Assembly: GCF_017921895.1 (NCBI RefSeq) | Contig: NZ_JAFIDN010000001.1 | Coordinates: forward strand, 496,001 to 560,000 | Reading direction: 5' to 3' | Length of the DNA: 64,000 nt | Source of the DNA: Natronogracilivirga saccharolytica | GTDB taxonomy: Bacteria > Bacteroidota > Rhodothermia > Balneolales > Natronogracilivirgulaceae | In this document: piece after piece, positions 1 through 64,000 of the stretch | Layout of the letters: each line of letters starts with the position of its first letter | Position numbering within the stretch: the stretch's first letter is position 1 | Made by a program: the position numbers and the translations under genes | The notes under the pieces: model-generated | The model's database searches: none | Seen by the model: only the letters and a program-made list of their open reading frames with translations | What the model was told of the DNA's origin: nothing

Positions 1-259
1 AACCATCATGAAGCTCATGTGCAATCTGGAGCTCGATTTTTCGGAGATAAGCACTGAATGGGATATTGACGCGAAATCCCGTTTTTCTGATAATTTCGAC
101 AGGTTGCAGGAAATGGCAGATGACGGACTGGTTATTCTGCATGAGGACGGGCTGAAGGTCACAGATACCGGGCGGATGTTCCTCAGAAACATAGCCACTG
201 CATTTGATGCCTATTATGCATCATCCGAAAAAAAGGGCAGATACTCAAAAACAGTGTAA
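1..259 (+). CDS. hemN: HemN C-terminus (oxygen-independent coproporphyrinogen III oxidase), 5' truncated by window edge
   Basis: The frame is open from the left edge and ends at TAA 257-259, so only about the last 85 residues are seen. They match the C-terminal winged-helix-like part of HemN as I know it: a 'KLMCNLELDF' stretch, then 'LQEMADDGLV', then 'VTDTGRMFLRNIA' and 'FDAYY' close to the end. HemN is a radical-SAM enzyme that decarboxylates coproporphyrinogen III to protoporphyrinogen IX without oxygen. The radical-SAM core with its CxxxCxxC cluster would lie upstream of the window, so catalytic residues cannot be checked. The ATG at position 8 is internal. The next gene follows after about 80 bp on the same strand. 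Confidence 0.85.
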   Translation, partial: TIMKLMCNLELDFSEISTEWDIDAKSRFSDNFDRLQEMADDGLVILHEDGLKVTDTGRMFLRNIATAFDAYYASSEKKGRYSKTV

Positions 260-342
260 ATACCGACAGATGTGACTGGACTTCTGTCAATTTCTCTGTT
301 ATTTTCGTCGGACATTAACTTATTCACATCAATCTTGCCGAC

Positions 343-1227
343 ATGGAAAATCCACGCATCCTTGTTCCGACCGACCTTTCCGATTTAAGTCTTGTCGCTT
401 TTGAATCAGCCAATTATCTCGCTGACATACTGGACGGCATGGTACTTCCACTGTATGTGTATCCGCCGGAAAAAGATGGTGCAAGCTTTCCTGTACCGCC
501 TACGCCTCCCAAAAAGATTGAAGAACTTGAAGCCGAGCTGGAGAAAAAAGTCTCAGCTTATGTCGATGAAGACAACCTGGAACCGGTTGTCGTCCGTAAA
601 GGAAAACCGTGGGAAATCATCATGGAGGAATCGGAGGATGCTGACCTGATCGTCATGACATCGCACGGCAAATCCGGCTTTTCCCGGCTCTTTCTCGGTT
701 CTGTGACTGAACGTGTGGTAAGATTCAGCAAAGCCCCGGTCCTGCTGGTTGAGAAAGACTCCAAAATCAAACCGCTCAGCGATATTCTGCTGACCACGGA
801 CTTTTCTGATCACTCGCTTCTCGCATTTGATTACACCCGGGATTTGGTCGCCGCCACCCATGCCAAAGTTCACCTGGTGCATCTTGTAAACCTGTCCCAG
901 TTCAGTAAAGTCAGTACGTTTGACGATCAGATAGAAAGCCTTCAGCAAAAACTGAATGAGTGGGTGGATGAACATTTGAAAGAAATCCGCAAAAATGTAA
1001 CCGCGGAAGTGCTGCCTGTGAAATCCTCCATTCACGAAGCAATAGTCCATCTGACGAACCAGAAAAAATACAGCATGGTGGTAATGTCCACTCTGGGTCA
1101 TACCGGGCTCAAATATCTGCGGCTTGGCAGTACAGCAGCAAATGTTCTGAGGCTGGTAAAAACGGCTGTATTCAGTATAAATCCGCGAATGGACAAGCCC
1201 ATTGGCAAAGAACATGTCGAGCGGTAA
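343..1227 (+). CDS. Tandem universal stress protein (two UspA domains)
   Basis: The 294-residue product has two UspA-type alpha/beta domains, about residues 3-140 and 143-282. Each starts with the usual strand and Asp ('ILVPTDLSD', 'ILLTTDFSD') and ends with a nucleotide-binding loop: 'HGKSGFSRLFLGS' in the first and 'LGHTGLKYLRLGS' in the second. The ATP-binding family pattern is G-2x-G-9x-G(S/T). Here the second Gly and the final Gly-Ser are kept in both domains, but the first Gly is Thr or Ser, as is common in bacterial Usp proteins. The role is probably cytoplasmic stress or energy-state sensing; the ligand is not determinable from sequence. It is followed after 62 bp by the GCS2-CBS fusion, which also carries nucleotide-binding-type CBS modules, so the two may be co-transcribed. 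Confidence 0.9.
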   Translation: MENPRILVPTDLSDLSLVAFESANYLADILDGMVLPLYVYPPEKDGASFPVPPTPPKKIEELEAELEKKVSAYVDEDNLEPVVVRKGKPWEIIMEESEDADLIVMTSHGKSGFSRLFLGSVTERVVRFSKAPVLLVEKDSKIKPLSDILLTTDFSDHSLLAFDYTRDLVAATHAKVHLVHLVNLSQFSKVSTFDDQIESLQQKLNEWVDEHLKEIRKNVTAEVLPVKSSIHEAIVHLTNQKKYSMVVMSTLGHTGLKYLRLGSTAANVLRLVKTAVFSINPRMDKPIGKEHVER

Positions 1228-1289
1228 TCACACGTTCCCCAATTATCGGTTAATCCGATACCCACGACTCCTGTAACCGGCTCACGACC

Positions 1290-3203
1290 ATGGAACATCC
1301 ATCCTCCGCCCGGCATCCTGAAAAGCTGCGTGCTTTTACAAAATACCTGATCCGGGACACAAAAGCGCTGGAACAGATGCTTGCCGACGATATGTTCGAA
1401 CGCGACACCAAACGAATCGGTGCCGAGCAGGAACTTTTCATCATTGACCGGGCCAGCCGCCCCTATTCTCTGAACACCAAACTTATTGAGGAGCTGGATG
1501 ATCCGCATTTTGCATATGAACTTGCCCGGTTCAATCTTGAGTTCAACCTCGATCCTCTGTCCTTTGGCGGCAAATGCCTCCGGAATCTCGAACAGGAGCT
1601 GAACAAACTGATCGGCAAAGCCCGGCAGGTAGCTGAAAAGCATGAAGGGGATATCATTTTGATGGGCTCTCTTTCGACAATCCGCAAGTCGGATCTCGGA
1701 ATGGAAAACATCACCCCGAAGGAGCGATACTACATGCTTAATGATGCGCTTACAAGGGTGCGGGGCGAGGAGCATGAGCTGAAAATAAAAGGTGCCGATG
1801 AACTTCATGTAAAGCACGATTCGGTGATGATGGAATCCTGCAACACCAGTTTTCAGATTCACTTTCAGGTGTCCCAGGAGGATTTTGCCCGTCTGTACAA
1901 CATTGCCCAGCTGGTGGCTGCCCCTGTACTTGGTGCCGCCGCCAACTCACCGTTTCTGTTCGGGAAACAGCTTCTTCATGAAACACGCATCGCCGTTTTC
2001 CAGCAGTCGATTGACAACCGGAAAGCCCAGGACTTTGTAAATGAAAGAAAGCCCCGGGTTCAGTTTGGTTCGCGCTGGATCGAAGAGTCCGTCATGGAGA
2101 TATTTCAGGAAGACATCGCGCGTTTTCGGGTCCTGTTTGCAATCGATGATATCGAAGATCCTTTTGAAGCGCTTGACAGCGGACGCATTCCCAAACTTGA
2201 GGCGCTCCAGCTCTTCAACGGCACGATTTACCGCTGGAACCGGCCCTGTTACGGCATCACCGACGGCAAACCTCACCTCAGAATCGAAAACCGGGTGCTG
2301 CCATCGGGGCCCTCTGTTGTTGACGAAGTGGCCAATGCGGCGTTCTGGCTCGGACTTATGGCAGGCGTATCGTCACAATATGACGACATCACAAAACTGA
2401 TACCATTCAAGGAAGTGGAATCCAACTTCCTGAGCACTGCCCGTCGCGGCCTGCTGTCACAGATTAAATGGCTTGATGGCAACAGCTATCCTACCCAGGA
2501 TCTTATCATGAACGAGCTTATCCCCCTGGCAAGGGAAGGGCTTAGACTTCACGATATTGACAGCGAGGATACTGAGCACTATCTGGGGGTTATACAGGAA
2601 CGAACCCGCAAAGGTCAGAATGGTGCAATCTGGCAGCTTGATTCCTTCCATAACCTTGATGACATCTGGAGTCCGTACGAAAAGCTGACCGCCATTGCCG
2701 ATTCCACTTTGAAAAATCAAAAATCCGGCAAACCGGTCCATCAATGGCCCAAGGCTAAAGTTCACCGGAAAAACCGCTGGGAAAAGGCGTTTGCCAAAGT
2801 AGGGCAGTTCATGACCACGGACATTTACACCCTGCAGGAAGACGACATCATCGATCTGGCGGCCAATGTGATGGAATGGCAGCGAATCAAACATATTCCG
2901 GTTGAGAATGATCAGCATTTTCTCGTCGGAATGGTTACCTACCGTTCCATGATCAGCACACTCAACAATATTATCGCCAAGCAGCTGGATCACACCAATG
3001 TCTCCGTTAGTGATATCATGGACCGCGAGATTGTGACGGTGTCACCGGACACCCCTTCTGTGGAAGCCATTGAACTGATGCAGAACAATGATATATCCAG
3101 TCTGCCGGTTGTTGAAGGCGGCAAGCTCGTGGGCATCGTCACCGAATTTGATTTTGCCCGCATTGCTGCAGAACTGCTCAAGGACAGGTTGAAAAAGCGG
3201 TAA
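1290..3203 (+). CDS. Glutamate-cysteine ligase family (GCS2) domain fused to a C-terminal CBS pair
   Basis: This 637-residue protein has two parts. Residues about 30-480 match the GCS2 / carboxylate-amine ligase family: 'IGAEQELFIID' near residue 45 resembles the family's metal-binding glutamate motif, and 'HLRIENRVLPSG' near residue 330 corresponds to another conserved segment. Residues about 503-632 form two CBS domains ('FMTTDIYTL' and 'DIMDREIVTV' starts, each ending in a G(M/I)VT turn). GCS2 enzymes make amide bonds between a carboxylate (often glutamate) and an amine with ATP; CBS pairs bind adenosyl ligands and usually regulate. The fusion suggests a ligase gated by energy charge. The substrate cannot be told: gamma-glutamylcysteine or another amide are both possible. 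No gshB is nearby. Confidence 0.8.
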   Translation: MEHPSSARHPEKLRAFTKYLIRDTKALEQMLADDMFERDTKRIGAEQELFIIDRASRPYSLNTKLIEELDDPHFAYELARFNLEFNLDPLSFGGKCLRNLEQELNKLIGKARQVAEKHEGDIILMGSLSTIRKSDLGMENITPKERYYMLNDALTRVRGEEHELKIKGADELHVKHDSVMMESCNTSFQIHFQVSQEDFARLYNIAQLVAAPVLGAAANSPFLFGKQLLHETRIAVFQQSIDNRKAQDFVNERKPRVQFGSRWIEESVMEIFQEDIARFRVLFAIDDIEDPFEALDSGRIPKLEALQLFNGTIYRWNRPCYGITDGKPHLRIENRVLPSGPSVVDEVANAAFWLGLMAGVSSQYDDITKLIPFKEVESNFLSTARRGLLSQIKWLDGNSYPTQDLIMNELIPLAREGLRLHDIDSEDTEHYLGVIQERTRKGQNGAIWQLDSFHNLDDIWSPYEKLTAIADSTLKNQKSGKPVHQWPKAKVHRKNRWEKAFAKVGQFMTTDIYTLQEDDIIDLAANVMEWQRIKHIPVENDQHFLVGMVTYRSMISTLNNIIAKQLDHTNVSVSDIMDREIVTVSPDTPSVEAIELMQNNDISSLPVVEGGKLVGIVTEFDFARIAAELLKDRLKKR

Positions 3204-3275
3204 AAGGTTTTTCATTGAAATTTTATTGCTGATTTGCGTTTCCGTATCTTTTGTGCTGAATCAAATCAAACTGAT

Positions 3276-3638
3276 ATGGAGATATATAAAGAATTTCAAT
3301 TTGAGGCCGCGCATTATCTGCCCAACCTGCCTGAAGACCATAAATGCCGGCGCATGCACGGCCATTCATACCGAATCAAACTGTATATCGGTGGACCGAT
3401 AGATCCGGCAATCGGCTGGATCAAAGACTTTGCCGATATCAAAAAATCATTTACGCCGGTATACAAACAGCTTGATCATTATGTATTGAATGATATTGAG
3501 GGACTGGAAAATCCGACCAGCGAAAATCTTGCCCGGTGGATCTGGAACAAGACGAAACCACTGCTGCCGGAACTGACCCGCGTGGAAGTGATGGAAACAT
3601 GCACTACCGGCTGTATTTACGAAGGCGATGACAGCTGA
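3276..3638 (+). CDS. queD: 6-carboxy-5,6,7,8-tetrahydropterin synthase QueD
   Basis: The product is about 120 residues, the normal QueD length. It matches E. coli QueD along its whole length: 'FEAAHYLP' carries the first zinc histidine, 'CRRMHGHSY' gives the catalytic Cys and the two further zinc histidines, 'LDHYVLND' gives the catalytic His-Asp part, and 'PTSENLARWIW' and 'ETCTTGCIY' follow near the C-terminus. It makes carboxytetrahydropterin from dihydroneopterin triphosphate in queuosine/7-deazaguanine synthesis. An upstream ATG at 3234 would add 14 unrelated residues; I start at 3276, where homology begins. No Shine-Dalgarno is evident, which is usual in this part of the bacterial tree. 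Other queuosine genes are absent from the window. Confidence 0.92.
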   Translation: MEIYKEFQFEAAHYLPNLPEDHKCRRMHGHSYRIKLYIGGPIDPAIGWIKDFADIKKSFTPVYKQLDHYVLNDIEGLENPTSENLARWIWNKTKPLLPELTRVEVMETCTTGCIYEGDDS

Positions 3639-3755
3639 CACATTGTCTGTGAGGCCGGAATGATGCGTCTCAGAGCAAATAACTTCGCACATTTTCAGAA
3701 GCTGGGATAAAGACAGTGCAGGCGTGCAATTGTGATACGCAATAGTGATGTATCG

Positions 3756-4493
3756 CTACGGAGCCAGACGTGACCGGACCCATTCTGATTCATCCGATGA
3801 GCCGGACCGGTCCCGCGTATAGCACAACCGGTCATGCAAACGGTTAACCCTGCCCTGCCAGAATTCGATGCGATGGGGACTGACCTTGTACCCGCCCCAG
3901 TTAGCCGGTCTTGGTATTTTGTCAACAGCAGGATATTTCTCTTCCAGTTCTTTTACTTTTCTCTCCAGGTCCCCCCGTGATTCGATCACATCGCTTTGCG
4001 GTGACGCTGCGGCACTGAGGCGGCTTCCCGCAGGACGGGAATTGAAATAGGCATCCGACTGGCTGTCAGGCACTTTACCGGCCACACCCTCAATGCACAC
4101 CTGCCGCATCAGATCCGGCCAGTAAAATATCAGGGATACGTACTGATTGGCAGCAATATGCCTGCCTTTCCTGCTGTCATAATTTGTATAGAACACGAAC
4201 CCGGTTTCATCAAAGTCCTTCAGCAGTACCGTCCGCGATGACGGACGGTTGTCCTGATCAACGGTTGACAGTATCATGGCATTGGGATCGTCCTTAATTA
4301 CGTTTGTTGCTTCCCTGAACCATGTTTCAAACTGCTTGATCGGATTTGTGTCCGCATGCTTTTCCAGTAGCGGCCGGCCCTGATATTCCCGCCGGAGCAA
4401 TGCAAGGGACTGTCGGGTCAGTCTGGCCGGATCCGAAAGCTCTTCCCTGCCCGGAAGCCGCTGCCGAATATAGCGGAAAACAGATCGAATCAT
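3756..4493 (-). CDS. pdxH: Pyridoxamine/pyridoxine 5'-phosphate oxidase
   Basis: The 245-residue product matches PdxH. FMN-binding segments are visible: 'RTVLLKDFDETGFVFYTN' and 'SRKGRHIAAN'. The PLP-side signature 'RIEFWQGRVNRLHDR' and the C-terminal 'RLAP' ending are both present. It oxidises PNP or PMP to pyridoxal 5'-phosphate with oxygen. The protein is about 25 residues longer than E. coli PdxH because of an N-terminal extension before the 'LLRREYQG' helix; a later start is possible, but no internal ATG lies close to the conserved region. It converges on queD with about 120 bp between the stop codons, a stretch in which I see no clear terminator. Confidence 0.92.
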   Translation of the reverse strand: MIRSVFRYIRQRLPGREELSDPARLTRQSLALLRREYQGRPLLEKHADTNPIKQFETWFREATNVIKDDPNAMILSTVDQDNRPSSRTVLLKDFDETGFVFYTNYDSRKGRHIAANQYVSLIFYWPDLMRQVCIEGVAGKVPDSQSDAYFNSRPAGSRLSAAASPQSDVIESRGDLERKVKELEEKYPAVDKIPRPANWGGYKVSPHRIEFWQGRVNRLHDRLCYTRDRSGSSDESEWVRSRLAP

Positions 4494-4604
4494 GCTGACA
4501 AGAGGGGTTTTGTATTAAAAAAATGGTTTATGATAACCCGGAAGCCCAAAAAAACTGCATGAAGAAAGTATCATCAAACCATGTCATATACAAATTATGA
4601 GATT

Positions 4605-4640
4605 AAAAAAAATGCCGCCCTGAGTTATTCAGAGCGGCAT
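4605..4640 (-). terminator. Rho-independent terminator after the 4700-5143 gene
   Basis: On the minus strand a stem of ATGCCGC and CTGA arms (outer arms 4612-4618 and 4634-4640, inner arms 4620-4623 and 4629-4632, one mismatched pair between them) closes a 5-nt loop and is followed by eight T (plus-strand A 4605-4612). It lies 60 bp past the stop of the upstream gene. Confidence 0.85.
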
Positions 4641-4699
4641 AATGACTACATATTTACACAATGACCTGACAAATGGTATCCGTCAGGGAACGATGCAGA

Positions 4700-5143
4700 T
4701 CAAAGATTCCACTGCATATGGCGCTTGTACTCATGCAGGAATTCCTCGATAATTTGTTCTTTTGTGTAGTTGGTCACATCGTGGTAAAGCGGTCCGTCTT
4801 TCAGGAAGACTTCGGCGCGGTACTGATCGCCTTTTTCATCTTTCAGCGGCAACACCGGGAAAGAGAACTCTTTCTGACGGTACGGCCGTGACCTGATGGA
4901 AAAATAGAACTCTTCCGATCCTTCATGGAATACGCGGATAGTGGCAGACATTGCTTCTGTCTCCACATCAATATCACGATCATATTCCTGGAGTTCATTG
5001 GCTATTTCCTCAAAAGCAGGCTCTACCACATCGGCAATAAATTTTTTGACACGAATTTTGCCTTTCGATTCTGCTTCTCTTCTTTTCTTCTTCAGTACAT
5101 CCTCATCAAAAATCTCTTTCAGAGTTTTTTTCCAATTACTCAT
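4700..5143 (-). CDS. Conserved hypothetical protein, 147 aa, charged
   Basis: I do not recognise a named family. The protein is soluble with no signal peptide. It has a very basic N-terminal helix (about residues 5-35), a central predominantly beta region with 'FYFSIRSRPYRQKEFSFPV' (about residues 78-97), and an amphipathic C-terminal helix ending 'EFLHEYKRHMQWNL'. The start is supported by a GGGAG-type ribosome site about 7 nt upstream. It has its own terminator (4605-4640) and is separated from the BCCT gene upstream by only 36 bp, so both may be on one transcript. No function is proposed. Confidence 0.7.
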   Translation of the reverse strand: MSNWKKTLKEIFDEDVLKKKRREAESKGKIRVKKFIADVVEPAFEEIANELQEYDRDIDVETEAMSATIRVFHEGSEEFYFSIRSRPYRQKEFSFPVLPLKDEKGDQYRAEVFLKDGPLYHDVTNYTKEQIIEEFLHEYKRHMQWNL

Positions 5144-5179
5144 TGAAACTCCCGTTTAAATTGCGATTGGATACTACGC

Positions 5180-6760
5180 TTACTGAGATCCACTGTCGAT
5201 ATCCCCGGAATCCTGCGGCTTTTTCGACTTGGCTTTGAATGTTTTGCGCCGTACAAGCCGTTCCGTTCCTTCTGTGCTAAGGCCCTTGTAAAGACTGTAA
5301 CACATCAACAAAAGAATAATGGTAAACGGAAGTCCGGTGGTAATAGCTGCTGTCTGCAATCCGCCAAGTCCGCCGGCAAGCAACAGTACAGCTGCTACTG
5401 CACCCTCGGAAAGTGCCCAGAACACTCGCTGCCCCACAGGAGGATTCGGATTTCCACCGGAAGCAAGCATGTCAATAACAAGTGAACCGGAATCAGATGA
5501 GGTCACAAAAAATGTAATGATCACCAGGGTAGCTGCAATAGAAGTGATCGTTGCAAGCGGGAGGCCATCCAGCATCGCAAACAACATCTGTTCGGTATCA
5601 AGGCCGGAAATTCCAGCATCTCCTAATATTTCCATATTAAGGGCCGTGTTGCCGAATACCGTCAGCCAGATAAATGTAAACGCAGTCGGTACAAGCAGTA
5701 CGCCACCGACAAACTCCTGAATACTTCGGCCTCTTGAGATTCGGGCGATAAACATACCAACAAATGGTGACCATGCAATCCACCATCCCCAGTAGAAAAG
5801 TGTCCATCCGGCAAGCCAGCCATCTACAGCCTCTCCGTCAAATGTTCCCAGCCAAAAACTGGATTGAACAAGATTCTGGAGATAATAACCGGTATTTTCA
5901 ACAGTGGCATTCAGCAGGTATACCGTAGGACCGAGTATGAAAACAAAAATAATCAATCCGACAGCTACACTCATATTGAAGTTACTCAGTCTTCGGATAC
6001 CTTTATCCAGTCCAAGCACTACGGAGATGGTTGCAATAGCTGTAATTCCAGCAATTAACAATATCTGAATGGTAGTTGACACCTCAACGCCGAACAGATA
6101 TTCAAGTCCAGCATTAACCTGCATTACACCGAGCCCCAGCGAAGTCGCCACTCCGAACATGGTTCCGAAAATTGCCAGAATATCAATGGTATTACCTCTC
6201 CAGCCATAGATTTTATCGCCGAGTAGCGGATAGAATGCCGAACGGATGGAAAGCGGGAGTCCTTTTCTGAAATGAAAATAAGCCAGGGACATTCCGACTA
6301 TGATGTAGATAGCCCACGGGTGAAAGCCCCAGTGGAAAAAAGTGAGTCGCATTGCTTCACGAGCAGCCTCCAAAGACTCACCACCTATAGTAGGAGGTGC
6401 CAGGTAATGAAACATGGGTTCGGCAACGCTGAAGAATACCAATCCGATACCCATACCGGCACTGAAAAGCATCGTAAACCAGGATGCATAGCTGTAATCA
6501 GGTTCGGAGTCATCAGGACCCAACTTGATCTTCCCAAACCGACTAAAGAACAAGTAAATTACAAATATAAGAAAAATGGACACAGAAAGGATGTAAAGCC
6601 ATCCGAACTGATCTACAATAAATTCCTGGATATAGCCAAACACTACATTTGTTCTATCTGGAAAAGCTGCGCCCAAAAAAACAAACAAAATGATTATAAC
6701 AATCGAGATAAAAAAGTTATATGGATTGACCTCCAGATTCAGCTTTTTGTGTAGGGACAT
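5180..6760 (-). CDS. BCCT-family betaine/choline/carnitine transporter
   Basis: The 526-residue membrane protein has about 12 hydrophobic segments and the BCCT family core: 'GMGIGLVFFSVAEP' early on (about residues 102-115), where the family's Gly-rich betaine-site helix lies, and the signature 'WWIAWSPFVGMFIARISRG' (about residues 327-345), whose aromatic residues bind trimethylammonium groups. BCCT carriers import glycine betaine, choline or carnitine, usually with Na+ or H+. The Gly-rich motif is the GMGIG form that I associate with Na+-coupled carriers, but this is inference. A strong GGAGG site lies 5 nt before the ATG. It stands next to a ProXVW-type ABC system on the same strand, which argues for osmoprotectant uptake. 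A short charged C-terminal tail may sense osmotic state. Confidence 0.92.
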   Translation of the reverse strand: MSLHKKLNLEVNPYNFFISIVIIILFVFLGAAFPDRTNVVFGYIQEFIVDQFGWLYILSVSIFLIFVIYLFFSRFGKIKLGPDDSEPDYSYASWFTMLFSAGMGIGLVFFSVAEPMFHYLAPPTIGGESLEAAREAMRLTFFHWGFHPWAIYIIVGMSLAYFHFRKGLPLSIRSAFYPLLGDKIYGWRGNTIDILAIFGTMFGVATSLGLGVMQVNAGLEYLFGVEVSTTIQILLIAGITAIATISVVLGLDKGIRRLSNFNMSVAVGLIIFVFILGPTVYLLNATVENTGYYLQNLVQSSFWLGTFDGEAVDGWLAGWTLFYWGWWIAWSPFVGMFIARISRGRSIQEFVGGVLLVPTAFTFIWLTVFGNTALNMEILGDAGISGLDTEQMLFAMLDGLPLATITSIAATLVIITFFVTSSDSGSLVIDMLASGGNPNPPVGQRVFWALSEGAVAAVLLLAGGLGGLQTAAITTGLPFTIILLLMCYSLYKGLSTEGTERLVRRKTFKAKSKKPQDSGDIDSGSQ

Positions 6761-6875
6761 TAAACCTCCATTGTTCGTTCATATTCAGAAAGCCGGTAAT
6801 TATACCGGATTTCAGGACACTCAACTTAATCTTAATCGCGGCCTTGCCCGGCCTTCGGTCAAGTAGTTTTCTTTC

Positions 6876-6899
6876 GGGCCTCTTCAATGAAGCCGGCCC
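6876..6899. other. Hairpin upstream of the BCCT gene
   Basis: GGGCC (6876-6880) and GGCCC (6895-6899) enclose CTTC and GAAG arms around a 3-nt loop. No T tract follows on the minus strand, so it is a poor terminator for the ABC permease gene. It could lie in the leader of the BCCT transcript. Confidence 0.3.
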
Positions 6900-7020
6900 A
6901 CCACATCGACTTTGTGAACATAGTAAATTTCAGCAGTATTGCCAAAATGAATGCTGTAAAAACAGCAGCTTCTGAACAGGCCTGCCTCCAATTAAGGCAA
7001 CAGAGATGCCATTACTGCGT

Positions 7021-7851
7021 CTATTTGTTTTTCTGACCAAACCCGGCAGTGATTCTGTCCAGTATAATGGCAAGAATTACCACCACAAGACCGGCCTCGA
7101 ATCCCTGACCAACCTGCAGTCGCTGAATTCCGCGGAGCACGTCAGCACCAAGTCCGCCGGCACCAATCATTGCAGCAATAACAACCATGGACAGTCCGAG
7201 CATGATCGACTGGTTGACCCCTGCCATGATGGTCGGAGTCGCAACGGGAATTTGTACTTTGAAAAGCTTTTGCCAGCCTGTAGCGCCAAAAGCATCGGCT
7301 GCCTCTGTCAGTTCTTTGGGCACCTGGCGGATTCCCAGATTGGTAAGCCTGATCAGCGGAGGCAGGGCAAATACAAATGTTGCCACGACACCCGGTACCA
7401 GACCAAGACCGAAAAACATAACGGCAGGTATCAGGTAGACAAAAGCCGGCATGGTCTGCATGAAGTCAAGAACAGGTCTTATGAAGTAATCAAATTTGTC
7501 TTTTCTTGCTGCAAGTACACCCAGTGGCAGACCTACTGCCATAACCAGCAATTCAGCTGTTATTACAAGTGACAGGGTTTCAATAAAAGCTCTCCACAGT
7601 CCGATATTTTCTGACAGCAGCAGACCGAGAGCGGCAAACAGCGACACCCTCCACCCTGCCATATACCACGTTAAAGCGGCTATGGCAACAATCAGGACTG
7701 CTGGATGAACGGCCATCAGCCCGTCTTTGAGATTATTAACAATAAAAAAGACAAAGGCACTGAAAGAGTCGAAAATAATGGCATATTCTCTGACCAGATA
7801 ATCGACAGCATCAGACACCCAGTCTCTTAACGGTACTCGGAAAGGTAGCAT
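7021..7851 (-). CDS. proW: Glycine betaine/proline ABC transporter permease
   Basis: The 276-residue protein has about six membrane segments and a binding-protein-dependent permease signature: the EAA loop 'ELTEAADAFGATGWQKLFKV' (about residues 182-201), which docks on the ATPase. The segments 'TMPAFVYLIPAVMFFGLG' and 'NQSIMLGLSMVVIAAMIGAGGLG' are typical of ProW/OpuAB. It forms the inner-membrane channel for glycine betaine or proline betaine. It lies 46 bp downstream of proV on the same strand and is the last gene of the proX-proV-proW order. The N-terminal hydrophilic part is shorter than in E. coli ProW. Confidence 0.92.
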   Translation of the reverse strand: MLPFRVPLRDWVSDAVDYLVREYAIIFDSFSAFVFFIVNNLKDGLMAVHPAVLIVAIAALTWYMAGWRVSLFAALGLLLSENIGLWRAFIETLSLVITAELLVMAVGLPLGVLAARKDKFDYFIRPVLDFMQTMPAFVYLIPAVMFFGLGLVPGVVATFVFALPPLIRLTNLGIRQVPKELTEAADAFGATGWQKLFKVQIPVATPTIMAGVNQSIMLGLSMVVIAAMIGAGGLGADVLRGIQRLQVGQGFEAGLVVVILAIILDRITAGFGQKNK

Positions 7852-7897
7852 AAATGAAATATCAACTCGTTAAAATTTCTGTTCTGAAATAGCGATG

Positions 7898-9184
7898 TCA
7901 GGACTTATTGTCTTGTTCGCCTGTATTGTCCGTTCCCAGTGATTCCGGGGAACCCGTATTTATTTTACCCTCATCAATTGCCTCGGGATCCTGGGACAAG
8001 GCAGCAATGATAGCCCCTCGGACAATGACGCCCCTTAATCTGTTTTTGTCGTCAACAACGGCGATCGGACCGTATTCACTATCATGATAGGCATTGATGA
8101 CATCACTCAGGGCTTCGTCTTGATCAACTTTGCTTGCCTCACGCAGAAGTGACTTGTCGAAGGGAACATCATCTTCCTTCTGATGTTTTTTCAGATTCTC
8201 GGCCAGCTCATCGGCAAGAATGTACCCTTTCAGATCACGCTTGGAATCGATCATGAATATTCCCGACAAGCCGTTCCTTTTCATTTTCCGGAGTATTGTC
8301 CTCGGGCCGTCACCGGTGAATGCAATTTCCTTTGCCGGCTGCATTATCGTTCCGGCTGTAAGCACAGCGGCACGATCCATGTCTTCAACGAATGCTTTGA
8401 CATAGTCGTTTGAAGGTCTGGATATAATTTCCTCTGCCGAACCGATTTGTACAATTTCACCATCTTTCATGATGGCAATCCGGTCACCAATACGGAACGC
8501 TTCATCCAGGTCGTGCGTCACGAAGAGAATGGTTTTCTTCATGGTGGATTGAAGCTCGATCAGCTCGTCCTGCATCTGACGGCGAATCAGCGGATCAAGT
8601 GCACTGAAAGCCTCATCCATTAGCAGAATGGGAGCATCTACTGCCAGACCGCGGGCAAGCCCTACACGCTGCTGCATACCGCCCGACAATTGGGACGGAT
8701 AACTGTCCTCATTCCCTTTCAGCCCCACCTGTTCGATCATTTTCCGGGCTTTTTCCTGCCGGACCTCCTTATCAACACCCTGCAGTTCAAGTCCGAACTC
8801 AACATTTCCGAGAACAGTCCGGTGCGGAAGAATGGCAAAATTCTGGAAGACCATTCCGCAAAAAGTGTTTCTCCGGAATTCACGAAGTTCTTTTTGATTG
8901 AGTTTGACAATATCGGTTCCGTTGATAATGATTTCACCGCTTGTCGGTTCATGAAGCCGGTTGATCAGACGCTGCAATGTCGACTTGCCGCTCCCTGACA
9001 GCCCCATCAGGACAAACGTTTCACCTTCTCTGACCGAAAAATTGATTTTCTGAACACCGACAACCTGCTTCAGCTCCTGCAGAATTTCATCTTTTGTCTT
9101 CCCCTCCTCAAGAGCTTCAATTGCCTTCTTTGGATTTTCACCAAATATCTTGTAAAGATTATTAACCGTAATTATATCACTCAT
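7898..9184 (-). CDS. proV: Glycine betaine/proline ABC transporter ATP-binding protein with CBS pair
   Basis: At 428 residues this is the usual ProV/OpuAA length. Walker A is 'GLSGSGKST' (61-69), the ABC signature 'LSGGMQQRV' lies near residue 166 and Walker B 'ILLMDEAFSALD' near residue 187, followed by 'FVTHDLDEA' with the switch His. An N-terminal helix precedes the ATPase, as in ProV. The C-terminal third (about residues 280-400) holds two CBS modules, which in OpuA sense ionic strength or c-di-AMP. Energises ProW-mediated betaine import. A terminator-like hairpin at 9255-9292 separates it from proX upstream, so some transcription must read through or begin in the 120 bp gap. Confidence 0.94.
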   Translation of the reverse strand: MSDIITVNNLYKIFGENPKKAIEALEEGKTKDEILQELKQVVGVQKINFSVREGETFVLMGLSGSGKSTLQRLINRLHEPTSGEIIINGTDIVKLNQKELREFRRNTFCGMVFQNFAILPHRTVLGNVEFGLELQGVDKEVRQEKARKMIEQVGLKGNEDSYPSQLSGGMQQRVGLARGLAVDAPILLMDEAFSALDPLIRRQMQDELIELQSTMKKTILFVTHDLDEAFRIGDRIAIMKDGEIVQIGSAEEIISRPSNDYVKAFVEDMDRAAVLTAGTIMQPAKEIAFTGDGPRTILRKMKRNGLSGIFMIDSKRDLKGYILADELAENLKKHQKEDDVPFDKSLLREASKVDQDEALSDVINAYHDSEYGPIAVVDDKNRLRGVIVRGAIIAALSQDPEAIDEGKINTGSPESLGTDNTGEQDNKS

Positions 9185-9254
9185 ATAAAACCCGCTTAAG
9201 CGAATTGATTTAACTATTCTGAGATTTACCTGATTACATCATGTGCCCTTAAAC

Positions 9255-9292
9255 AAAAAATGGTGCATCAGGATCGATGCACCATTTTTTTT
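9255..9292 (-). terminator. Intra-operon terminator between proX and proV
   Basis: A perfect 9-bp stem (TGGTGCATC 9261-9269 with GATGCACCA 9276-9284) has a 6-nt loop and is flanked by A6 and T8, so it can terminate in either direction. On the minus strand it sits 16 bp past the proX stop and about 70 bp before proV. Confidence 0.9.
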
Positions 9293-9307
9293 AAGAGGGT
9301 TTATGAC

Positions 9308-10180
9308 TTAGTTGCCAAGCCATTCCTGAACTCTGTCCTGGTTTTCGGATATCCACTGACGGGCGGCATCATATGGCTCCATACCTTCTTCGATATAGAC
9401 CATTACTTCGCCCATTTCCTCCGGTGTCCAGTAGAAATTATCAAGAAACGCATACACGTCCGGCAATCTTTCTTCCAGATCAGGGGTTACAAGGGTAGCA
9501 ATATGCTCGGCATCACCGAACACATTCAGCGGATCCTCGAGATATTTGAGATCATGAGCGGCAAACTTCCAGTGAGGAGTCCAGCCGGTTACAACAATCC
9601 ACTCTTCCCGCTGGATGGCACGGTCCAGTGCCGCTGTCATAGCTGCATCAGAACCGGATACCAGGTCGAAATTGAGCTCGTACTCTTCGATCGCATCTTC
9701 GCTTGCTGCCATCAGACCGGCACCGGGATCAATTCCGGTAATCTCGCCGCCGAATTCATCAACATAGTCATTGAGCTCATCAATGCTGTTGACGGGTATA
9801 TAATCAGGTACAACCCATCCGATTTTGGCCCCTTCAAGATTCGGACCAAGATTCAGAACGTCATCTTCTATTTCTGCCATGTAGGCTTCATGTGTACCCG
9901 GCAGCCATGCAGCTACGATAGCATCGAAATCACCTCTGGCCATTCCGGTAAACATCGGGCCGGCATCAACGGCCGTAAGGTTGACATCATGTCCGAGCTC
10001 ATCCTGAATTACGGAAGCTACGACATGTGTGGATGCAATCTCGGAATCCCACTGTACATATCCGAGTTCAACTTCCCGCTCTGCGGGTTCGCAGGCCTGC
10101 AGACCGACCAGCGCTGCTACAGCGACAATCATGGCCGTCCATCCTGACTTCCAATTTGAGGTAGCGTTTAGCATACGCAT
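9308..10180 (-). CDS. proX: Glycine betaine/proline betaine substrate-binding lipoprotein
   Basis: The 290-residue product matches the OpuAC/ProX substrate-binding family. A signal peptide ends in a lipobox-like 'GLQAC' (Cys30), so the mature protein is probably a lipoprotein facing the periplasm. The aromatic and acidic segments expected for betaine binding are present: 'GYVQWDSEIAS', 'DFDAIVAAWLPGTHEAY', 'GWTPHWKFA' and 'FYWTPEEMGEVM'. It captures betaine-type osmolytes and hands them to ProW. A strong AGGAGG-like ribosome site precedes the ATG. It is the first gene of the proX-proV-proW set, followed by a terminator, an arrangement that gives excess binding protein over the membrane complex. 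A porin gene lies just upstream. Confidence 0.9.
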   Translation of the reverse strand: MRMLNATSNWKSGWTAMIVAVAALVGLQACEPAEREVELGYVQWDSEIASTHVVASVIQDELGHDVNLTAVDAGPMFTGMARGDFDAIVAAWLPGTHEAYMAEIEDDVLNLGPNLEGAKIGWVVPDYIPVNSIDELNDYVDEFGGEITGIDPGAGLMAASEDAIEEYELNFDLVSGSDAAMTAALDRAIQREEWIVVTGWTPHWKFAAHDLKYLEDPLNVFGDAEHIATLVTPDLEERLPDVYAFLDNFYWTPEEMGEVMVYIEEGMEPYDAARQWISENQDRVQEWLGN

Positions 10181-10245
10181 ATTCCTTTCCTCCTGTTTTT
10201 GTTAAAAATTATTATTCGCATCTGTATGTCAGACGCGATAATACG

Positions 10246-10276
10246 CAAGTATGCGCCTTTTGCAGGCGCATACTTG
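10246..10276. other. 12-bp hairpin between the porin and proX genes
   Basis: CAAGTATGCGCC (10246-10257) pairs perfectly with GGCGCATACTTG (10265-10276) across a 7-nt loop. On the minus strand no T run follows, so it may be an mRNA-processing or stabilising structure between the two genes rather than a terminator. Confidence 0.5.
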
Positions 10277-10291
10277 TTTTACTGCTGTTCT

Positions 10292-11647
10292 TTAGAAATA
10301 ATAACCGATGTTGATGTTGAAACGCATGTTCCAGTCAAGATCTTCTACCGGTATGGGGGCGCCGTTGGCATCCAGATGACCGGCACCAAGACCTGTTCCG
10401 AACGCATCGGTCAGCCATGGCTGGTTCTTGCCAATGGCAAGATCAACATAGGTGAAGATACCGCCGGCTGTAATCATAAAGCCGGGAACAATCATATGTG
10501 TGTCTTCAAAGTCGTAGGTTTGTCCGCCGACTTCAAGTTCGCCGTCCTTGGTCATCCAGGAGTAGTTAATGTAGGGCTGGATGTTGCTGATGGGGCCCCA
10601 GCCTACATCATGCGAGTAGGCCAGTCCGGCAGTAATGGTATTACCACGGGCGGCGACACCGTCGCCGTAGTAGGGGTCACCATAGGCACCCATCTGAACA
10701 CGGTCCAGCGTCTCGCCTGCATCATCCTTGGCAGCATAGTCATGGTTGATGTACTGCAGCTTCAGGTTGAACAAGCCAAAGTTGGCGTCGGTGTGAAGGG
10801 CAATCGCGTGTCCGTACTCGGTATCATCGAGCACGGCATTGTAAATACCCTGCAACTGACCAGAAGCGCCGATTTCAATTTCCGGGGTCACCATGTAGGC
10901 GGCTCGTACGTTGAACTGATTGAGTTCCTGGATTGAGGAAGGTGCACCGGTGCTGCTCAGATCGCCGTCTTCATCCGGAATCACATTGTAGGAATAGGTA
11001 CCTGCACCCGGTCCGCCAAAAGAAGCCATTCCGTAGGCAGGTCCGGCAGGATCCTGCTGGCGGTAGTAGGCAAACATGAGGTTAAGGTCGTCACTTGCAT
11101 CATAGCTGAACTTGATACCCATGTTGTGATCATCTTCCAGACCAAAATAGTAGGGCAGATTGAACCACCAGCTGTGGGAGTTGAATGCCAGGTTACCGAA
11201 AGGTACCTGATTCACACCAAGCTCCATGTTGAGATTGTCTGTAAAATTATACCCGATAAAACCGTGCTTGAGGAAATGTGTGTTAAACGTCGGGTAAAAG
11301 CGATATTCAAAACTCAGAGTCAGATCGCTCATCTGGCCGTCTACATTGATCCGCCAGGTATCCAGCGTTCCATATGTATCGGTTGCAACCTGATCGCTTT
11401 CATAGAATTCACTGGCGATATTGTAACGAAGTGCGCCACCGATCTGGAAGCCGTCTTCGTTTTCAACTGATGATGTTGCCGATGTTGCTGTGCCGGCGCT
11501 GCTGTATGCCGAACTGGGAGCAAAACTGTTGGAAAAAAGTCCGCTTGTTACTGACGGATCATTTGCTCCTGAAGCCTTAACATCATCAGCATATAGTGAC
11601 ATGGAAATTATTGCTGCTATCAGGAAAAGTTGTGGAAAAAATCTCAT
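10292..11647 (-). CDS. Outer-membrane beta-barrel porin next to the betaine ABC system
   Basis: This 451-residue protein has a signal peptide (about residues 1-26) and a low-complexity Ser/Ala/Thr linker (about residues 27-62). A long series of alternating amphipathic strands follows ('GFQIGGALRYNIAS', 'LTLSFEYRFYPTF', 'NLNMELGVNQVPFGN'). It ends in a beta-signal, 'FNINIGYYF', with terminal Phe, the mark recognised by the BAM complex. This is the plan of a carboxylate or general porin of the outer membrane. A good AGGAG site lies 8 nt upstream. The gene reads into proX with about 110 bp between, and only a hairpin without a T run separates them, so an osmolyte-entry role is plausible but is inferred from context alone. 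No close family name is claimed. Confidence 0.8.
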   Translation of the reverse strand: MRFFPQLFLIAAIISMSLYADDVKASGANDPSVTSGLFSNSFAPSSAYSSAGTATSATSSVENEDGFQIGGALRYNIASEFYESDQVATDTYGTLDTWRINVDGQMSDLTLSFEYRFYPTFNTHFLKHGFIGYNFTDNLNMELGVNQVPFGNLAFNSHSWWFNLPYYFGLEDDHNMGIKFSYDASDDLNLMFAYYRQQDPAGPAYGMASFGGPGAGTYSYNVIPDEDGDLSSTGAPSSIQELNQFNVRAAYMVTPEIEIGASGQLQGIYNAVLDDTEYGHAIALHTDANFGLFNLKLQYINHDYAAKDDAGETLDRVQMGAYGDPYYGDGVAARGNTITAGLAYSHDVGWGPISNIQPYINYSWMTKDGELEVGGQTYDFEDTHMIVPGFMITAGGIFTYVDLAIGKNQPWLTDAFGTGLGAGHLDANGAPIPVEDLDWNMRFNINIGYYF

Positions 11648-12051
11648 ATTTTTTCTCCTTTTGTTTACTTAGAATTTAACCTTCTTTTGATCAGGAAAAT
11701 TTACTGGAATACTTCAAGTATTTTCCTGAATACAAATAACTTACAACACCGATTAACACAAAGAACAACTACAAATGCCATTCTTTGGCACTAATCAATG
11801 CGTGCTGCATAACAAGGTTAACATAAGAAATAATCAAAAGATTCAAAAGCTTGATTCCTGAGTAAAACAGCCAACAGTTATCCCGACAAATGTTGTGTAT
11901 TTCACGGGGAGAGCGTCATATTTTTACCTCTAAAGCACTACAAGATAACCATCTATAGTTACCGCGACACCCCTTCTTTGTCCCCCTGATAAAGAGTCAA
12001 ATTTTTACAATGATTTGCTGATTATTTACCGGCCGGAATCCCGGTTTGTAC
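11648..12051. other. 404-bp intergenic region upstream of the porin
   Basis: AT-rich, with no supported gene. It holds an inverted repeat CAGGAAAAT (11692-11700) / ATTTTCCTG (11720-11728), whose interior contains a further palindrome ATACTTCAAGTAT (11709-11721). Both lie about 45-80 nt before the porin ATG and may form a leader structure or an operator. Confidence 0.4.
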
Positions 12052-12453
12052 TCAATCTTCAATAACTTCCAGTATTTGTTTGTGCGGAAACTTGCCTACG
12101 ACACACCTGCCATTCTCACGAAGTGAGAGCCGCATGTTTAATGCCCGCATATCCCTGCCGGTCATCACCGGTTCGTCATTGGCGGCAACACTCTCCAGAA
12201 AATCGAAAAGGTGCCTGAAAAAGCTGTTTTCTTCATTAAGATAATAGTAAGCCCATGTCCCCTGCTTCTTCACCTTCAGCAGTCCCGCCTGCTTTAGCTG
12301 CTGCACCTGCCGGGACACCTGGTACTGCGGAAGTCCGAGGGCATCCACCAGCTCACATACACAGATGGCCTGGCGTGCACGCACAAATACATTCATAATC
12401 CGTAAACGCGATATATCCCCTAAAACCCTGAATGCCTCTGTATAATTTTCCAT
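12052..12453 (-). CDS. ArsR-family metal-responsive transcriptional regulator
   Basis: The 133-residue winged-helix protein matches the ArsR/SmtB family: 'FRVLGDISRLRIMNVF' gives helix 1-2, 'CVCELVDALGLPQYQVSRQVQQL' holds the recognition helix, and 'AGLLKVKKQGTWAYYYL' forms the wing. The CxC pair (Cys31, Cys33) sits exactly where ArsR repressors bind As(III), Sb(III) or similar soft metals; a third Cys in 'GRCVVG' near residue 113 could complete a three-thiolate site. It would act as a repressor released by metal. There is no arsenic pump or reductase gene beside it, so the target is unknown. It lies downstream of ppdK on the same strand, with a hairpin at 12497-12528 between them. Confidence 0.85.
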   Translation of the reverse strand: MENYTEAFRVLGDISRLRIMNVFVRARQAICVCELVDALGLPQYQVSRQVQQLKQAGLLKVKKQGTWAYYYLNEENSFFRHLFDFLESVAANDEPVMTGRDMRALNMRLSLRENGRCVVGKFPHKQILEVIED

Positions 12454-12496
12454 AAATAAGAAATGCCCCGATTCTATTTGCCCGTCATACCAATGC

Positions 12497-12528
12497 CACC
12501 TGCCCGTCCTTGCTGCGGAGGGCAGGTG
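12497..12528. promoter_or_regulatory. Inverted repeat upstream of the ArsR gene
   Basis: CACCTGCCC (12497-12505) and GGGCAGGTG (12520-12528) form a perfect 9-bp dyad with a 14-nt spacer, 44 bp upstream of the regulator's ATG. No T run follows. It is a candidate autoregulatory operator or a weak terminator of ppdK. Confidence 0.35.
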
Positions 12529-12602
12529 TGCATGATATTTCGTTTTTTCCTGTCACTCAGTCGTCCGTCAGGTGAACGGACAGGTCTGACGTCCGGAAAG
12601 AT

Positions 12603-15254
12603 CTACTTATTTTCCTGTTGAGCGATGGCCTCCTGGGCTGCCGCAAGTCTGGCGATAGGCACCCTGAATGGAGAACAGGAGACATAATCAAGCCCCTGCT
12701 TGTAACAAAATGCAATGGACTCAGGGTCTCCCCCGTGTTCTCCGCAAATGCCAAGCTTGAGTCCGGGCTTGGTTGCCCGTCCGAGATCCGCCGCTTCTGC
12801 AACAAGTTTACCGACGCCTTTCTGGTCCAGAGTCTGGAAGGGATCGTGCAAAACAATTTTCCGCTCCAGATAGTCCGGCAGAAACTTACCGATATCGTCC
12901 CTGCTGAAACCGAATGTCATCTGGGTCAGGTCATTTGTTCCGAATGAGAAAAAGTCTGCATGCGGAGCAATTTCATCGGCAACAAGTGCGGCCCTTGGCA
13001 CCTCAATCATGGTACCGATCAGATAATCGATGCGTGTTCCCTTGTCCTTGAACACCTTTTCTGCCGTTTCTTTAATGACGTTTTTCTGGTCAATAAGCTC
13101 ATCGCCGGATCCGATCAGCGGTACCATTATTTCGGGAAGAACCACAGCTCCCTGTTCTTTTGCTTCAATGGCGGCTTCCAGAATGGCACGGGTCTGCATT
13201 TCCGTAATTTCAGGAAATGTAATTCCAAGACGGCAGCCGCGGTGTCCGAGCATCGGATTCGCTTCATCCAGTGCTGCCACTCGGTCCTTGACCTTTCTGT
13301 AGGAAATGCCAAACTGCTTTGCCAGATCTTTTTTCTCGTCTTCGGTATGAGGGAGAAACTCATGAAGCGGCGGATCCAGAAGCCGGATTGTCACCGGATC
13401 ACCGTCCAGTGCCTTGAACAACCCGAGGAAATCCTCCTTTTGATAGGGAAGCAGCCGGGCAAGAGACTCGCGGCGTTCTTTTTCATTGTCGCTCATGATC
13501 ATCCGGCGAACCTCGACAATACGCTCACCCTCAAAGAACATGTGTTCGGTCCGGCAAAGGCCGATACCTTCAGCGCCAAACTCTTTGGCTTTGGTGGCAT
13601 CTTCTGCCCGGTCGGCATTGGTACGAACCTTCATGTCCCGGAACTCATCGACCCATTTCATGAACTTCTTGAAGTCATTGCTGAGTTTGGGCGGTTTGAG
13701 GGGAAGCTGTCCGAGCACCACTTCTCCTGTTGTGCCATTAATCGAAAGCCAGTCACCTTCATAGACCGTGTGATTGCCATCCGTCAGGCTTTTGTTTTTG
13801 TAGTTGATAACAATATCGTCGCACCCGACCACGCAGGGTTTTCCCCAGCCGCGTGCAACAACGGCAGCATGACTGGTCATCCCTCCGCGGGAAGTGATAA
13901 TTCCTTCTGATGCGTGCATACCGCCCACATCATCCGGACTCGTCTCAACCCGGGCAAGTATGACATTTTCACCTGTGATTTTAGCATCTTCGGCATCGTG
14001 AGAGGTAAAATAAACCTTGCCTACTGCCGCTCCGGGAGAGGCCGGCAGTCCGACGCCGATAACCTTTTTATCCTTGATTGCCTTGTCATCGAACTGGGGA
14101 TGGAGCAACTGGTCAAGTTGTGCTGTTGTGACCAGGTTTTTTACAGCTTCCTGCTTGTTTACGATACCTTCCTTTACAAAATCAACTGCTATTTTAATGG
14201 CTGCCGGGCCTGTTCGTTTGCCATTTCTTGTCTGCAGGATGAACAACTTTTCTTCCTGGATCGTAAATTCAATATCCTGCATGTTCTGATAGGCTTTTTC
14301 CAGCTTACGGGTCATCTCTTCAAGCTGATCATAAACTTTGGGAAGTGCCTTTTTGAGGTTTTTAATAGGCTCCGGGGTCCGTGTACCGGCAACGACATCC
14401 TCACCCTGTGCATTTGTAAGATACTCACCGTATAGTTTGTTCTCGCCGGTGTTTGGGTCCCGGGTGAACAATACCCCCGAGCCGCTGGTCTCACCCATAT
14501 TGCCGAATACCATGGCCTGGATGTTGACGGCGGTTCCGATCAGCCCGGTAATTTTGTTGATCTTCCGGTACTTTTTGGCGCGTTCGCTGTTCCATGATCC
14601 GAAAACGGCATTGATTGAAAACTCAAGCTGTTCCATCGGGTCATTGGGAAACATAAATCCGGTTTCACGCCGGTAAATGGCCTTGAAACGATCGACCAGA
14701 TCGCGCAAGTCTTTGGCAGTAAGTTCGTTGTCTTCTTTTACCCCACGCTGGTCTTTCAGCTTCTGCATGGCACTTTCAAAGCTCTCGTGCGGAATGCCCA
14801 TGACAACATCCGAAAACATATCGATAAAACGGCGGTAGCTGTCGAAAGCGAACCATTCATTGCCGGTGCGCTCTGCCAGACCTTCGGCAACCATGTCGTT
14901 CATCCCGAGATTGAGCACCGTGTCCATCATTCCGGGCATGGATGCGGCCGCACCGGATCTGACCGAAAGCAGCAACGGATTTTCCGGATCCCCGAAACCG
15001 GCCCCAAGCTGCTCCTCCTGAAACCGGATTCCTTCGCGAATCTGCTCTTTGAGCCCTTCTGGCCATTTCTGATTGTTTTTGTAATACTGGTCGCAAGTCT
15101 CGGTGGTAATCGTCATGCCCGGCGGTACGGGAAGTCCGGTTCGGCTCATTTCAGCAAGATTGGCACCTTTTCCACCAAGAAGCTCTCTCATGGTCCGGTC
15201 TCCGTCGGCTTTGCCGGCACCAAACTGGTAAACATATTTCTTTTTATCTGTCAT
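12603..15254 (-). CDS. ppdK: Pyruvate, phosphate dikinase
   Basis: The 883-residue length and full domain order are those of PPDK: an N-terminal ATP-grasp part ('GGKGANLAEMSRTGLPVPPG' near residue 28), a central phosphohistidine domain with 'GGMTSHAAVVARG' (catalytic His near residue 462), and a C-terminal PEP/pyruvate TIM barrel ending in 'GICGEHGGDP' with the catalytic Cys (near residue 838). It interconverts pyruvate + ATP + Pi with PEP + AMP + PPi in the cytoplasm. With pckG at 19.8 kb it gives the cell two routes to PEP and hence to gluconeogenesis. No PPDK regulatory kinase gene is adjacent. The start ATG is backed by a GGGG-rich ribosome site. The 550 bp upstream hold no gene. Confidence 0.96.
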   Translation of the reverse strand: MTDKKKYVYQFGAGKADGDRTMRELLGGKGANLAEMSRTGLPVPPGMTITTETCDQYYKNNQKWPEGLKEQIREGIRFQEEQLGAGFGDPENPLLLSVRSGAAASMPGMMDTVLNLGMNDMVAEGLAERTGNEWFAFDSYRRFIDMFSDVVMGIPHESFESAMQKLKDQRGVKEDNELTAKDLRDLVDRFKAIYRRETGFMFPNDPMEQLEFSINAVFGSWNSERAKKYRKINKITGLIGTAVNIQAMVFGNMGETSGSGVLFTRDPNTGENKLYGEYLTNAQGEDVVAGTRTPEPIKNLKKALPKVYDQLEEMTRKLEKAYQNMQDIEFTIQEEKLFILQTRNGKRTGPAAIKIAVDFVKEGIVNKQEAVKNLVTTAQLDQLLHPQFDDKAIKDKKVIGVGLPASPGAAVGKVYFTSHDAEDAKITGENVILARVETSPDDVGGMHASEGIITSRGGMTSHAAVVARGWGKPCVVGCDDIVINYKNKSLTDGNHTVYEGDWLSINGTTGEVVLGQLPLKPPKLSNDFKKFMKWVDEFRDMKVRTNADRAEDATKAKEFGAEGIGLCRTEHMFFEGERIVEVRRMIMSDNEKERRESLARLLPYQKEDFLGLFKALDGDPVTIRLLDPPLHEFLPHTEDEKKDLAKQFGISYRKVKDRVAALDEANPMLGHRGCRLGITFPEITEMQTRAILEAAIEAKEQGAVVLPEIMVPLIGSGDELIDQKNVIKETAEKVFKDKGTRIDYLIGTMIEVPRAALVADEIAPHADFFSFGTNDLTQMTFGFSRDDIGKFLPDYLERKIVLHDPFQTLDQKGVGKLVAEAADLGRATKPGLKLGICGEHGGDPESIAFCYKQGLDYVSCSPFRVPIARLAAAQEAIAQQENK

Positions 15255-15816
15255 AAATAACCCCGGTTAATTTTCAGGTTTAAAAATCTGAGATTCATAT
15301 CATATCAGAGCAGGTCAGCATCGGTCCGGCCAACGGGCGCAATACCTTCCGGCCGGAACGGACACCAGCAAAGCGCAGGTATCTGCTGAAGTAATAATGA
15401 TTTGTCCAGCTGAGCAGTTTTACCTTTTTGCATGCCGGACTCTAATCCGGAACATAATACTGCCGATATCCATAAGTACCTGCTTTAAAAAACGCTCTGA
15501 CAAATTACTATCTGCGGCGGTAAAAGTCCAAAAAAACATTGATATATATGCATTATAACACATGTTTGCATATATAATGCAGGAAGCGTTTATCCTCACC
15601 GGCTTCATAATTCATTCAAATAGATACCTTAGTATTAGGGACATGCGGACCGTGGTCTGCCGTATCATACCAAAACTCCCCGGCAACTGTTTTAATCCGT
15701 ACCGGAGCTCTGATCTGTATACCACATTCAGCGATATGATCTGTTTCGCTATTCCGCCCATATTTGTTATCATTGCTTTTAGTTACTACAAAACATACAC
15801 TTAGACAGGTATTACT
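15255..15816. other. 562-bp divergent intergenic region, ppdK / SLC13 transporter
   Basis: No supported gene; a short open frame at 15562-15804 has no recognisable features. An AT-rich inverted repeat, GCATTATA (15550-15557) with TATAATGC (15573-15580), sits near the middle and could be an operator or overlapping promoters for the two divergent genes. Confidence 0.35.
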
Positions 15817-17448
15817 ATGAAATCAGGTGTATTGGGGCTGACTCCCATACAAATTACAGGACTGTTTCTGGGCATTTTCGGCCTGATCCTGCCCTTTCTG
15901 CTTCCCCTTGAGACCCTTTCAACAGCCGGCCAGCTTGGCATGGGGATTTTTCTGATGGCGGCTGTTTTCTGGATGTTCGAGCCCATTCCCATTTATGCTA
16001 CATCCATGCTGGTCATTTTTCTTCAGATTATCTTGCTAAGTGCTCAGGGACCCGTTTATATGGATGCGGAGCTTCCGGTCAGCGAACCTGTGGCACTTGA
16101 AGACGAGACATGGCAGATACCCGCTTCCGCCCTGCAGGAGGACGGAACGGTTCTGGTGGCAAAAGAACCGGGTGAAACGGAGTCCGTCCGAGTCAATGTG
16201 ATAGACCGCAACGGCCAGCATGTCATTGTCCAAAGTGATGAGCTGAGCCGGGATCATGAAATTGTAACCGATCCCGGTCATCGCCTGGTCGACTATGAAC
16301 CCAACAGCTATACCGACTACATCGGAACCCTTGCCAATCCCATCATTATATTATTTCTTGGCGGATTCATGCTTGCCAGGGCATCGGTAAAGTACAATCT
16401 TGACAAAAACCTGACACGCTACCTGCTTGGTCCCTTCGGCACACGCCCGCGTTTTATTGTGCTTGGACTGATGCTGGTAACGGCTGCGCTCTCTGCTTTT
16501 ATGAGTAATACCGCAACCGCTGCCATGATGGTTACGGTTATATTGCCGATCATCGCGCAGCTGCCGCCCGAAGACCGTTTCAAATTCGGGCTCGCCCTGA
16601 GCATACCCATTGCCGCCAACGTTGGTGGTATCACAACGCCCATCGGCACGCCGCCCAACGCGATTGTAATAGCGGCACTCTCAGACTACGGAATTGACAT
16701 TTCGTTCACCGACTGGATTATCGTCGCAGCACCGCTGGTTGTGGTCATGCTTGTCATTGCATGGTTTCTGCTGCTCACCTTGTTTCCGCCGAGTGTGGAG
16801 CGGTTCAATCTGGATATGAAAGGCAAACTCAATGTCTCGCCTAAAGCAATCGGTCTCTACGTCATTTTTGGTGCCACAGTATTGCTCTGGATTACCGAGA
16901 ATCAGCATGGAATCCCCAGCAGCATGGTTGCTTTCCTGCCTGTTGCTGCTCTGGTTACAGGCCGCATATTAAATAAAGAAGACATCCAGAAGCTTCCGTG
17001 GGAGGTTCTGTGGCTTATGGCCGGCGGTATCTCGCTCGGGATCGGCATGGACAAAACCGGTCTTGCGGTCTGGATGATCTCCGGGTTTGACTGGGGAGCC
17101 ATGGGTTACATCACTCTGATTATTGCTTTTTCAGTGGTCGCCATCGCCATGTCCAATTTCCTTTCCAATACGGTTACCGCAACGCTGCTTATGCCCCTGG
17201 TAATCAGTCTGCACACATCAGGAGTTATGGGAGAAGATTTCAATCTTCTGATTACAGGAATTGTGATTGCTGTTGCCTGCAGTCTTGCCATGGCACTTCC
17301 CATTTCAACACCTCCCAATGCCATTGCCATGTCAACCGGTATTATCCGGACCAAGGATATGGCCAAAATGGGTGTTATCATAGGTGTGATCGGATTATTG
17401 ATCATACTAGCTTATGCCGTATTCTACTGGCCTCTTGTCACCAATTAA
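15817..17448 (+). CDS. SLC13/DASS-family sodium:anion symporter with an inserted soluble domain
   Basis: The 543-residue membrane protein matches the divalent anion:Na+ symporter family (dicarboxylate, citrate or sulfate). Two inverted-repeat signatures are plain: 'SNTATAAMM' with 'TPIGTPPNAI' (about residues 230-285), and 'SNTVTATLL' with 'STPPNAIAMS' (about residues 450-508); the SNT and TPP motifs bind Na+ and the carboxylate. Between the second and third membrane segments an insert of about 90 residues (77-165) is added. Its pattern 'IPASALQEDGTVLV ... ESVRVNVIDRNGQHVIV' resembles the membrane-proximal beta-barrel of HlyD/RND adaptor proteins. I have not seen this in standard DASS carriers. 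The response regulator gene follows after 18 bp, so it probably heads an operon. The substrate is not determined. Confidence 0.85.
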   Translation: MKSGVLGLTPIQITGLFLGIFGLILPFLLPLETLSTAGQLGMGIFLMAAVFWMFEPIPIYATSMLVIFLQIILLSAQGPVYMDAELPVSEPVALEDETWQIPASALQEDGTVLVAKEPGETESVRVNVIDRNGQHVIVQSDELSRDHEIVTDPGHRLVDYEPNSYTDYIGTLANPIIILFLGGFMLARASVKYNLDKNLTRYLLGPFGTRPRFIVLGLMLVTAALSAFMSNTATAAMMVTVILPIIAQLPPEDRFKFGLALSIPIAANVGGITTPIGTPPNAIVIAALSDYGIDISFTDWIIVAAPLVVVMLVIAWFLLLTLFPPSVERFNLDMKGKLNVSPKAIGLYVIFGATVLLWITENQHGIPSSMVAFLPVAALVTGRILNKEDIQKLPWEVLWLMAGGISLGIGMDKTGLAVWMISGFDWGAMGYITLIIAFSVVAIAMSNFLSNTVTATLLMPLVISLHTSGVMGEDFNLLITGIVIAVACSLAMALPISTPPNAIAMSTGIIRTKDMAKMGVIIGVIGLLIILAYAVFYWPLVTN

Positions 17449-17466
17449 TTTCAATCGCGCGAACCA

Positions 17467-17970
17467 ATGGAAAGATCAGACATATATATACTCTGCATTG
17501 AAGACGAACAGGAAGTTCTGGATGCCGTTGTGAGGGACCTGGAGCAGCTTGAGGAGCAATTCCCCATCGAAACAGCCAACACGGCAGAAGAAGGCAGGAA
17601 GATCATCGAAAAACTGCTGAATGACGGAATGAAGATCGGGCTGATTCTCTGCGATCACATTTTACCCGGCGATAACGGTGTTGAGCTGCTTATCGAACTG
17701 CACAAGGATGAACGCACCCATCCCGCCAGGAAGGTTCTGCTGACGGGACAGGCCGGCCTTGATGATACCGTAAAAGCACTGAACGAAGCGCGCCTGCATC
17801 ACTATATTGCCAAGCCCTGGAAAAAAGAGGAGCTGCTGCGCGTATCTGTTGACCTTCTTACCGATTATGTCATTTCCAATGAGGAAGATCTGCTTCCTTA
17901 TATGAAATCGCTTGATGCCGGAAAAATATCCGAGGCTATACGGACACGCCGCAATGTAAGCGACAGCTAA
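17467..17970 (+). CDS. Single-domain response regulator
   Basis: The 167-residue protein carries one CheY-like receiver domain (about residues 5-130). The acidic pair is E12/D13, the phospho-acceptor is D63 in 'LCDHILPG', the switch Thr is in 'LLTGQAG' and the conserved Lys is in 'AKPW'. The C-terminal 35 residues are helical with no DNA-binding domain, so it probably acts by protein contact or in a phosphorelay. The gene follows the SLC13 transporter by 18 bp and precedes a histidine kinase by 73 bp, which suggests that the kinase and receiver are partners and that transport is tied to the signal. Confidence 0.88.
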   Translation: MERSDIYILCIEDEQEVLDAVVRDLEQLEEQFPIETANTAEEGRKIIEKLLNDGMKIGLILCDHILPGDNGVELLIELHKDERTHPARKVLLTGQAGLDDTVKALNEARLHHYIAKPWKKEELLRVSVDLLTDYVISNEEDLLPYMKSLDAGKISEAIRTRRNVSDS

Positions 17971-18043
17971 GTTATGAATAATACCGGGTAAACGGGCACA
18001 TTACACTGATGCAATCCCGCCTTCCGGGCAGAAGAGCGACATT

Positions 18044-19501
18044 ATGATACTCAACTTCGCAAAAAACTGGCTGCAGGATCCCACGAGAATCACCGATCAG
18101 ATCGCCCGTTTTCTGGAAAACTCCGAAGAGTTTCATACCGAAGTTGTGGAGCGCGACAAAGACGATCTGTTCTTCTCGGAAGGGGATTTTAATGAATCCG
18201 TTTACATTCTGCTTGAGGGAACCGTTCAGCTGTCGAAAACCACCCCCAAGGGAAGGGTAATCACCATTGACTGGCTGCGCCCGGGTGCACTGGTCGGGCT
18301 GATTTCATTTGTAACAGGCGAAGCCGTGCTCACCACAGCTGTAGCCGCAAGTCCGTGCAAGGCCATTAAACTCGATGAGTCCGACTTTCTTGATATGCAG
18401 CGTGGCAAAGGCGAAATTGCTCATCTTGCCCAGCAGCTGATAATCGGCAACCTGATCGACCGGTATCACCATGTAGTCTCTGTGCATGTTGAGCTTGAAA
18501 GTATCAATGAGACGCTTGAAAAAGAGCGGAATCATCTCCGGGAAGCACTGAAGCAGCTTGAAGACACCCAGCACCGGCTGATCAGCCAGGAGAAAATGGC
18601 AACCCTGGGTCAGCTTGTTGCCGGAATTGCACACGAGATCAACAACCCTGCCGCAGCGATGCTCCGGGCTTCGGACAATTTGATGGACTATCTGCCCGGT
18701 ATCGTACGCAAGGCTGATCCGGATGAACAGCTTTCATACGAAAAGTTCTTCAAAATCGGGCTTAAAAGAAAACTCCGCGATTCGGATGAGCAGCGCCGCA
18801 AGCTGAAGGAGTGGGAGGATCTTTATCCGGACCTGCCCCGCAGCCTGTTGCGCAAGGTAACATCCATGAGTGATGAGGCACTTGAAATCATCAGACACAA
18901 GCTTGGCGAACGGCCCGGCAAAAAACAGCGTGAAGAGCTGGAGAATATCATGCTGTTTTTCGAAAGCGGATACTTCCTGAAAAACCTGCAGTCCAGCACC
19001 AAGCGCATCGGCGAAATTGTGTCCAGCATGAAGAATTACAGCCGACAGGATAAAGGAAGCTATGAGAAAGCAGACCTGAGGGACGGCCTTAATGACACGC
19101 TGCTGCTGCTTTCGAACAGGCTGAAAAAGGTGGATGTGGTTCTCAATTTCTCGGATATCCCCCCGGTTAATGTTATTACTGGAGAAATCAACCAGGTGTG
19201 GACCAATATCATCATCAATGCCTGTGACGCGATGGGAGACAAGGGCGAGCTTGTGATATCATGCGGATATGATGACCGTTATGTCTGGGTCTCCATCAAA
19301 GACAGCGGCCCGGGCATTTCACCGTCCATGATCAATGAAGTGTTCAAAACCAATTTTACCACCAAGCAGCAAAACAGCAGCTTCGGACTGGGCCTGGGCC
19401 TGTCAATTTCCAAGCAAATTATTCAGAAGCACGGCGGACAGATAAAGGTGCAGAATGCCGAAGACGGGGGCGCGGAATTTACTGTTTTTATTCCACTTTA
19501 G
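18044..19501 (+). CDS. Histidine kinase with N-terminal cyclic-nucleotide-binding-type sensor
   Basis: This 485-residue cytoplasmic kinase starts with a cNMP-binding-type beta-roll (about residues 20-125: 'FFSEGDFNESVYILLEGTV' and 'GALVGLISFVTGEA'). A coiled coil (about residues 145-185) leads to the H box 'GIAHEINNP' (His near 197). The catalytic domain has an N box 'NIIINACDAM', G1 'DSGPGIS' and G2 'FGLGLGLSIS', so it should be active. About 110 extra residues, rich in charged helices, lie between the H box and the second dimerisation helix ('STKRIGEIVSSMKNYSRQ'). The sensor keeps the Crp-like fold but lacks an obvious arginine phosphate-binding cassette, so the ligand may not be cAMP. It has no membrane segment. 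The likely partner is the receiver protein just upstream. Confidence 0.9.
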   Translation: MILNFAKNWLQDPTRITDQIARFLENSEEFHTEVVERDKDDLFFSEGDFNESVYILLEGTVQLSKTTPKGRVITIDWLRPGALVGLISFVTGEAVLTTAVAASPCKAIKLDESDFLDMQRGKGEIAHLAQQLIIGNLIDRYHHVVSVHVELESINETLEKERNHLREALKQLEDTQHRLISQEKMATLGQLVAGIAHEINNPAAAMLRASDNLMDYLPGIVRKADPDEQLSYEKFFKIGLKRKLRDSDEQRRKLKEWEDLYPDLPRSLLRKVTSMSDEALEIIRHKLGERPGKKQREELENIMLFFESGYFLKNLQSSTKRIGEIVSSMKNYSRQDKGSYEKADLRDGLNDTLLLLSNRLKKVDVVLNFSDIPPVNVITGEINQVWTNIIINACDAMGDKGELVISCGYDDRYVWVSIKDSGPGISPSMINEVFKTNFTTKQQNSSFGLGLGLSISKQIIQKHGGQIKVQNAEDGGAEFTVFIPL

Positions 19502-19825
19502 GTTTCTTAGATTGAAAATCAGAATCTTAAGGCCGGCTCTTGCTTCCTGAAAATTCCGACTCATTCATTCACAATTGATGTTTTCTTAATACGATATTCA
19601 AATTTAAGATGTATCATTGTTCTGAAAAGACTTAGCAGGATGAAAAGCATTGCATTTCCTGCTATGAAGGACAATCCAATCCGTTCGGTTATCAGATATT
19701 GGGACTGACGTGGTGAATGCCGATGCATGTCATTACCCTGTCACACAACACTCCAGGCTGATATCGAACGAGGACAACACGGCCTTACGGCCATATATGT
19801 AAACCTCTAATCATGGAGTATCATT
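19502..19825. other. 324-bp region between the kinase gene and pckG
   Basis: No gene seen. It should hold the pckG promoter. A short dyad GGCC-TTAC-GGCC lies at about 19781-19792, and a GGAG ribosome site lies 9 nt before the pckG ATG. No convincing terminator for the kinase gene. Confidence 0.4.
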
Positions 19826-21664
19826 ATGAAGCATCCAAGCTGGGTTAAGCATGAAGAGCTTAAAAAATGGGTAGAAGAGACTGCCGCCCTGACCAAGCCC
19901 GACAATATTGAATGGGCTGACGGATCCGAAGAAGAAAATGACAGACTGTGTCAGCTGCTCGTTGACGGCGGAACTTTTGTGAAGCTCAACGAAGAAAAGC
20001 GGCCAAACAGTTTTGCCGCTTTTTCCGATCCTTCTGACGTTGCCCGCGTCGAAGACAAAACCTTTATCTGCAGCAAGAGAAAATCCGATGCCGGTCCGAC
20101 CAATAACTGGATGGATCCGGATGAAATGAAGGGCAAGCTCAACAAGCTCTATGACGGCTGCATGAAGGGACGCACCATGTATGTCATTCCTTTCAGCATG
20201 GGCCCCATCGGCTCCCCGATTTCCCATGTAGGTGTTGAAATCACCGACTCCGCATACGTTGTGGTAAACATGCGCATCATGACCCGTATCGGAAAGAAGG
20301 TAATGGATGTCATCGGAAAGGATGGCGAGTATGTGAAGTGTCTGCACTCCGTAGGTGCTCCTCTTGAGAAAGGTCAAAAGGATGTACCCTGGCCGTGCAA
20401 TAAGGAGAAGTACATCACCCACTTCCCCGAAGAGCGCAAGATCATGTCTTTCGGTAGTGGATATGGTGGAAATGCCCTGCTCGGCAAGAAGTGCTTTGCT
20501 CTCAGAATTGCCTCCACCATGGCCCGCGATGAAGGCTGGCTGGCCGAGCACATGCTCATTCTCGGTGTAGAATCCCCGAAGAAAGAGAAAACCTATGTGG
20601 CTGCGGCATTCCCGAGTGCCTGTGGCAAGACCAACTTTGCCATGCTCATCCCGCCGAAAGAGATGGAAGGATGGAAAGTCAGCACCATTGGTGATGACAT
20701 TGCATGGATCAAAAAAGACAAGGAAGGTCAGCTCCGTGCAATCAATCCTGAGGCTGGATATTTCGGCGTAGCTCCGGGTACCAATGACAAGTCGAACCCG
20801 AACGCCATGGCCTCCATCAGTAAAAACACCATTTTCACCAACTGTGCTCTTACCGAGGACGGCGATGTATGGTGGGAAGGCAAAACCAAAGAGCCCCCTG
20901 CAAATCTGACCACCTGGCAGGGTGAGAAGTTCGATCCCAATTCCGGCAAACCTGCCGCACATCCAAATGCGCGGTTCACTGCTCCGGCTTCACAGTGCCC
21001 GTCCATCGACCCGAAGTGGGAAGACCCGGCCGGCGTACCGATCAAAGCGTTTATCTTTGGCGGCCGCCGCAGTACTGCCGTACCGTTGGTATATCAGTCC
21101 GTTAACTGGAACTTCGGTGTCTATCTCGCCGCTACCATGGGTTCAGAGATGACAGCCGCTGCTGCCGGTACTCTCGGTAAAGTTCGCCGTGATCCGTTCG
21201 CCATGCTGCCGTTCCTTGGCTATCACATGGCCGATTACTTCAACCACTGGTTGCAGATGGGTCGCGAACTCCCCAACCCTCCGCGTATCTTCGGCGTTAA
21301 CTGGTTCCGCACCGACGAAAACGGCAAGTTTATCTGGCCCGGTTTCGGAGAGAACATGCGCGTTCTCAAGTGGATCGTTCAGCGTGTGAATGGTGAAGCT
21401 TTCGCTCTGGAGAGCCCGCTTGGCTGGATGCCGACACACGAAGATCTCGACTGGAGAGGATTGGAAAACTTCACCGAAGATCAGTTCCATGATCTGATGA
21501 CGGTTGACAGTGATGTCTGGAAGGAAGAAGTACTCGGACACGAGGAACTCTTCTCCAAACTGTACGACCGGCTTCCGAAAGAATTCCTTTTCATGCGTGA
21601 ACTGCTGCGCTCAGGACTGTGGCGTTCACCCAAACGCTGGGGAATGGAACCGGAGCGGTTCTGA
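19826..21664 (+). CDS. pckG: Phosphoenolpyruvate carboxykinase (GTP)
   Basis: The 612-residue length and motifs are those of the GTP-dependent class, not the ATP class. The P-loop with the hyper-reactive cysteine is '[13 protein letters not shown]' (Cys near residue 266). Further conserved segments are 'IGDDIAWI', '[14 protein letters not shown]' and '[15 protein letters not shown]'. It converts oxaloacetate + GTP to PEP + CO2 + GDP in gluconeogenesis or runs in the anaplerotic direction, with Mn2+/Mg2+. A GGAG ribosome site precedes the ATG, and a strong terminator lies 40 bp after the stop, so the gene is monocistronic. Confidence 0.97.
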
Positions 21665-21704
21665 TCCTGCACAGCATGGATAACCCATCCATGTGATTGA
21701 AAGT

Positions 21705-21743
21705 AAAAAAAGGGCAGTGAGTATGTACTCGCTGCCCTTTTTT
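21705..21743 (+). terminator. Terminator of pckG (possibly bidirectional)
   Basis: AGGGCAG (21711-21717) and CTGCCCT (21732-21738) with inner GAGTA/TACTC arms close a 2-nt loop (one unpaired T/G position), flanked by A and T runs on both sides. It may also serve the convergent TonB-family gene. Confidence 0.9.
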
Positions 21744-21802
21744 GTTTTTTGAGATTTAAACTCCCGGAGAATCAAGGCATACTATTACTGCCGCACAATC
21801 AC

Positions 21803-22480
21803 TCAGGAAGCGGAGAGCCGGAACATTATCGGCAGGGAATAACGCACTTTCACCGGTCTGCCGCGTTGCCGTCCGGGAGAAAACTGCAGCTGCTTGACTG
21901 CTTCAAGTGCTGCCTCATCACATCCTCCCCCGATACCTCTTACTACCCGGGGATCTACCACATTGCCCTGCTCATCAATGACAAACTGAATAACCACCCT
22001 TCCTTCAATACCTGCATTGCGTGCGATTTCCGGATACCGCAGATTTCTGTAAACTGCGGACATGCCACCCAGCAGCACGGGCATTTCTTCAACTATGGTA
22101 AATATTTCATGCTCATCAAACTCTTCCTCATCATCTTCAGGTAAAGCGGGGGGAGCTGAGACGAAAAGTCCTTCCTCAAGAGTAAAATCTGTACCCAGGT
22201 CATAGAAAACTTCGTCGGCAATTTCCTCGTTGGGAACCATTCTTGGTGCAGGAGGCCGCGGTGGCGGTGGCGGGCGCATGATCTGCTCCGTCCTGATGAT
22301 ATCTTCCATCTCAATGATTTCCGGCTCAACATGACTGATCGTGAATTCCGGGCTGAATGTCAGGTTGATCCGGAAGATAACTATGAACACAATCAGCGTG
22401 ACGATCAGCCCTGCCTGGAGATTAATCATGTAGTAATCTCTCAAATCGGCGTTATCTTTCTTCCACTTGTACAATGACAT
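21803..22480 (-). CDS. TonB-family energy transducer
   Basis: The 225-residue protein has the TonB plan. A short cytoplasmic N-terminus and one membrane helix (about residues 22-42) are followed by a proline-rich stretch 'MRPPPPPRPPAPRM' (about residues 68-81), an acidic periplasmic linker rich in Glu/Asp, and a C-terminal TonB domain (about residues 135-225) with 'YPEIARNAGIEGRVVIQFVI' and 'AALEAVKQLQFSPG'. It couples proton-motive force from ExbB/ExbD to outer-membrane receptors; neither partner is in the window. The only TonB-dependent receptor seen is at 53.7-56.5 kb. An AGAGG ribosome site is present. The very acidic linker fits a halophile. Confidence 0.92.
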   Translation of the reverse strand: MSLYKWKKDNADLRDYYMINLQAGLIVTLIVFIVIFRINLTFSPEFTISHVEPEIIEMEDIIRTEQIMRPPPPPRPPAPRMVPNEEIADEVFYDLGTDFTLEEGLFVSAPPALPEDDEEEFDEHEIFTIVEEMPVLLGGMSAVYRNLRYPEIARNAGIEGRVVIQFVIDEQGNVVDPRVVRGIGGGCDEAALEAVKQLQFSPGRQRGRPVKVRYSLPIMFRLSAS

Positions 22481-22780
22481 GTCTAACCTCTGAGTTTACA
22501 TAGTAACATATAGAGGCCACATTGCTACAGTACCGGCGGTGGCAAACCGGCACTGAGACAATCCGGTTTCTGCCCGGACTGCCATGTCCTGTCAATTCCA
22601 TACCAGAAATCGACAGGCTACCCGTTTTTTCAAACAGACAATCGTAACCAGCTGAAAAGCAATTACTCCAAAATACAGATATGCATGCCTTCTCTAATGT
22701 TATACGATGTACAGGGATTTTAGTTGTGAAGTTTGTTACCTTTTTGCAAGTATTGATCACCAAACTATTGCAGCGACCTT
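22481..22780. other. 300-bp divergent region, TonB gene / murB
   Basis: No gene seen. Contains the inverted repeat CCTGTC (22588-22593) / GACAGG (22612-22617) with an 18-nt spacer. The murB side ends at a TTG start with no ATG and no clear Shine-Dalgarno. Confidence 0.35.
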
Positions 22781-23854
22781 TTGAAAATTACCGGGAAACA
22801 CACTATCAAAACCGGGGTTGATCTGAAACCATACAACACCTTCCGGATTGAAGCCTTTGCTTCGCGGTGGGCAGAGCTGCATAATGCAGACGACCTTTTT
22901 CGGGTCATGGAATTACCGGAATTTCAATCCGGGAGAAAATACATTCTTGGCGGAGGCAGCAATGTTCTGTTCACCGGTGATTTTGACGGGCTGATTATAA
23001 AAAATAATATTTCAGGGATATCGGTTGTCCCGGAAAATGACCGTCACGTTATCCTGAAGTCCGGTGCCGGAGTGATCTGGGATGACCTGGTCAGGTACAG
23101 TCTAGATCATAATCTTGGAGGTATTGAAAACCTCTCCATGATTCCCGGATCCGTGGGAGCTGCACCCATTCAGAATATCGGAGCTTATGGAGTGGAGCTT
23201 GAAGATACGTTCCTTTCACTCGAAGCCATTAATCTGAAAACCGGCGAACATACGGACTTCGACCATCAAATGTGCCGTTTCGGGTACCGGGACAGCATTT
23301 TCAAACGGACACACAAGGACAAGTATATCATTACAAGTGTGACGCTCAGACTGCAAAAAAAACCCGAACCCACACTGGATTACGGCAATTTGCGACACAC
23401 ACTTGCAGCCGAAGGCATAACCGACCCGGACATTCATGATGTCAGCCGGGCGGTTCGCTCCATACGCGCATCAAAACTTCCGGATCCTGCGGTGACCGGC
23501 AATGCCGGAAGTTTTTTTAAAAATCCCGTGATGTCAGCCGGGTATTTTCAGGAGTTGAAAGCATCATGGCCTGAAATTCCCGGGTTTCCGGCAAAGAGCC
23601 AAAGTGAAAAACAAGCACAGGGTGCGGAAGGAGCGGAAAAAATGATGAAAGTTCCGGCTGCATGGCTTATTGAACAATGCGGATTCAAAGGAAAAAGGGA
23701 CGGCGATGCCGGTGTTCATGACAGACATGCACTCATAATTGTCAATCACGGCAATGCTACAGGCCGGCAACTACTGAATCTTGCGCGGTCCATTCAGGAT
23801 GCCGTAGCCGGCAAGTTCGGAATACGTCTGGAACCGGAAGTCAATATCGTATAG
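22781..23854 (+). CDS. murB: UDP-N-acetylenolpyruvoylglucosamine reductase, TTG start
   Basis: The 357-residue product matches E. coli-type MurB: FAD-binding 'YILGGGSNVLF', 'NLSMIPGSVGAAPIQNIGAYG', 'GYRDSIFK', the catalytic Ser in 'GNAGSFFKNP', and a C-terminal 'LEPEVNIV' carrying the catalytic Glu. It reduces enolpyruvyl-UDP-GlcNAc to UDP-MurNAc in peptidoglycan synthesis. The start is TTG at 22781: homology begins at once ('KPYNTFRIEA' near residue 17), an in-frame TGA lies 27 bp upstream, and the next Met is near residue 43, inside the FAD domain. A Gln/Glu/Ala-rich insert (about residues 268-288) is a local oddity. It stands alone, away from other mur genes. Confidence 0.93.
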   Translation: MKITGKHTIKTGVDLKPYNTFRIEAFASRWAELHNADDLFRVMELPEFQSGRKYILGGGSNVLFTGDFDGLIIKNNISGISVVPENDRHVILKSGAGVIWDDLVRYSLDHNLGGIENLSMIPGSVGAAPIQNIGAYGVELEDTFLSLEAINLKTGEHTDFDHQMCRFGYRDSIFKRTHKDKYIITSVTLRLQKKPEPTLDYGNLRHTLAAEGITDPDIHDVSRAVRSIRASKLPDPAVTGNAGSFFKNPVMSAGYFQELKASWPEIPGFPAKSQSEKQAQGAEGAEKMMKVPAAWLIEQCGFKGKRDGDAGVHDRHALIIVNHGNATGRQLLNLARSIQDAVAGKFGIRLEPEVNIV

Positions 23855-23868
23855 AATGGGCGGTCCGG

Positions 23869-25518
23869 CTAAGTCCTTTCGGAAAAATAGGTTTGCATCC
23901 GGTCGGTAAAGTGAATGGCCGTATCGGAATAAATGTCGATCATGTTCCTGTCAAAAACCTCCCTGCTGATAAACTCTCCGGCCTGACTCCAGCTTTTTCG
24001 CTGCGATATCTCATCAAGCGCCATCAGATAGGCATTTTTATTGCCATTAAACAGCTCATTAATGAACTGTTTTTCCATATCTCTGACATAGGACCGGATA
24101 TCCTCAAGACCGGCATTTCCGGGAATCATTCCTGAGTCGTCGTCATCAGACTGTGCTTCTTGCTCTCCGGCTGATACATCATCCTCCCTTTCATCTGAAG
24201 AAAACTCATAGGGCACCTGTGTGAACTGCTGCCATATCGGCACATCATCCTGATCGCTTCCTGACGTTTCCGTTTTTTTCAGTTTGGAATACAGCGGTTC
24301 ATCGTCTTCGCCGCTGCCGCCAAACCCTGTGTTCAGCCGGGAGTTCAATGTCGAATCCTGATCCCTGCCTCCGTTCACCTTGCGGAACCTTGCCACAAGA
24401 TTCTCTTCTTCATCGGGTCCTGCCTCTGAGTCGCTGTGACTCCGGCCGGATGAGATGTCGTCGCTTACTTTGCTGAGAGACGTCTTTGTGGGCTTCTCTT
24501 CTGCATCTTCGTTTTCCGGTGCAGCATCAGAAGCCGCACCAGCGCGTCCTGAATCATCACGATCTCTTTGTCTGCGGGACATTTCTGACTGCAGCCGGGA
24601 CCACTCCGTGCGTATTGATTTTGTGTTTTTGTCCTTTTTCTCTTCCGGGTTGTCTTCACGAAGCGAACTCTGCCGGGCGGATGCATCCCCGGACCGAACC
24701 TTTGACTCTTTCACCGCTGAACCATCATCAGATACGGCAGGTGCAGAATCCTCCGGACCAAGCAGATCGGCACCCACATCATCCAGTTCGTCATCATCAT
24801 AAAGAAGCGGGCGGGAAATAATTTCAATCAGCCTGTCACGGTTGACACCCTTTTTTTCGGCATCAAACAAACGTGCGACACCCGGCTTGCCCTTGTCTCT
24901 GAAAAACATTGAAAAATATTCCGAATCAATCGACTCACCCATCAGTTCAAACCAGGGATCGAAAAGTGATGCCCATTTCAGAGAGTTGTATTTCGAAGTT
25001 ACGCGTTCATCAAGGCGCTCGATAATCCGGTCTGCCTGTTCCTTGGTCAGCACCTCTCTCTGTTTTTTTTCCATAAACCTCGGGATAGCCGTGGCAAAAT
25101 ACTCATAGACCACCACACCCTGCAGCCGTTGCTTCACCGTTTCGCGTTTCAGTTCTGTCTCATCACCAAATATATAATCCGGCAGAAACGCCCGCGGGGT
25201 GATCATCATATCAAGCAGGTCTTTAAGTGAATCCGCTAGTACAGACTCTGCCTGATCTGCCGGCATTCTCACCCCCTGATGCACGGATTCAAGAAAACGG
25301 TCCCAGGCATCCCTGACGGAACCGGAACTCATATCTGCCCACTTGCTTTCAGGCATGGTAACGGACTCGTCGACCCTGCGGGTCAGTTCAACGCGCATGC
25401 GCCGGACCAGAAAATCGGGCAGTCCGGCACTGAGCAGCTCTTCCGGCGTGTAATGTGAACGCCGGTCGTCCAGTTTCTTTTTCTGGTTTTTGATGATGAC
25501 TTGAATAAGTTTCTCCAT
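23869..25518 (-). CDS. Hypothetical protein with a folded N-domain, long acidic disordered middle and helical C-domain
   Basis: I do not recognise a named family. Starting at the ATG at 25518 ('MEKLIQVIIKNQKKKLDD'; an upstream ATG at 25566 would add 16 poorly matching residues), the product has about 549 residues. Residues 1-240 look globular and helical ('TPEELLSAGLPDFLVRRMRV', 'WASLFDPWFELMGE'). Residues about 245-440 are low-complexity, rich in Asp, Glu, Ser and Arg, and probably disordered. The last 100 residues are again helical ('IRSYVRDMEKQFINELFNG'). There is no signal peptide or membrane segment. It diverges from the ABC ATPase gene across a 92-bp gap holding a perfect 16-bp palindrome. 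Its stop is 14 bp from that of murB (convergent). Confidence 0.75.
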   Translation of the reverse strand: MEKLIQVIIKNQKKKLDDRRSHYTPEELLSAGLPDFLVRRMRVELTRRVDESVTMPESKWADMSSGSVRDAWDRFLESVHQGVRMPADQAESVLADSLKDLLDMMITPRAFLPDYIFGDETELKRETVKQRLQGVVVYEYFATAIPRFMEKKQREVLTKEQADRIIERLDERVTSKYNSLKWASLFDPWFELMGESIDSEYFSMFFRDKGKPGVARLFDAEKKGVNRDRLIEIISRPLLYDDDELDDVGADLLGPEDSAPAVSDDGSAVKESKVRSGDASARQSSLREDNPEEKKDKNTKSIRTEWSRLQSEMSRRQRDRDDSGRAGAASDAAPENEDAEEKPTKTSLSKVSDDISSGRSHSDSEAGPDEEENLVARFRKVNGGRDQDSTLNSRLNTGFGGSGEDDEPLYSKLKKTETSGSDQDDVPIWQQFTQVPYEFSSDEREDDVSAGEQEAQSDDDDSGMIPGNAGLEDIRSYVRDMEKQFINELFNGNKNAYLMALDEISQRKSWSQAGEFISREVFDRNMIDIYSDTAIHFTDRMQTYFSERT

Positions 25519-25562
25519 GATCCGGGAGTTTGTGAAACAGATTTCAGACAAAATACAGATTT

Positions 25563-25578
25563 CCAACGAATTCGTTGG
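25563..25578. promoter_or_regulatory. Perfect 16-bp palindrome in a divergent promoter region
   Basis: CCAACGAATTCGTTGG is a perfect dyad with no spacer. It lies 45 bp from one start codon (25518, -) and 33 bp from the other (25611, +). It is a candidate operator for both genes. Confidence 0.4.
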
Positions 25579-25610
25579 TCAATTTAGTCACTCTCCTTAC
25601 ATTATTATCT

Positions 25611-26381
25611 ATGATAAACCTGCAATGTACGCATCTTGGCAAAAAATTTGGAAAAACGGAAGTATTTCGTGACCTGAATTTCGGATTCAGCGGGGCTTTG
25701 TGCATTGGTATTCAGGGTGCAAACGGAAGCGGCAAATCAACATTGATGAAATGCCTTTCCGGTCTGCTCCGGCCAAGCACCGGTCGGGTGTCCTGGACCG
25801 TCAGGGACGAGCAGCCTGACTCCGGAAGTATTCGCAGGCATATCGGGTATGCCGCTCCCTACATCCATTTGTACAAGGAATTGTCGATCCGGGAAAATCT
25901 CACGTTTATTCAAGAAATTCGCCCGGATAAACGGGCCGGATCCGAAAATGTGAAAGCAGCCGCTTTTGCCACGGGTGGTCTTCCTGATGGCGGTCAGGAA
26001 TTTACGGACCTGCTGGAGGGGAAAGATTCCTTTTCTGCCTCTCTTTCCGGAAAAAGGGATACCGGAAACGGTATAGACGATCTGATTGCCTATTGCGGGC
26101 TGGAGGGACTGGGCGGTCAGGAATATGGTTCATTGTCATCAGGACAGCAGCAGCGGGTTCGCCTTTGCGGAGCACTCGTGTCACGCCCGGAAATTTTAAT
26201 GCTGGATGAACCGGGGACGAATCTGGATTCTGAAGGCATGGCGCTGGTGAGGGAAATCGTGCTTCATCAGCAAAACAGCGGTGGCATGGTTTTGCTGGCT
26301 TCCAATCGCGAAGAGGAGCTTTCCCTTTGTGACCGCATGATCTCGCTTTCTCCGGCAGGCGCGCATCAGATCAGAGGATAA
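25611..26381 (+). CDS. Orphan ABC transporter ATP-binding protein
   Basis: The 256-residue protein has a full set of ABC ATPase motifs: Walker A 'GANGSGKST', Q-loop region 'IGYAAPYIHLYKELS', signature 'LSSGQQQRV' and Walker B 'EILMLDEPGTNLD'. The H-loop His is not evident: where it is expected the sequence reads 'VLLASNREEEL', with Asn in its place, which could slow hydrolysis. An insert of about 40 residues lies between the Q-loop and the signature ('AAAFATGGLPDGGQEFTDLLEG' region). The fold and size resemble the CcmA (heme exporter) group, but no ccmB/ccmC or other permease gene is near. The start is ATG 25611; a TTG at 25575 would add 12 residues and overlap the palindrome. Confidence 0.82.
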   Translation: MINLQCTHLGKKFGKTEVFRDLNFGFSGALCIGIQGANGSGKSTLMKCLSGLLRPSTGRVSWTVRDEQPDSGSIRRHIGYAAPYIHLYKELSIRENLTFIQEIRPDKRAGSENVKAAAFATGGLPDGGQEFTDLLEGKDSFSASLSGKRDTGNGIDDLIAYCGLEGLGGQEYGSLSSGQQQRVRLCGALVSRPEILMLDEPGTNLDSEGMALVREIVLHQQNSGGMVLLASNREEELSLCDRMISLSPAGAHQIRG

Positions 26382-26482
26382 AAGATGCCTGCTAAAAGAT
26401 TCCTGCAGGCCGCCGAAATACATGCTGACTAACAGCTTTACATTACCATCAAATTACAAACTCAACAACCAAACTGCGTACC

Positions 26483-27598
26483 ATGGCCATGACTGATCCC
26501 AGAGATTACAAGCTTGCAGAAACCATCATCACGCACAGCACCCGGCTGGAAAAAGGGGAGCGGATCCTCATAAACCTGATCGGATTCAACGGAATCGGGC
26601 TGGTACGCGCCCTGGTCACCCTTGCCCGGGAGATCGGTGCACACCCGTATCTGGATATCGTGGATCCGGAGACCCAGCGTATTTTGCTCGAAACCGGGGA
26701 TGCGGGATTCTGGAAAGATCAGGCCGAATCGGACGGCGTGCCGCTCATGAAACAGATGGATGCCTTTGTCGGCATTCGCGCTTCGGAAAACATCTACGAA
26801 TCGTCAAAGGTGCCCGAAAAGGCCAACCGGGCATTTCAGCAGCACTACCTGCAACCCGTTCACTTCGATGAGCGTGTCAAAAACACCAAATGGTGCGTCT
26901 TGAGATATCCTTCCCCGGCATTTGCCATGAACGCCCGCATGCCCACATCAGCCTTCACCGATTTTTATTACAATGCCTGCCTGCTTGATTATGCCCGGCT
27001 GCGGGATGCGATGCTGCCGCTCGAGGAGCGCCTTCGCAAGGCCAGTGAGGTCCGGCTGAAAGGCGAAGGCACTGACATCCGCCTCCATGTGGACGGACAG
27101 GACTGGGTCAATTGCCACGGGACCCGCAATATTCCCGATGGCGAACTTTTTTCGTCTCCCCTTCGCGACTCAGTTAACGGCAGGATCCGGTATGCCCCCA
27201 GTGTTTACCTCGGCAAACCGTTCGATTTTGTTGAACTGACCGTAAAAGACGGGGTTGTGACGGATTTTGATGCATCGGACCGCGAGGCCTTGCAGTCGAT
27301 TCTGGATACGGATGAGGGTTCGCGCCGGTTCGGCGAATTCAGCTTTGGCACCAACCCGGTGATCGGGCAGCCGATGTATGACATATTATTTGATGAGAAG
27401 ATCTACGGATCGAATCATTTGACGCTGGGTCAGGATTACGACGAAGCGCCGAACGGCAACAAAAGCCAGGTCCACTGGGATCTGGTATGCATCGGTGCGG
27501 ATGTGTACCTTGACGGCGAACTCATCCGCAAGGGCCGCCATTTCGTCCCCGATGATTTACAAATATTAAACCCGGATAACTTTTTTAAAGGAAGATGA
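26483..27598 (+). CDS. M29-family metallo-aminopeptidase
   Basis: The 371-residue product matches the M29 (thermophilic aminopeptidase, AmpS/aminopeptidase T) family. Metal-ligand regions are visible: 'IPDGELFSSPLRDSVNG' (first Glu), 'RFGEFSFGTNP' (second Glu), 'GSNHLTLGQDY' (His and Tyr) and 'SQVHWDLVC' (His and Asp). These enzymes remove N-terminal residues using two divalent metals in the cytoplasm. The length is slightly below the usual 400-410 residues, mostly at the N-terminus. Two ATGs lie 6 bp apart at the start ('MAM'); I take the first. The gene stands alone, 100 bp after the ABC ATPase gene. Confidence 0.9.
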   Translation: MAMTDPRDYKLAETIITHSTRLEKGERILINLIGFNGIGLVRALVTLAREIGAHPYLDIVDPETQRILLETGDAGFWKDQAESDGVPLMKQMDAFVGIRASENIYESSKVPEKANRAFQQHYLQPVHFDERVKNTKWCVLRYPSPAFAMNARMPTSAFTDFYYNACLLDYARLRDAMLPLEERLRKASEVRLKGEGTDIRLHVDGQDWVNCHGTRNIPDGELFSSPLRDSVNGRIRYAPSVYLGKPFDFVELTVKDGVVTDFDASDREALQSILDTDEGSRRFGEFSFGTNPVIGQPMYDILFDEKIYGSNHLTLGQDYDEAPNGNKSQVHWDLVCIGADVYLDGELIRKGRHFVPDDLQILNPDNFFKGR

Positions 27599-27649
27599 CC
27601 GCCTTCTGCTCCAGGGAGTTGTTATGAAGTCAAATGTCGGGTAATTTTG

Positions 27650-27681
27650 TTGCATGACTCGGATTTTTTTTGCTACATTTA
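27650..27681 (+). promoter_or_regulatory. Possible Bacteroidota-type promoter for the 1664-aa secreted protein
   Basis: TTG at 27650-27652 is followed after 21 bp by TACATTTA (27674-27681), one mismatch from the TAnnTTTG -7 element known in Bacteroidota. It lies about 155 bp upstream of the ATG at 27835. Weak evidence; the use of this promoter type in Balneolota is assumed. Confidence 0.3.
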
Positions 27682-27834
27682 CTTTAGCTGCATCAAACAA
27701 AAAAGCGCTTGCAGGGATAAGCGATTACCAAATCATTAAGCAGGGGAATCTGCTTTTACGCGATCTAACAATTCGTTATCATAAAGCGGGTATGTATCAA
27801 GCATACTTGCCAACTAAAACAAAAGGAGACATAT

Positions 27835-30800
27835 ATGAATAGCAAAATGCTACGACCTTTTACAGGGTTTTTACTGGCATTCGCTCTTCTGTTTACGGGT
27901 TTCTCCCAATCGTATTCTCAGGCTACGGAGATTACGACCAATTGGGAACAGTCTGTAACAGAAGACAATTTGCCTGAATGGATGGACGGCAATCAGCGTG
28001 GAATGGCCGTTCATGAGGAGAACGGCAATAAATATTTGCTCATCACATCAGCCACTTCTCCATGGGCTGCTGATGCCTATTGGAACGTCCGAGTAATTAA
28101 TGCAGAAAACGGCGATGATGAGGGAGAGATGAGCCTTGGAAGCTATGACGATGGCAAAGGCACATTTCGCATCAGTGACGTAACCACAACAGAAGACAAC
28201 AAGATTTTTGTCAACAACTATGCCGAGGTTGCCGGGCATACGGCATTCCTTGTACAGATGTTCACCGATTTGGATGATGAAGATCCTGTCGTTGTACTCG
28301 AAGATGACCTCATCGCTCAGGATGGATGGCGCATTGGCCGCGTGGCCAACATGACAGGCAATTTCGACAATGGAACGGCTACACTTTATGTAACCAGCAC
28401 ACCTGCAGCTGATGAACCGGAAGAAGAAGCAATCCTTCGGTACACACAGACCGGTCCGGGAGAAAACTTCAGTGACGACCCGGAAATCTTTGAAGTAAAT
28501 GACATCGGAACCAACCCGAGTGCCTCCGCAGCACTTCCGGGTGAAGAGCCCTTTTACTGGACTGCTGACGGCCGTTCGGTATTCAAAATGGATTCTGACG
28601 GCACCGAAATTGGCGCAATACCCAGTGAAGTGCTTGGTTCGTCAACTATTAAAGTCCAGTTTATCGACACCTATGAGGGCAATGATTACATAGCGGTAAT
28701 CAACTCTGATAACAGCAGTGCCGAACTGGTACGTGTTGTAGACGGTGATCCCGAACTTGCAGAAGTAATCGGCACAACTCCGTCACTGGGCTCAGGCCTG
28801 CCTTTTGCAGGACTCGGCGAACCACGGTTCATCCGGACTGATGATGGTTTTGATGCCTATGTAATGGCAAGTGCGAGAGGCATCGGCTCGTATTCGGTTG
28901 AGCTGCTTGAAGAACCGGACCTGAATGAATACGATAACATAGCTGACCTTCTTGATAATGCCGAGGTAGGTGAAGAAGCAGTGTTGACCAACGAAGTGAT
29001 TGTTACATTCGTGGCAGCTACCAATCGCAACCAGCACTATCTGTCAGACGAAACAGGTGCCGTACTGGTTGATGATGACAACAACGTTCTTACCGGACTG
29101 GCAAGAGGCGATGGTATCACCGGATTTACTTTTGAATTCAGTGAATCTGATGGTACTACTCAGCTGCTCCCGCTCGCTGATATTGCACCCACCACATCTG
29201 ACAACGACCTGCCATACTGGGAAACCACACTGGCGGATCTTGAATATGTTGGTGAGCCACGGCTGATGAAAGTTGAAATGGCTCAATTTGTTGACGAAGG
29301 TGATTTCGAAGAAACCACCAACTATGGAATTATTGACCCAACCGTAACCAGTCCTGTGACTTTCAGAACTCATTTAAGTGATTCTGATGTTATTGGTGAA
29401 GCTATACCGGCAGGGGTCGTCAACCTCAAAGGCATTGCCGCAGAATTCTTCGGTACTCCACAGCTATATGCAGCTCATTATGACCTGATTGAAGAAGTCG
29501 AAGTGGATATTGAAGGCTTCGCTCTGGAATCCCCTGAAGACGGTGCTGAGCTTACTGTCGAAGGCTCACCAGTTGATGAAGTTGTGATTACCTGGGAGCG
29601 CCCGGCATCCAACGTCGACGGATTGCTGCACTTCACCTGGCACCTCGATGCCCGCGGAGATAACTTTGATGATCCTATAGTCAGCATTCCTGCTGATGGC
29701 AATGGCAATGACAATCAGCTGACCCTTACCATGGGTGCCATCGACCAGTTGTTGGATGACAACGGCCTTGACATCGGTGATGTCTTGGAAGCAGACTGGA
29801 CCATAACTGCCGAAGCAGGCGATGAAGTGGTATTTGCAGATGCGGCATTTGCCATCGATCTTGAGCGTGGCGAAATCGACACAGTTGAGTTTGACAATCT
29901 TGAAGATTTTGCAAATTTCCCTGTAACTGCCGGTCAATATCAAAGCGGCACCTTTGAAGGCCAGGACGGTTCCACATGGGAATATGTAAATGCAAGAGGT
30001 GACATACATATTGATGAACCGACACCGGGTCTGCAAAACAATGCCGATGCAAAAATCGAGTCAGGCACCATCACCGGTGGCATTGCTGCCCTGCAGTTTG
30101 ACTACATGCAAATGTTCAGCAACGATGTTGAACTGGATGTGTTTGTCAATGACGAGCTGGTGGCTACAGTTACATCAGACGGTCAGCAGAATGAAGTGCT
30201 CAGCTCCGGTCTTATTGGCATCCCGGATGTAGAAGGCGATTTTGTTCTTCGCTTCCAGAACACCTCAAGTGGTGCCCAGGTTGCCGTGGACAATGTTCAG
30301 TGGCTGAGTGTGGAACCGGATCCCGAGCCGGACTTCTTCACCGTTTACTACAACAACCCGGAAGGATGGGATGATGTGTACGCCTATGCCTGGGAAGATG
30401 ATGGTGATCCCTATATCGAATGGCCGGGTGAACTGATGAACGAACCCGAAGAAGATTCCGAGTGGTACAGCTATGATGTGCCCGTAAACTTCGACATGAT
30501 CATCTTCAATGATAATGACGGGAATCAGACTGATGACCTGTCCCGAAACACCACCGGTTGGTATGATGGTGAACAGTGGTATGACGAAGAACCGGTTGAG
30601 GTTCTCCCCTATGAGACCCTGTTCCAGCTCTCCACGATCGACGAAACCCGTCCGGACTGGTTCAGCGATGACCACACCGAGCGTGGAATGATCGCCGGCG
30701 ATGATCACATGTATGCCGTCAGCCGCAAGGACGGGATCTTTGTCTACGTGCTGGATAACGAGACCGGCGAGGTCCTCGATACTCTGAACACCGAAGGTGT

Positions 30801-32829
30801 GAGCGGCGGACTGTTCCCCCTCAACGACATCGAAATCAGTGACAATGGCCATCTTTTCGCCGCCAACATGACGCTGGATGCCGGTGACAATGCCTTCAAG
30901 GTATATCGCATGCGCAACGGCGAACCGGAAGTGGTTCTTGAGTTTGAACAGGACGGTGCCAGGCTGGGAGATCGCATCATGATCACAGGCAGCACCCTCG
31001 ACGGTGGTATGCGTCTGTACGCAGGAGATGGCAACAGTGCCACTGTTTATGTATTCCCGATGAACGGACCCGACGGCGCTTTCTTCGATGAGCCGGTTGT
31101 CATCGATCTTGAAGAAGTTGACTCCGGAGCTGTCCCGTCTGTTGCACCGGTCGGAGACGGTACGTTCTTCTGGACGGCCAGCGGACGCGATGTGCACAAG
31201 TTCGACTATGAAGGAAACCACCTTGGCTCCATCTCATCAGATCTGTTCCCCGGCAACACGACGGCACTTCGCTACCTCGGTACCGAAAACGGTGATCACA
31301 TGCTGGCAGGCTACATCCACGGCCACAGCTCTGATCCCGAAACGGATGAAAAAATCCGTGTCGTGCGTATCCCGGACGGCGATCTTGATGAAGCAGCCTT
31401 TGTCTTCGACACACCATCGATGCGCGGAGCCGGCAATCCCAACGGTACCGGAGAAGTGGCATTTACCGGCAACCCCGACGGAACGGCCAACCTGTATGTA
31501 CTGGGAACCAACAACGGCATCGGCGGCTATCACGCCTTTGACCTTGATCTGGAATTCCCGGATTACAGCGCCGACCTCGACATTATTTCCATTGCCGAGG
31601 CCCGTTCGTTTGACGACGACCGCATTGTAGTTGTCAAGGGTATTGTCAACTCCACCGACTTCGGATTCGGTGTGGCCGACTACTTCATCCAGGATGAAAC
31701 GGCCGGACTGAATGTGACCGATTTTGATGATGGCGGAGCCCAGAGCGGCGTTTATGCCCAGCCGGGTGACAGCATTATCATCATGGGTGAAATGGCAACC
31801 TTCCGTAACCAGCGCAACATCGAGGTAATGGAATACGAAATCACCAGCTCCGGCAACGATCTGCCCGAGGCGGTCGCCATCGACGGCGATGAGATGCGGG
31901 ACGACTCGGAGTATCAGGGTATGCGCGTGCAGCTGCGCGACATGTACATCATCGAAGAAGACCTGAACAACTGGCCGCTTCCCGGCGACCCGGTTGCAGA
32001 CGGAAGCGGTGTGAATGTGCGTGTAACCAGCGAAGCCGAAGCCGACACGTTCGTGGTTCGTCTGGCCCGCAACAATACCCCGTGGGGAGATGACTACGAC
32101 GGACAACCCATGCCGCCGGCGGTATTCCATGTCAGCGGAACCATGGGTCAGTTCAATGAGGACACCCAGGTCTTCCCGTTCTTCACCGATGACTTTGAAC
32201 CGCTCGAAGATCAGTATCGCGTAGAGTTCAACGTTGATATGGGCGGAGTTCAGGGCTTCGATCCGGACGAAAACCATGTCTATCTTGCCGGAAGCATAAA
32301 CACTCCGGAGTGGCAGGAGCCGGGCAGCAACCCGCGCTACCGTATGTTCGCATCCGAGGATGACGAAAACATCTATACGGTTACCCTGTATGCCGAGGCC
32401 GGAGATTATGAGTACAAGTACTTCATGGTGGAAGACGAACCGGATTGGGATAACAGCGAATGGCCGGGCGACCCCAACCGTATGATTACAGTTGATGATG
32501 ACAAAGTAGTCAACGACGTATGGGGCGAGCAGCCGACCAGCGGCGAGCAGCTGAGCGACGTTCCGACCGAGTTCGGGCTCGACCAGAACTATCCGAACCC
32601 GTTCAACCCGGTAACCACGATCCGCTATCAGGTTCCCGAGTCGGCCAATGTGACTCTGGAAGTGTATGATGTGACCGGACAGCGTGTGGCCACCCTGGTC
32701 AATGAATCACGTGAAGCAGGTGTTCACACGGTTGAGTTCGATGCTACCCGTCTGGCAAGCGGTGTCTACATCTACCGCATGCATGCCGGTGACTTCGTAC
32801 AGTCCAAAAAGCTGATGCTGGTGAAGTAG
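27835..32829 (+). CDS. Secreted 1664-aa mosaic protein with a type IX secretion sorting domain
   Basis: A signal peptide (about residues 1-30) is followed by a beta-propeller-like module opening with 'LPEWMDGNQRGMAV' (about residues 45-360, DUF4623-like; name from memory). Next come an OB-like domain (about 366-465), a SusE-like beta-sandwich starting 'FALESPEDGAEL' (562-680), a jelly-roll-like stretch (about 685-825), a starch-binding CBM26-like domain ('TVYYNNPEGW ... EWPGELM', 834-920), and a second propeller module ('RPDWFSDDHTERGM', 930-1240). It ends with a second OB-like domain (1245-1450), a CBM20/48-like domain (1461-1565) and the T9SS domain 'NYPNPFNPVTTIRY' (1582-1664). It is predicted to be surface-attached or released and may bind glycans; no catalytic domain is seen. 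AGGAG site 8 nt upstream. The last 400 residues are nearly identical to those of the protein at 43.2-46.6 kb. Confidence 0.88.
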   Translation: MNSKMLRPFTGFLLAFALLFTGFSQSYSQATEITTNWEQSVTEDNLPEWMDGNQRGMAVHEENGNKYLLITSATSPWAADAYWNVRVINAENGDDEGEMSLGSYDDGKGTFRISDVTTTEDNKIFVNNYAEVAGHTAFLVQMFTDLDDEDPVVVLEDDLIAQDGWRIGRVANMTGNFDNGTATLYVTSTPAADEPEEEAILRYTQTGPGENFSDDPEIFEVNDIGTNPSASAALPGEEPFYWTADGRSVFKMDSDGTEIGAIPSEVLGSSTIKVQFIDTYEGNDYIAVINSDNSSAELVRVVDGDPELAEVIGTTPSLGSGLPFAGLGEPRFIRTDDGFDAYVMASARGIGSYSVELLEEPDLNEYDNIADLLDNAEVGEEAVLTNEVIVTFVAATNRNQHYLSDETGAVLVDDDNNVLTGLARGDGITGFTFEFSESDGTTQLLPLADIAPTTSDNDLPYWETTLADLEYVGEPRLMKVEMAQFVDEGDFEETTNYGIIDPTVTSPVTFRTHLSDSDVIGEAIPAGVVNLKGIAAEFFGTPQLYAAHYDLIEEVEVDIEGFALESPEDGAELTVEGSPVDEVVITWERPASNVDGLLHFTWHLDARGDNFDDPIVSIPADGNGNDNQLTLTMGAIDQLLDDNGLDIGDVLEADWTITAEAGDEVVFADAAFAIDLERGEIDTVEFDNLEDFANFPVTAGQYQSGTFEGQDGSTWEYVNARGDIHIDEPTPGLQNNADAKIESGTITGGIAALQFDYMQMFSNDVELDVFVNDELVATVTSDGQQNEVLSSGLIGIPDVEGDFVLRFQNTSSGAQVAVDNVQWLSVEPDPEPDFFTVYYNNPEGWDDVYAYAWEDDGDPYIEWPGELMNEPEEDSEWYSYDVPVNFDMIIFNDNDGNQTDDLSRNTTGWYDGEQWYDEEPVEVLPYETLFQLSTIDETRPDWFSDDHTERGMIAGDDHMYAVSRKDGIFVYVLDNETGEVLDTLNTEGVSGGLFPLNDIEISDNGHLFAANMTLDAGDNAFKVYRMRNGEPEVVLEFEQDGARLGDRIMITGSTLDGGMRLYAGDGNSATVYVFPMNGPDGAFFDEPVVIDLEEVDSGAVPSVAPVGDGTFFWTASGRDVHKFDYEGNHLGSISSDLFPGNTTALRYLGTENGDHMLAGYIHGHSSDPETDEKIRVVRIPDGDLDEAAFVFDTPSMRGAGNPNGTGEVAFTGNPDGTANLYVLGTNNGIGGYHAFDLDLEFPDYSADLDIISIAEARSFDDDRIVVVKGIVNSTDFGFGVADYFIQDETAGLNVTDFDDGGAQSGVYAQPGDSIIIMGEMATFRNQRNIEVMEYEITSSGNDLPEAVAIDGDEMRDDSEYQGMRVQLRDMYIIEEDLNNWPLPGDPVADGSGVNVRVTSEAEADTFVVRLARNNTPWGDDYDGQPMPPAVFHVSGTMGQFNEDTQVFPFFTDDFEPLEDQYRVEFNVDMGGVQGFDPDENHVYLAGSINTPEWQEPGSNPRYRMFASEDDENIYTVTLYAEAGDYEYKYFMVEDEPDWDNSEWPGDPNRMITVDDDKVVNDVWGEQPTSGEQLSDVPTEFGLDQNYPNPFNPVTTIRYQVPESANVTLEVYDVTGQRVATLVNESREAGVHTVEFDATRLASGVYIYRMHAGDFVQSKKLMLVK

Positions 32830-32912
32830 GATCATTCACAGCAGCACCATCACAGCAGTAAAAAAAGGGTGCTTCCTTCGGGGAGCACCCTTTTTTTGTC
32901 AGCTTCGCTATG
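31624..32912 (+). repeat. Inverted-repeat copy A: T9SS cassette (OB-like + CBM-like + sorting domain + terminator)
   Basis: This segment is nearly identical to 43112-44406 in the opposite orientation. Translated, the two differ at 13 of about 401 residues, ten of them in the first 160 residues. Identity continues past the stop through the terminator and 15 bp beyond (GTCAGCTTCGCTATG), then stops abruptly. Confidence 0.93.
32860..32897 (+). terminator. Terminator of the 1664-aa protein gene (UUCG loop)
   Basis: GGGTGCTTCC (32867-32876) and GGGAGCACCC (32881-32890) close a TTCG tetraloop, with A7 before and T7 after. It is duplicated, with small changes, at 43130-43166. Confidence 0.93.
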
Positions 32913-33113
32913 TTGTCAGCCTTACAATGACATCCTGTCTGGTGAGTTCATTCTGATCAAAAGACTTCATTTTGACCTTAAAACCTGAAACTTTGAGCTT
33001 ATGACCCGGAATGGATGTGATCTGATGACAGTATATCTCACGGCTTACCCTTGCTTTTGAAAAAAGACTCAGGGCACAACAGGCTCAGGTCCTGATAATC
33101 TTTGGACAAACAG

Positions 33114-33995
33114 TTACTGAAATACGATTGTCCGATTTTCGAAGACCATGGTCCGGCGCTCCAGATGAAGCCAGATCGCCCTTGCCAGTACAATTTTTTC
33201 CAGATCGCGCCCCTTTCTGGCCAGATCCTCCACTGAATGCCGGTGATTTACGTGGATCACATCCTGTTCAATAATGGGGCCTTCATCCAGATCGGCGGTT
33301 ACATAATGGCTGGTTGCTCCGATCACCTTTACGCCGCGCTGAAAAGCCGAATGATACGGACGTGCACCGGGAAAGGCCGGAAGGAAGGAATGGTGAATGT
33401 TTATAATCCGGCCCGGATAATCCGCCACAAAATTGTCTGACAAAATCTGCATATACCGCGCCAGCACCATCACATCGATTTCGTACGAATGCAGCAACTC
33501 TTTTTGCTTCGCCTCTACTTCCGGCTTGTTTTCCTGGTTAACATCAAACTGATGGTAGTCAATCCCGTACCGGTCTGCCACCTGCTTCATATGCGGATGA
33601 TTGCTGATAATCAGGGGAATATCCACATACCATTCCCCGCTGTCATACCGGGCAAGAATATCGTAAAGGCAATGTCCGTAGCCGGAGACAAAAACTGCCA
33701 TTTTGGGTTTTTCTCTGGAAAAGTAAAGTTGCCAGTGCATATCAAACGGAGTGCCGATATGCTTTGAAAATTCGCTTTCAATCTGATCGTCGGGAATCAG
33801 AAAACCATCAAGATCCCACTCCACACGCATGAAAAACACCTGGCTGAGCTTGTCCACATGCTGGTCAATTTCCAGAATATTTCCGTTGTTGTGCGCCAGA
33901 AACCGGGTTACCGCGGCAACAAGCCCTTTTTTATCCGGACAGTGGATGAGAATGATTGCCGAGTTTCTGCTGGATGTGCTGTTGCGTAATTCCAT
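33114..33995 (-). CDS. purU: Formyltetrahydrofolate deformylase
   Basis: The 293-residue product has an N-terminal ACT domain (about residues 12-90, 'ILIHCPDKKGLVAAVTRFL') and a C-terminal formyl-transferase-type hydrolase domain. The latter's catalytic region is 'IINIHHSFLPAFPGARPYH', followed by 'GATSHYVTADLDEGPIIEQD', which carries the conserved catalytic His-Asp part. PurU hydrolyses 10-formyl-THF to THF and formate, feeding PurT and balancing one-carbon pools. The ACT domain normally senses methionine/glycine. It is the first gene inside the block between the two inverted cassettes. About 200 bp separate it from the preceding terminator. Confidence 0.95.
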   Translation of the reverse strand: MELRNSTSSRNSAIILIHCPDKKGLVAAVTRFLAHNNGNILEIDQHVDKLSQVFFMRVEWDLDGFLIPDDQIESEFSKHIGTPFDMHWQLYFSREKPKMAVFVSGYGHCLYDILARYDSGEWYVDIPLIISNHPHMKQVADRYGIDYHQFDVNQENKPEVEAKQKELLHSYEIDVMVLARYMQILSDNFVADYPGRIINIHHSFLPAFPGARPYHSAFQRGVKVIGATSHYVTADLDEGPIIEQDVIHVNHRHSVEDLARKGRDLEKIVLARAIWLHLERRTMVFENRTIVFQ

Positions 33996-34162
33996 GGTTT
34001 GCTGAGTGCGGTATAACCGTTAGTAGTGTCTTGAGGAGCCAACTGTGCTCACTCCGTAATGGTAACCAGTGAAGATAAAAAAAGCTCTCATTAAGTAACT
34101 ACACTTCACGAATAAAAAAACTGGCAGTTAGAGTAAACGCCTTAAAAAACGCAAGACTTTGA

Positions 34163-34229
34163 CGAAATCAAGTCATCCGCTTTGTATATCCAGGTCTGAA
34201 CGAAATCAAGTCCTGCGCTTTGTATATCC
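34163..34229. repeat. Two 29-bp direct repeats, 38-bp period
   Basis: 34163-34191 and 34201-34229 match at all but two positions. Each starts CGAAATCAAGTC and ends TTTGTATATCC. A third start (CGAAA at 34240) runs into the clpB terminator. Only two full copies exist. Confidence 0.7.
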
Positions 34230-34241
34230 CCCGTCCGGACG

Positions 34242-34278
34242 AAAAAAAAGGCAGCCTGAATTAGATCAGACCGCCTTT
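34242..34278 (-). terminator. Terminator of clpB
   Basis: On the minus strand, AAAGGC/GCCTTT outer arms (34273-34278 with 34247-34252) and CTGA/TCAG inner arms flank a 6-nt loop. They are followed by a T8 tract (plus-strand A 34242-34249), 22 bp past the clpB stop. Confidence 0.8.
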
Positions 34279-34299
34279 ATAAGCGCCAGATTTACTTGG

Positions 34300-36933
34300 T
34301 CACTCTGACCACGCCTCAACATCGTCGAACACCTCGGCAAATGTCAGCTCATTCCCGTTTTTGGCCACTTTAACCTCATACTCAACCGGTTCTTCACCAG
34401 ATTTGGAAATAAGCATGGTTGCCAGTTTGTTCACAACCTCGCGCTGAATCAGCCGCTTAAGCGGTCTCGCTCCAAACTGCGGATCATAACCGCGGTCGGC
34501 CAGCCAGTCGCGAACCTGACTGTCCAGTCTGATCGTGACATCCTTTTTGGCAAGCATGCGGTCAACACGCTTGAGCTGGATATCAACAATCTGACGGATC
34601 TGATCCTTGCCAAGCGGATGGAATACGATGATGTCGTCAATCCGGTTGAGAAACTCCGGCCGGATCGTCTCTTTCAGCGTCTCCAGCAGCCGTGCCTGAA
34701 GTTTGGCATATTCAGCTTCGGAAATGTCTCCTGAGGCTTCCTCGATTTTACGCCGGATCTCCTGTGATCCGATATTGCTGGTCATGATCACAATGGTATT
34801 TGTGAAATCGACCGTCACTCCCTTGTTGTCAGTGAGGCGGCCATCGTCGAGCAACTGCAAAAGAATGTTGAACACATCCGCATGCGCCTTCTCAATTTCA
34901 TCAAGCAGAACCACCGAATAAGGTTTGCGACGCACTGCTTCTGTGAGCTGTCCGCCTTCCTCGTAGCCAACGTATCCCGGAGGCGCCCCCACCAGGCGGC
35001 TCACACTGTGCCGCTCCATGTACTCGCTCATGTCTATGCGGACCATGGCGTTCTCGTCATCGAAAAGATAGTCTGCAAGAGAGCGTGCAAGCTCGGTCTT
35101 GCCGACGCCGGTGGAGCCGAGGAAGATAAAGGAGCCGATCGGGCGATGTTCGTCCTGAAGTCCGGCACGTGACCGCCGCACCGCGTGCGAAACAGCGTCG
35201 ATGGCCTGATCCTGCCCGATCACCCGCTGATGCAGTTCGTCCTCCATCGAGAGCAGCTTCATGCGCTCGCTCTGGAGCATTTTTCGCACCGGAATACCCG
35301 TCCAGCGGGATACAATTTCAGCGACATGATCAGCTTCAACCTCTTCCTTGAGCATGGGTGATTGTTTCTGCTGCTCTGTGAGCTTCTCTTTTGTCGCTTC
35401 CAGCTCTTTTTCGAGATTGGCGATTTTGCCGTACCGCAGCTCGGCCACCTGTTCATAGCGGCCCTCCCGCTCCGCCTTGTCAGCCTCATTGCGGGCATTC
35501 TCGATTTCCTGCTTCATGCTGCGGATATTCTGGATCAGCTCCCGTTCGGAGTTCCATCGTGATTTCAGCTCTTTGTACTTCTCATTCAGATCGGCAAGCT
35601 CGCGGTTAATATCCTCAAGTTTTGACTTGTCTTCTTCCCGTTTGATGGCTTCACGTTCGATTTCAAGCTGCCTGATCTGACGATCAATCTGATCCAGTTC
35701 TTCCGGCATGGAGTCGATTTCGATTCGCAGACGCGATGCAGCCTCATCCATAAGGTCAATGGCCTTGTCCGGCAGAAAACGGGCGGAAATATACCTGTCG
35801 GACAGCTCCGCCGCTGCGATGATGGCTCCATCGGTAATGCGCACACCGTGGTGCAGTTCATATTTTTCCTTGAGTCCGCGCATGATGGAAACGGTGTCCT
35901 CCACTGATGGTTCATCGACATGGACTGTCTGCAGCCTGCGCTCCAGAGCCTTGTCCTTCTCAACGAATTTCCGGTATTCGGACAAGGTTGTCGCCCCTAT
36001 GGCGCGCAACTCTCCTCTGGCAAGGCTTGGCTTGAGGATATTGGCTGCGTCCATGGCTCCTTCTGTGGCACCGGCGCCAACCAGGGTGTGAATCTCGTCA
36101 ATGAAAAGGATAATCTCACCGTCGGCATCGATAACCTCCTTGACCACGGCCTTCAGCCGGTCCTCGAATTCGCCGCGGTATTTGGCCCCCGCGATCAGCG
36201 CACCCATGTCGAGTGCAATAACGCGCTTGGTCTTGAGTCCTTCAGGAACATCGCCCTGTATGATCCGGAGTGCGAGTCCCTCGGCGATGGCCGTTTTACC
36301 CACTCCCGGCTCACCAACCAGTACGGGGTTGTTCTTTGTCCGGCGGGTCAGGATCTGCATAACCCTGCGGATTTCCTGATCCCGGCCGATGACCGGATCA
36401 AGTTTGTTTTTCTCGGCGGCTTCATTCAGGTCGCGTGCATATTTTTTCAATGCCTCATAACGTCCCTCGGCGTTGGGGTCATCCACCTTCTGACTGCCCC
36501 GCACATCCTGAAGTACGTTCATGACATCCTCCCGCTTGACACCCGATCTCTTGAGCAGCCGCGAAACTTCGCTTTCATGGTCGATCAAAGCCAGCAGCAG
36601 GTGTTCCGAGCTTATGTATTCGTCCCCGAATTCAGATGCCAGGGACGATGCCTTGTCAAACAAAGATTTGGTGTCATTCGACATATATTGACCGGATACC
36701 GAAGCTCCTTTGACAACCGGAGTTTTCTTCATAATCTCCGCGATACCGGACTCCACTTCATTAATCGAGACACCAATTTTCTTGAGAATGGTTACGGTGA
36801 TATTGGACTGGTCAGAAATCAGTGCTTTGAGAATATGCACCGGTTCCAGGGCCTGGTGGCCGTTATCTGATGCAACCTCCAAAGCCTGCTGAATACTTTC
36901 CTGAGCTTTTAAAGTAAATTTGTTCAAATTCAT
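34300..36933 (-). CDS. clpB: ClpB disaggregase (AAA+ chaperone)
   Basis: At 877 residues this is full-length ClpB: an N-terminal Clp-N repeat domain ('[17 protein letters not shown]'), AAA-1 with Walker A 'GEPGVGKTA' and Walker B '[14 protein letters not shown]', the long coiled-coil middle domain (about residues 410-530) that separates ClpB from ClpA/C, and AAA-2 with 'GSTGVGKTE' and '[11 protein letters not shown]'. The D2 C-terminal part ends '[16 protein letters not shown]'. It works with DnaK/DnaJ to dissolve protein aggregates. There is no ClpP-binding loop signature, as expected. It is followed by a terminator and lies with cbpA and degP in a proteostasis block bounded by the inverted cassettes. 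No CIRCE element was seen upstream. Confidence 0.97.
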
Positions 36934-37056
36934 AACTCTGCGATTATAACGTCGTTGATTTAACTTGTTTTCTCAGATAACAGAGCGAATTCCGTACCAT
37001 ATTGAAATTCAGCTTCAGTTCTGACTTTTTGGCAGGCTGACACGCAGAGTCCGGGC

Positions 37057-38052
37057 TCAGAGATTTTCTTTGCGTATTTCCGCAAGCTCGCGGAACATTT
37101 CTTTTTCTTTTTTCGAAAGCTTTTCAGGCAACCGCACCTGCAATGTTGCAAACAGGTCACCTTTCTTTTCTTCCTGTTGGAACACGGGCATGCCATAGCC
37201 GCGAAGCCGGAATACCCGGCCGGGCTGTGATTCTGCAGGCACCTTGATTTTGACCGTACCGTTCATGGTTGGCACCTCCATGGTGCCTCCCAGAAGTGCT
37301 TTGTAGAGGCTCACTTCGACATTGGTATACAGGTCATCGTCCTCTCTAGTAAATACCTCGTGAGGTTTAATTGTGACTTTGATGTATAAGTCACCGGGTT
37401 CTCCTCCACCGGTTCCTGGCTGGCCGCGGCCTTTCAGTTTCAGCCTGCGTCCGCTGTAAATCCCTTTCGGGATTTTTATTTTCATCTGATTCTTATTAAC
37501 ACGCACAGACTTTTCTGTACCGCGATATGCTTCTTCAAGTGTGATTTCAAGTTCAGCGGTTATGTCCTTGCCTTTCCGGGACTCTGTTCTGACATCCCAG
37601 CCATATCCGGCATCCCGAAAGTCGGCACCCGGACGTGCACGGCGCTGTCTTTGCTGACCACGGTTGATGCCCCCACCGAAGATTTGCTCAAAAAAGTCCG
37701 AAAAGTCGCCCCCGCCGAAAAAGTCTTCTGTTGTTCTGGAATAGGCATGCCGGCCTCCCTGTCCAGCCTGCCCACGTGCGTACTGCTGCCAGTTGAAATC
37801 ACCACTTTGTGCTCCCGCCTGCTTGTACTTTTTCCAGTCAGCTCCTACCTGATCGTAGAGCTTCCGGTTTTCATCATCACTGAGCACTTCATAGGCTTCA
37901 CCGATCTCATTGAACTTTCTGGCCGCTTCCTTGTCATCCGGATTGACATCCGGGTGGTATTTTCTGGCCAGCTTTCGGTAAGCCTTCTTTATTTCATCTT
38001 TCGAAGCACCTTTTTTAACTCCAAGAATACTGTAATAATCTTTGTAATTCAT
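37057..38052 (-). CDS. cbpA: CbpA-type J-domain co-chaperone (no zinc finger)
   Basis: The 331-residue protein has a J domain (residues 4-70) with the invariant HPD in '[11 protein letters not shown]'. A Gly/Phe-rich linker with Gln/Arg-rich parts (about residues 75-165) and two C-terminal substrate-binding beta domains (about residues 170-315: '[16 protein letters not shown]' and '[23 protein letters not shown]') follow. The four CxxCxGxG zinc motifs of true DnaJ are missing, so it is class II (CbpA). It stimulates DnaK ATPase and delivers clients. The true DnaJ and GrpE are not in the window. It lies between degP and clpB on the same strand, but degP has its own terminator. Confidence 0.92.
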
Positions 38053-38215
38053 GGCAATTCAAACAATTATAATATTCCAAAATGACAAACTGGCAAGGTT
38101 CCCTGTCGTCATGTCCCACAATGGCATAACATACTCATAAAAATGCATATCTGTTGTCATCAAAATTATTCCACTATAAAATGCACAAATTCCTTGCCAC
38201 ATTTGAATTTCTGCC

Positions 38216-38251
38216 AAAAAAAAAAGCTCCCGCCGAAAACCAGGCAGGAGC
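38216..38251 (-). terminator. Terminator of degP
   Basis: On the minus strand, GCTCC(T)GCC and GGC(G)GGAGC arms (38243-38251 with 38226-38234, one mismatched pair) and an 8-nt loop are followed by ten T (plus-strand A 38216-38225), 90 bp past the degP stop. Confidence 0.88.
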
Positions 38252-38340
38252 CTTGAACTATATCAGAGAGCAGCACCAGATCAGGTCAGCTCAATACGAT
38301 ATTTTGCCGGCCCGCTTATCCTGCGGGCCAGGTGTCAGCA

Positions 38341-39873
38341 TCATGTGCTTTGCAGCTCAAAAGCGATAAACAACCGCTGATTACCTCTCAGAACCTGAAG
38401 CAACATGGATTCACCCACTGTCATTTCAGAAACCGCCTCGTTGAATTCAGAAACCGAAGTTACCGGCATTCTGTTCAGGGAAACTATGACATCACCCTGG
38501 CGCAGACCATTCTCAGCTGCCGGGCTGTTGCCGTCGACTTCTTCAACGACCACACCTTCCACATCAGGGCGTATCCGCAATCTTTCAGCCAGTTCACGGG
38601 TCAGTTCAGTAACCGAAAAGCCTATGACATCGCGGATCGTCTCCTGATCGGCCACCGCCAGATCATCGGTCGGATGCTCTCCCAGAGTAACATTTACGTC
38701 CATCTCGTCACCATCACGGAATATCGTCAACGTAATCTCGGTGCCCGGTGACATTTCAGCCACCCTGCGACGGAACTCTGATCCGGTTTCCACTTCCCGG
38801 CCATTGAATTTCAGGATGATATCCTCGGGCTGCAGACCGGCCTCTTCAGCAGGAGAATCACTGGATACGTTGGTGATAAGAACACCTCGTGCTTCGGGAA
38901 GATCAAATGCTCTGGCAAGGCTTTCATCAAGCCGCTGAAACTCAACACCGATAAATCCGCGGACGACCCGTCCTTTTTCGATGATGGACTCCATCACATT
39001 GCGGGCCATGTTGCTGGGAATGGCAAATCCGATTCCCTGGAAGCCACCCGACTGAGAGGCAATGGCAGTGTTGATTCCGATCAGTTCGCCTTTCATATTG
39101 ATAAGCGGTCCGCCGGAGTTACCCCGGTTAATGGCGGCATCGGTCTGTATGAAATTCTCATAGCCGTCCCGTCCGAGAATATTAAGGTCTTCCCTTCCTT
39201 TGGCGCTCACGATACCCTGGGTGACCGTATGTGCCAGTGCGGCACCGAGCGGACTTCCAATAGCCATTACCATTTCACCGACCTGAAGTTCTTCGCTGTC
39301 TCCGAACTCCATATAGGGCAGGTTTTCCGCTTCAATTTTGAGAACCGCGATGTCGGTATTGGGATCTGAACCAACTACCGTGGCCGGGATTTCTTTCTGA
39401 TTAATCAGAGTAATTTTGATGGTATCGGCCTGGGCAATAACGTGATGGTTGGTGAGTATATACCCATCCTCTGAAACAATCACACCTGAACCCAGACCCT
39501 GTGTCCGGTATTCACGCTCACGATCTTCACCGCGGTCACGGAAAAACGGATGGTCACGGAAAAACGGATCATCTCTGAACGGCCGGAAGAAATCATCAAA
39601 CATGCCTCTGCCGCCCGTGCTTCTTCTCACTGTCCTTTCCGTAGATACCATCACAACAGTGGGCTTGGTAACGTCCGACAAGTTCACCAGTGCGTTGTTG
39701 AAGCGTGTCAGCAGATCCTGAGATTCATCCTTTAATTCTGCCTGTTGATCAGATTCCCTCGGTTTAAATTCATACGGCTCATCAGCTGTGCCTGCCCCCA
39801 GAGGCACGCGGATAATCAAAAATACCAGTACGACAGTTAATGCGGTGGCAAACTTCGAGTAATGACTTTTCAT
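38341..39873 (-). CDS. degP: DegP/HtrA-family periplasmic serine protease with two PDZ domains
   Basis: The 510-residue product has an N-terminal signal/anchor (about residues 7-27) and a long flexible insert rich in Phe, Arg and Asp before the protease ('FFRPFRDDPFFRDHPFFRD', about residues 95-113). The chymotrypsin-fold triad is clear: His in 'ILTNHHVIA', Asp in 'DPNTDIAVL' and Ser in 'GNSGGPL'. Two PDZ domains follow (about residues 295-390, 'AGLQPEDIILKFNGR', and 410-505, 'NGLRQGDVIVSLNRMP'). DegP degrades or refolds misfolded envelope proteins, a fitting role for a species that exports large T9SS cargo. The Phe/Arg-rich insert is similar in place to the LA loop but differs in composition. 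Confidence 0.94.
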   Translation of the reverse strand: MKSHYSKFATALTVVLVFLIIRVPLGAGTADEPYEFKPRESDQQAELKDESQDLLTRFNNALVNLSDVTKPTVVMVSTERTVRRSTGGRGMFDDFFRPFRDDPFFRDHPFFRDRGEDREREYRTQGLGSGVIVSEDGYILTNHHVIAQADTIKITLINQKEIPATVVGSDPNTDIAVLKIEAENLPYMEFGDSEELQVGEMVMAIGSPLGAALAHTVTQGIVSAKGREDLNILGRDGYENFIQTDAAINRGNSGGPLINMKGELIGINTAIASQSGGFQGIGFAIPSNMARNVMESIIEKGRVVRGFIGVEFQRLDESLARAFDLPEARGVLITNVSSDSPAEEAGLQPEDIILKFNGREVETGSEFRRRVAEMSPGTEITLTIFRDGDEMDVNVTLGEHPTDDLAVADQETIRDVIGFSVTELTRELAERLRIRPDVEGVVVEEVDGNSPAAENGLRQGDVIVSLNRMPVTSVSEFNEAVSEMTVGESMLLQVLRGNQRLFIAFELQST

Positions 39874-40139
39874 GCTCTGACTCCTGATACGTGTTCTTTA
39901 AGGATTATTGTAATTGGTAAGTGTTTCGACACCTTGAACATTAAAACTTATTGCGCGGGTATTTTATTGTTATCATGATTCATTACAGGTGCATCAACCG
40001 GAACTATGGAACCATTCGGGATTTGCCTTATATTATGGATTGTTTCCGGCGGCAGCGACAATACCAGGTACCGCATTTGAACAACCGTTGCCGGCGTGAA
40101 ATCACAGTTTCCATCATTCCTCTCTAAAGTCCGGCAAAC

Positions 40140-40769
40140 ATGTCACGTATATATCCCGTCATCGATCAGCTCATCGATCAGTTCCTGGAAGAAGAAGATC
40201 ACATTCCGCAGTCGCGTCAGCACATTATTGAGGATCTGGTGAAAAATATCAGGGACGTGCAGAAGTCAAAAGAGCCGGTTAGGCTGAACTTTATTTGCAC
40301 CCACAACTCAAGGCGCAGTCAAATGGCCCAGATCTGGGCACATGCACTCGCTCATTCCTTTCAGATTCCCAGTGTTGAGTGTTACTCGGGGGGCACTGAA
40401 GTAACGGCATTCCACCCCAATGCTATTCGTGCCATGAAAACGCTCGGATTTCAGATCACGCCCGAAACTCCGTCTTCAAACGGTCCCAATCCGCGCTGGC
40501 ATGTTTCTGCCGGATCCAACCTGACCGAACTGGTCTGCTATTCCAAAAAAATTGAAGACAGCATCGATCAGAGTCTTCCGTTTATAGCCGTAATGACCTG
40601 TTCGGATGCCGATCAGAACTGTCCGGTTGTACCTGGAGCACAGTCCCGGGCTGCCTTTACATTTGAAGATCCCAAAAGCACCGATGGCACGGACAAAGAA
40701 CAGCAGGCTTATCTCAAAACAGCGGTCGGGATCGGAAGGGAGCTGACAAGTGTATTCAAGTCGTTGTAA
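40140..40769 (+). CDS. ArsC-like low-molecular-weight protein tyrosine phosphatase family protein
   Basis: The 209-residue protein has a phosphatase P-loop 'FICTHNSRRSQMAQ' (CX5R: Cys54-x5-Arg60) followed by 'YSGGTEVTAFHPNAIRAM', typical of thioredoxin-type arsenate reductases and LMW phosphatases. Towards the C-terminus 'VMTCSDADQNCPVVPG' carries the two further cysteines needed for a disulfide relay and 'FEDPK' carries the catalytic Asp-Pro. It has an extra N-terminal helix of about 45 residues. It could reduce arsenate or act as a protein phosphatase; the Cys pair favours arsenate reductase chemistry. The ArsR-type regulator of this window is 28 kb away, so there is no operon link. It lies alone between degP (divergent) and hsp20 (convergent). 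Confidence 0.85.
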   Translation: MSRIYPVIDQLIDQFLEEEDHIPQSRQHIIEDLVKNIRDVQKSKEPVRLNFICTHNSRRSQMAQIWAHALAHSFQIPSVECYSGGTEVTAFHPNAIRAMKTLGFQITPETPSSNGPNPRWHVSAGSNLTELVCYSKKIEDSIDQSLPFIAVMTCSDADQNCPVVPGAQSRAAFTFEDPKSTDGTDKEQQAYLKTAVGIGRELTSVFKSL

Positions 40770-40834
40770 GCTTTGGGACACATCATTATGACTGATGTTC
40801 GCCATATCCGGATACATTTGTACGGCTGCCATCC

Positions 40835-40877
40835 AAAAAAATGCCCGGCAAGGGCACTGTTTCAACCCCGGCCGGGC
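40835..40877 (-). terminator. Terminator of hsp20
   Basis: On the minus strand, GCCCGGC/GCCGGGC outer arms (40871-40877 with 40843-40849) and inner GGG/CCC arms are followed by A then T7 (plus-strand A 40835-40841), 38 bp past the hsp20 stop. Confidence 0.82.
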
Positions 40878-40914
40878 CTCGTACCACACGACATGATGAC
40901 AAGCATCTCAATGT

Positions 40915-41355
40915 TTACTTAACCTTGATCTGCTTGTTCACCTGCTTTTCCTTCTTCTCGATATCCAGCTTAAGGATACCATCTTCGAAACGTGCATCAA
41001 TTTTGTCCTGATTGATGTTGTTCGGAAGCATGATGGAACGCTCGAACTGTCCGTAACGGGTTTCACGGACATGATGCTTGGTATCCTTGTTTTCGGTTTC
41101 TTCCTTACGCTCACCGGAAATGGTCAGACGACGATCCTGCAGATCAATATTGATATCGTCTTTCTTCATTCCGGGCAGCGCAGCCTGAACATGATAGTGA
41201 CTGTCGGTCTCGGAAATATCGATGCTCGGCGCATAAAGCCGGCCGCTGTCACTGGTCACTACATCATTGAAAAACTCATCCAGAATGCTGGAAAAGGTGC
41301 GCGGTACTCCTGCTCTTTCAAATTCTTGCATTGGGTTATACTTTGTGATAGCCAT
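40915..41355 (-). CDS. Hsp20/alpha-crystallin small heat-shock protein
   Basis: The 146-residue protein has the sHsp plan: a short variable N-terminal arm (about residues 1-38), an alpha-crystallin domain (about 40-130; 'APSIDISETDSHYHVQAALPG' start and 'GQFERSIMLPNNINQDKIDARFEDGILKLDI' end with the conserved A-x-x-x-n-G-v-L pattern), and a Lys-rich tail. The 'IKV' near the end is the I-x-I/V-like assembly motif. sHsps hold unfolding proteins without ATP and pass them to ClpB/DnaK, both coded in this window. The 210-bp upstream region contains four TGTC/GACA dyads (41438-41559), suggesting dedicated control. Its own terminator is at 40835-40877. Confidence 0.95.
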   Translation of the reverse strand: MAITKYNPMQEFERAGVPRTFSSILDEFFNDVVTSDSGRLYAPSIDISETDSHYHVQAALPGMKKDDINIDLQDRRLTISGERKEETENKDTKHHVRETRYGQFERSIMLPNNINQDKIDARFEDGILKLDIEKKEKQVNKQIKVK

Positions 41356-41437
41356 AGCTACCTCCTTTTTTAAGGTTCATGGTTAACTCCTGTTTTCACC
41401 ATGAACTATTGCAAAAGGCGTACCAACCCATGCCATC

Positions 41438-41559
41438 TGTCATTTTTGACAAGTTTTGTGTTATGCATGTCATACAGATCTGTTAAAAATGACAGAACCC
41501 TTCGGTTGATTTGTCATTAAGACAATTCCGGGGCCGGAACGGATGACAGATATGTGTCA
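41438..41559. promoter_or_regulatory. Array of four TGTC/GACA inverted repeats upstream of hsp20
   Basis: Dyads lie at 41438-41451 (TGTCATTTTTGACA), 41480-41495 (CTGTTAAAAATGACAG, one imperfect pair), 41511-41525 (TTGTCATTAAGACAA) and 41544-41559 (TGACAGATATGTGTCA, arms in reverse order). A lone TGTCA lies at 41468. All are within 205 bp upstream of the hsp20 ATG and before the DAHP synthase stop. Confidence 0.55.
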
Positions 41560-41564
41560 GAATT

Positions 41565-42938
41565 TCAGCGGTCCTGCCAGGTTGCCTTCCACTCCTTTGT
41601 AATCAGAAATGCCATCTCTAGACTCTGCTGATAATTCAGGCGCGGATCACAAAATGTCTTGTAATTGCGCTTGAGTCCGTCAGCACGAAGATTGTTCGCA
41701 CCTCCGACACATTCGGTAACGTTGTCACCGGTCAGCTCCAAATGGACGCCGCCGAGAAAGGTGCCCTCACTCCGGTGTACGGCAAATGTTTGCTTGATTT
41801 CGGTCAGAATATCGTCAAAACTTCTGGTTTTGATATTTTCGTCCGTGGCATACGTATTGCCATGCATGGGGTCGCAGCTCCAGATCACACTCAGTCCGGC
41901 ACGCTCAACGGTGCGGATCAGTTCCGGCAGCATGGATTCGACATTGTCTTTACCCATGCGGGTGATCAGAGTGACCTTTCCCTCCGTATTTTCGGGATTG
42001 AGCTTTTCAATAAGCCGCACAACCTCCTCACTTTCGAACGGAGGTCCGACCTTGATCCCGATCGGATTGCGAATTCCGCGGAAATATTCAACATGGGCGC
42101 CTTCAAGGTCGCGGGTCCGGTTGCCCAGCCACGGCATATGCGTGCTCAGATTATACCAGCCCTTGTTATGAGGAACCTGCTGAGTCTGCGCCGAATCATA
42201 GTACAGATTGAGTGCCTCATGAGATGTGTGAACCCGTACCTGTTTGAGGGCATCGATTTTGTGATTGGAAATGGTTTCTACGAAACGGACGGCATTGGTG
42301 ATCGATTTGACCATCGACTCGTACTCCTTGTAGTACTTGTTCCGCCGCATGAAATCGAGCTCCCAGTATTCCGGATGGTTAAGGTTGGCAAAACCCTTTC
42401 CTTCCGTCAGCGAACGAATGAAATTCAGGGTCAATGCCGAAAGCTTGTATCCTTCCAGTAGCCGCTTGGGATTGGTCATCCGCGCCTCTTCGTCCTGCTC
42501 AAACTTGTTGAAAAGATCACCACGGTAGGATGGCAGCTCCTGTCCGGCCACTTTTTCCATGGGTTTGGATCTGGGCTTGGCATACTGCCCTGCGATTCTG
42601 CCCACCCGCACGACCGGTATGTTCATTTCGTGAATCAGGATAAAACTCATCTGAAGCAGGACCTTAAGCAGGCTCACCGTCTGAGGGGCATTGCAGTTGT
42701 CAAAGACCTCGGCACAGTCTCCACCCTGCAACAAAAACGCTTTGCCGCGGGATGCCAGAGCCAGTTGATCACGCAAATCTTCCACCTCCCATGAATTGAC
42801 CAGAGGCGGGTAGCTTTTCAGTTCCTTATAGACCTGTTTCAGGAGTTTCTGATTGCTATACTCCGGGATTTGTTTAATGGGATGGGATTGCCAGGAGGTC
42901 GGGCTCCAGTTTTTCGAACTTGTTTGTTCCACAGTCAA
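41565..42938 (-). CDS. Class II (plant-type) 3-deoxy-7-phosphoheptulonate synthase
   Basis: The 457-residue product is a class II DAHP synthase by length and motifs: 'FLLQGGDCAEVFD' (metal-binding Cys), 'VRVGRIAGQYAKPRS', 'HMPWLGNRTRD', 'ITRMGKDN', 'IWSCDPMHGNT' and 'GGVHLELTGDNVTECVGG'. It condenses PEP with erythrose 4-phosphate, the first step to chorismate; AroA of the same pathway is coded at 60.4-61.7 kb. Class II forms are usual in this bacterial group and are often feedback-controlled through surface sites, not ACT domains; none is evident here. It is the last gene before the right-hand inverted cassette. No terminator was found; transcription may enter the hsp20 region. Confidence 0.95.
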   Translation of the reverse strand: MTVEQTSSKNWSPTSWQSHPIKQIPEYSNQKLLKQVYKELKSYPPLVNSWEVEDLRDQLALASRGKAFLLQGGDCAEVFDNCNAPQTVSLLKVLLQMSFILIHEMNIPVVRVGRIAGQYAKPRSKPMEKVAGQELPSYRGDLFNKFEQDEEARMTNPKRLLEGYKLSALTLNFIRSLTEGKGFANLNHPEYWELDFMRRNKYYKEYESMVKSITNAVRFVETISNHKIDALKQVRVHTSHEALNLYYDSAQTQQVPHNKGWYNLSTHMPWLGNRTRDLEGAHVEYFRGIRNPIGIKVGPPFESEEVVRLIEKLNPENTEGKVTLITRMGKDNVESMLPELIRTVERAGLSVIWSCDPMHGNTYATDENIKTRSFDDILTEIKQTFAVHRSEGTFLGGVHLELTGDNVTECVGGANNLRADGLKRNYKTFCDPRLNYQQSLEMAFLITKEWKATWQDR

Positions 42939-43111
42939 ATATACTTCAATTTGGTGTAAATATATAATATAACTGTGATAAGTGAGAAATAACAGCCCGT
43001 AAATTCATCTTTCTCCCCGGACTTCTCAAATACTAATGAAAAAGGGTGTGACCCTGCAAACAGGACCACGCACTCAGTAAGATAACCGGGCTTATCTCCG
43101 GTAACGGGATG

Positions 43112-44406
43112 CATAGCGAAGCTGACCAGAAAAAAAGGGTGCTCCCCGAAGGAAGCACCCTTTTTTATTTGCTGCTATGATTGTGCTGCTGTGAATGATC
43201 CTACTTCACCAGCATCAGCTGTTTGGACTGTACGAAGTCACCGGCCTGCATGCGGTAGATATACACGCCGCTTGCCAGACGGGTGGCATCGAACTCAACC
43301 GTGTGAACACCTGCTTCACGCGATTCATTGACCAGGGTAGCCACACGCTGTCCGGTCACATCATACACTTCCAGAGTCACATTGGCCGACTCGGGAACCT
43401 GATAGCGGATCGTGGTTACCGGGTTGAACGGGTTCGGGTAGTTCTGGTCGAGTCCGAACTCGGTCGGAACGTCGCTCAGCTGCTCTCCGCTGGTCGGCTG
43501 CTCGCCCCATACGTCGTTGACTACCTTGTCATCATCAACTGTAATCATGCGGTTGGGGTCGCCCGGCCATTCACTGTTATCCCAATCCGGTTCGTCTTCC
43601 ACCATGAAGTACTTGTACTCGTAATCTCCGGCTTCAGCGTACAGGGTAACCGTATAGATGTTTTCGTCATCCTCGGATGCGAACATACGGTAGCGCGGGT
43701 TGCTGCCCGGCTCCTGCCACTCCGGAGTGTTAATGCCTCCGGCAAGATAGACATGGTTTTCGTCCGGATCGAAGCCCTGAACTCCGCCCATATCAACGTT
43801 GAACTCTACGCGATACTGATCTTCGAGCGGTTCAAAGTCGTCGGTGAAGAACGGGAAGACCTGGGTGTCCTCGTTGAACTGACCCATGGTTCCGCTGACA
43901 TGGAATACCGCCGGCGGCATGGGCTGTCCGTTATGATCATCTCCCCACGGGGTATTGTTGCGGGCCAGACGAACCACAAAGGTGTCGGCTTCGGCTTCGC
44001 TGGTTACACGCACATTCACACCGCTTCCTTCTGCAACCGGGTCGCCGGGAAGCGGCCAGTTGTCCAGATCTTCTTCGATAATGTACATGTCGCGCAGCTG
44101 CACGCGCATACCCTGATACTCCGAGTCGTCCCGCATGTCTTCGCCGTCGATGGCGACCGCCTCGGGCAGATCGTTGCCGGAGCTGGTGATCTCGTATTCC
44201 ATCACCTCGATGTTGCGCTGGTTGTTGAATGTTTCCATTTCACCCATGATGATGATGCTGTCACCGGGCTGGGCATAAACGCCGCTCTGGGCTCCGCCAT
44301 CACTGAAGTCGGTCACATTCAGCCCGCCCGTTTCATCCTGGATGAAGTAGTCGGCCACACCGAATCCGAAGTCAGTGGAGTTAACAATGCCCTTGACAAC
44401 TACAAT
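43112..44406 (-). repeat. Inverted-repeat copy B: T9SS cassette
   Basis: Reverse-oriented partner of 31624-32912, including the terminator and the same 15 bp beyond it (43112-43126). The two copies enclose about 10.2 kb. Small indels between stop and terminator make it 6 bp longer than copy A. Confidence 0.93.
43130..43166 (-). terminator. Terminator of the 1118-aa protein gene
   Basis: On the minus strand, GGGTGCTTCC (43160-43151) and GGGAGCACCC (43146-43137) close a TTCG loop and are followed by T7. It is the duplicate of 32860-32897. Confidence 0.93.
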
Positions 44407-46557
44407 ACTTCCGATTTCAAGACTGCGCGCCTGGGCGATGGAAATCATGTCCATTTCCCCGCGCTCCAGATCGATGGCAAACGGTGCATCCGCAAATACC
44501 ACGTCATCATCGACTTCAGCGGTAACGGTCCAGTCTGCTTCCAGGACATCACCAATTTCCACGCCATTGTCATCAAGAAGCTGGTCGATGTCCCCTATGG
44601 TAAGGGTGATGCGGGTGTCTTCACCGTCATTGTCAGCAGGAAGACTTGCAATCGGATCGTCGAACTCGCCGCCGCGCACATCGAGATGCCAGGTATAGGT
44701 CACGGCCTCATCCGATTCAGCTGTCTCCCAGGTAATTTCCACCTCATCGGAAGGCTCTCCGGCAACCAGCAGTTCGGCTCCGTCTTCCGGACTAAGCAGG
44801 GCAAACGATGCGATGGCGCTTTCAACATAGTTTTCCGTAACAATGATGTCACCTGCGACATCAAATTTGGATGTGTCTACCAGCGTGTCATCATCATGGC
44901 CGAGCAGATCGACCAGCAGATCGCCTCCCACCGAGACAGCACCTTCGTCAAGGTCATCGGTATCCACTTCTCCGGTCTCATCAATAAGTATTCTCAGATT
45001 GTTGCTGACCGTGAAGTCCGACTCATCCATGTCTGCGATGCCGCCGTCACGAATGTCGAACAAGGCATAGCCGTCCACCTGGAATTGCGAGTCGTCGAAG
45101 TCAAATTCGCCGTCTTCCAGCAGAAATACGTACAGGTTGCCGCGGACCGTAACTTCAGCGTCATCAACATCGATGTTTTCATCACCGTCTGCCTCGTGTT
45201 TGGTCAGGGTAACGATAAAGTCACCACCCACTTCGATAGTGGCGTTGTCTCCGTCAATCTCGCCGTCGCCGTCAGCACCTTCGGGACGATGGTGGCTCAG
45301 GTGAAAGTCGTTGCCGATGGTGACAACGGCTTCGCCAAACTCAAAGTCCTCAACGCTGTTGATATCCACAGTCAGATCACCCTGAACTGTAAATACCGAC
45401 TCGTCCATATCAACAATTCCACCGTCTGTCATAGTGATTTCAGCATAGCCGTCTACTGTGAACTCAGAGCCGTCGAAATCAAATTCACCATTATTTTCGG
45501 CAAATATGTAGAGGTTGCCTCCCACATTGAAGATTCCGTCATCAACGTCGATGTTTTCGTCTCCGTCGGGAAGTTCCTTGGAAAGGCGGACGATAGCATC
45601 GCCTCCGGTGGTTATGACGGCATCATCGATATCAATTTCGCCTTCTCCGTCGCCGTCGTCATGGCCTTCTTCAGGACGATGGTGGGTCAGGTCAAAGGAT
45701 CCGCCGATATCAAGGATGACATCGTTGAATTCGAAATCACCGGTACTTTCCATATCCACTATGAAATCGCCGTTAATGGTGATTTCACGGGTAAAGTCAT
45801 CGTCACCGTCTTCTCCCTGTTCATCGCGGAATCGCGGATTGCCATCCTCGCGGACATGAACGTACAGGTTGTAAAGTTCCGGGACGACGATTTCGTAATC
45901 CGAGTTGCCGTCATGCACGCGGTGCTCAAGAGTTCCGGTGAGTTCATAGGAACCGGACTCTCCGTCCAGTTCGATGTCATCACCTACAATGAACGTGTTG
46001 CCGTTATCTCGGAACATGGCATTACCGCTGAAGTCAGCACTGAAATTGTTATATGACTGCAGGACGGGGCCGCTGGCACCGGATGTAGCAAGGTCCAGTG
46101 TACCTTCGCTTTTTTCCAGGTCAATATTATAAGCCAAAAACCAGGAATCCTCGCCGGCTGTGATGGTCTGATCGCCATCCTCTTCCATTTCCAGGCTCCA
46201 TACATCACCGGGATCATCGTACTGCCATGTCAGATCACCACTGAGCGTAATATCACCGTGGACGATCACATCGCCTCCTGCATTATCGGTAAATACGACC
46301 GTAGTACCATCAAAGGAAACGTTCTGCTCAAAGATGATATCTTCATCAGTGTCAATGGTCAGCGTGATATCACCAAAGGTAACATCTTCATCGTAAACCG
46401 TTTCATCACTGAGGGTTACATCATCATTGGCATGGGCATTCAGCGGCCAGAAGACAAGTGCCAGCACAAGCACCATCGAAGTGCCTGCAAGCACACTTCG
46501 AACGCTGTTTCGCCGTAGTTTTAAAAATTTGGATTGTAGCGTTTCGACGTGTTTCAT
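43201..46557 (-). CDS. Secreted 1118-aa acidic beta-solenoid protein with T9SS sorting domain
   Basis: After a signal peptide (about residues 1-43, 'VLALVFWPLNAHA') comes an Asp/Glu/Gly-rich region to about residue 580. It is built from short strands and turns in a repeating pattern ('VGGNLYIF', 'GEFDFDGSEFTVDGYAEI', 'GGIVDMDESVFTVQGDLTV'), the look of a right-handed beta-solenoid. Two super-repeats of about 130 residues each contain a 'HHRPE' loop followed by an acidic stretch. Then follow a SusE-like beta-sandwich (585-705), an OB-like domain (706-910), a CBM20/48-like domain (915-1020) and the T9SS domain (1036-1118). It is probably a cell-surface or matrix protein that may bind Ca2+ through its Asp-rich turns; no enzyme domain is seen. 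The paralogue upstream shares the solenoid but not the middle domains. Confidence 0.85.
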   Translation of the reverse strand: MKHVETLQSKFLKLRRNSVRSVLAGTSMVLVLALVFWPLNAHANDDVTLSDETVYDEDVTFGDITLTIDTDEDIIFEQNVSFDGTTVVFTDNAGGDVIVHGDITLSGDLTWQYDDPGDVWSLEMEEDGDQTITAGEDSWFLAYNIDLEKSEGTLDLATSGASGPVLQSYNNFSADFSGNAMFRDNGNTFIVGDDIELDGESGSYELTGTLEHRVHDGNSDYEIVVPELYNLYVHVREDGNPRFRDEQGEDGDDDFTREITINGDFIVDMESTGDFEFNDVILDIGGSFDLTHHRPEEGHDDGDGEGEIDIDDAVITTGGDAIVRLSKELPDGDENIDVDDGIFNVGGNLYIFAENNGEFDFDGSEFTVDGYAEITMTDGGIVDMDESVFTVQGDLTVDINSVEDFEFGEAVVTIGNDFHLSHHRPEGADGDGEIDGDNATIEVGGDFIVTLTKHEADGDENIDVDDAEVTVRGNLYVFLLEDGEFDFDDSQFQVDGYALFDIRDGGIADMDESDFTVSNNLRILIDETGEVDTDDLDEGAVSVGGDLLVDLLGHDDDTLVDTSKFDVAGDIIVTENYVESAIASFALLSPEDGAELLVAGEPSDEVEITWETAESDEAVTYTWHLDVRGGEFDDPIASLPADNDGEDTRITLTIGDIDQLLDDNGVEIGDVLEADWTVTAEVDDDVVFADAPFAIDLERGEMDMISIAQARSLEIGSIVVVKGIVNSTDFGFGVADYFIQDETGGLNVTDFSDGGAQSGVYAQPGDSIIIMGEMETFNNQRNIEVMEYEITSSGNDLPEAVAIDGEDMRDDSEYQGMRVQLRDMYIIEEDLDNWPLPGDPVAEGSGVNVRVTSEAEADTFVVRLARNNTPWGDDHNGQPMPPAVFHVSGTMGQFNEDTQVFPFFTDDFEPLEDQYRVEFNVDMGGVQGFDPDENHVYLAGGINTPEWQEPGSNPRYRMFASEDDENIYTVTLYAEAGDYEYKYFMVEDEPDWDNSEWPGDPNRMITVDDDKVVNDVWGEQPTSGEQLSDVPTEFGLDQNYPNPFNPVTTIRYQVPESANVTLEVYDVTGQRVATLVNESREAGVHTVEFDATRLASGVYIYRMQAGDFVQSKQLMLVK
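44855..46380 (-). repeat. Direct repeat, solenoid-coding copy 1
   Basis: About 1.5 kb coding for the solenoid part of the 1118-aa protein. It is clearly similar at DNA level to 46975-48495, with a constant offset of about 2.12 kb. Runs of tens of identical bases occur, for example the segments ending near 44861 and 46980. Confidence 0.85.
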
Positions 46558-46651
46558 ATTAATCGATTGTTTAGTTATGGGTGGCTGTTCTTAATAAATA
46601 TATTTTCGGGATGCCGGAATATTGGAGCATAGGAATACTGTCATAAGCGGA

Positions 46652-48670
46652 TTACTTGACCAGTGTCATGGTCCGCATAAGACTCTGTTCACCACTTTGA
46701 AGCCGGTAGATATAGATTCCGCTGCTCATTCTCTCTGCGTCCCAGCTGACTTCATGCCGGCCCGCATCATGTGTCTCGTCAACCAGGACGCGTACTTTGC
46801 GGCCCAGGACATCATACACTGTCAGCGTGACATGCATGCTTCTTTGCAGCTCATAAGTTATGACAGTAGATGAGTTGAAAGGATTCGGATAGTTTTGTTC
46901 AAGAGAGAGTTTTTCAGGGATATCTTTTGTTTCTTCAGCAGTTACGGCATTATCAGTAATAATTATCTCTCCCGCAACATCAAATTTGGATGTGTCTACC
47001 AGCGTGTCATCATCGTGCCCGATAAGATCGATCAGCAGATCGCCTCCCACCGACACAGCTCCTTCATCAAGATCTTCGGTATCTACTACTCCGGTCTCAT
47101 CGATCATTATCCTCAGATTGTTGTTGACCGTGAAGTCCGACTCATCCATGTCTGCGATGCCGCCGTCACGAATGTCGAACAAGGCATAGCCGTCCACCTG
47201 GAATTGCGAGTCGTCGAAGTCAAATTCGCCGTCCTCCAGCAGAAATACGTACAGGTTGCCGCGGACCGTAACTTCGGCGTCATCAACGTCGATATTTTCA
47301 TCATCGTCGGCTTCGTGTTTAGTCAGCGTGACAATAAAGTCGCCGCCGATCTCAATAATGGCTTCATCGCCGTCAATCTCGCCGTCGCCGTCGGCACCTT
47401 CGGGACGATGGTGGGTCAGGTTAAAGTCACCGCCGATGCTGACAATGGCTTCGCCAAACTCAAAGTCCTCGACGCTGTTGATATCCACAGTCAGATCACC
47501 CTGCACGGAAAACTCCGACTCGTCCATATCAACAATCCCTCCGTCGGTCATGGTGATTTCAGTATAGCCGTCGACCGTAAACTCAGAACCGTCGAAATCA
47601 AACTCACCGTTGTTTTCAGCAAAGATGTATAGATTGCCTCCCACATTGACGACTCCGTCATCCACATCAATATTCTCGTCTCCGTCGGGAAGGTCTTTGG
47701 AAAGGCGGACAATGACATCGCTTCCGGTGGTGATGACAGCATCATCGATATCAATTTCGCCTTCACCGTCGCCGTCGTCATGGCCTTCTTCAGGACGATG
47801 ATGGGTCAGGTCAAAAGATCCGCCGATATCAAGGATGACATCATTGAATTCGAAATCGCCGGTGCCGTCCATATCCACTATGAAATCGCCGTTAATAGTG
47901 ATTTCGCGGGTAAAATCATCATCATCGCCTTCTCCCTGTTCATCGCGGAATCGCGGGTTGCCATCGCCGCGGACATGAACAAACAAATTATTAAGATCGG
48001 CAGCGACAGCTTCGTAATCCGAGTTGCCGTCATGCACGCGGTGCTCCAGTGTTCCGGTGAGATCATAAGAGTCCGCTTCACCGCGAATCCGGATGTCATC
48101 ACCCACAATAAACCTGGTGGAGTTGTCGCGAAATATCGCCGCACCCGAGAAATCTGTCCGGAAATTATTGAGCACGCGAAGCACAGTTTCATCTTCCTGT
48201 TCTGAATGCAGTTCGAAATCACCGTTTTCTTTGTCCGCGCGGAAGTTGTATGCCAGCAGATAAGACCCGTTTCCGGCACTGACCGTCTGATTTCCGTCTT
48301 CCCGTACATCAAAGTTCCAGACATCGGATTCCGACGCGTATTCCCAGTCTGTGTCTGAAACTGTTATATCACCGTGTACGATCAGGTTTCCCCCTGCATT
48401 TTGGGTAAATACGACCGTTGTTCCATCGAAGGTGACATTCTGTTCGAACACGACATCTTCATCAGTGTCAATGGTCAGCGTGATATCACCAAATGTCTGA
48501 TCGTCGCTGAAAGTCTCTGCACCGTCAATGGTTATATCCCCTGCCATCACTGAATTGGCAGATAACGTCACACCTGTAATAAACATGAGGACGTACAACA
48601 GTGGCAATTTGAAAGCGCTTCTGTAAGAACTAAAAATATTCCGGGTTGTTTCACTTGTATCTGTGTGCAT
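46652..48670 (-). CDS. Secreted 672-aa acidic beta-solenoid protein with T9SS sorting domain (tandem paralogue)
   Basis: Starting at the ATG at 48670 (an ATG 66 bp further out adds residues before the signal peptide), the product has a signal peptide (about residues 1-43, 'LMFITGVTLSANSVMAG'). Its solenoid region is closely related to that of the 1118-aa protein over about 540 residues, with the same two super-repeats and HHRPE loops. It then goes straight to a T9SS domain 'LEQNYPNPFNSSTVITYEL' that differs from the cassette type. It lacks the SusE-like, OB-like and CBM-like domains. The gap to the downstream paralogue is 94 bp with no terminator, so both are probably co-expressed. The function is unknown; likely a surface or matrix component. 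Confidence 0.83.
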   Translation of the reverse strand: MHTDTSETTRNIFSSYRSAFKLPLLYVLMFITGVTLSANSVMAGDITIDGAETFSDDQTFGDITLTIDTDEDVVFEQNVTFDGTTVVFTQNAGGNLIVHGDITVSDTDWEYASESDVWNFDVREDGNQTVSAGNGSYLLAYNFRADKENGDFELHSEQEDETVLRVLNNFRTDFSGAAIFRDNSTRFIVGDDIRIRGEADSYDLTGTLEHRVHDGNSDYEAVAADLNNLFVHVRGDGNPRFRDEQGEGDDDDFTREITINGDFIVDMDGTGDFEFNDVILDIGGSFDLTHHRPEEGHDDGDGEGEIDIDDAVITTGSDVIVRLSKDLPDGDENIDVDDGVVNVGGNLYIFAENNGEFDFDGSEFTVDGYTEITMTDGGIVDMDESEFSVQGDLTVDINSVEDFEFGEAIVSIGGDFNLTHHRPEGADGDGEIDGDEAIIEIGGDFIVTLTKHEADDDENIDVDDAEVTVRGNLYVFLLEDGEFDFDDSQFQVDGYALFDIRDGGIADMDESDFTVNNNLRIMIDETGVVDTEDLDEGAVSVGGDLLIDLIGHDDDTLVDTSKFDVAGEIIITDNAVTAEETKDIPEKLSLEQNYPNPFNSSTVITYELQRSMHVTLTVYDVLGRKVRVLVDETHDAGRHEVSWDAERMSSGIYIYRLQSGEQSLMRTMTLVK
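46975..48495 (-). repeat. Direct repeat, solenoid-coding copy 2
   Basis: Partner of 44855-46380 in the same orientation. The same solenoid coils are coded, with mostly synonymous or acidic-for-acidic changes. Confidence 0.85.
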
Positions 48671-49201
48671 AGTTTGTTTTTTATGTGGAGCTTTGAAATA
48701 GGCAATATGTCCGGACATCACTTCATAACCGGGCAAAATTTCCGGGATTCAGATAGTTTCAGGAAGCAACACTGCATCACAGCGGTTTCAATAACCAAAG
48801 TATTAATAAGAGAGCTCAGATGATGTTACGATAAGGTTACTATCCCGAATGTTTCTTGCTACCTGACAATCGTAATGCACAAAAAAAATGCCACATTAGC
48901 AGTCAAACATACAGGATGCCGTGAGTGCTTTTAAAGACTGTTTTTCAAAAAGAAATCCGAGTTAACATGCAGCAAAGTGGCGAAATTACGCCGGGAAAGG
49001 GCGATATTTCACCACGAAAAATGATGAAATTCCGCCACTTATGACGAATCCCTCAGTATGCCGGCTGCATCTGTAAATGATCATCAAGGATCAGGTGCAG
49101 CTATCCCGCAAATATGATCCTGATCGTTTTTGTTAGTTGCAGTTACAAAAAAAGGGTACCCCTTCATCAGGAGCACCCTTTTTTTCAGCCGGAAATCCGG
49201 T
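48671..49201. other. 531-bp region upstream of the solenoid genes
   Basis: No gene seen. It holds the terminator of the DUF4397 gene (49147-49185) and three related copies of a GTGGCGAAAT-type element: 48975-48992 forward, and 49001-49016 and 49028-49040 in reverse. The outer pair forms a 13-bp inverted repeat with one mismatch. They lie 300-370 bp upstream of the 672-aa protein's ATG. Confidence 0.45.
49147..49185 (-). terminator. Terminator of the DUF4397 repeat protein gene
   Basis: On the minus strand, GGGTGCTCC (49178-49170) pairs with GGGGTACCC (49162-49154), including two G-T pairs, across a 7-nt loop and is followed by T7 (plus-strand A 49147-49153). Confidence 0.82.
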
Positions 49202-52200
49202 TTACTTGACCAGCATCATTTTGTTCACCTGTGTGAAATCACCGGCCTGAATCCGGTAGAGATACACACCACTGGACAGATTGGTTGCGTCAAATTCCAC
49301 AGTGTGCACACCGGCACTGCGGCTTTCATTGACAAGTGTAGCTACCCGTTGTCCCTGTACATTGAACACCTCCAGGGTGACATCAGACGATTCGGGAATT
49401 GAGAATTCTATCTTGGTCGTCGGATTGAACGGGTTGGGATAGTTCTGCTCCAGACGGAATGTCTCGGGACGGTCACTCAGGTGCTGTTCGGTACTGGTAT
49501 CGACCGCTTCCAGCAGCAATGTTGTGCCGTCAGGAAGAACAACCAGCAATCCGAATTCCTCGCCATCTTCGTTGGCTGACGGATCCAGGAATCCTGAAGC
49601 AAGTACTGCAGCACCTGAACCGGCGGCTCCTGACAGATCAGCCGCAAACTCGAACAGGGCATCTCCCGTGTCAGCCGAACCTTCCACACCCAGATTGAGT
49701 GTATACATCATGGCTTCTACGGTGATGATTCCGGTAGCATCGGTGTAGGCGGCGCCTTCAGCCAGTGCCGGTCCGTCAGCAACCCAGACATCAACTGCGG
49801 GAGCATCGGTCGCCCCATGCCAGATGAAGAAGCTGACATCTTCTTCAGAAGCATCTTCCTGCGCATCCTCAACGATAAACAAGTTGAAGTCGGTTTCCAC
49901 ACCATCGGGATTGGCCGCAAAGCCGTCTCCCAGCACACCGTTGGCAATCACGCTGTAGGTCTCGCCCAGGGCAAATTCGGCTCCTTCCAGACTGAATACC
50001 GGATCGGTCTCACCGGCATCGGCTCCGGCCGGATAGATGGCAATGTCCAGGGCCGTGTTGGCCGGAACGTCGACATACGGGGTCGCCTCACGGAAGCTGA
50101 GTTCATCAACAAACAGTTCGCCGTTGACGTAGATGTCAACCGATGCTGCTGCCGGATCAGCGGCATTGTGGATGATCTGCGCCCGGGCAACCATCTCATC
50201 TGGCTGTACTCCGAAGATATCGTTGACTTCCATGTCTCCGGTTACCGAAACCGAGCGGTTCGGATCGCCGGGCCACTCGCCCATATCCCAGTCGGGCTCA
50301 TCATCGATCAGGAAGTACTTGTACTCATAGTCTCCCTCTTCGAGATGCAGGGTGATGGTGTAAATGTCCGAGCCTTCTTCAACCGGTTCCATACGGAACT
50401 CGGGATCCGAGCCGGGCTGGGTCCAGTCACCGGCAAGACTTCCGCCGATGTAGACATCGTAGGAATCCGGATCGAAGTCATCAGCCTGACTCATGTCCAC
50501 GTTGAAAGTAACGCTGAACAGGTCCTCAGGCAGATCGGCAGCCGGCAACTCCAGCGTGGTTCCGTCAGCAAAGACAGCCAGCAGTCCGAAAGCCGGTCCA
50601 TCGTTGTTGTTGGAAGGATCAAGGAATCCTGATGCAAGTACAGCGATGGCCTGTCCGCCTGCCTCAGCCAGAGGTGCTTTAAAGGAAGCAATCACATCTC
50701 CGGTACCTTCCGGGCTGATGTCGAGAATATAATCAGCAGCAGGTACATCGAGATAGTCAGTTGATTCTGAGTATGCAAGATCGGTAACAACCGGCGGATC
50801 ATTGCGGATCTGAACATCTACAGACGGAGCATCCGTAGCACCGTGCCAGACAAACAAGCTGGTTTCGTTTCCATCATCATGACTTTCTTTTGTGTCAGCA
50901 ACTACGAACAAGTCAAAATTCACAGAGATATCATCGGGATTTTCAGCGAACCCGTCACCCAGCACACCATTGGCAATGATGGTGTAGGTTTCATCCGCAT
51001 CGAATTCTGCTCCTTCAAGGGTGTACGCAGCATCCGTATCACCGGCGTCTGCTCCATAAGGATAGATTTCGATATCCAGTCCCGTACCGGCCGGCACATC
51101 AACAAACGGGGTGGCGGCGCGGAAGGCCAGACTGTCTGCGAAGAGATCTCCGTTGACATAGATATCCACTACTTCTGCAGCAGGATCGGCCGCGTTGTGA
51201 ATAATCTGTGCACGGGCAAACTCCGGTTCCGGCTCGGGCTCAATAACATCAAGCATAAGCGTAGTACCGTCCGGCAGTACGGCCAGCAAACCGAAGGCGT
51301 TGTCTTCACCGGCATTGTCGTCATCAAAAAAGCCTGATGCCAATACGCTCAGTGCCGCACCTTCAAGTCCGAGATCGGCGAAGGGAGCAGCGAATTCTAC
51401 AAGAACATCACCACCGGCACCGGCTATTCCAACAGTCTCGTTCATCGGTTCAAGAGAGACATATCCGGTGAAATCCGGGAATGCAAGCTCGCTAACGGCA
51501 GGACTGTCAGCTCCGGTCTGTTCCAGATAGATATCAACTGCCGGGGCATCAGGTGAGCCGTGCATGATATTGACGTCTGTCAGACTTGCGTCTTCCGCTT
51601 CCATCCGGCCAGGGGCATAGGCTTCAAGTGAGAAACCCTCGGCTCCGCTGAAGGAATCCTCATCAACTACACCGGAAGCTACCAGGATATAGTTTTCATC
51701 TTCTTCGAGCGTAAATGTGAATGGCCCGACTGCGTTTTCAATGCCGGCATCGGCAGGTGCAATCTGAATTTCGAGTTCTACACCGGCAGGAACCTCATCG
51801 AAAGCCGTGGCATCGCGGAAATCTACACCGCTCAGAAACTCATCGCCATTTACATAAATATCCACCGAGGAGACGGCGGGATCAGGCGAATTGTGAATGA
51901 TCTGAAGGTTTGCAAGCGCAGGCTCGATTGTAACAGTGGCGAAGTCTCCGATCAATGGCCTCAGATTGGTACCATCACCCTGATTGGTGAGCAGTCCGGG
52001 GGTCTGGGCCGGAATCCGGTTGCCATCGGCGTCTGTACCGGCAGGTCCGAGATGTGTCATCGCAAAATATTCACCCGTTTCGGTGATTTGCGCATCGACA
52101 CGTACCGGATTGTCATCAGCGGGATCTACCGGTTCAACAACGTCAACCTCGACGCCGGAATATTCTTCGTTGAACTCCAGGTCCATCTGTGCAACTCCAA

Positions 52201-53464
52201 CAAACGCACCGATCTGACCGTCTTCCACTTCGTGAAGATCAATGGAAAACAGCGACTCGCCCAGCTCACCATTATAGAGTATCTGGATCTCATCTATCGT
52301 CACCGATGAAGCGGAACCGCTGAAGGTCTGATCTGACCATTCAAATGCTGCCAGCGCATAGACGGGAGCAGCGTCACTTGTCGCCAGAACAAAGCCGAGT
52401 GTTTCTTCGGATACCACACCATCACTGAGTGATTCTTCTGAAACGCCGGAAAGAACGTGAGCAACGTGGTCGACCGGATCAGCACCGGAAACGTCTACGG
52501 CAACACTGCCGTCTTCCATTGCTCCGACCTCTGTAAATCCAACGATTTCAGCTCCCACAAAGTCACCATCGGCCGGATTTGTGGTAATGACTAAAAGATC
52601 ATCTTCCATGGTAGTCAGTCCTTCAACCACTACCTCTGTGTCATCAGCGGTGAGATCCAGTGCCTGTCCTCTGAAAGAGACGCTGCGCTCGATCTGGGGC
52701 TCCGAGGCTTCGAGCATCAGTGTTGTGCCATCGCGCAGTACGGCCAGTAAACCAAAAGCATTATCGTCACCGGCGTTTTCTTCATTAAAAAATCCTGACG
52801 CCAGGACATTCAGTGCCGATCCTTCAAGATCCAGATCAGCTAACGGAGCAGAAAACTCAAGCAGAATTTCTCCCCCGACACCTGAGATTCCCAGAATTGT
52901 ATTCACCGGATCAAATTCCTCATAGCCTGAGAAATCGGGATAGGAAACTTCGCTGAGGAAGATGCGTGTATCTCCGGGCTGGACAAGATGAATATCCACG
53001 TCAGGGGCGTCAGGAGATCCGTGCATGATATTTACATCAACCGTTCCTGCATCTTCCGCTTCCTGCCGGGCCGGTGTAAAAGCCTCGAGTGAGAATCCTT
53101 CGGCATCCTCAAAAGCCGATTCGTCAACTACACCAGAAGCAACAAGTATGTAGTTTTCGTCTTCGGTCAGGTTGAAAGTGAACGGCCCGACAGCATTTTC
53201 GATACCTTCTCCTAACGGAGCGATCTCAATGTCAAGATCCGCACCGGCCGGTACTTCATCGAAAGCTGTAGCATCCCGGAAATTGACATCGCGAAGAAAC
53301 AGATCTCCGTTCACATAAATATCCACCGATGAAACGGCGGGATCAGGCGAATTGTGGATAATCTGCAGATTGGCGGTGCCGTTCTGGGCATACACGCCGG
53401 GCGCTGCAAGCAGTATCACAACAAAAGCCAGTACATACTTTAAATATGTAGTTAGTTGTCTCAT
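49202..53464 (-). CDS. Secreted DUF4397 multi-repeat protein with T9SS sorting domain
   Basis: From the ATG at 53464 ('MRQLTTYLKYVLAFVVILLA', signal peptide cut near 'VYAQN'; an earlier ATG at 53503 adds 13 residues), the product has about 1420 residues. Four DUF4397-type units are seen, each a pair of beta-rich halves opening with 'LQIIHNSPDPAVSSVDIYVNG' or 'AQIIHNAADPA..VDIYVNG' and then 'MHGSPDAP' or 'WHGATDAP'. The first two are alike, and the last two are alike. Between units 1 and 2 lies a different region of about 230 residues, and between units 3 and 4 a CBM20/48-like domain ('FNVDMSQADDFDPDSYDVY'). The end is a T9SS domain 'LEQNYPNPFNPTTKIEFSI'. It is surface-exposed by prediction. 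DUF4397 has no known activity; an adhesive or scaffold role is only a guess. Confidence 0.86.
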   Translation of the reverse strand: MRQLTTYLKYVLAFVVILLAAPGVYAQNGTANLQIIHNSPDPAVSSVDIYVNGDLFLRDVNFRDATAFDEVPAGADLDIEIAPLGEGIENAVGPFTFNLTEDENYILVASGVVDESAFEDAEGFSLEAFTPARQEAEDAGTVDVNIMHGSPDAPDVDIHLVQPGDTRIFLSEVSYPDFSGYEEFDPVNTILGISGVGGEILLEFSAPLADLDLEGSALNVLASGFFNEENAGDDNAFGLLAVLRDGTTLMLEASEPQIERSVSFRGQALDLTADDTEVVVEGLTTMEDDLLVITTNPADGDFVGAEIVGFTEVGAMEDGSVAVDVSGADPVDHVAHVLSGVSEESLSDGVVSEETLGFVLATSDAAPVYALAAFEWSDQTFSGSASSVTIDEIQILYNGELGESLFSIDLHEVEDGQIGAFVGVAQMDLEFNEEYSGVEVDVVEPVDPADDNPVRVDAQITETGEYFAMTHLGPAGTDADGNRIPAQTPGLLTNQGDGTNLRPLIGDFATVTIEPALANLQIIHNSPDPAVSSVDIYVNGDEFLSGVDFRDATAFDEVPAGVELEIQIAPADAGIENAVGPFTFTLEEDENYILVASGVVDEDSFSGAEGFSLEAYAPGRMEAEDASLTDVNIMHGSPDAPAVDIYLEQTGADSPAVSELAFPDFTGYVSLEPMNETVGIAGAGGDVLVEFAAPFADLGLEGAALSVLASGFFDDDNAGEDNAFGLLAVLPDGTTLMLDVIEPEPEPEFARAQIIHNAADPAAEVVDIYVNGDLFADSLAFRAATPFVDVPAGTGLDIEIYPYGADAGDTDAAYTLEGAEFDADETYTIIANGVLGDGFAENPDDISVNFDLFVVADTKESHDDGNETSLFVWHGATDAPSVDVQIRNDPPVVTDLAYSESTDYLDVPAADYILDISPEGTGDVIASFKAPLAEAGGQAIAVLASGFLDPSNNNDGPAFGLLAVFADGTTLELPAADLPEDLFSVTFNVDMSQADDFDPDSYDVYIGGSLAGDWTQPGSDPEFRMEPVEEGSDIYTITLHLEEGDYEYKYFLIDDEPDWDMGEWPGDPNRSVSVTGDMEVNDIFGVQPDEMVARAQIIHNAADPAAASVDIYVNGELFVDELSFREATPYVDVPANTALDIAIYPAGADAGETDPVFSLEGAEFALGETYSVIANGVLGDGFAANPDGVETDFNLFIVEDAQEDASEEDVSFFIWHGATDAPAVDVWVADGPALAEGAAYTDATGIITVEAMMYTLNLGVEGSADTGDALFEFAADLSGAAGSGAAVLASGFLDPSANEDGEEFGLLVVLPDGTTLLLEAVDTSTEQHLSDRPETFRLEQNYPNPFNPTTKIEFSIPESSDVTLEVFNVQGQRVATLVNESRSAGVHTVEFDATNLSSGVYLYRIQAGDFTQVNKMMLVK

Positions 53465-53720
53465 GATTGTGTGTTTTGGTTGGGGTTTTACATTCTTAGA
53501 CATTATGTCCAGAAAATGGAGTTCATATTTGACACAGGCTTACCTGTATTAAAAGCGAATCGTTTCTTAAACACCTGAAAATCAGATACAACTAGCCCTG
53601 GTAAAATTTTTTTTGTTTAATACTGCGATGACCGATTGTGCCGCAACACAAAACCCGGACAAATCAAACCAATTGAGCATTACAGATGTCCTGTTGCATT
53701 TTCATAGGTGTTACGGCAAA

Positions 53721-56498
53721 TCACAGTCCCAGCTTGATACTCAGCGACGGCATAAACCCTGGCATTCTTCGGCTTCTTTTTTCGAAGTCACTGACTTCAG
53801 CATCATTCTGCTGTGCAAACCCGGAATCTGCTGGCTGAAGGCTCCAGTCGATCTCATTCCGCCGGTTGAGAATATTTATGAGATCAACCCGGATTTCCAG
53901 GTTCAGGGGGTCACGTGAGGGGCTGTATATAAGTGATAGGTCTACCTGATGAAAAGCGGCCAGACGGTCATCTTCCGGATTCATAAATGAATACCCGCCT
54001 GCTTCGCTCACATTGTGAAGTGTCAGAAAATCGTAGTAGGATTGACGAAAACCCCACTTTCTGCCGTAAATTCCCTGCCATCTGGCTATGACAGAGAGAT
54101 CTGAACGCACATGGCCCAGCACACGTGCCTGGAGCCGGTGAGGTTCGTTCCACGGAGCAGGCAGCGTACGTCCGAACTGGGTGTCATAATCAATATCAGT
54201 CCTGCTCAGATCGTATCCCACAAGAAACTGCAGATCATCATCCATTAAGGATTGATGAATGCGGACACCACCTCCGTAGGCGCGCAAACTTGTCTCCTCC
54301 GCGAACGAATTTATCCCCTGGCGGTCGGCCTCATCCGCCAGCAGCAAATTGTGGTATGATGTAATATAAGCAACCGGCTGAATTTTCAGATAGGTATCCA
54401 ACCGGATTGTCGTGCTTGACGACGGCTCGAAAACAAGGTCTGCAGCTGTGTTGTATGACAGCGGCTGGTCAATGCCGTCGTCGTGATACCATACCTGGAA
54501 CTCCGGAACCAGAGAGCTCGGTCCTACATTTGTGATCTGGAACTGGTTGACAAACTGGCGGTACATCCCGCCGGACAATTTAAGGGACCAGTAACCAGTC
54601 CTGCTGCTCGTTCTGTCAAATTGAATGGAGCCTCTGGGCTCGGCATATATGCGCTGATCGGGATCGAAGTAGGTAAAGCGCGAGCCGATATTGACTCCAA
54701 TGTTTCCTGATATCCTCCGGTCCGCATTCACATACGTGCTAACCAGCCGGGATGCCTGTTCGTTGAGCGCTGGCAGATAAAACAGTCCGGCAAGATCGAA
54801 TTCCGAATTCACATGATCTAAGCGAACTCCCCCTGAGAGTGAAAAGTCCGATGATACCGAATATTCAAGATCGGTTTTTACTGTCGCATGCCTGATTATG
54901 TTCTGATCGGCCTGAGCCGGAGCTTCATCAGCCCCTGATACCAAAAGCTGAAACAAATTTTGCCCGGGATCTGACTCAGCACGCCTGCTGATTTCGTCGT
55001 CGTCAAACATGGCATAACTGTGCTCAAGCCGGTTGCTGCTGTAACTTGCCTGGAAATGGAGATCAAGACGCGGCGTAACCAGCCATTCATAGCGCAATTG
55101 CGACAGGATGTTTTGCCAGTCGTACCCGTCTCTGGAGTACATACGCTGCACAGGTGCTGAATTTCCGCTTTCGGCAAGCAGGTCGGTTTCGACAAAATTT
55201 TGCCCGTGATACAGGGAAAAAGAGAGACTTCTGTACCTGTCGAACTGATAATCTCCGGACAGGTGCAGATCGCGGTACCGGATGTCCGTATTGTCAGAAG
55301 CTGTTTGAAACGCAGGGGTCTCACCATCACTGCCGGTAACGAGGGAATAGGTCAGCGGGTCAACGAGGTCCCAGTCAGAAATGGCATCGGACAGAACCGG
55401 CTCTTCAAACCAGTCCCAGAAGCTGTGCCTGAATGCTCCCATGAGACGCAGATCGCCGTTCAACGCAGATCCGGAAAGGCGGACATTCGTATTCAGCGGA
55501 TCTGCCTGGACCAGTCCGTGTTGTCCTGCATAGCTGCCGTGCTTATGATTCATATTTATTTTTCCGGCGATGTAACTGCCCGATGATACGCCAAATCCGG
55601 CTTTTTCCACCGACACGCGCCCGATTGCGTAAGGACTGAAGGCACTGTACAGACGGCCCATACTGTAGGGTTGATAAACAGGAACATCATCCAGGAAAAA
55701 CCGATGATCACCGCTTTGTCCGCCCTGCATGTGGATGTCAGACAATGGCAGCCCGTGCTGGACGCCTCTGAATAATGAAAGATCCTGAATGACACCGGGT
55801 GCTCCCGGACCGGAAACCCATTCAGCTGCTGTTTCCTGATCGGTCTGCAACATGTGCGCAGCAGGAATAAGCGGAAGGTGATCTGTGACAACAATGGGAC
55901 TGAACTCTATTCGGGCCGGATGGAGTGCAATTTCCTGCCTGTGCTGCTCATCCGGCGAAATGGATACCGTTATTTTTACCGGTTCGTATCCGACATAGGA
56001 AAAAATGATGTCGTATGAACCGGATTTCATTTTCCCAAGTGAAAAGTGTCCGGCATTGTTGGATGCGGTTCCGCCGCTGGCATCTGCGAGCATTACAGTG
56101 GCACCGGGCAGCGGATCTCCGCTTTGGGCATCATATACTTTGCCGGCGAATGCTCCGTATGCAGGATCGCGGCGGGATGAACGGATGACAACATATGTGC
56201 CTGATGACAGTACGATGTAGTCCAGCGAAGTATCTTTGAGTACACTGGAGAGTGCCTCTTCCATAGTATTGTCCCTGATCCTTGCATAAACTTCGTACCC
56301 CTTGAGAATTGACGGGTCAAAAATCAGATCAACACCTTCCTGGCTGCCGAGGTGCTCGAGAACCCTGACCATGGACTCCCCGGTGAAATCAAATGTGTAC
56401 GTTTTCTTTTCATCAGCACCACGTGCTTCTGATTCTGATGACGTTGTCAGACCAAACAGAAAAAGAAGGATGATAATTTTCTGTACGCGTTTTCTCAT
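53721..56498 (-). CDS. TonB-dependent outer-membrane receptor with STN signalling domain
   Basis: From the ATG at 56498 (AGGGGAG ribosome site; upstream frame lies inside fecR), the product has about 925 residues. Signal peptide (1-25), STN domain (about 33-105; 'DFTGESMVRVLEHLGSQEGV'), a carboxypeptidase-regulatory-like barrel ('FAGKVYDAQSGDPLPGATV', 115-195), plug (about 205-310; 'GQSGDHRFFLDDVPVYQP') and 22-strand-type beta-barrel ending 'MPSLSIKLGL'. The STN domain marks receptors that signal to a FecR anti-sigma factor when ligand binds. The fecR and ECF sigma genes are directly upstream and overlap, making a complete cell-surface signalling operon. No SusD-like partner is present, so the substrate is probably a siderophore, vitamin or peptide, not a SusCD glycan. 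Confidence 0.93.
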   Translation of the reverse strand: MRKRVQKIIILLFLFGLTTSSESEARGADEKKTYTFDFTGESMVRVLEHLGSQEGVDLIFDPSILKGYEVYARIRDNTMEEALSSVLKDTSLDYIVLSSGTYVVIRSSRRDPAYGAFAGKVYDAQSGDPLPGATVMLADASGGTASNNAGHFSLGKMKSGSYDIIFSYVGYEPVKITVSISPDEQHRQEIALHPARIEFSPIVVTDHLPLIPAAHMLQTDQETAAEWVSGPGAPGVIQDLSLFRGVQHGLPLSDIHMQGGQSGDHRFFLDDVPVYQPYSMGRLYSAFSPYAIGRVSVEKAGFGVSSGSYIAGKINMNHKHGSYAGQHGLVQADPLNTNVRLSGSALNGDLRLMGAFRHSFWDWFEEPVLSDAISDWDLVDPLTYSLVTGSDGETPAFQTASDNTDIRYRDLHLSGDYQFDRYRSLSFSLYHGQNFVETDLLAESGNSAPVQRMYSRDGYDWQNILSQLRYEWLVTPRLDLHFQASYSSNRLEHSYAMFDDDEISRRAESDPGQNLFQLLVSGADEAPAQADQNIIRHATVKTDLEYSVSSDFSLSGGVRLDHVNSEFDLAGLFYLPALNEQASRLVSTYVNADRRISGNIGVNIGSRFTYFDPDQRIYAEPRGSIQFDRTSSRTGYWSLKLSGGMYRQFVNQFQITNVGPSSLVPEFQVWYHDDGIDQPLSYNTAADLVFEPSSSTTIRLDTYLKIQPVAYITSYHNLLLADEADRQGINSFAEETSLRAYGGGVRIHQSLMDDDLQFLVGYDLSRTDIDYDTQFGRTLPAPWNEPHRLQARVLGHVRSDLSVIARWQGIYGRKWGFRQSYYDFLTLHNVSEAGGYSFMNPEDDRLAAFHQVDLSLIYSPSRDPLNLEIRVDLINILNRRNEIDWSLQPADSGFAQQNDAEVSDFEKRSRRMPGFMPSLSIKLGL

Positions 56499-56536
56499 TG
56501 CTCCCCTGACCCGTGATTTTTTTTCAGATTTAAAAG

Positions 56537-57520
56537 TCACATATATATCCTGAAACCATTGGCCGTTCTGGCGTATTTCAGCCCTTTGACAGTGCATATG
56601 TCATTGATAAGATTCTCCAGGCTGTCCGGCTTGGTGTAGAATGCTGTCAGATATTCGCCGGATATTTGCTCATCCTCAATTTCGATAGTCTTGTCGAACC
56701 GTCGCTCAAGTTCGGAAAAAATGACACCAAGCGGCTGACTGGTGAACGCAAGATTCCGCTCCTTCCATGCCAGGATATTGTCCAGTTCTGCCGTCCCGGG
56801 TTCTTCAGGGATGCCGCGTTTTTTTTCGATCAGGCTGAAAGTTCCACCGGAGAGCTCGACTTTATCCGGTTCGGAATCACGGGAGTAAAACAGTACTGAT
56901 CCTTCAGCCACGGTTACTTTAGTTATTATTTCGGGATCCGAACTCCAGGAGCGAATGTTAAAACGGGTGCCGGTCACCTCGGTTATGGTCTCATTTGCCC
57001 GGACGCGAAACCGGTGATCGGCTGATGCGATATTAAAAAAGGCCTCACCGTCCAGTGTGATGTTCCGGTGGAATGTGCCGAACAGCCTGTTGTAGCTGAT
57101 ACTGGTCCCGCTGTTCAGCGTCACAGTGCTGCCGTCAGATAACGTCTTCGTCATAATTTCACCCTTGGGCACGACTGATGTGACCGGCATCATATAATAG
57201 CCTGTGCCGACTGCAGCAAAAAGTATGGCAGCAGCTATGCCATACCGGACAAATCGCACAGTTACTGAAGGTTTCCTGCGAACAACAGCCTGCTTCTTTA
57301 CGGAATCAGGACCGGTATTTTTATGACCCAGCTGTTTTTTTACTGATGCCAGCGCGATTTCGGTTTCAGCTTCCGAAACAATATTACTTTGCGGGTGCTT
57401 GCGAACCGGCACAGTGCTTTTTTGCCTGTCCGGTGTTTCTCCACCCCGAACATCAGCCCATATCTGTTTCAACGCAGTCACGTAACAGTTTAAATAATAT
57501 TTCAGTGGGTTATCAGACAT
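56537..57520 (-). CDS. fecR: FecR-type anti-sigma factor
   Basis: The 327-residue product has a cytoplasmic N-terminal region (about residues 1-85), one membrane helix (about residues 89-107, 'GIAAAILFAAVGTGYYM') and a periplasmic FecR domain ('KTLSDGSTVTLNSGTSISYN', 'ITLDGEAFFNIA', 'EVTGTRFNIRSW') followed by a C-terminal STN-like/DUF4974 region ('LGVIFSELERRFDKTIEIED'). It holds the sigma factor inactive until the receptor's STN domain signals. The start is ATG 57520, with a CAGGT site 2-6 nt upstream, overlapping the sigma stop by 8 nt (ATGTCTGA), so the two are translationally coupled; an ATG 9 bp earlier is possible. The N-terminal sigma-binding part is longer than usual. Confidence 0.92.
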   Translation of the reverse strand: MSDNPLKYYLNCYVTALKQIWADVRGGETPDRQKSTVPVRKHPQSNIVSEAETEIALASVKKQLGHKNTGPDSVKKQAVVRRKPSVTVRFVRYGIAAAILFAAVGTGYYMMPVTSVVPKGEIMTKTLSDGSTVTLNSGTSISYNRLFGTFHRNITLDGEAFFNIASADHRFRVRANETITEVTGTRFNIRSWSSDPEIITKVTVAEGSVLFYSRDSEPDKVELSGGTFSLIEKKRGIPEEPGTAELDNILAWKERNLAFTSQPLGVIFSELERRFDKTIEIEDEQISGEYLTAFYTKPDSLENLINDICTVKGLKYARTANGFRIYM

Positions 57521-58094
57521 AACCTGCATGAGATGTTTTGAGATACTGATAATACCGCTTTTTCAGATTTTTGATTGCTGCTACAATATGATTATTCACA
57601 GTGTTTTTGGATACTTCCATGATTTCTGCAATTTCCTGATGATCCAGGCCGTCAAATTTGCTGAGCATCAGTGCATCTTTCTGTCTTTCGGGCAGTGATG
57701 ATATCCATTGTTCAAGCAGTTTCATCCGGGCCGGCGTATCCGCAGATTCGTCGTCGGCAAACGGCTCATCCGCAGTATGACGTCCGTTGTGCAGATTATC
57801 GAAGTCAAAAATGTAATCAACCGCCGCAGTGTCACGGTTGTGGTTGAGTGAAAGGTTGCGGACTATTCTGTACATGTACGCTTTAATTGATTTATCCACG
57901 TCCAGCTCCATTCGTTTCTGCCATAGTTTTATGAATGCCTGTTGAGTGATATCAACTGCCGTCTCCTTGTCTTTTGTATAGGTAAAAGAATAGGAAACGA
58001 GCTGTGCATATAACGTTCGGAAAAGTTCGTCAAAAGCCTGCTCGTCTGATGCTGCTATTCTGGATGCCAGTTGCCTGTAAAGATCCTCTTGCAT
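57513..58094 (-). CDS. ECF sigma factor (FecI-like, Bacteroidota type)
   Basis: From the ATG at 58094 ('MQEDLYRQLASRIAASDEQAF') the product has 193 residues. Region 2 is 'AFDELFRTLYAQLVSYSFTY' with 'AVDITQQAFIKLWQKR' (-10 recognition), and region 4 is 'LPERQKDALMLSKFDGLDHQEIAEIM' with 'VSKNTVNNHIVAAIKNLKK' (-35 recognition). An extra 34 in-frame codons upstream lack homology. It would drive the fecR-receptor operon it heads and perhaps other targets. The gene order sigma - fecR - receptor differs from E. coli only in that the receptor, not a transport operon, follows closely. Confidence 0.93.
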   Translation of the reverse strand: MQEDLYRQLASRIAASDEQAFDELFRTLYAQLVSYSFTYTKDKETAVDITQQAFIKLWQKRMELDVDKSIKAYMYRIVRNLSLNHNRDTAAVDYIFDFDNLHNGRHTADEPFADDESADTPARMKLLEQWISSLPERQKDALMLSKFDGLDHQEIAEIMEVSKNTVNNHIVAAIKNLKKRYYQYLKTSHAGYV

Positions 58095-58215
58095 ATGAGC
58101 CCGGATTATCTTCTGTGGATTAACACCCCGGACTGTGTTTATAACTAGTCCGGGTTGAATTTTTCTGCACAAAATGCAAAAGCACCTTTGAGACAATTAC
58201 GTTCCATTACTTTAT

Positions 58216-58267
58216 ATAAAAAAACCCGCAACCGGTACCTGCTTATAGCATTGTACCAGTGCGGGTT
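58216..58267 (-). terminator. Terminator of dnaK
   Basis: On the minus strand, outer AACCCGCA/TGCGGGTT arms (58267-58260 with 58230-58223) and inner GGTAC/GTACC arms close a 14-nt loop, followed by a T-rich tract. It lies 45 bp past the dnaK stop. Confidence 0.87.
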
Positions 58268-58311
58268 CTGCAACTGCTTGCTCACAATGCGGTTAGATAA
58301 ACAACCGCAAG

Positions 58312-60282
58312 TTACTTCTTGTCATCATTGTTGTCTTTATCTTCATCATCGACAACTTCAAACTCCGCATCAACAGTATCACTGTCATCAGCGGATTGCT
58401 GTTCTTCACCGGCGGACTGCTCACCGGCTTCGCCTGAAGCTCCGGCCTGCTGACCGGCTCCGGCTCCTTGCTGAGCATCCTGGGCTGCCTGATACATTTC
58501 GCTTGATGCATCGGACCATGCCTTATTCAGCTCTTCCATAGCAGCTTCAAGCTCATCCACTTTTTCTTCCTTGTGGAGTCCTTCCAGCTTCTCAAGTGCC
58601 TGCTGGATGTTGGCTTTGTTCTGCTCGGAAAGCTTTTCACCGTACTCTTCAAGCTGCTTTTTGGTGGAGAAAATCAGACTGTCGGCCTTGTTCAGTGTCT
58701 CCACTTTTTCACGCAGCTTCTTGTCTTCATCGGCATGTTCCTCAGCCGCCTTCTTCATCTTGTCGATTTCTTCTTCAGAAAGTCCTGAACTTGCCTCGAT
58801 GCGGATGCTCTGCTCTTTGCCTGTGCCCTTGTCTTTGGCACCTACGCTGAGTACACCGTTGGCATCGATGTCAAAAGTCACTTCAATCTGAGGCACACCG
58901 CGGGGCGCCGGCGGGATGCCATCCAGGTGGAACCGTCCGAGCGTCCGGTTGTCTTCGGCCTTGGCACGTTCACCCTGAAGCACATGGATTTCCACACTGG
59001 ACTGGTTGTCGGCAGCTGTGGAGAAGGTTTCTGTCTTGCTTGTCGGGATCGTGGTGTTGGCTTCGATGAGCTTGGTCATTACACCGCCCAGGGTTTCAAT
59101 ACCGAGGGTAAGCGGGTTGACGTCAAGCAATACTACGTCTTTAACGTCCCCTGAGAAGACACCGCCCTGAATGGCCGCACCAATGGCAACAACCTCATCC
59201 GGGTTCACGCCCTTGCTGGGCTCTTTTTCAAAGAAATCCTTTACAACTTCCTGGATTTTGGGAATCCGGGTGGATCCGCCCACCAGAATAACCTGATCAA
59301 TTTCGGACTTTTTGAGTTTGGCACCTTTCAGAGCTTTTTCACAAGGGTTGAGCGTTCTCTGGACGAGATCCTCAACAAGCTGCTCAAACTTAGAACGTGT
59401 GATATCGATGCTGAGGTGCTTTGGGCCGGACTGATCGGCCGTAATAAACGGCAGGTTGACGTTGGTTTTCTGTGAGCTTGAAAGCTCAACCTTTGCCTTT
59501 TCTGCAGCATCACGCAGACGCTGAAGCGCCATGGGGTCTTTTTTCAGGTCAATTCCGTCGCTTTTCTTGAATTCGTCAGCCAGAAAGTTCAACAGGCGCT
59601 CGTCAAAGTCGTCACCACCAAGATGGGTGTCACCGTCTGTGGATTTAACCTCAAACACACCGTCACCCAGCTCCAGGATGGAGATGTCAAAAGTACCACC
59701 GCCAAGGTCAAATACGGCGATGGTCATGCTCTTGTCTTTTTTGTCCAGACCGTAAGCCAGTGATGCCGCTGTCGGCTCGTTGATAATCCGCTTGACTTCA
59801 AGTCCGGCGATCTTTCCGGCTTCCTGGGTTGCTTTTCTCTGTGCATCGTTGAAATATGCCGGTACGGTAATCACTGCCTCCGACACCTTTTCGCCAAGAT
59901 ACTCCTCTGCAGTCTGCTTCATTTTCTGCAGTACCATGGCTGATATTTCCTGCGGTGCATAGGTCCTGTCCTCAAGATCTACGCGGGCGGTGCCGTCATC
60001 CGCTTTGACAATCTTGTAGGATACGGTTTTCTGCTCTTCGGTCACTTCATCGTAAAAGCGACCCATAAAACGCTTGATGGAAGTGATGGTTTTCTGGGGA
60101 TTGGTAATCGCCTGCCGCTTGGCGGGAGCTCCAACCAGCCGTTCCCCGTCTTTGGAGAAAGCCACGACCGACGGAGTGGTTCTGCCACCCTCTGAATTCT
60201 GAATGACAACCGGCTCGTTGCCTTCCATCACCGATACGCAGGAGTTTGTTGTTCCGAGATCAATTCCAATAATCTTACTCAT
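58312..60282 (-). CDS. dnaK: Hsp70 chaperone DnaK
   Basis: The 656-residue protein is full-length DnaK: ATPase phosphate loops '[13 protein letters not shown]' and '[15 protein letters not shown]', the '[14 protein letters not shown]' segment, the linker '[16 protein letters not shown]', a beta-sandwich substrate domain, a helical lid and a Gly/Ala/Gln-rich then acidic tail ('[11 protein letters not shown]'). It refolds proteins with DnaJ/CbpA and GrpE and feeds ClpB; only CbpA and ClpB are in this window, 21-25 kb away. No CIRCE repeat lies upstream; instead a TGTC-N5-GACA dyad (60401-60413), similar to those before hsp20, lies about 120 bp before the ATG. The gene is monocistronic with a strong terminator. 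Confidence 0.98.
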
Positions 60283-60328
60283 AATAAATTCCGTTTCTGT
60301 ATGATTCCTGTTCAGATTAACATTCTGT

Positions 60329-60415
60329 AAGTAACATTTTTATTACTTCTGCCAGCACTAATGCAATTACGATGCCAACACACGGAGAGGCAGTTTTATC
60401 TGTCGAATTGACAGA
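60329..60415. promoter_or_regulatory. Inverted repeats upstream of dnaK
   Basis: Two dyads lie in the 150-bp aroA-dnaK gap: AAGTAA/TTACTT (60329-60334, 60343-60348) and TCTGTC/GACAGA (60399-60404, 60410-60415, 5-nt spacer). The second contains TGTC-N5-GACA as at 41512-41524 before hsp20. It could also be a weak aroA terminator, though no T run follows on the minus strand. Confidence 0.4.
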
Positions 60416-60435
60416 GAACAGGTGTACCGGCCTGA

Positions 60436-61725
60436 TCAGCGGTATGACAGGATGTCCAGATGATCCCAGAATTCCGTATATGACACTGCGGCGGCTTCTG
60501 CGTCAGCAATTTCTGACACACCGTCAGCCTTAAGCGCCAATATGGCAGCTGCCATGGCGATGCGGTGATCATGGAAACTGAGGTATCTTCCAGGTAAAAG
60601 GCGGGCATCCGGTTTGCCTGAAATGGTTAGTCCGTCCTCATATGTCCTGATCTGGACTCCCGATTGATGCAGCATTTTTTCCATCGCAGCCAGGCGGTCG
60701 CTTTCCTTGACGCGGAGTTCACCGGCACCCCGGATATGCGAAACCCCGTCTGCACAAGCCATGGCCACAGACAGAACGGGCAGCTCATCAATGACATCAG
60801 GCACTTCTTCTGCCTGAATGCTGGTGGCTTTCAGACGGGCAGAACGGACCACAATATCAGCAACGGGTTCTCCGGCAGAAGTACGTTCACCGGTTACCGA
60901 AATATCGGCTCCCATCCTTTCGAGGACTTTCAGGGCTCCGCTTCGGGTAGGATTGATACCGGTGCCGGAAAGTCTGATTTCGGAATCATTTAAAACAGAT
61001 CCGGCGACCAGCCAGAATGCAGCGGATGAAAAATCGCCCGGGATGTGAAGCTTCATCGGCCTGACCGCATGATCGCGGCTGACCGTAATAATCTTTTTAT
61101 TGCCCTGCTGTTTTACCGGAAGCTGCAGCATGGTTTCCGTATGATTTCTGCTGGGCAGCGTTTCCGTGACTGTAGTGGGGTTGCTTCCGAATAAACCGGC
61201 CAGTAAAACACACGACTTGAGCTGTGCACTGGGAACCGGCAGTGTGAAATCAACAGATGCAAGCTCCCGGTTCCTTTCAATCCGCAGCGGAGGATATCCT
61301 CCTTCAGATGATGTAATTTCAGCCCCCATCTGCATCAGGGGCTCAATAATTCGCATCATAGGCCTGGAAGAAAGGGACTCATCTCCCGTGAGTGTAGCCG
61401 GTATTCCGGCCCCTGCCAGTATGCCGGACAAGAGCCGCATCACGGTTCCGGAGTTCCCGCAGTCTATTTCCTGTCCGGGCACCTTCATATTCCAGCGGCC
61501 GGGACCTGTAATCACGACATCGCTTCCTTCCTGAATGACTTCAGCACCCAGCAGCCGGATGCATTGCAATGCGGTTTGCGGATCCTGGGCTGGCGGAAAG
61601 TTCTTAATCTCAGAGCGGCCTTCAGCCAGAAGCGAAAACAGTGCTGCCCTCTGGGCAATGGATTTGTCTGCCGGAACGGATATATGACCTTGGAGTTTTG
61701 CCGCGGGGAGTATTGATTTATTCAT
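60436..61725 (-). CDS. aroA: 3-phosphoshikimate 1-carboxyvinyltransferase (EPSP synthase)
   Basis: From ATG 61725 (GAAGGT site just upstream) the product has 429 residues, normal for AroA. Conserved parts are 'VPADKSIAQRAALFSLLAEG', 'DCGNSGTVMRLLSG' (PEP/glyphosate loop), 'LTGDESLSSRPM' and 'VKESDRLAAM', with 'FHDHRIAMAAAILAL' near the C-terminus. The PEP loop reads GNSGT where E. coli has GNAGT; the Ala-to-Ser change in this loop is seen in several class II AroA lineages. It joins shikimate 3-phosphate and PEP to give EPSP. It starts 14 bp after the TPR gene's stop, so the two are in one operon. A long upstream in-frame extension overlaps the TPR gene and is not used. Confidence 0.96.
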   Translation of the reverse strand: MNKSILPAAKLQGHISVPADKSIAQRAALFSLLAEGRSEIKNFPPAQDPQTALQCIRLLGAEVIQEGSDVVITGPGRWNMKVPGQEIDCGNSGTVMRLLSGILAGAGIPATLTGDESLSSRPMMRIIEPLMQMGAEITSSEGGYPPLRIERNRELASVDFTLPVPSAQLKSCVLLAGLFGSNPTTVTETLPSRNHTETMLQLPVKQQGNKKIITVSRDHAVRPMKLHIPGDFSSAAFWLVAGSVLNDSEIRLSGTGINPTRSGALKVLERMGADISVTGERTSAGEPVADIVVRSARLKATSIQAEEVPDVIDELPVLSVAMACADGVSHIRGAGELRVKESDRLAAMEKMLHQSGVQIRTYEDGLTISGKPDARLLPGRYLSFHDHRIAMAAAILALKADGVSEIADAEAAAVSYTEFWDHLDILSYR

Positions 61726-61739
61726 ACCTTCTGAAGCGG

Positions 61740-64000
61740 TTACAGTTGCTCGGACGCCTGACGGGCATATTTCGTATCCGGAAAACGCTCGATGACATCC
61801 TGAAGGGTCTGACTGGCCCTTCCGGTCCGACCCATCTCTCTGTATGAGTCGGCTGTGGCCAGCATCGCCCGGGCGACCCATTCATCATAAGCTTCATACA
61901 GTGCGCTCACACGCGCAAATTCATCGATCGCCTCTTCGTGATTGTTCCGTGCCTGCTCGACTTTTCCAAGATAATACTGCGCTTCGGCCCCCCTGTTTGC
62001 GGTACTCATCTCCGCAACGCGTGAAAAGAGCTGGCTGGCATCCATATACTGTCCCCGCTCGAGTGCAACCCGCCCTTTTCCGATGAGTGACTGCTGGTGA
62101 TCATCACGGATATCCGTTGCCCTCCTGTAGGCAGATTCTGCACGGCCGGTTCTTCCGTCTGCGAAATAAGCATCACCCAGAGTCGCAAGTGCTTCAACCT
62201 GCAGTCGCCCCTCACTTTCAACCAGTTTTTCCAGTGCGCTGATGGCGTCGGAATATCGCTCCTGCTCGTATTCAATCCGGCCAATATTCAGCAGGGATGG
62301 ATCAACCCTGTCGGATTCCGGGTATTCATCAACAATGGTGCGATAGGCAGCAACAGCCTCAGAGTACTCACGAAGCTGTTCATAGGCGTCGCCGATATTA
62401 TACCAGGCTTCCGGAATCATGGACTCGGAGGTGGTCACTCTGATGTAGTGCCGGAATGAACTGACCGCTTGTTCGTAATCTCCGGCCTGCAAGAGGTTTT
62501 CGGCCTGACGGAATCTCAGCTGGTCGGCGGTTCCGGTTTGCGGATGCTGATTCAGAAAATCTTCCAGGATATCAAGACTTGTATCTTCTTTACCTCCGGC
62601 AAGCTGGGCGAACTGAATTCCGTTCACTGCGTCAACGACCAGACGGCTTCCGGGGTATTCATCGAGTACGGTCCGATAGGCTTCCACGGCTTCTTCAAAC
62701 TGGCCGGCATTATAGAAAGCATCACCAATTTGATACTGGGCACGTGCCGCCCACTCGGTACCGGGATAGCGATTGATCAGCTCATGAAATTCTTCTATGG
62801 CCTGATCATAATTGCCGTTCAAAAAGAAGATATAGCCAATATTGTATCTGGCCTGCTCTCTCAGGTTGCTTTCCGGAAAGACGCGCGGCAACCGCCGGAA
62901 TGTTCTTACAGCCTCGAAGGACTGATCGTTTCTGAAGTAGCTGTTGCCCATTTGGAAAAGGGCATAATCGCCGCCCTCTTCCGACCCGGCCACCTGGTCA
63001 TAATTCGCGATAGCATCGTCGTATCTTCCCAGCGCATAGTAAGAATCGCCGATTCTGAGCCTGGTATCAATTTCATACGGAAAAAGCGCCATGGGAGGCG
63101 GTTCATGGTCACGTTTGAACGCCTCGAAATAGCGCACTGCCTGCAGGAAGTTTCTCATGTGAAAGTTTGCCCATCCCAGAGAGTATGAGGCTGCTCCGGC
63201 AAACCTGTGGTCGGGATAACCTTCCAGAAAACGTTCAAAATGGCGTGCCGCCTGCTCCCACTGGCTGAGATTGTAATAACTGTCGGCACTCCAGAAAAGT
63301 GCTTCGGCAGCAAGTTCACCCGAGGGCTGATCCCGGTAAACTTCTTCAAAAGCACGTGCGGCTTCTCTGAATGCATGATTTTCATACAAGACCCAGGCCC
63401 TCTGAAAACGGGCCTGCCGCTTCATATCCGCATCAACTTCATCCGTCTGCTCTGCAATTTCAAAAGCCCTGACAGCCCGGGTAAATTCGTTGTTTGCAAA
63501 ATAGGCTTCCCCGAGCAGGGAGTATACCTTGCCGGGATCCTCCAGGTCGTCATCTCCCCTTATGAGTCTCTGAAGTACATCAATGGCCAGATCGTATCTA
63601 CCCAGCTCAAATGCCGTCAGCGCCCACTCATAGTAGGCATACTCTACCCAGAACCCGTCGGTGTACCGGTCTCCGAAAGTTTCAAACACTTCCAGGGCGC
63701 GGTCATAACGGCCGCTGAGCTTGTAGTTGACGGCCTGATAATATCGTGCCTTCCGGGCCAGTTCGTCATCTCCCTTCGCCGCTTTTCCAAATGACTCTGC
63801 CGCCCAGTGATAGACCTGTTGTTTATGATAAACCCATCCCAGCCCATAATGGGCGGGACGCTCTTCCATTTCATCGTCTGCAAGATTGATATACCGGCGG
63901 TAAAAAGTAGCGGCCCGGTCAAAATTTTCCAGGTAATTATGACTTTCCGCGATGAGCAGCACCGCTTTCATCTGTGCTTCCCCTTCCAGGTACGACATTT
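61740..64000 (-). CDS. TPR-repeat protein, 5' end beyond the window
   Basis: At least 752 residues are visible, and the frame is still open at the right edge, so the true start is probably outside. It is built almost wholly of tandem 34-36-residue TPR units ('YDRALEVFETFGDRYTDGFW', 'YDDAIANYDQVAGSEEG', 'YDQAIEEFHELINRYPGTEW', 'FEEAVEAYRTVLDEYPGSR'), with about 20 units to the end. Many have the [YF]P-x-[ST] loop of YbgF/BamD-like TPR proteins that work in the cell envelope. No signal peptide can be judged. The gene is followed by aroA after 14 bp. It is probably a scaffold; partners are unknown. Confidence 0.85.
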   Translation of the reverse strand, partial: MSYLEGEAQMKAVLLIAESHNYLENFDRAATFYRRYINLADDEMEERPAHYGLGWVYHKQQVYHWAAESFGKAAKGDDELARKARYYQAVNYKLSGRYDRALEVFETFGDRYTDGFWVEYAYYEWALTAFELGRYDLAIDVLQRLIRGDDDLEDPGKVYSLLGEAYFANNEFTRAVRAFEIAEQTDEVDADMKRQARFQRAWVLYENHAFREAARAFEEVYRDQPSGELAAEALFWSADSYYNLSQWEQAARHFERFLEGYPDHRFAGAASYSLGWANFHMRNFLQAVRYFEAFKRDHEPPPMALFPYEIDTRLRIGDSYYALGRYDDAIANYDQVAGSEEGGDYALFQMGNSYFRNDQSFEAVRTFRRLPRVFPESNLREQARYNIGYIFFLNGNYDQAIEEFHELINRYPGTEWAARAQYQIGDAFYNAGQFEEAVEAYRTVLDEYPGSRLVVDAVNGIQFAQLAGGKEDTSLDILEDFLNQHPQTGTADQLRFRQAENLLQAGDYEQAVSSFRHYIRVTTSESMIPEAWYNIGDAYEQLREYSEAVAAYRTIVDEYPESDRVDPSLLNIGRIEYEQERYSDAISALEKLVESEGRLQVEALATLGDAYFADGRTGRAESAYRRATDIRDDHQQSLIGKGRVALERGQYMDASQLFSRVAEMSTANRGAEAQYYLGKVEQARNNHEEAIDEFARVSALYEAYDEWVARAMLATADSYREMGRTGRASQTLQDVIERFPDTKYARQASEQL

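Follow-up and report, generated by a model that had tools for sequence, protein, structure and literature searches.

A DASS carrier with a TM3-TM4 insert that is probably homologous to the membrane-proximal domain of RND adaptors

The window analyzed here, a stretch of 64,000 nucleotides from Natronogracilivirga saccharolytica, contains a gene that probably encodes a DASS elevator carrier whose periplasmic TM3-TM4 loop is enlarged by a scaffold-borne homologue of the membrane-proximal (MP) domain of RND adaptors. The carrier proper is an ordinary DASS member, and what is new is where the insert's otherwise known fold occurs. According to a 2015 review, MP domains are confined to adaptors of RND and ABC transporters whose periplasmic domains are large (PMC4446572). 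A search of the open-access literature for DASS carriers with an MP-like or large periplasmic insertion returned only the small insertion of LaINDY and human Oca2. An earlier note on this DNA had remarked that no DASS carrier of this kind was described, and none was found in that literature.

The carrier gene (15817-17448, forward strand) encodes a protein of 543 amino acids. Its product clears the curated cut-off of the TIGR00785 model (260 bits vs 198.6; E=3.4e-77) and is recognized by Pfam as Na_sulph_symp (PF00939, E=5e-49). VcINDY is the nearest solved structure and the best PDB match, and an AF2 model of the whole carrier (pLDDT 88) reaches a Foldseek TM-score of about 0.82 on it. The VcINDY fold is accompanied by two inverted repeats with SNT motifs, the combination that marks a DASS/SLC13 protein. 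One SNT lies at the HPin tip (residues 230-232; 16504-16512, forward strand), where it aligns with the VcINDY SNT and is invariant in A2; the other lies at the HPout tip (residues 450-452; 17164-17172, same strand), where it aligns with the second VcINDY SNT and is conserved in A2. The fold, both SNT motifs, the TPPN motifs and a match to the full DASS model are common to the carrier, VcINDY and bacterial DASS/SLC13 Na+/dicarboxylate symporters. We infer a Na+-coupled, dicarboxylate-type DASS elevator carrier, with the substrate deduced from the motifs. The difference lies between TM3 and TM4, where VcINDY has no domain and the present carrier has about 86 residues more.

This extra soluble segment had been noticed at residues 77-165, and the strings quoted from it are indeed present in frame. 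Its assignment to the loop between the second and third membrane segments needs correction. Three helices precede the insert in the AF2 model (residues 10-28, 36-54 and 59-74), and in the alignment with VcINDY it falls between residue 65 and residues 73-77 of that protein; together these place the insert between TM3 and TM4. TM3 (residues 59-74; 15991-16038, forward strand), an AF2 helix aligned with VcINDY 33-65, is the last helix ahead of the insert. The inserted domain, predicted to be periplasmic, occupies residues ~78-164 (16048-16308, forward strand), is absent from sister carriers and is modeled by AF2 as a beta-roll. TM4 (residues 175-192; 16339-16392, forward strand) is the first membrane helix past the insert in the AF2 model, and a short helix at residues 165-173 precedes it. 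Lysine and arginine (K+R) are concentrated in the N-terminus (2.8) and in the TM4-HPin segment (3.1), and the insert is acidic (K+R 6.6, D+E 12.9). This charge distribution, taken with the VcINDY fold, puts the insert on the periplasmic side, and topology and charge together predict a location next to the inner membrane.

In DASS carriers, the scaffold is made of TMs 1-4 and 7-9, and in LaINDY, the DASS exchanger of Lactobacillus acidophilus, a smaller TM3-TM4 insertion protrudes on the periplasmic side close to the dimer interface (PMC7553777). By analogy with VcINDY and LaINDY, the insert would therefore be expected close to the dimer axis, carried by the stationary scaffold. The LaINDY insertion occupies the identical TM3-TM4 place but is short, about 20 residues longer than in VcINDY when judged by the start of the TM4 region (95 vs 75). 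Human Oca2, an SLC13-like protein with a GOLD-like luminal domain, also combines the DASS fold with an extracytoplasmic beta domain, which has been modeled at the dimer interface (PMC10372470). However, this domain differs in kind from the insert and sits ahead of the carrier core, not between TM3 and TM4 (PMC10372470).

The relationship to adaptors is first apparent in sequence profiles. TIGR01730 (RND_mfp) matches carrier residues 95-159 (16099-16293, forward strand) over model positions 249-315 of 322, which correspond to the membrane-proximal C-terminus of RND adaptors, at E=0.0034 for the whole carrier and 1e-4 for the insert alone. The same model matches 13 of 33 inserts (best 1.2e-6), while a CzcB-type model matches two of these inserts and MdtA one; no unrelated family scored better than 0.004 on the 33. 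A reading of the carrier as a whole RND_mfp adaptor was rejected, the lipoyl/barrel-sandwich and beta-barrel domains, to which most adaptors add a hairpin, being absent and the TIGR01730 match covering only the last ~65 of 322 positions, at 21 bits vs a cut-off of 94.9. The profile matches are those of an adaptor MP domain, and all scores stay below the cut-offs set for whole adaptors, as one domain on its own should. Pfam gave nothing convincing on the 33 inserts, no family matching more than one member, and it likewise leaves the MP region unannotated in four adaptors tested.

Profile-profile comparison points the same way. Aligned by hhalign with 17 adaptor MP regions taken from related genomes, the insert alignment scored 35.2 (E=1.8e-6, probability 90%), compared with a mean of 10.7 (sd 2.3, maximum 19.6) for 120 column shuffles and with 12.1 and 14.3 for reversed profiles. 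A search with the insert profile over 395 genomes of one phylum, at E<0.01 per genome, returned seven DASS carriers and eleven weaker matches, where chance alone would give about four. Of these eleven, nine exceed the TIGR01730 cut-off as RND adaptors, all matched at the C-terminal MP region, and the remaining two are RecX and a SusD-like ORF. As an example, an adaptor (L165) reads IPESATYEQQGIVYVYKVEKDTAKNVVVDVIERIDNMALIKSGVNKGETVI where a carrier (L051) reads IPTRALKDDNTVLVITEPGKTEAVRVDVVERNGQHVIVRSEELSSDRAIV. The insert has mostly lost the glycines that typify adaptor MP domains (GL..GD). A second match in the carrier's own genome (E=0.4), to an ORF that looks prolyl-oligopeptidase-like by eye, was dismissed as a chance match.

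The predicted fold agrees with the profiles. AF2 models, built on shallow alignments of 33 and 46 sequences, give a beta-roll of six strands whose core has pLDDT ~90, both for the isolated insert and within the whole carrier. Its N-terminal strand is split (88-89/92-93), the strand at 98-102 is followed by a helical turn (103-105), and further strands lie at 111-117, 120-125, 127-131, 135-139 and 148-150. The signature of the adaptor MP domain consists of a strand with a helical turn, a meander, a hairpin and a split N-terminal strand (PMC4446572), and the predicted strand order of the insert fits it. Foldseek matches to the insert are mostly adaptors, namely CusB, AcrA, MexA, TriABC, MacA, ZneB (~0.9-1.0) and BesA, with an overall probability of 0.8-1.0, though none reaches E<0.001 and the N-terminal barrels of F1-ATPase and FliI are interspersed, FliI at rank 1. 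The matches include 5a4g, a construct that combines an N-terminal metal site with a membrane-proximal domain.

Small beta-barrels look alike, as the F1-ATPase and FliI barrels listed by Foldseek illustrate, and the insert might be a small beta-roll unrelated to adaptors, its resemblance to the MP domain being convergent. The insert profile also found no adaptor among PDB sequences at E<5; its top match there, a repetitive designed TIM barrel, was discarded. Convergence is nevertheless improbable, because the sequences match as well (TIGR01730 in 13/33, hhalign well above shuffles) and the open genome search returns almost only adaptors, at their MP region. Profiles, the shuffle-controlled profile-profile score, the genome search and the predicted fold thus agree in favor of the likeness to the RND-adaptor MP domain that the earlier note had drawn. 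Taking AcrA, MexA, CusB and MacA as examples, the adaptor MP domain and the insert are alike in sequence profile, strand order, helical turn and split N-terminal strand. They are also alike in place, periplasmic and beside the inner membrane, the side being predicted for the insert. In adaptors, however, the MP domain forms the C-terminus of a stand-alone protein with four domains, whereas here it is embedded in a carrier that lacks barrel, lipoyl and hairpin domains.

Full-length relatives of the carrier were gathered from 98 related genomes and the GTDB contig collection. When sought in these homologues, the insert of ~86 amino acids proved to be kept in 36 of the 75 carriers of the tree set, the others having a loop of ~20-25 amino acids or less. 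Among the carriers compared, those of four Balneolales families (f1, f2, f4 and f5) have it, as do Bacteroidales including Alkalitalea, Natronoflexus and Perlabentimonas; the carriers of Alkalitalea saponilacus and Natronoflexus pectinivorans (L075, L077) are examples. A loop of ~20-25 residues takes its place in Balneolales family f3, Fibrobacter and one group of gut Bacteroidales; the f3 sister carriers are ~60% identical in the shared part. In a tree of the carrier core alone, a single change of state suffices for the insert, which is compatible with one origin. Family f3 may either have lost the insert or have branched before its gain, and the core tree fits both. Two Fibrobacter DASS carriers (L107:3867-5732 and L109:4875-6704) extend ~120-150 residues beyond the last helix, and Pfam recognized nothing in the extra C-terminal residues of the L107 carrier.

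The conserved core of the insert reads W-x-[IV]-P-x-x-A-[LIV] ... V-x-V ... V-x-S ... I-V-x-x-x-x-H-x-L. Across relatives W, P and Y are invariant, and A, V, S, H and L nearly so. In the adaptor-type motif quoted in the earlier note, the 'DG' is not kept in relatives. Over 39 pairs, the median dN/dS is 0.098 for the insert vs 0.048 for the carrier core, which indicates that the insert is under purifying selection though faster-evolving than the core. Close sister carriers without the insert might suggest a neutral or unstructured loop expansion lacking a fold. Such a reading is scarcely credible given the pLDDT of ~90 over the core, the invariant W, P and Y and a dN/dS of ~0.10; the structure predicted is a beta-roll, neither a non-barrel fold nor an unstructured segment.

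Carriers with the insert belong to some soda-lake bacteria. The insert-bearing Bacteroidales carriers (L066, L069, L075-L088, L106) branch inside Balneolales f4 (L018-L026) and are mostly accompanied by the regulator and kinase genes described below. This branching suggests horizontal transfer of the carrier module. Several hosts of these Bacteroidales carriers are named as soda-lake isolates or bins.

Immediately downstream of the carrier, after 18 bp, lies a gene for a receiver-only response regulator of 167 amino acids (17467-17970, forward strand; PF00072, E=1.3e-14), followed by one for a histidine kinase of 485 amino acids with an N-terminal cNMP-binding-type domain (18044-19501, forward strand; PF00027, PF00512, PF02518). 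This cluster of carrier, receiver-only regulator and cNMP-kinase (15817-19501; loci L051-L104, L106, L107, L110 and L112, Fibrobacter included) is conserved in Balneolales and Bacteroidales and is possibly a carrier-linked signaling module; a literature search returned no description of it. Regulator and kinase genes follow the carrier in most loci, insert-bearing and insert-less alike, and in Fibrobacter the carrier gene is followed by that of a second carrier, then by kinase and regulator. As they also stand beside insert-less carriers, the module probably predates the insert.

The conserved cluster invites a reading in which the insert senses or modulates in the periplasm and signals the state of substrate or envelope, through the carrier, to the downstream cNMP-kinase and regulator. 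There is a precedent for transporter co-sensing in E. coli, where DctA is presented as a co-sensor with the kinase DcuS (PMC8307970). Insert-less sister and Fibrobacter carriers, however, have an equivalent kinase and regulator, so the insert is not needed for the link between carrier and kinase, and its role as a necessary connection was rejected. No ligand pocket was identified in the insert either, and a sensory function of this DctA/DcuS-like kind is doubtful.

Other neighbors vary. In family f1, the carrier cluster is flanked by genes for pyruvate phosphate dikinase (12603-15254, reverse strand) and a GTP-type PEP carboxykinase (19826-21664, forward strand), a setting that would fit a role of the carrier in C4-dicarboxylate metabolism. 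A TonB-type gene lies at 21803-22480 on the reverse strand (PF03544, E=8e-23) and is the only TonB-type gene here confirmed by Pfam. The TonB-type neighbor lies upstream of the carrier in some loci (L066, L069, L076, L078-L081, L083-L085 and L088), and its position and orientation vary by clade without being kept throughout. In gut Bacteroidales, a gene for a DcaP-type outer-membrane porin (L113:6130-7443) is found directly downstream of an insert-less DASS carrier.

The earlier note had proposed that the carrier might contact an outer-membrane or periplasmic partner. A docking role is conceivable in principle: in adaptors, MP domains serve to dock proteins (PMC4446572), TonB-type genes occur near 18 insert-bearing loci and none of 16 insert-less loci, and other DASS relatives, themselves insert-less, adjoin the porin gene just described. 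The carrier would then form part of a trans-envelope uptake route. However, what an adaptor MP domain contacts is the pump in the inner membrane (PMC4446572), and the present carrier lacks the hairpin, lipoyl and barrel domains with which adaptors extend to the outer-membrane channel; both points disfavor contact with the outer membrane. No adaptor or TolC-like gene was recognized beside the carrier. The TonB-type neighbor is inconstant in position, orientation and presence, and its adjacency was discarded as a hint of a partner. Contact with an outer-membrane partner is consequently unsupported, and docking of a separate periplasmic or outer-membrane partner in a trans-envelope route is unlikely as a whole.

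For the MP-like domain in the TM3-TM4 loop, the likeliest function, put forward tentatively, is a local one: the insert could cap or gate the dimer at the inner membrane or offer a docking surface there, as the analogy with LaINDY and with adaptors would allow. Standing on the stationary scaffold, the domain would not ride the elevator and would stay put during its movement. As a cap or docking surface, it would steady the dimer or control access to the periplasmic mouth, in a position comparable to that of adaptor MP domains, which sit on the periplasmic face of an inner-membrane pump. It would not be expected to span the periplasm. Against any such role stands the fact that sister carriers manage without the insert.

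A bolder proposal, to which we give little weight, is that an importer captured the pump-docking domain of efflux adaptors, which, in cis or by recruiting a periplasmic partner, would control uptake and report to the soluble kinase. An MP copy within a sodium-coupled importer would mark the domain as a module that can be reused in the periplasm. Carriers that are ~60% identical, with and without the domain, would constitute a natural pair in which to test its effect on an elevator transporter.
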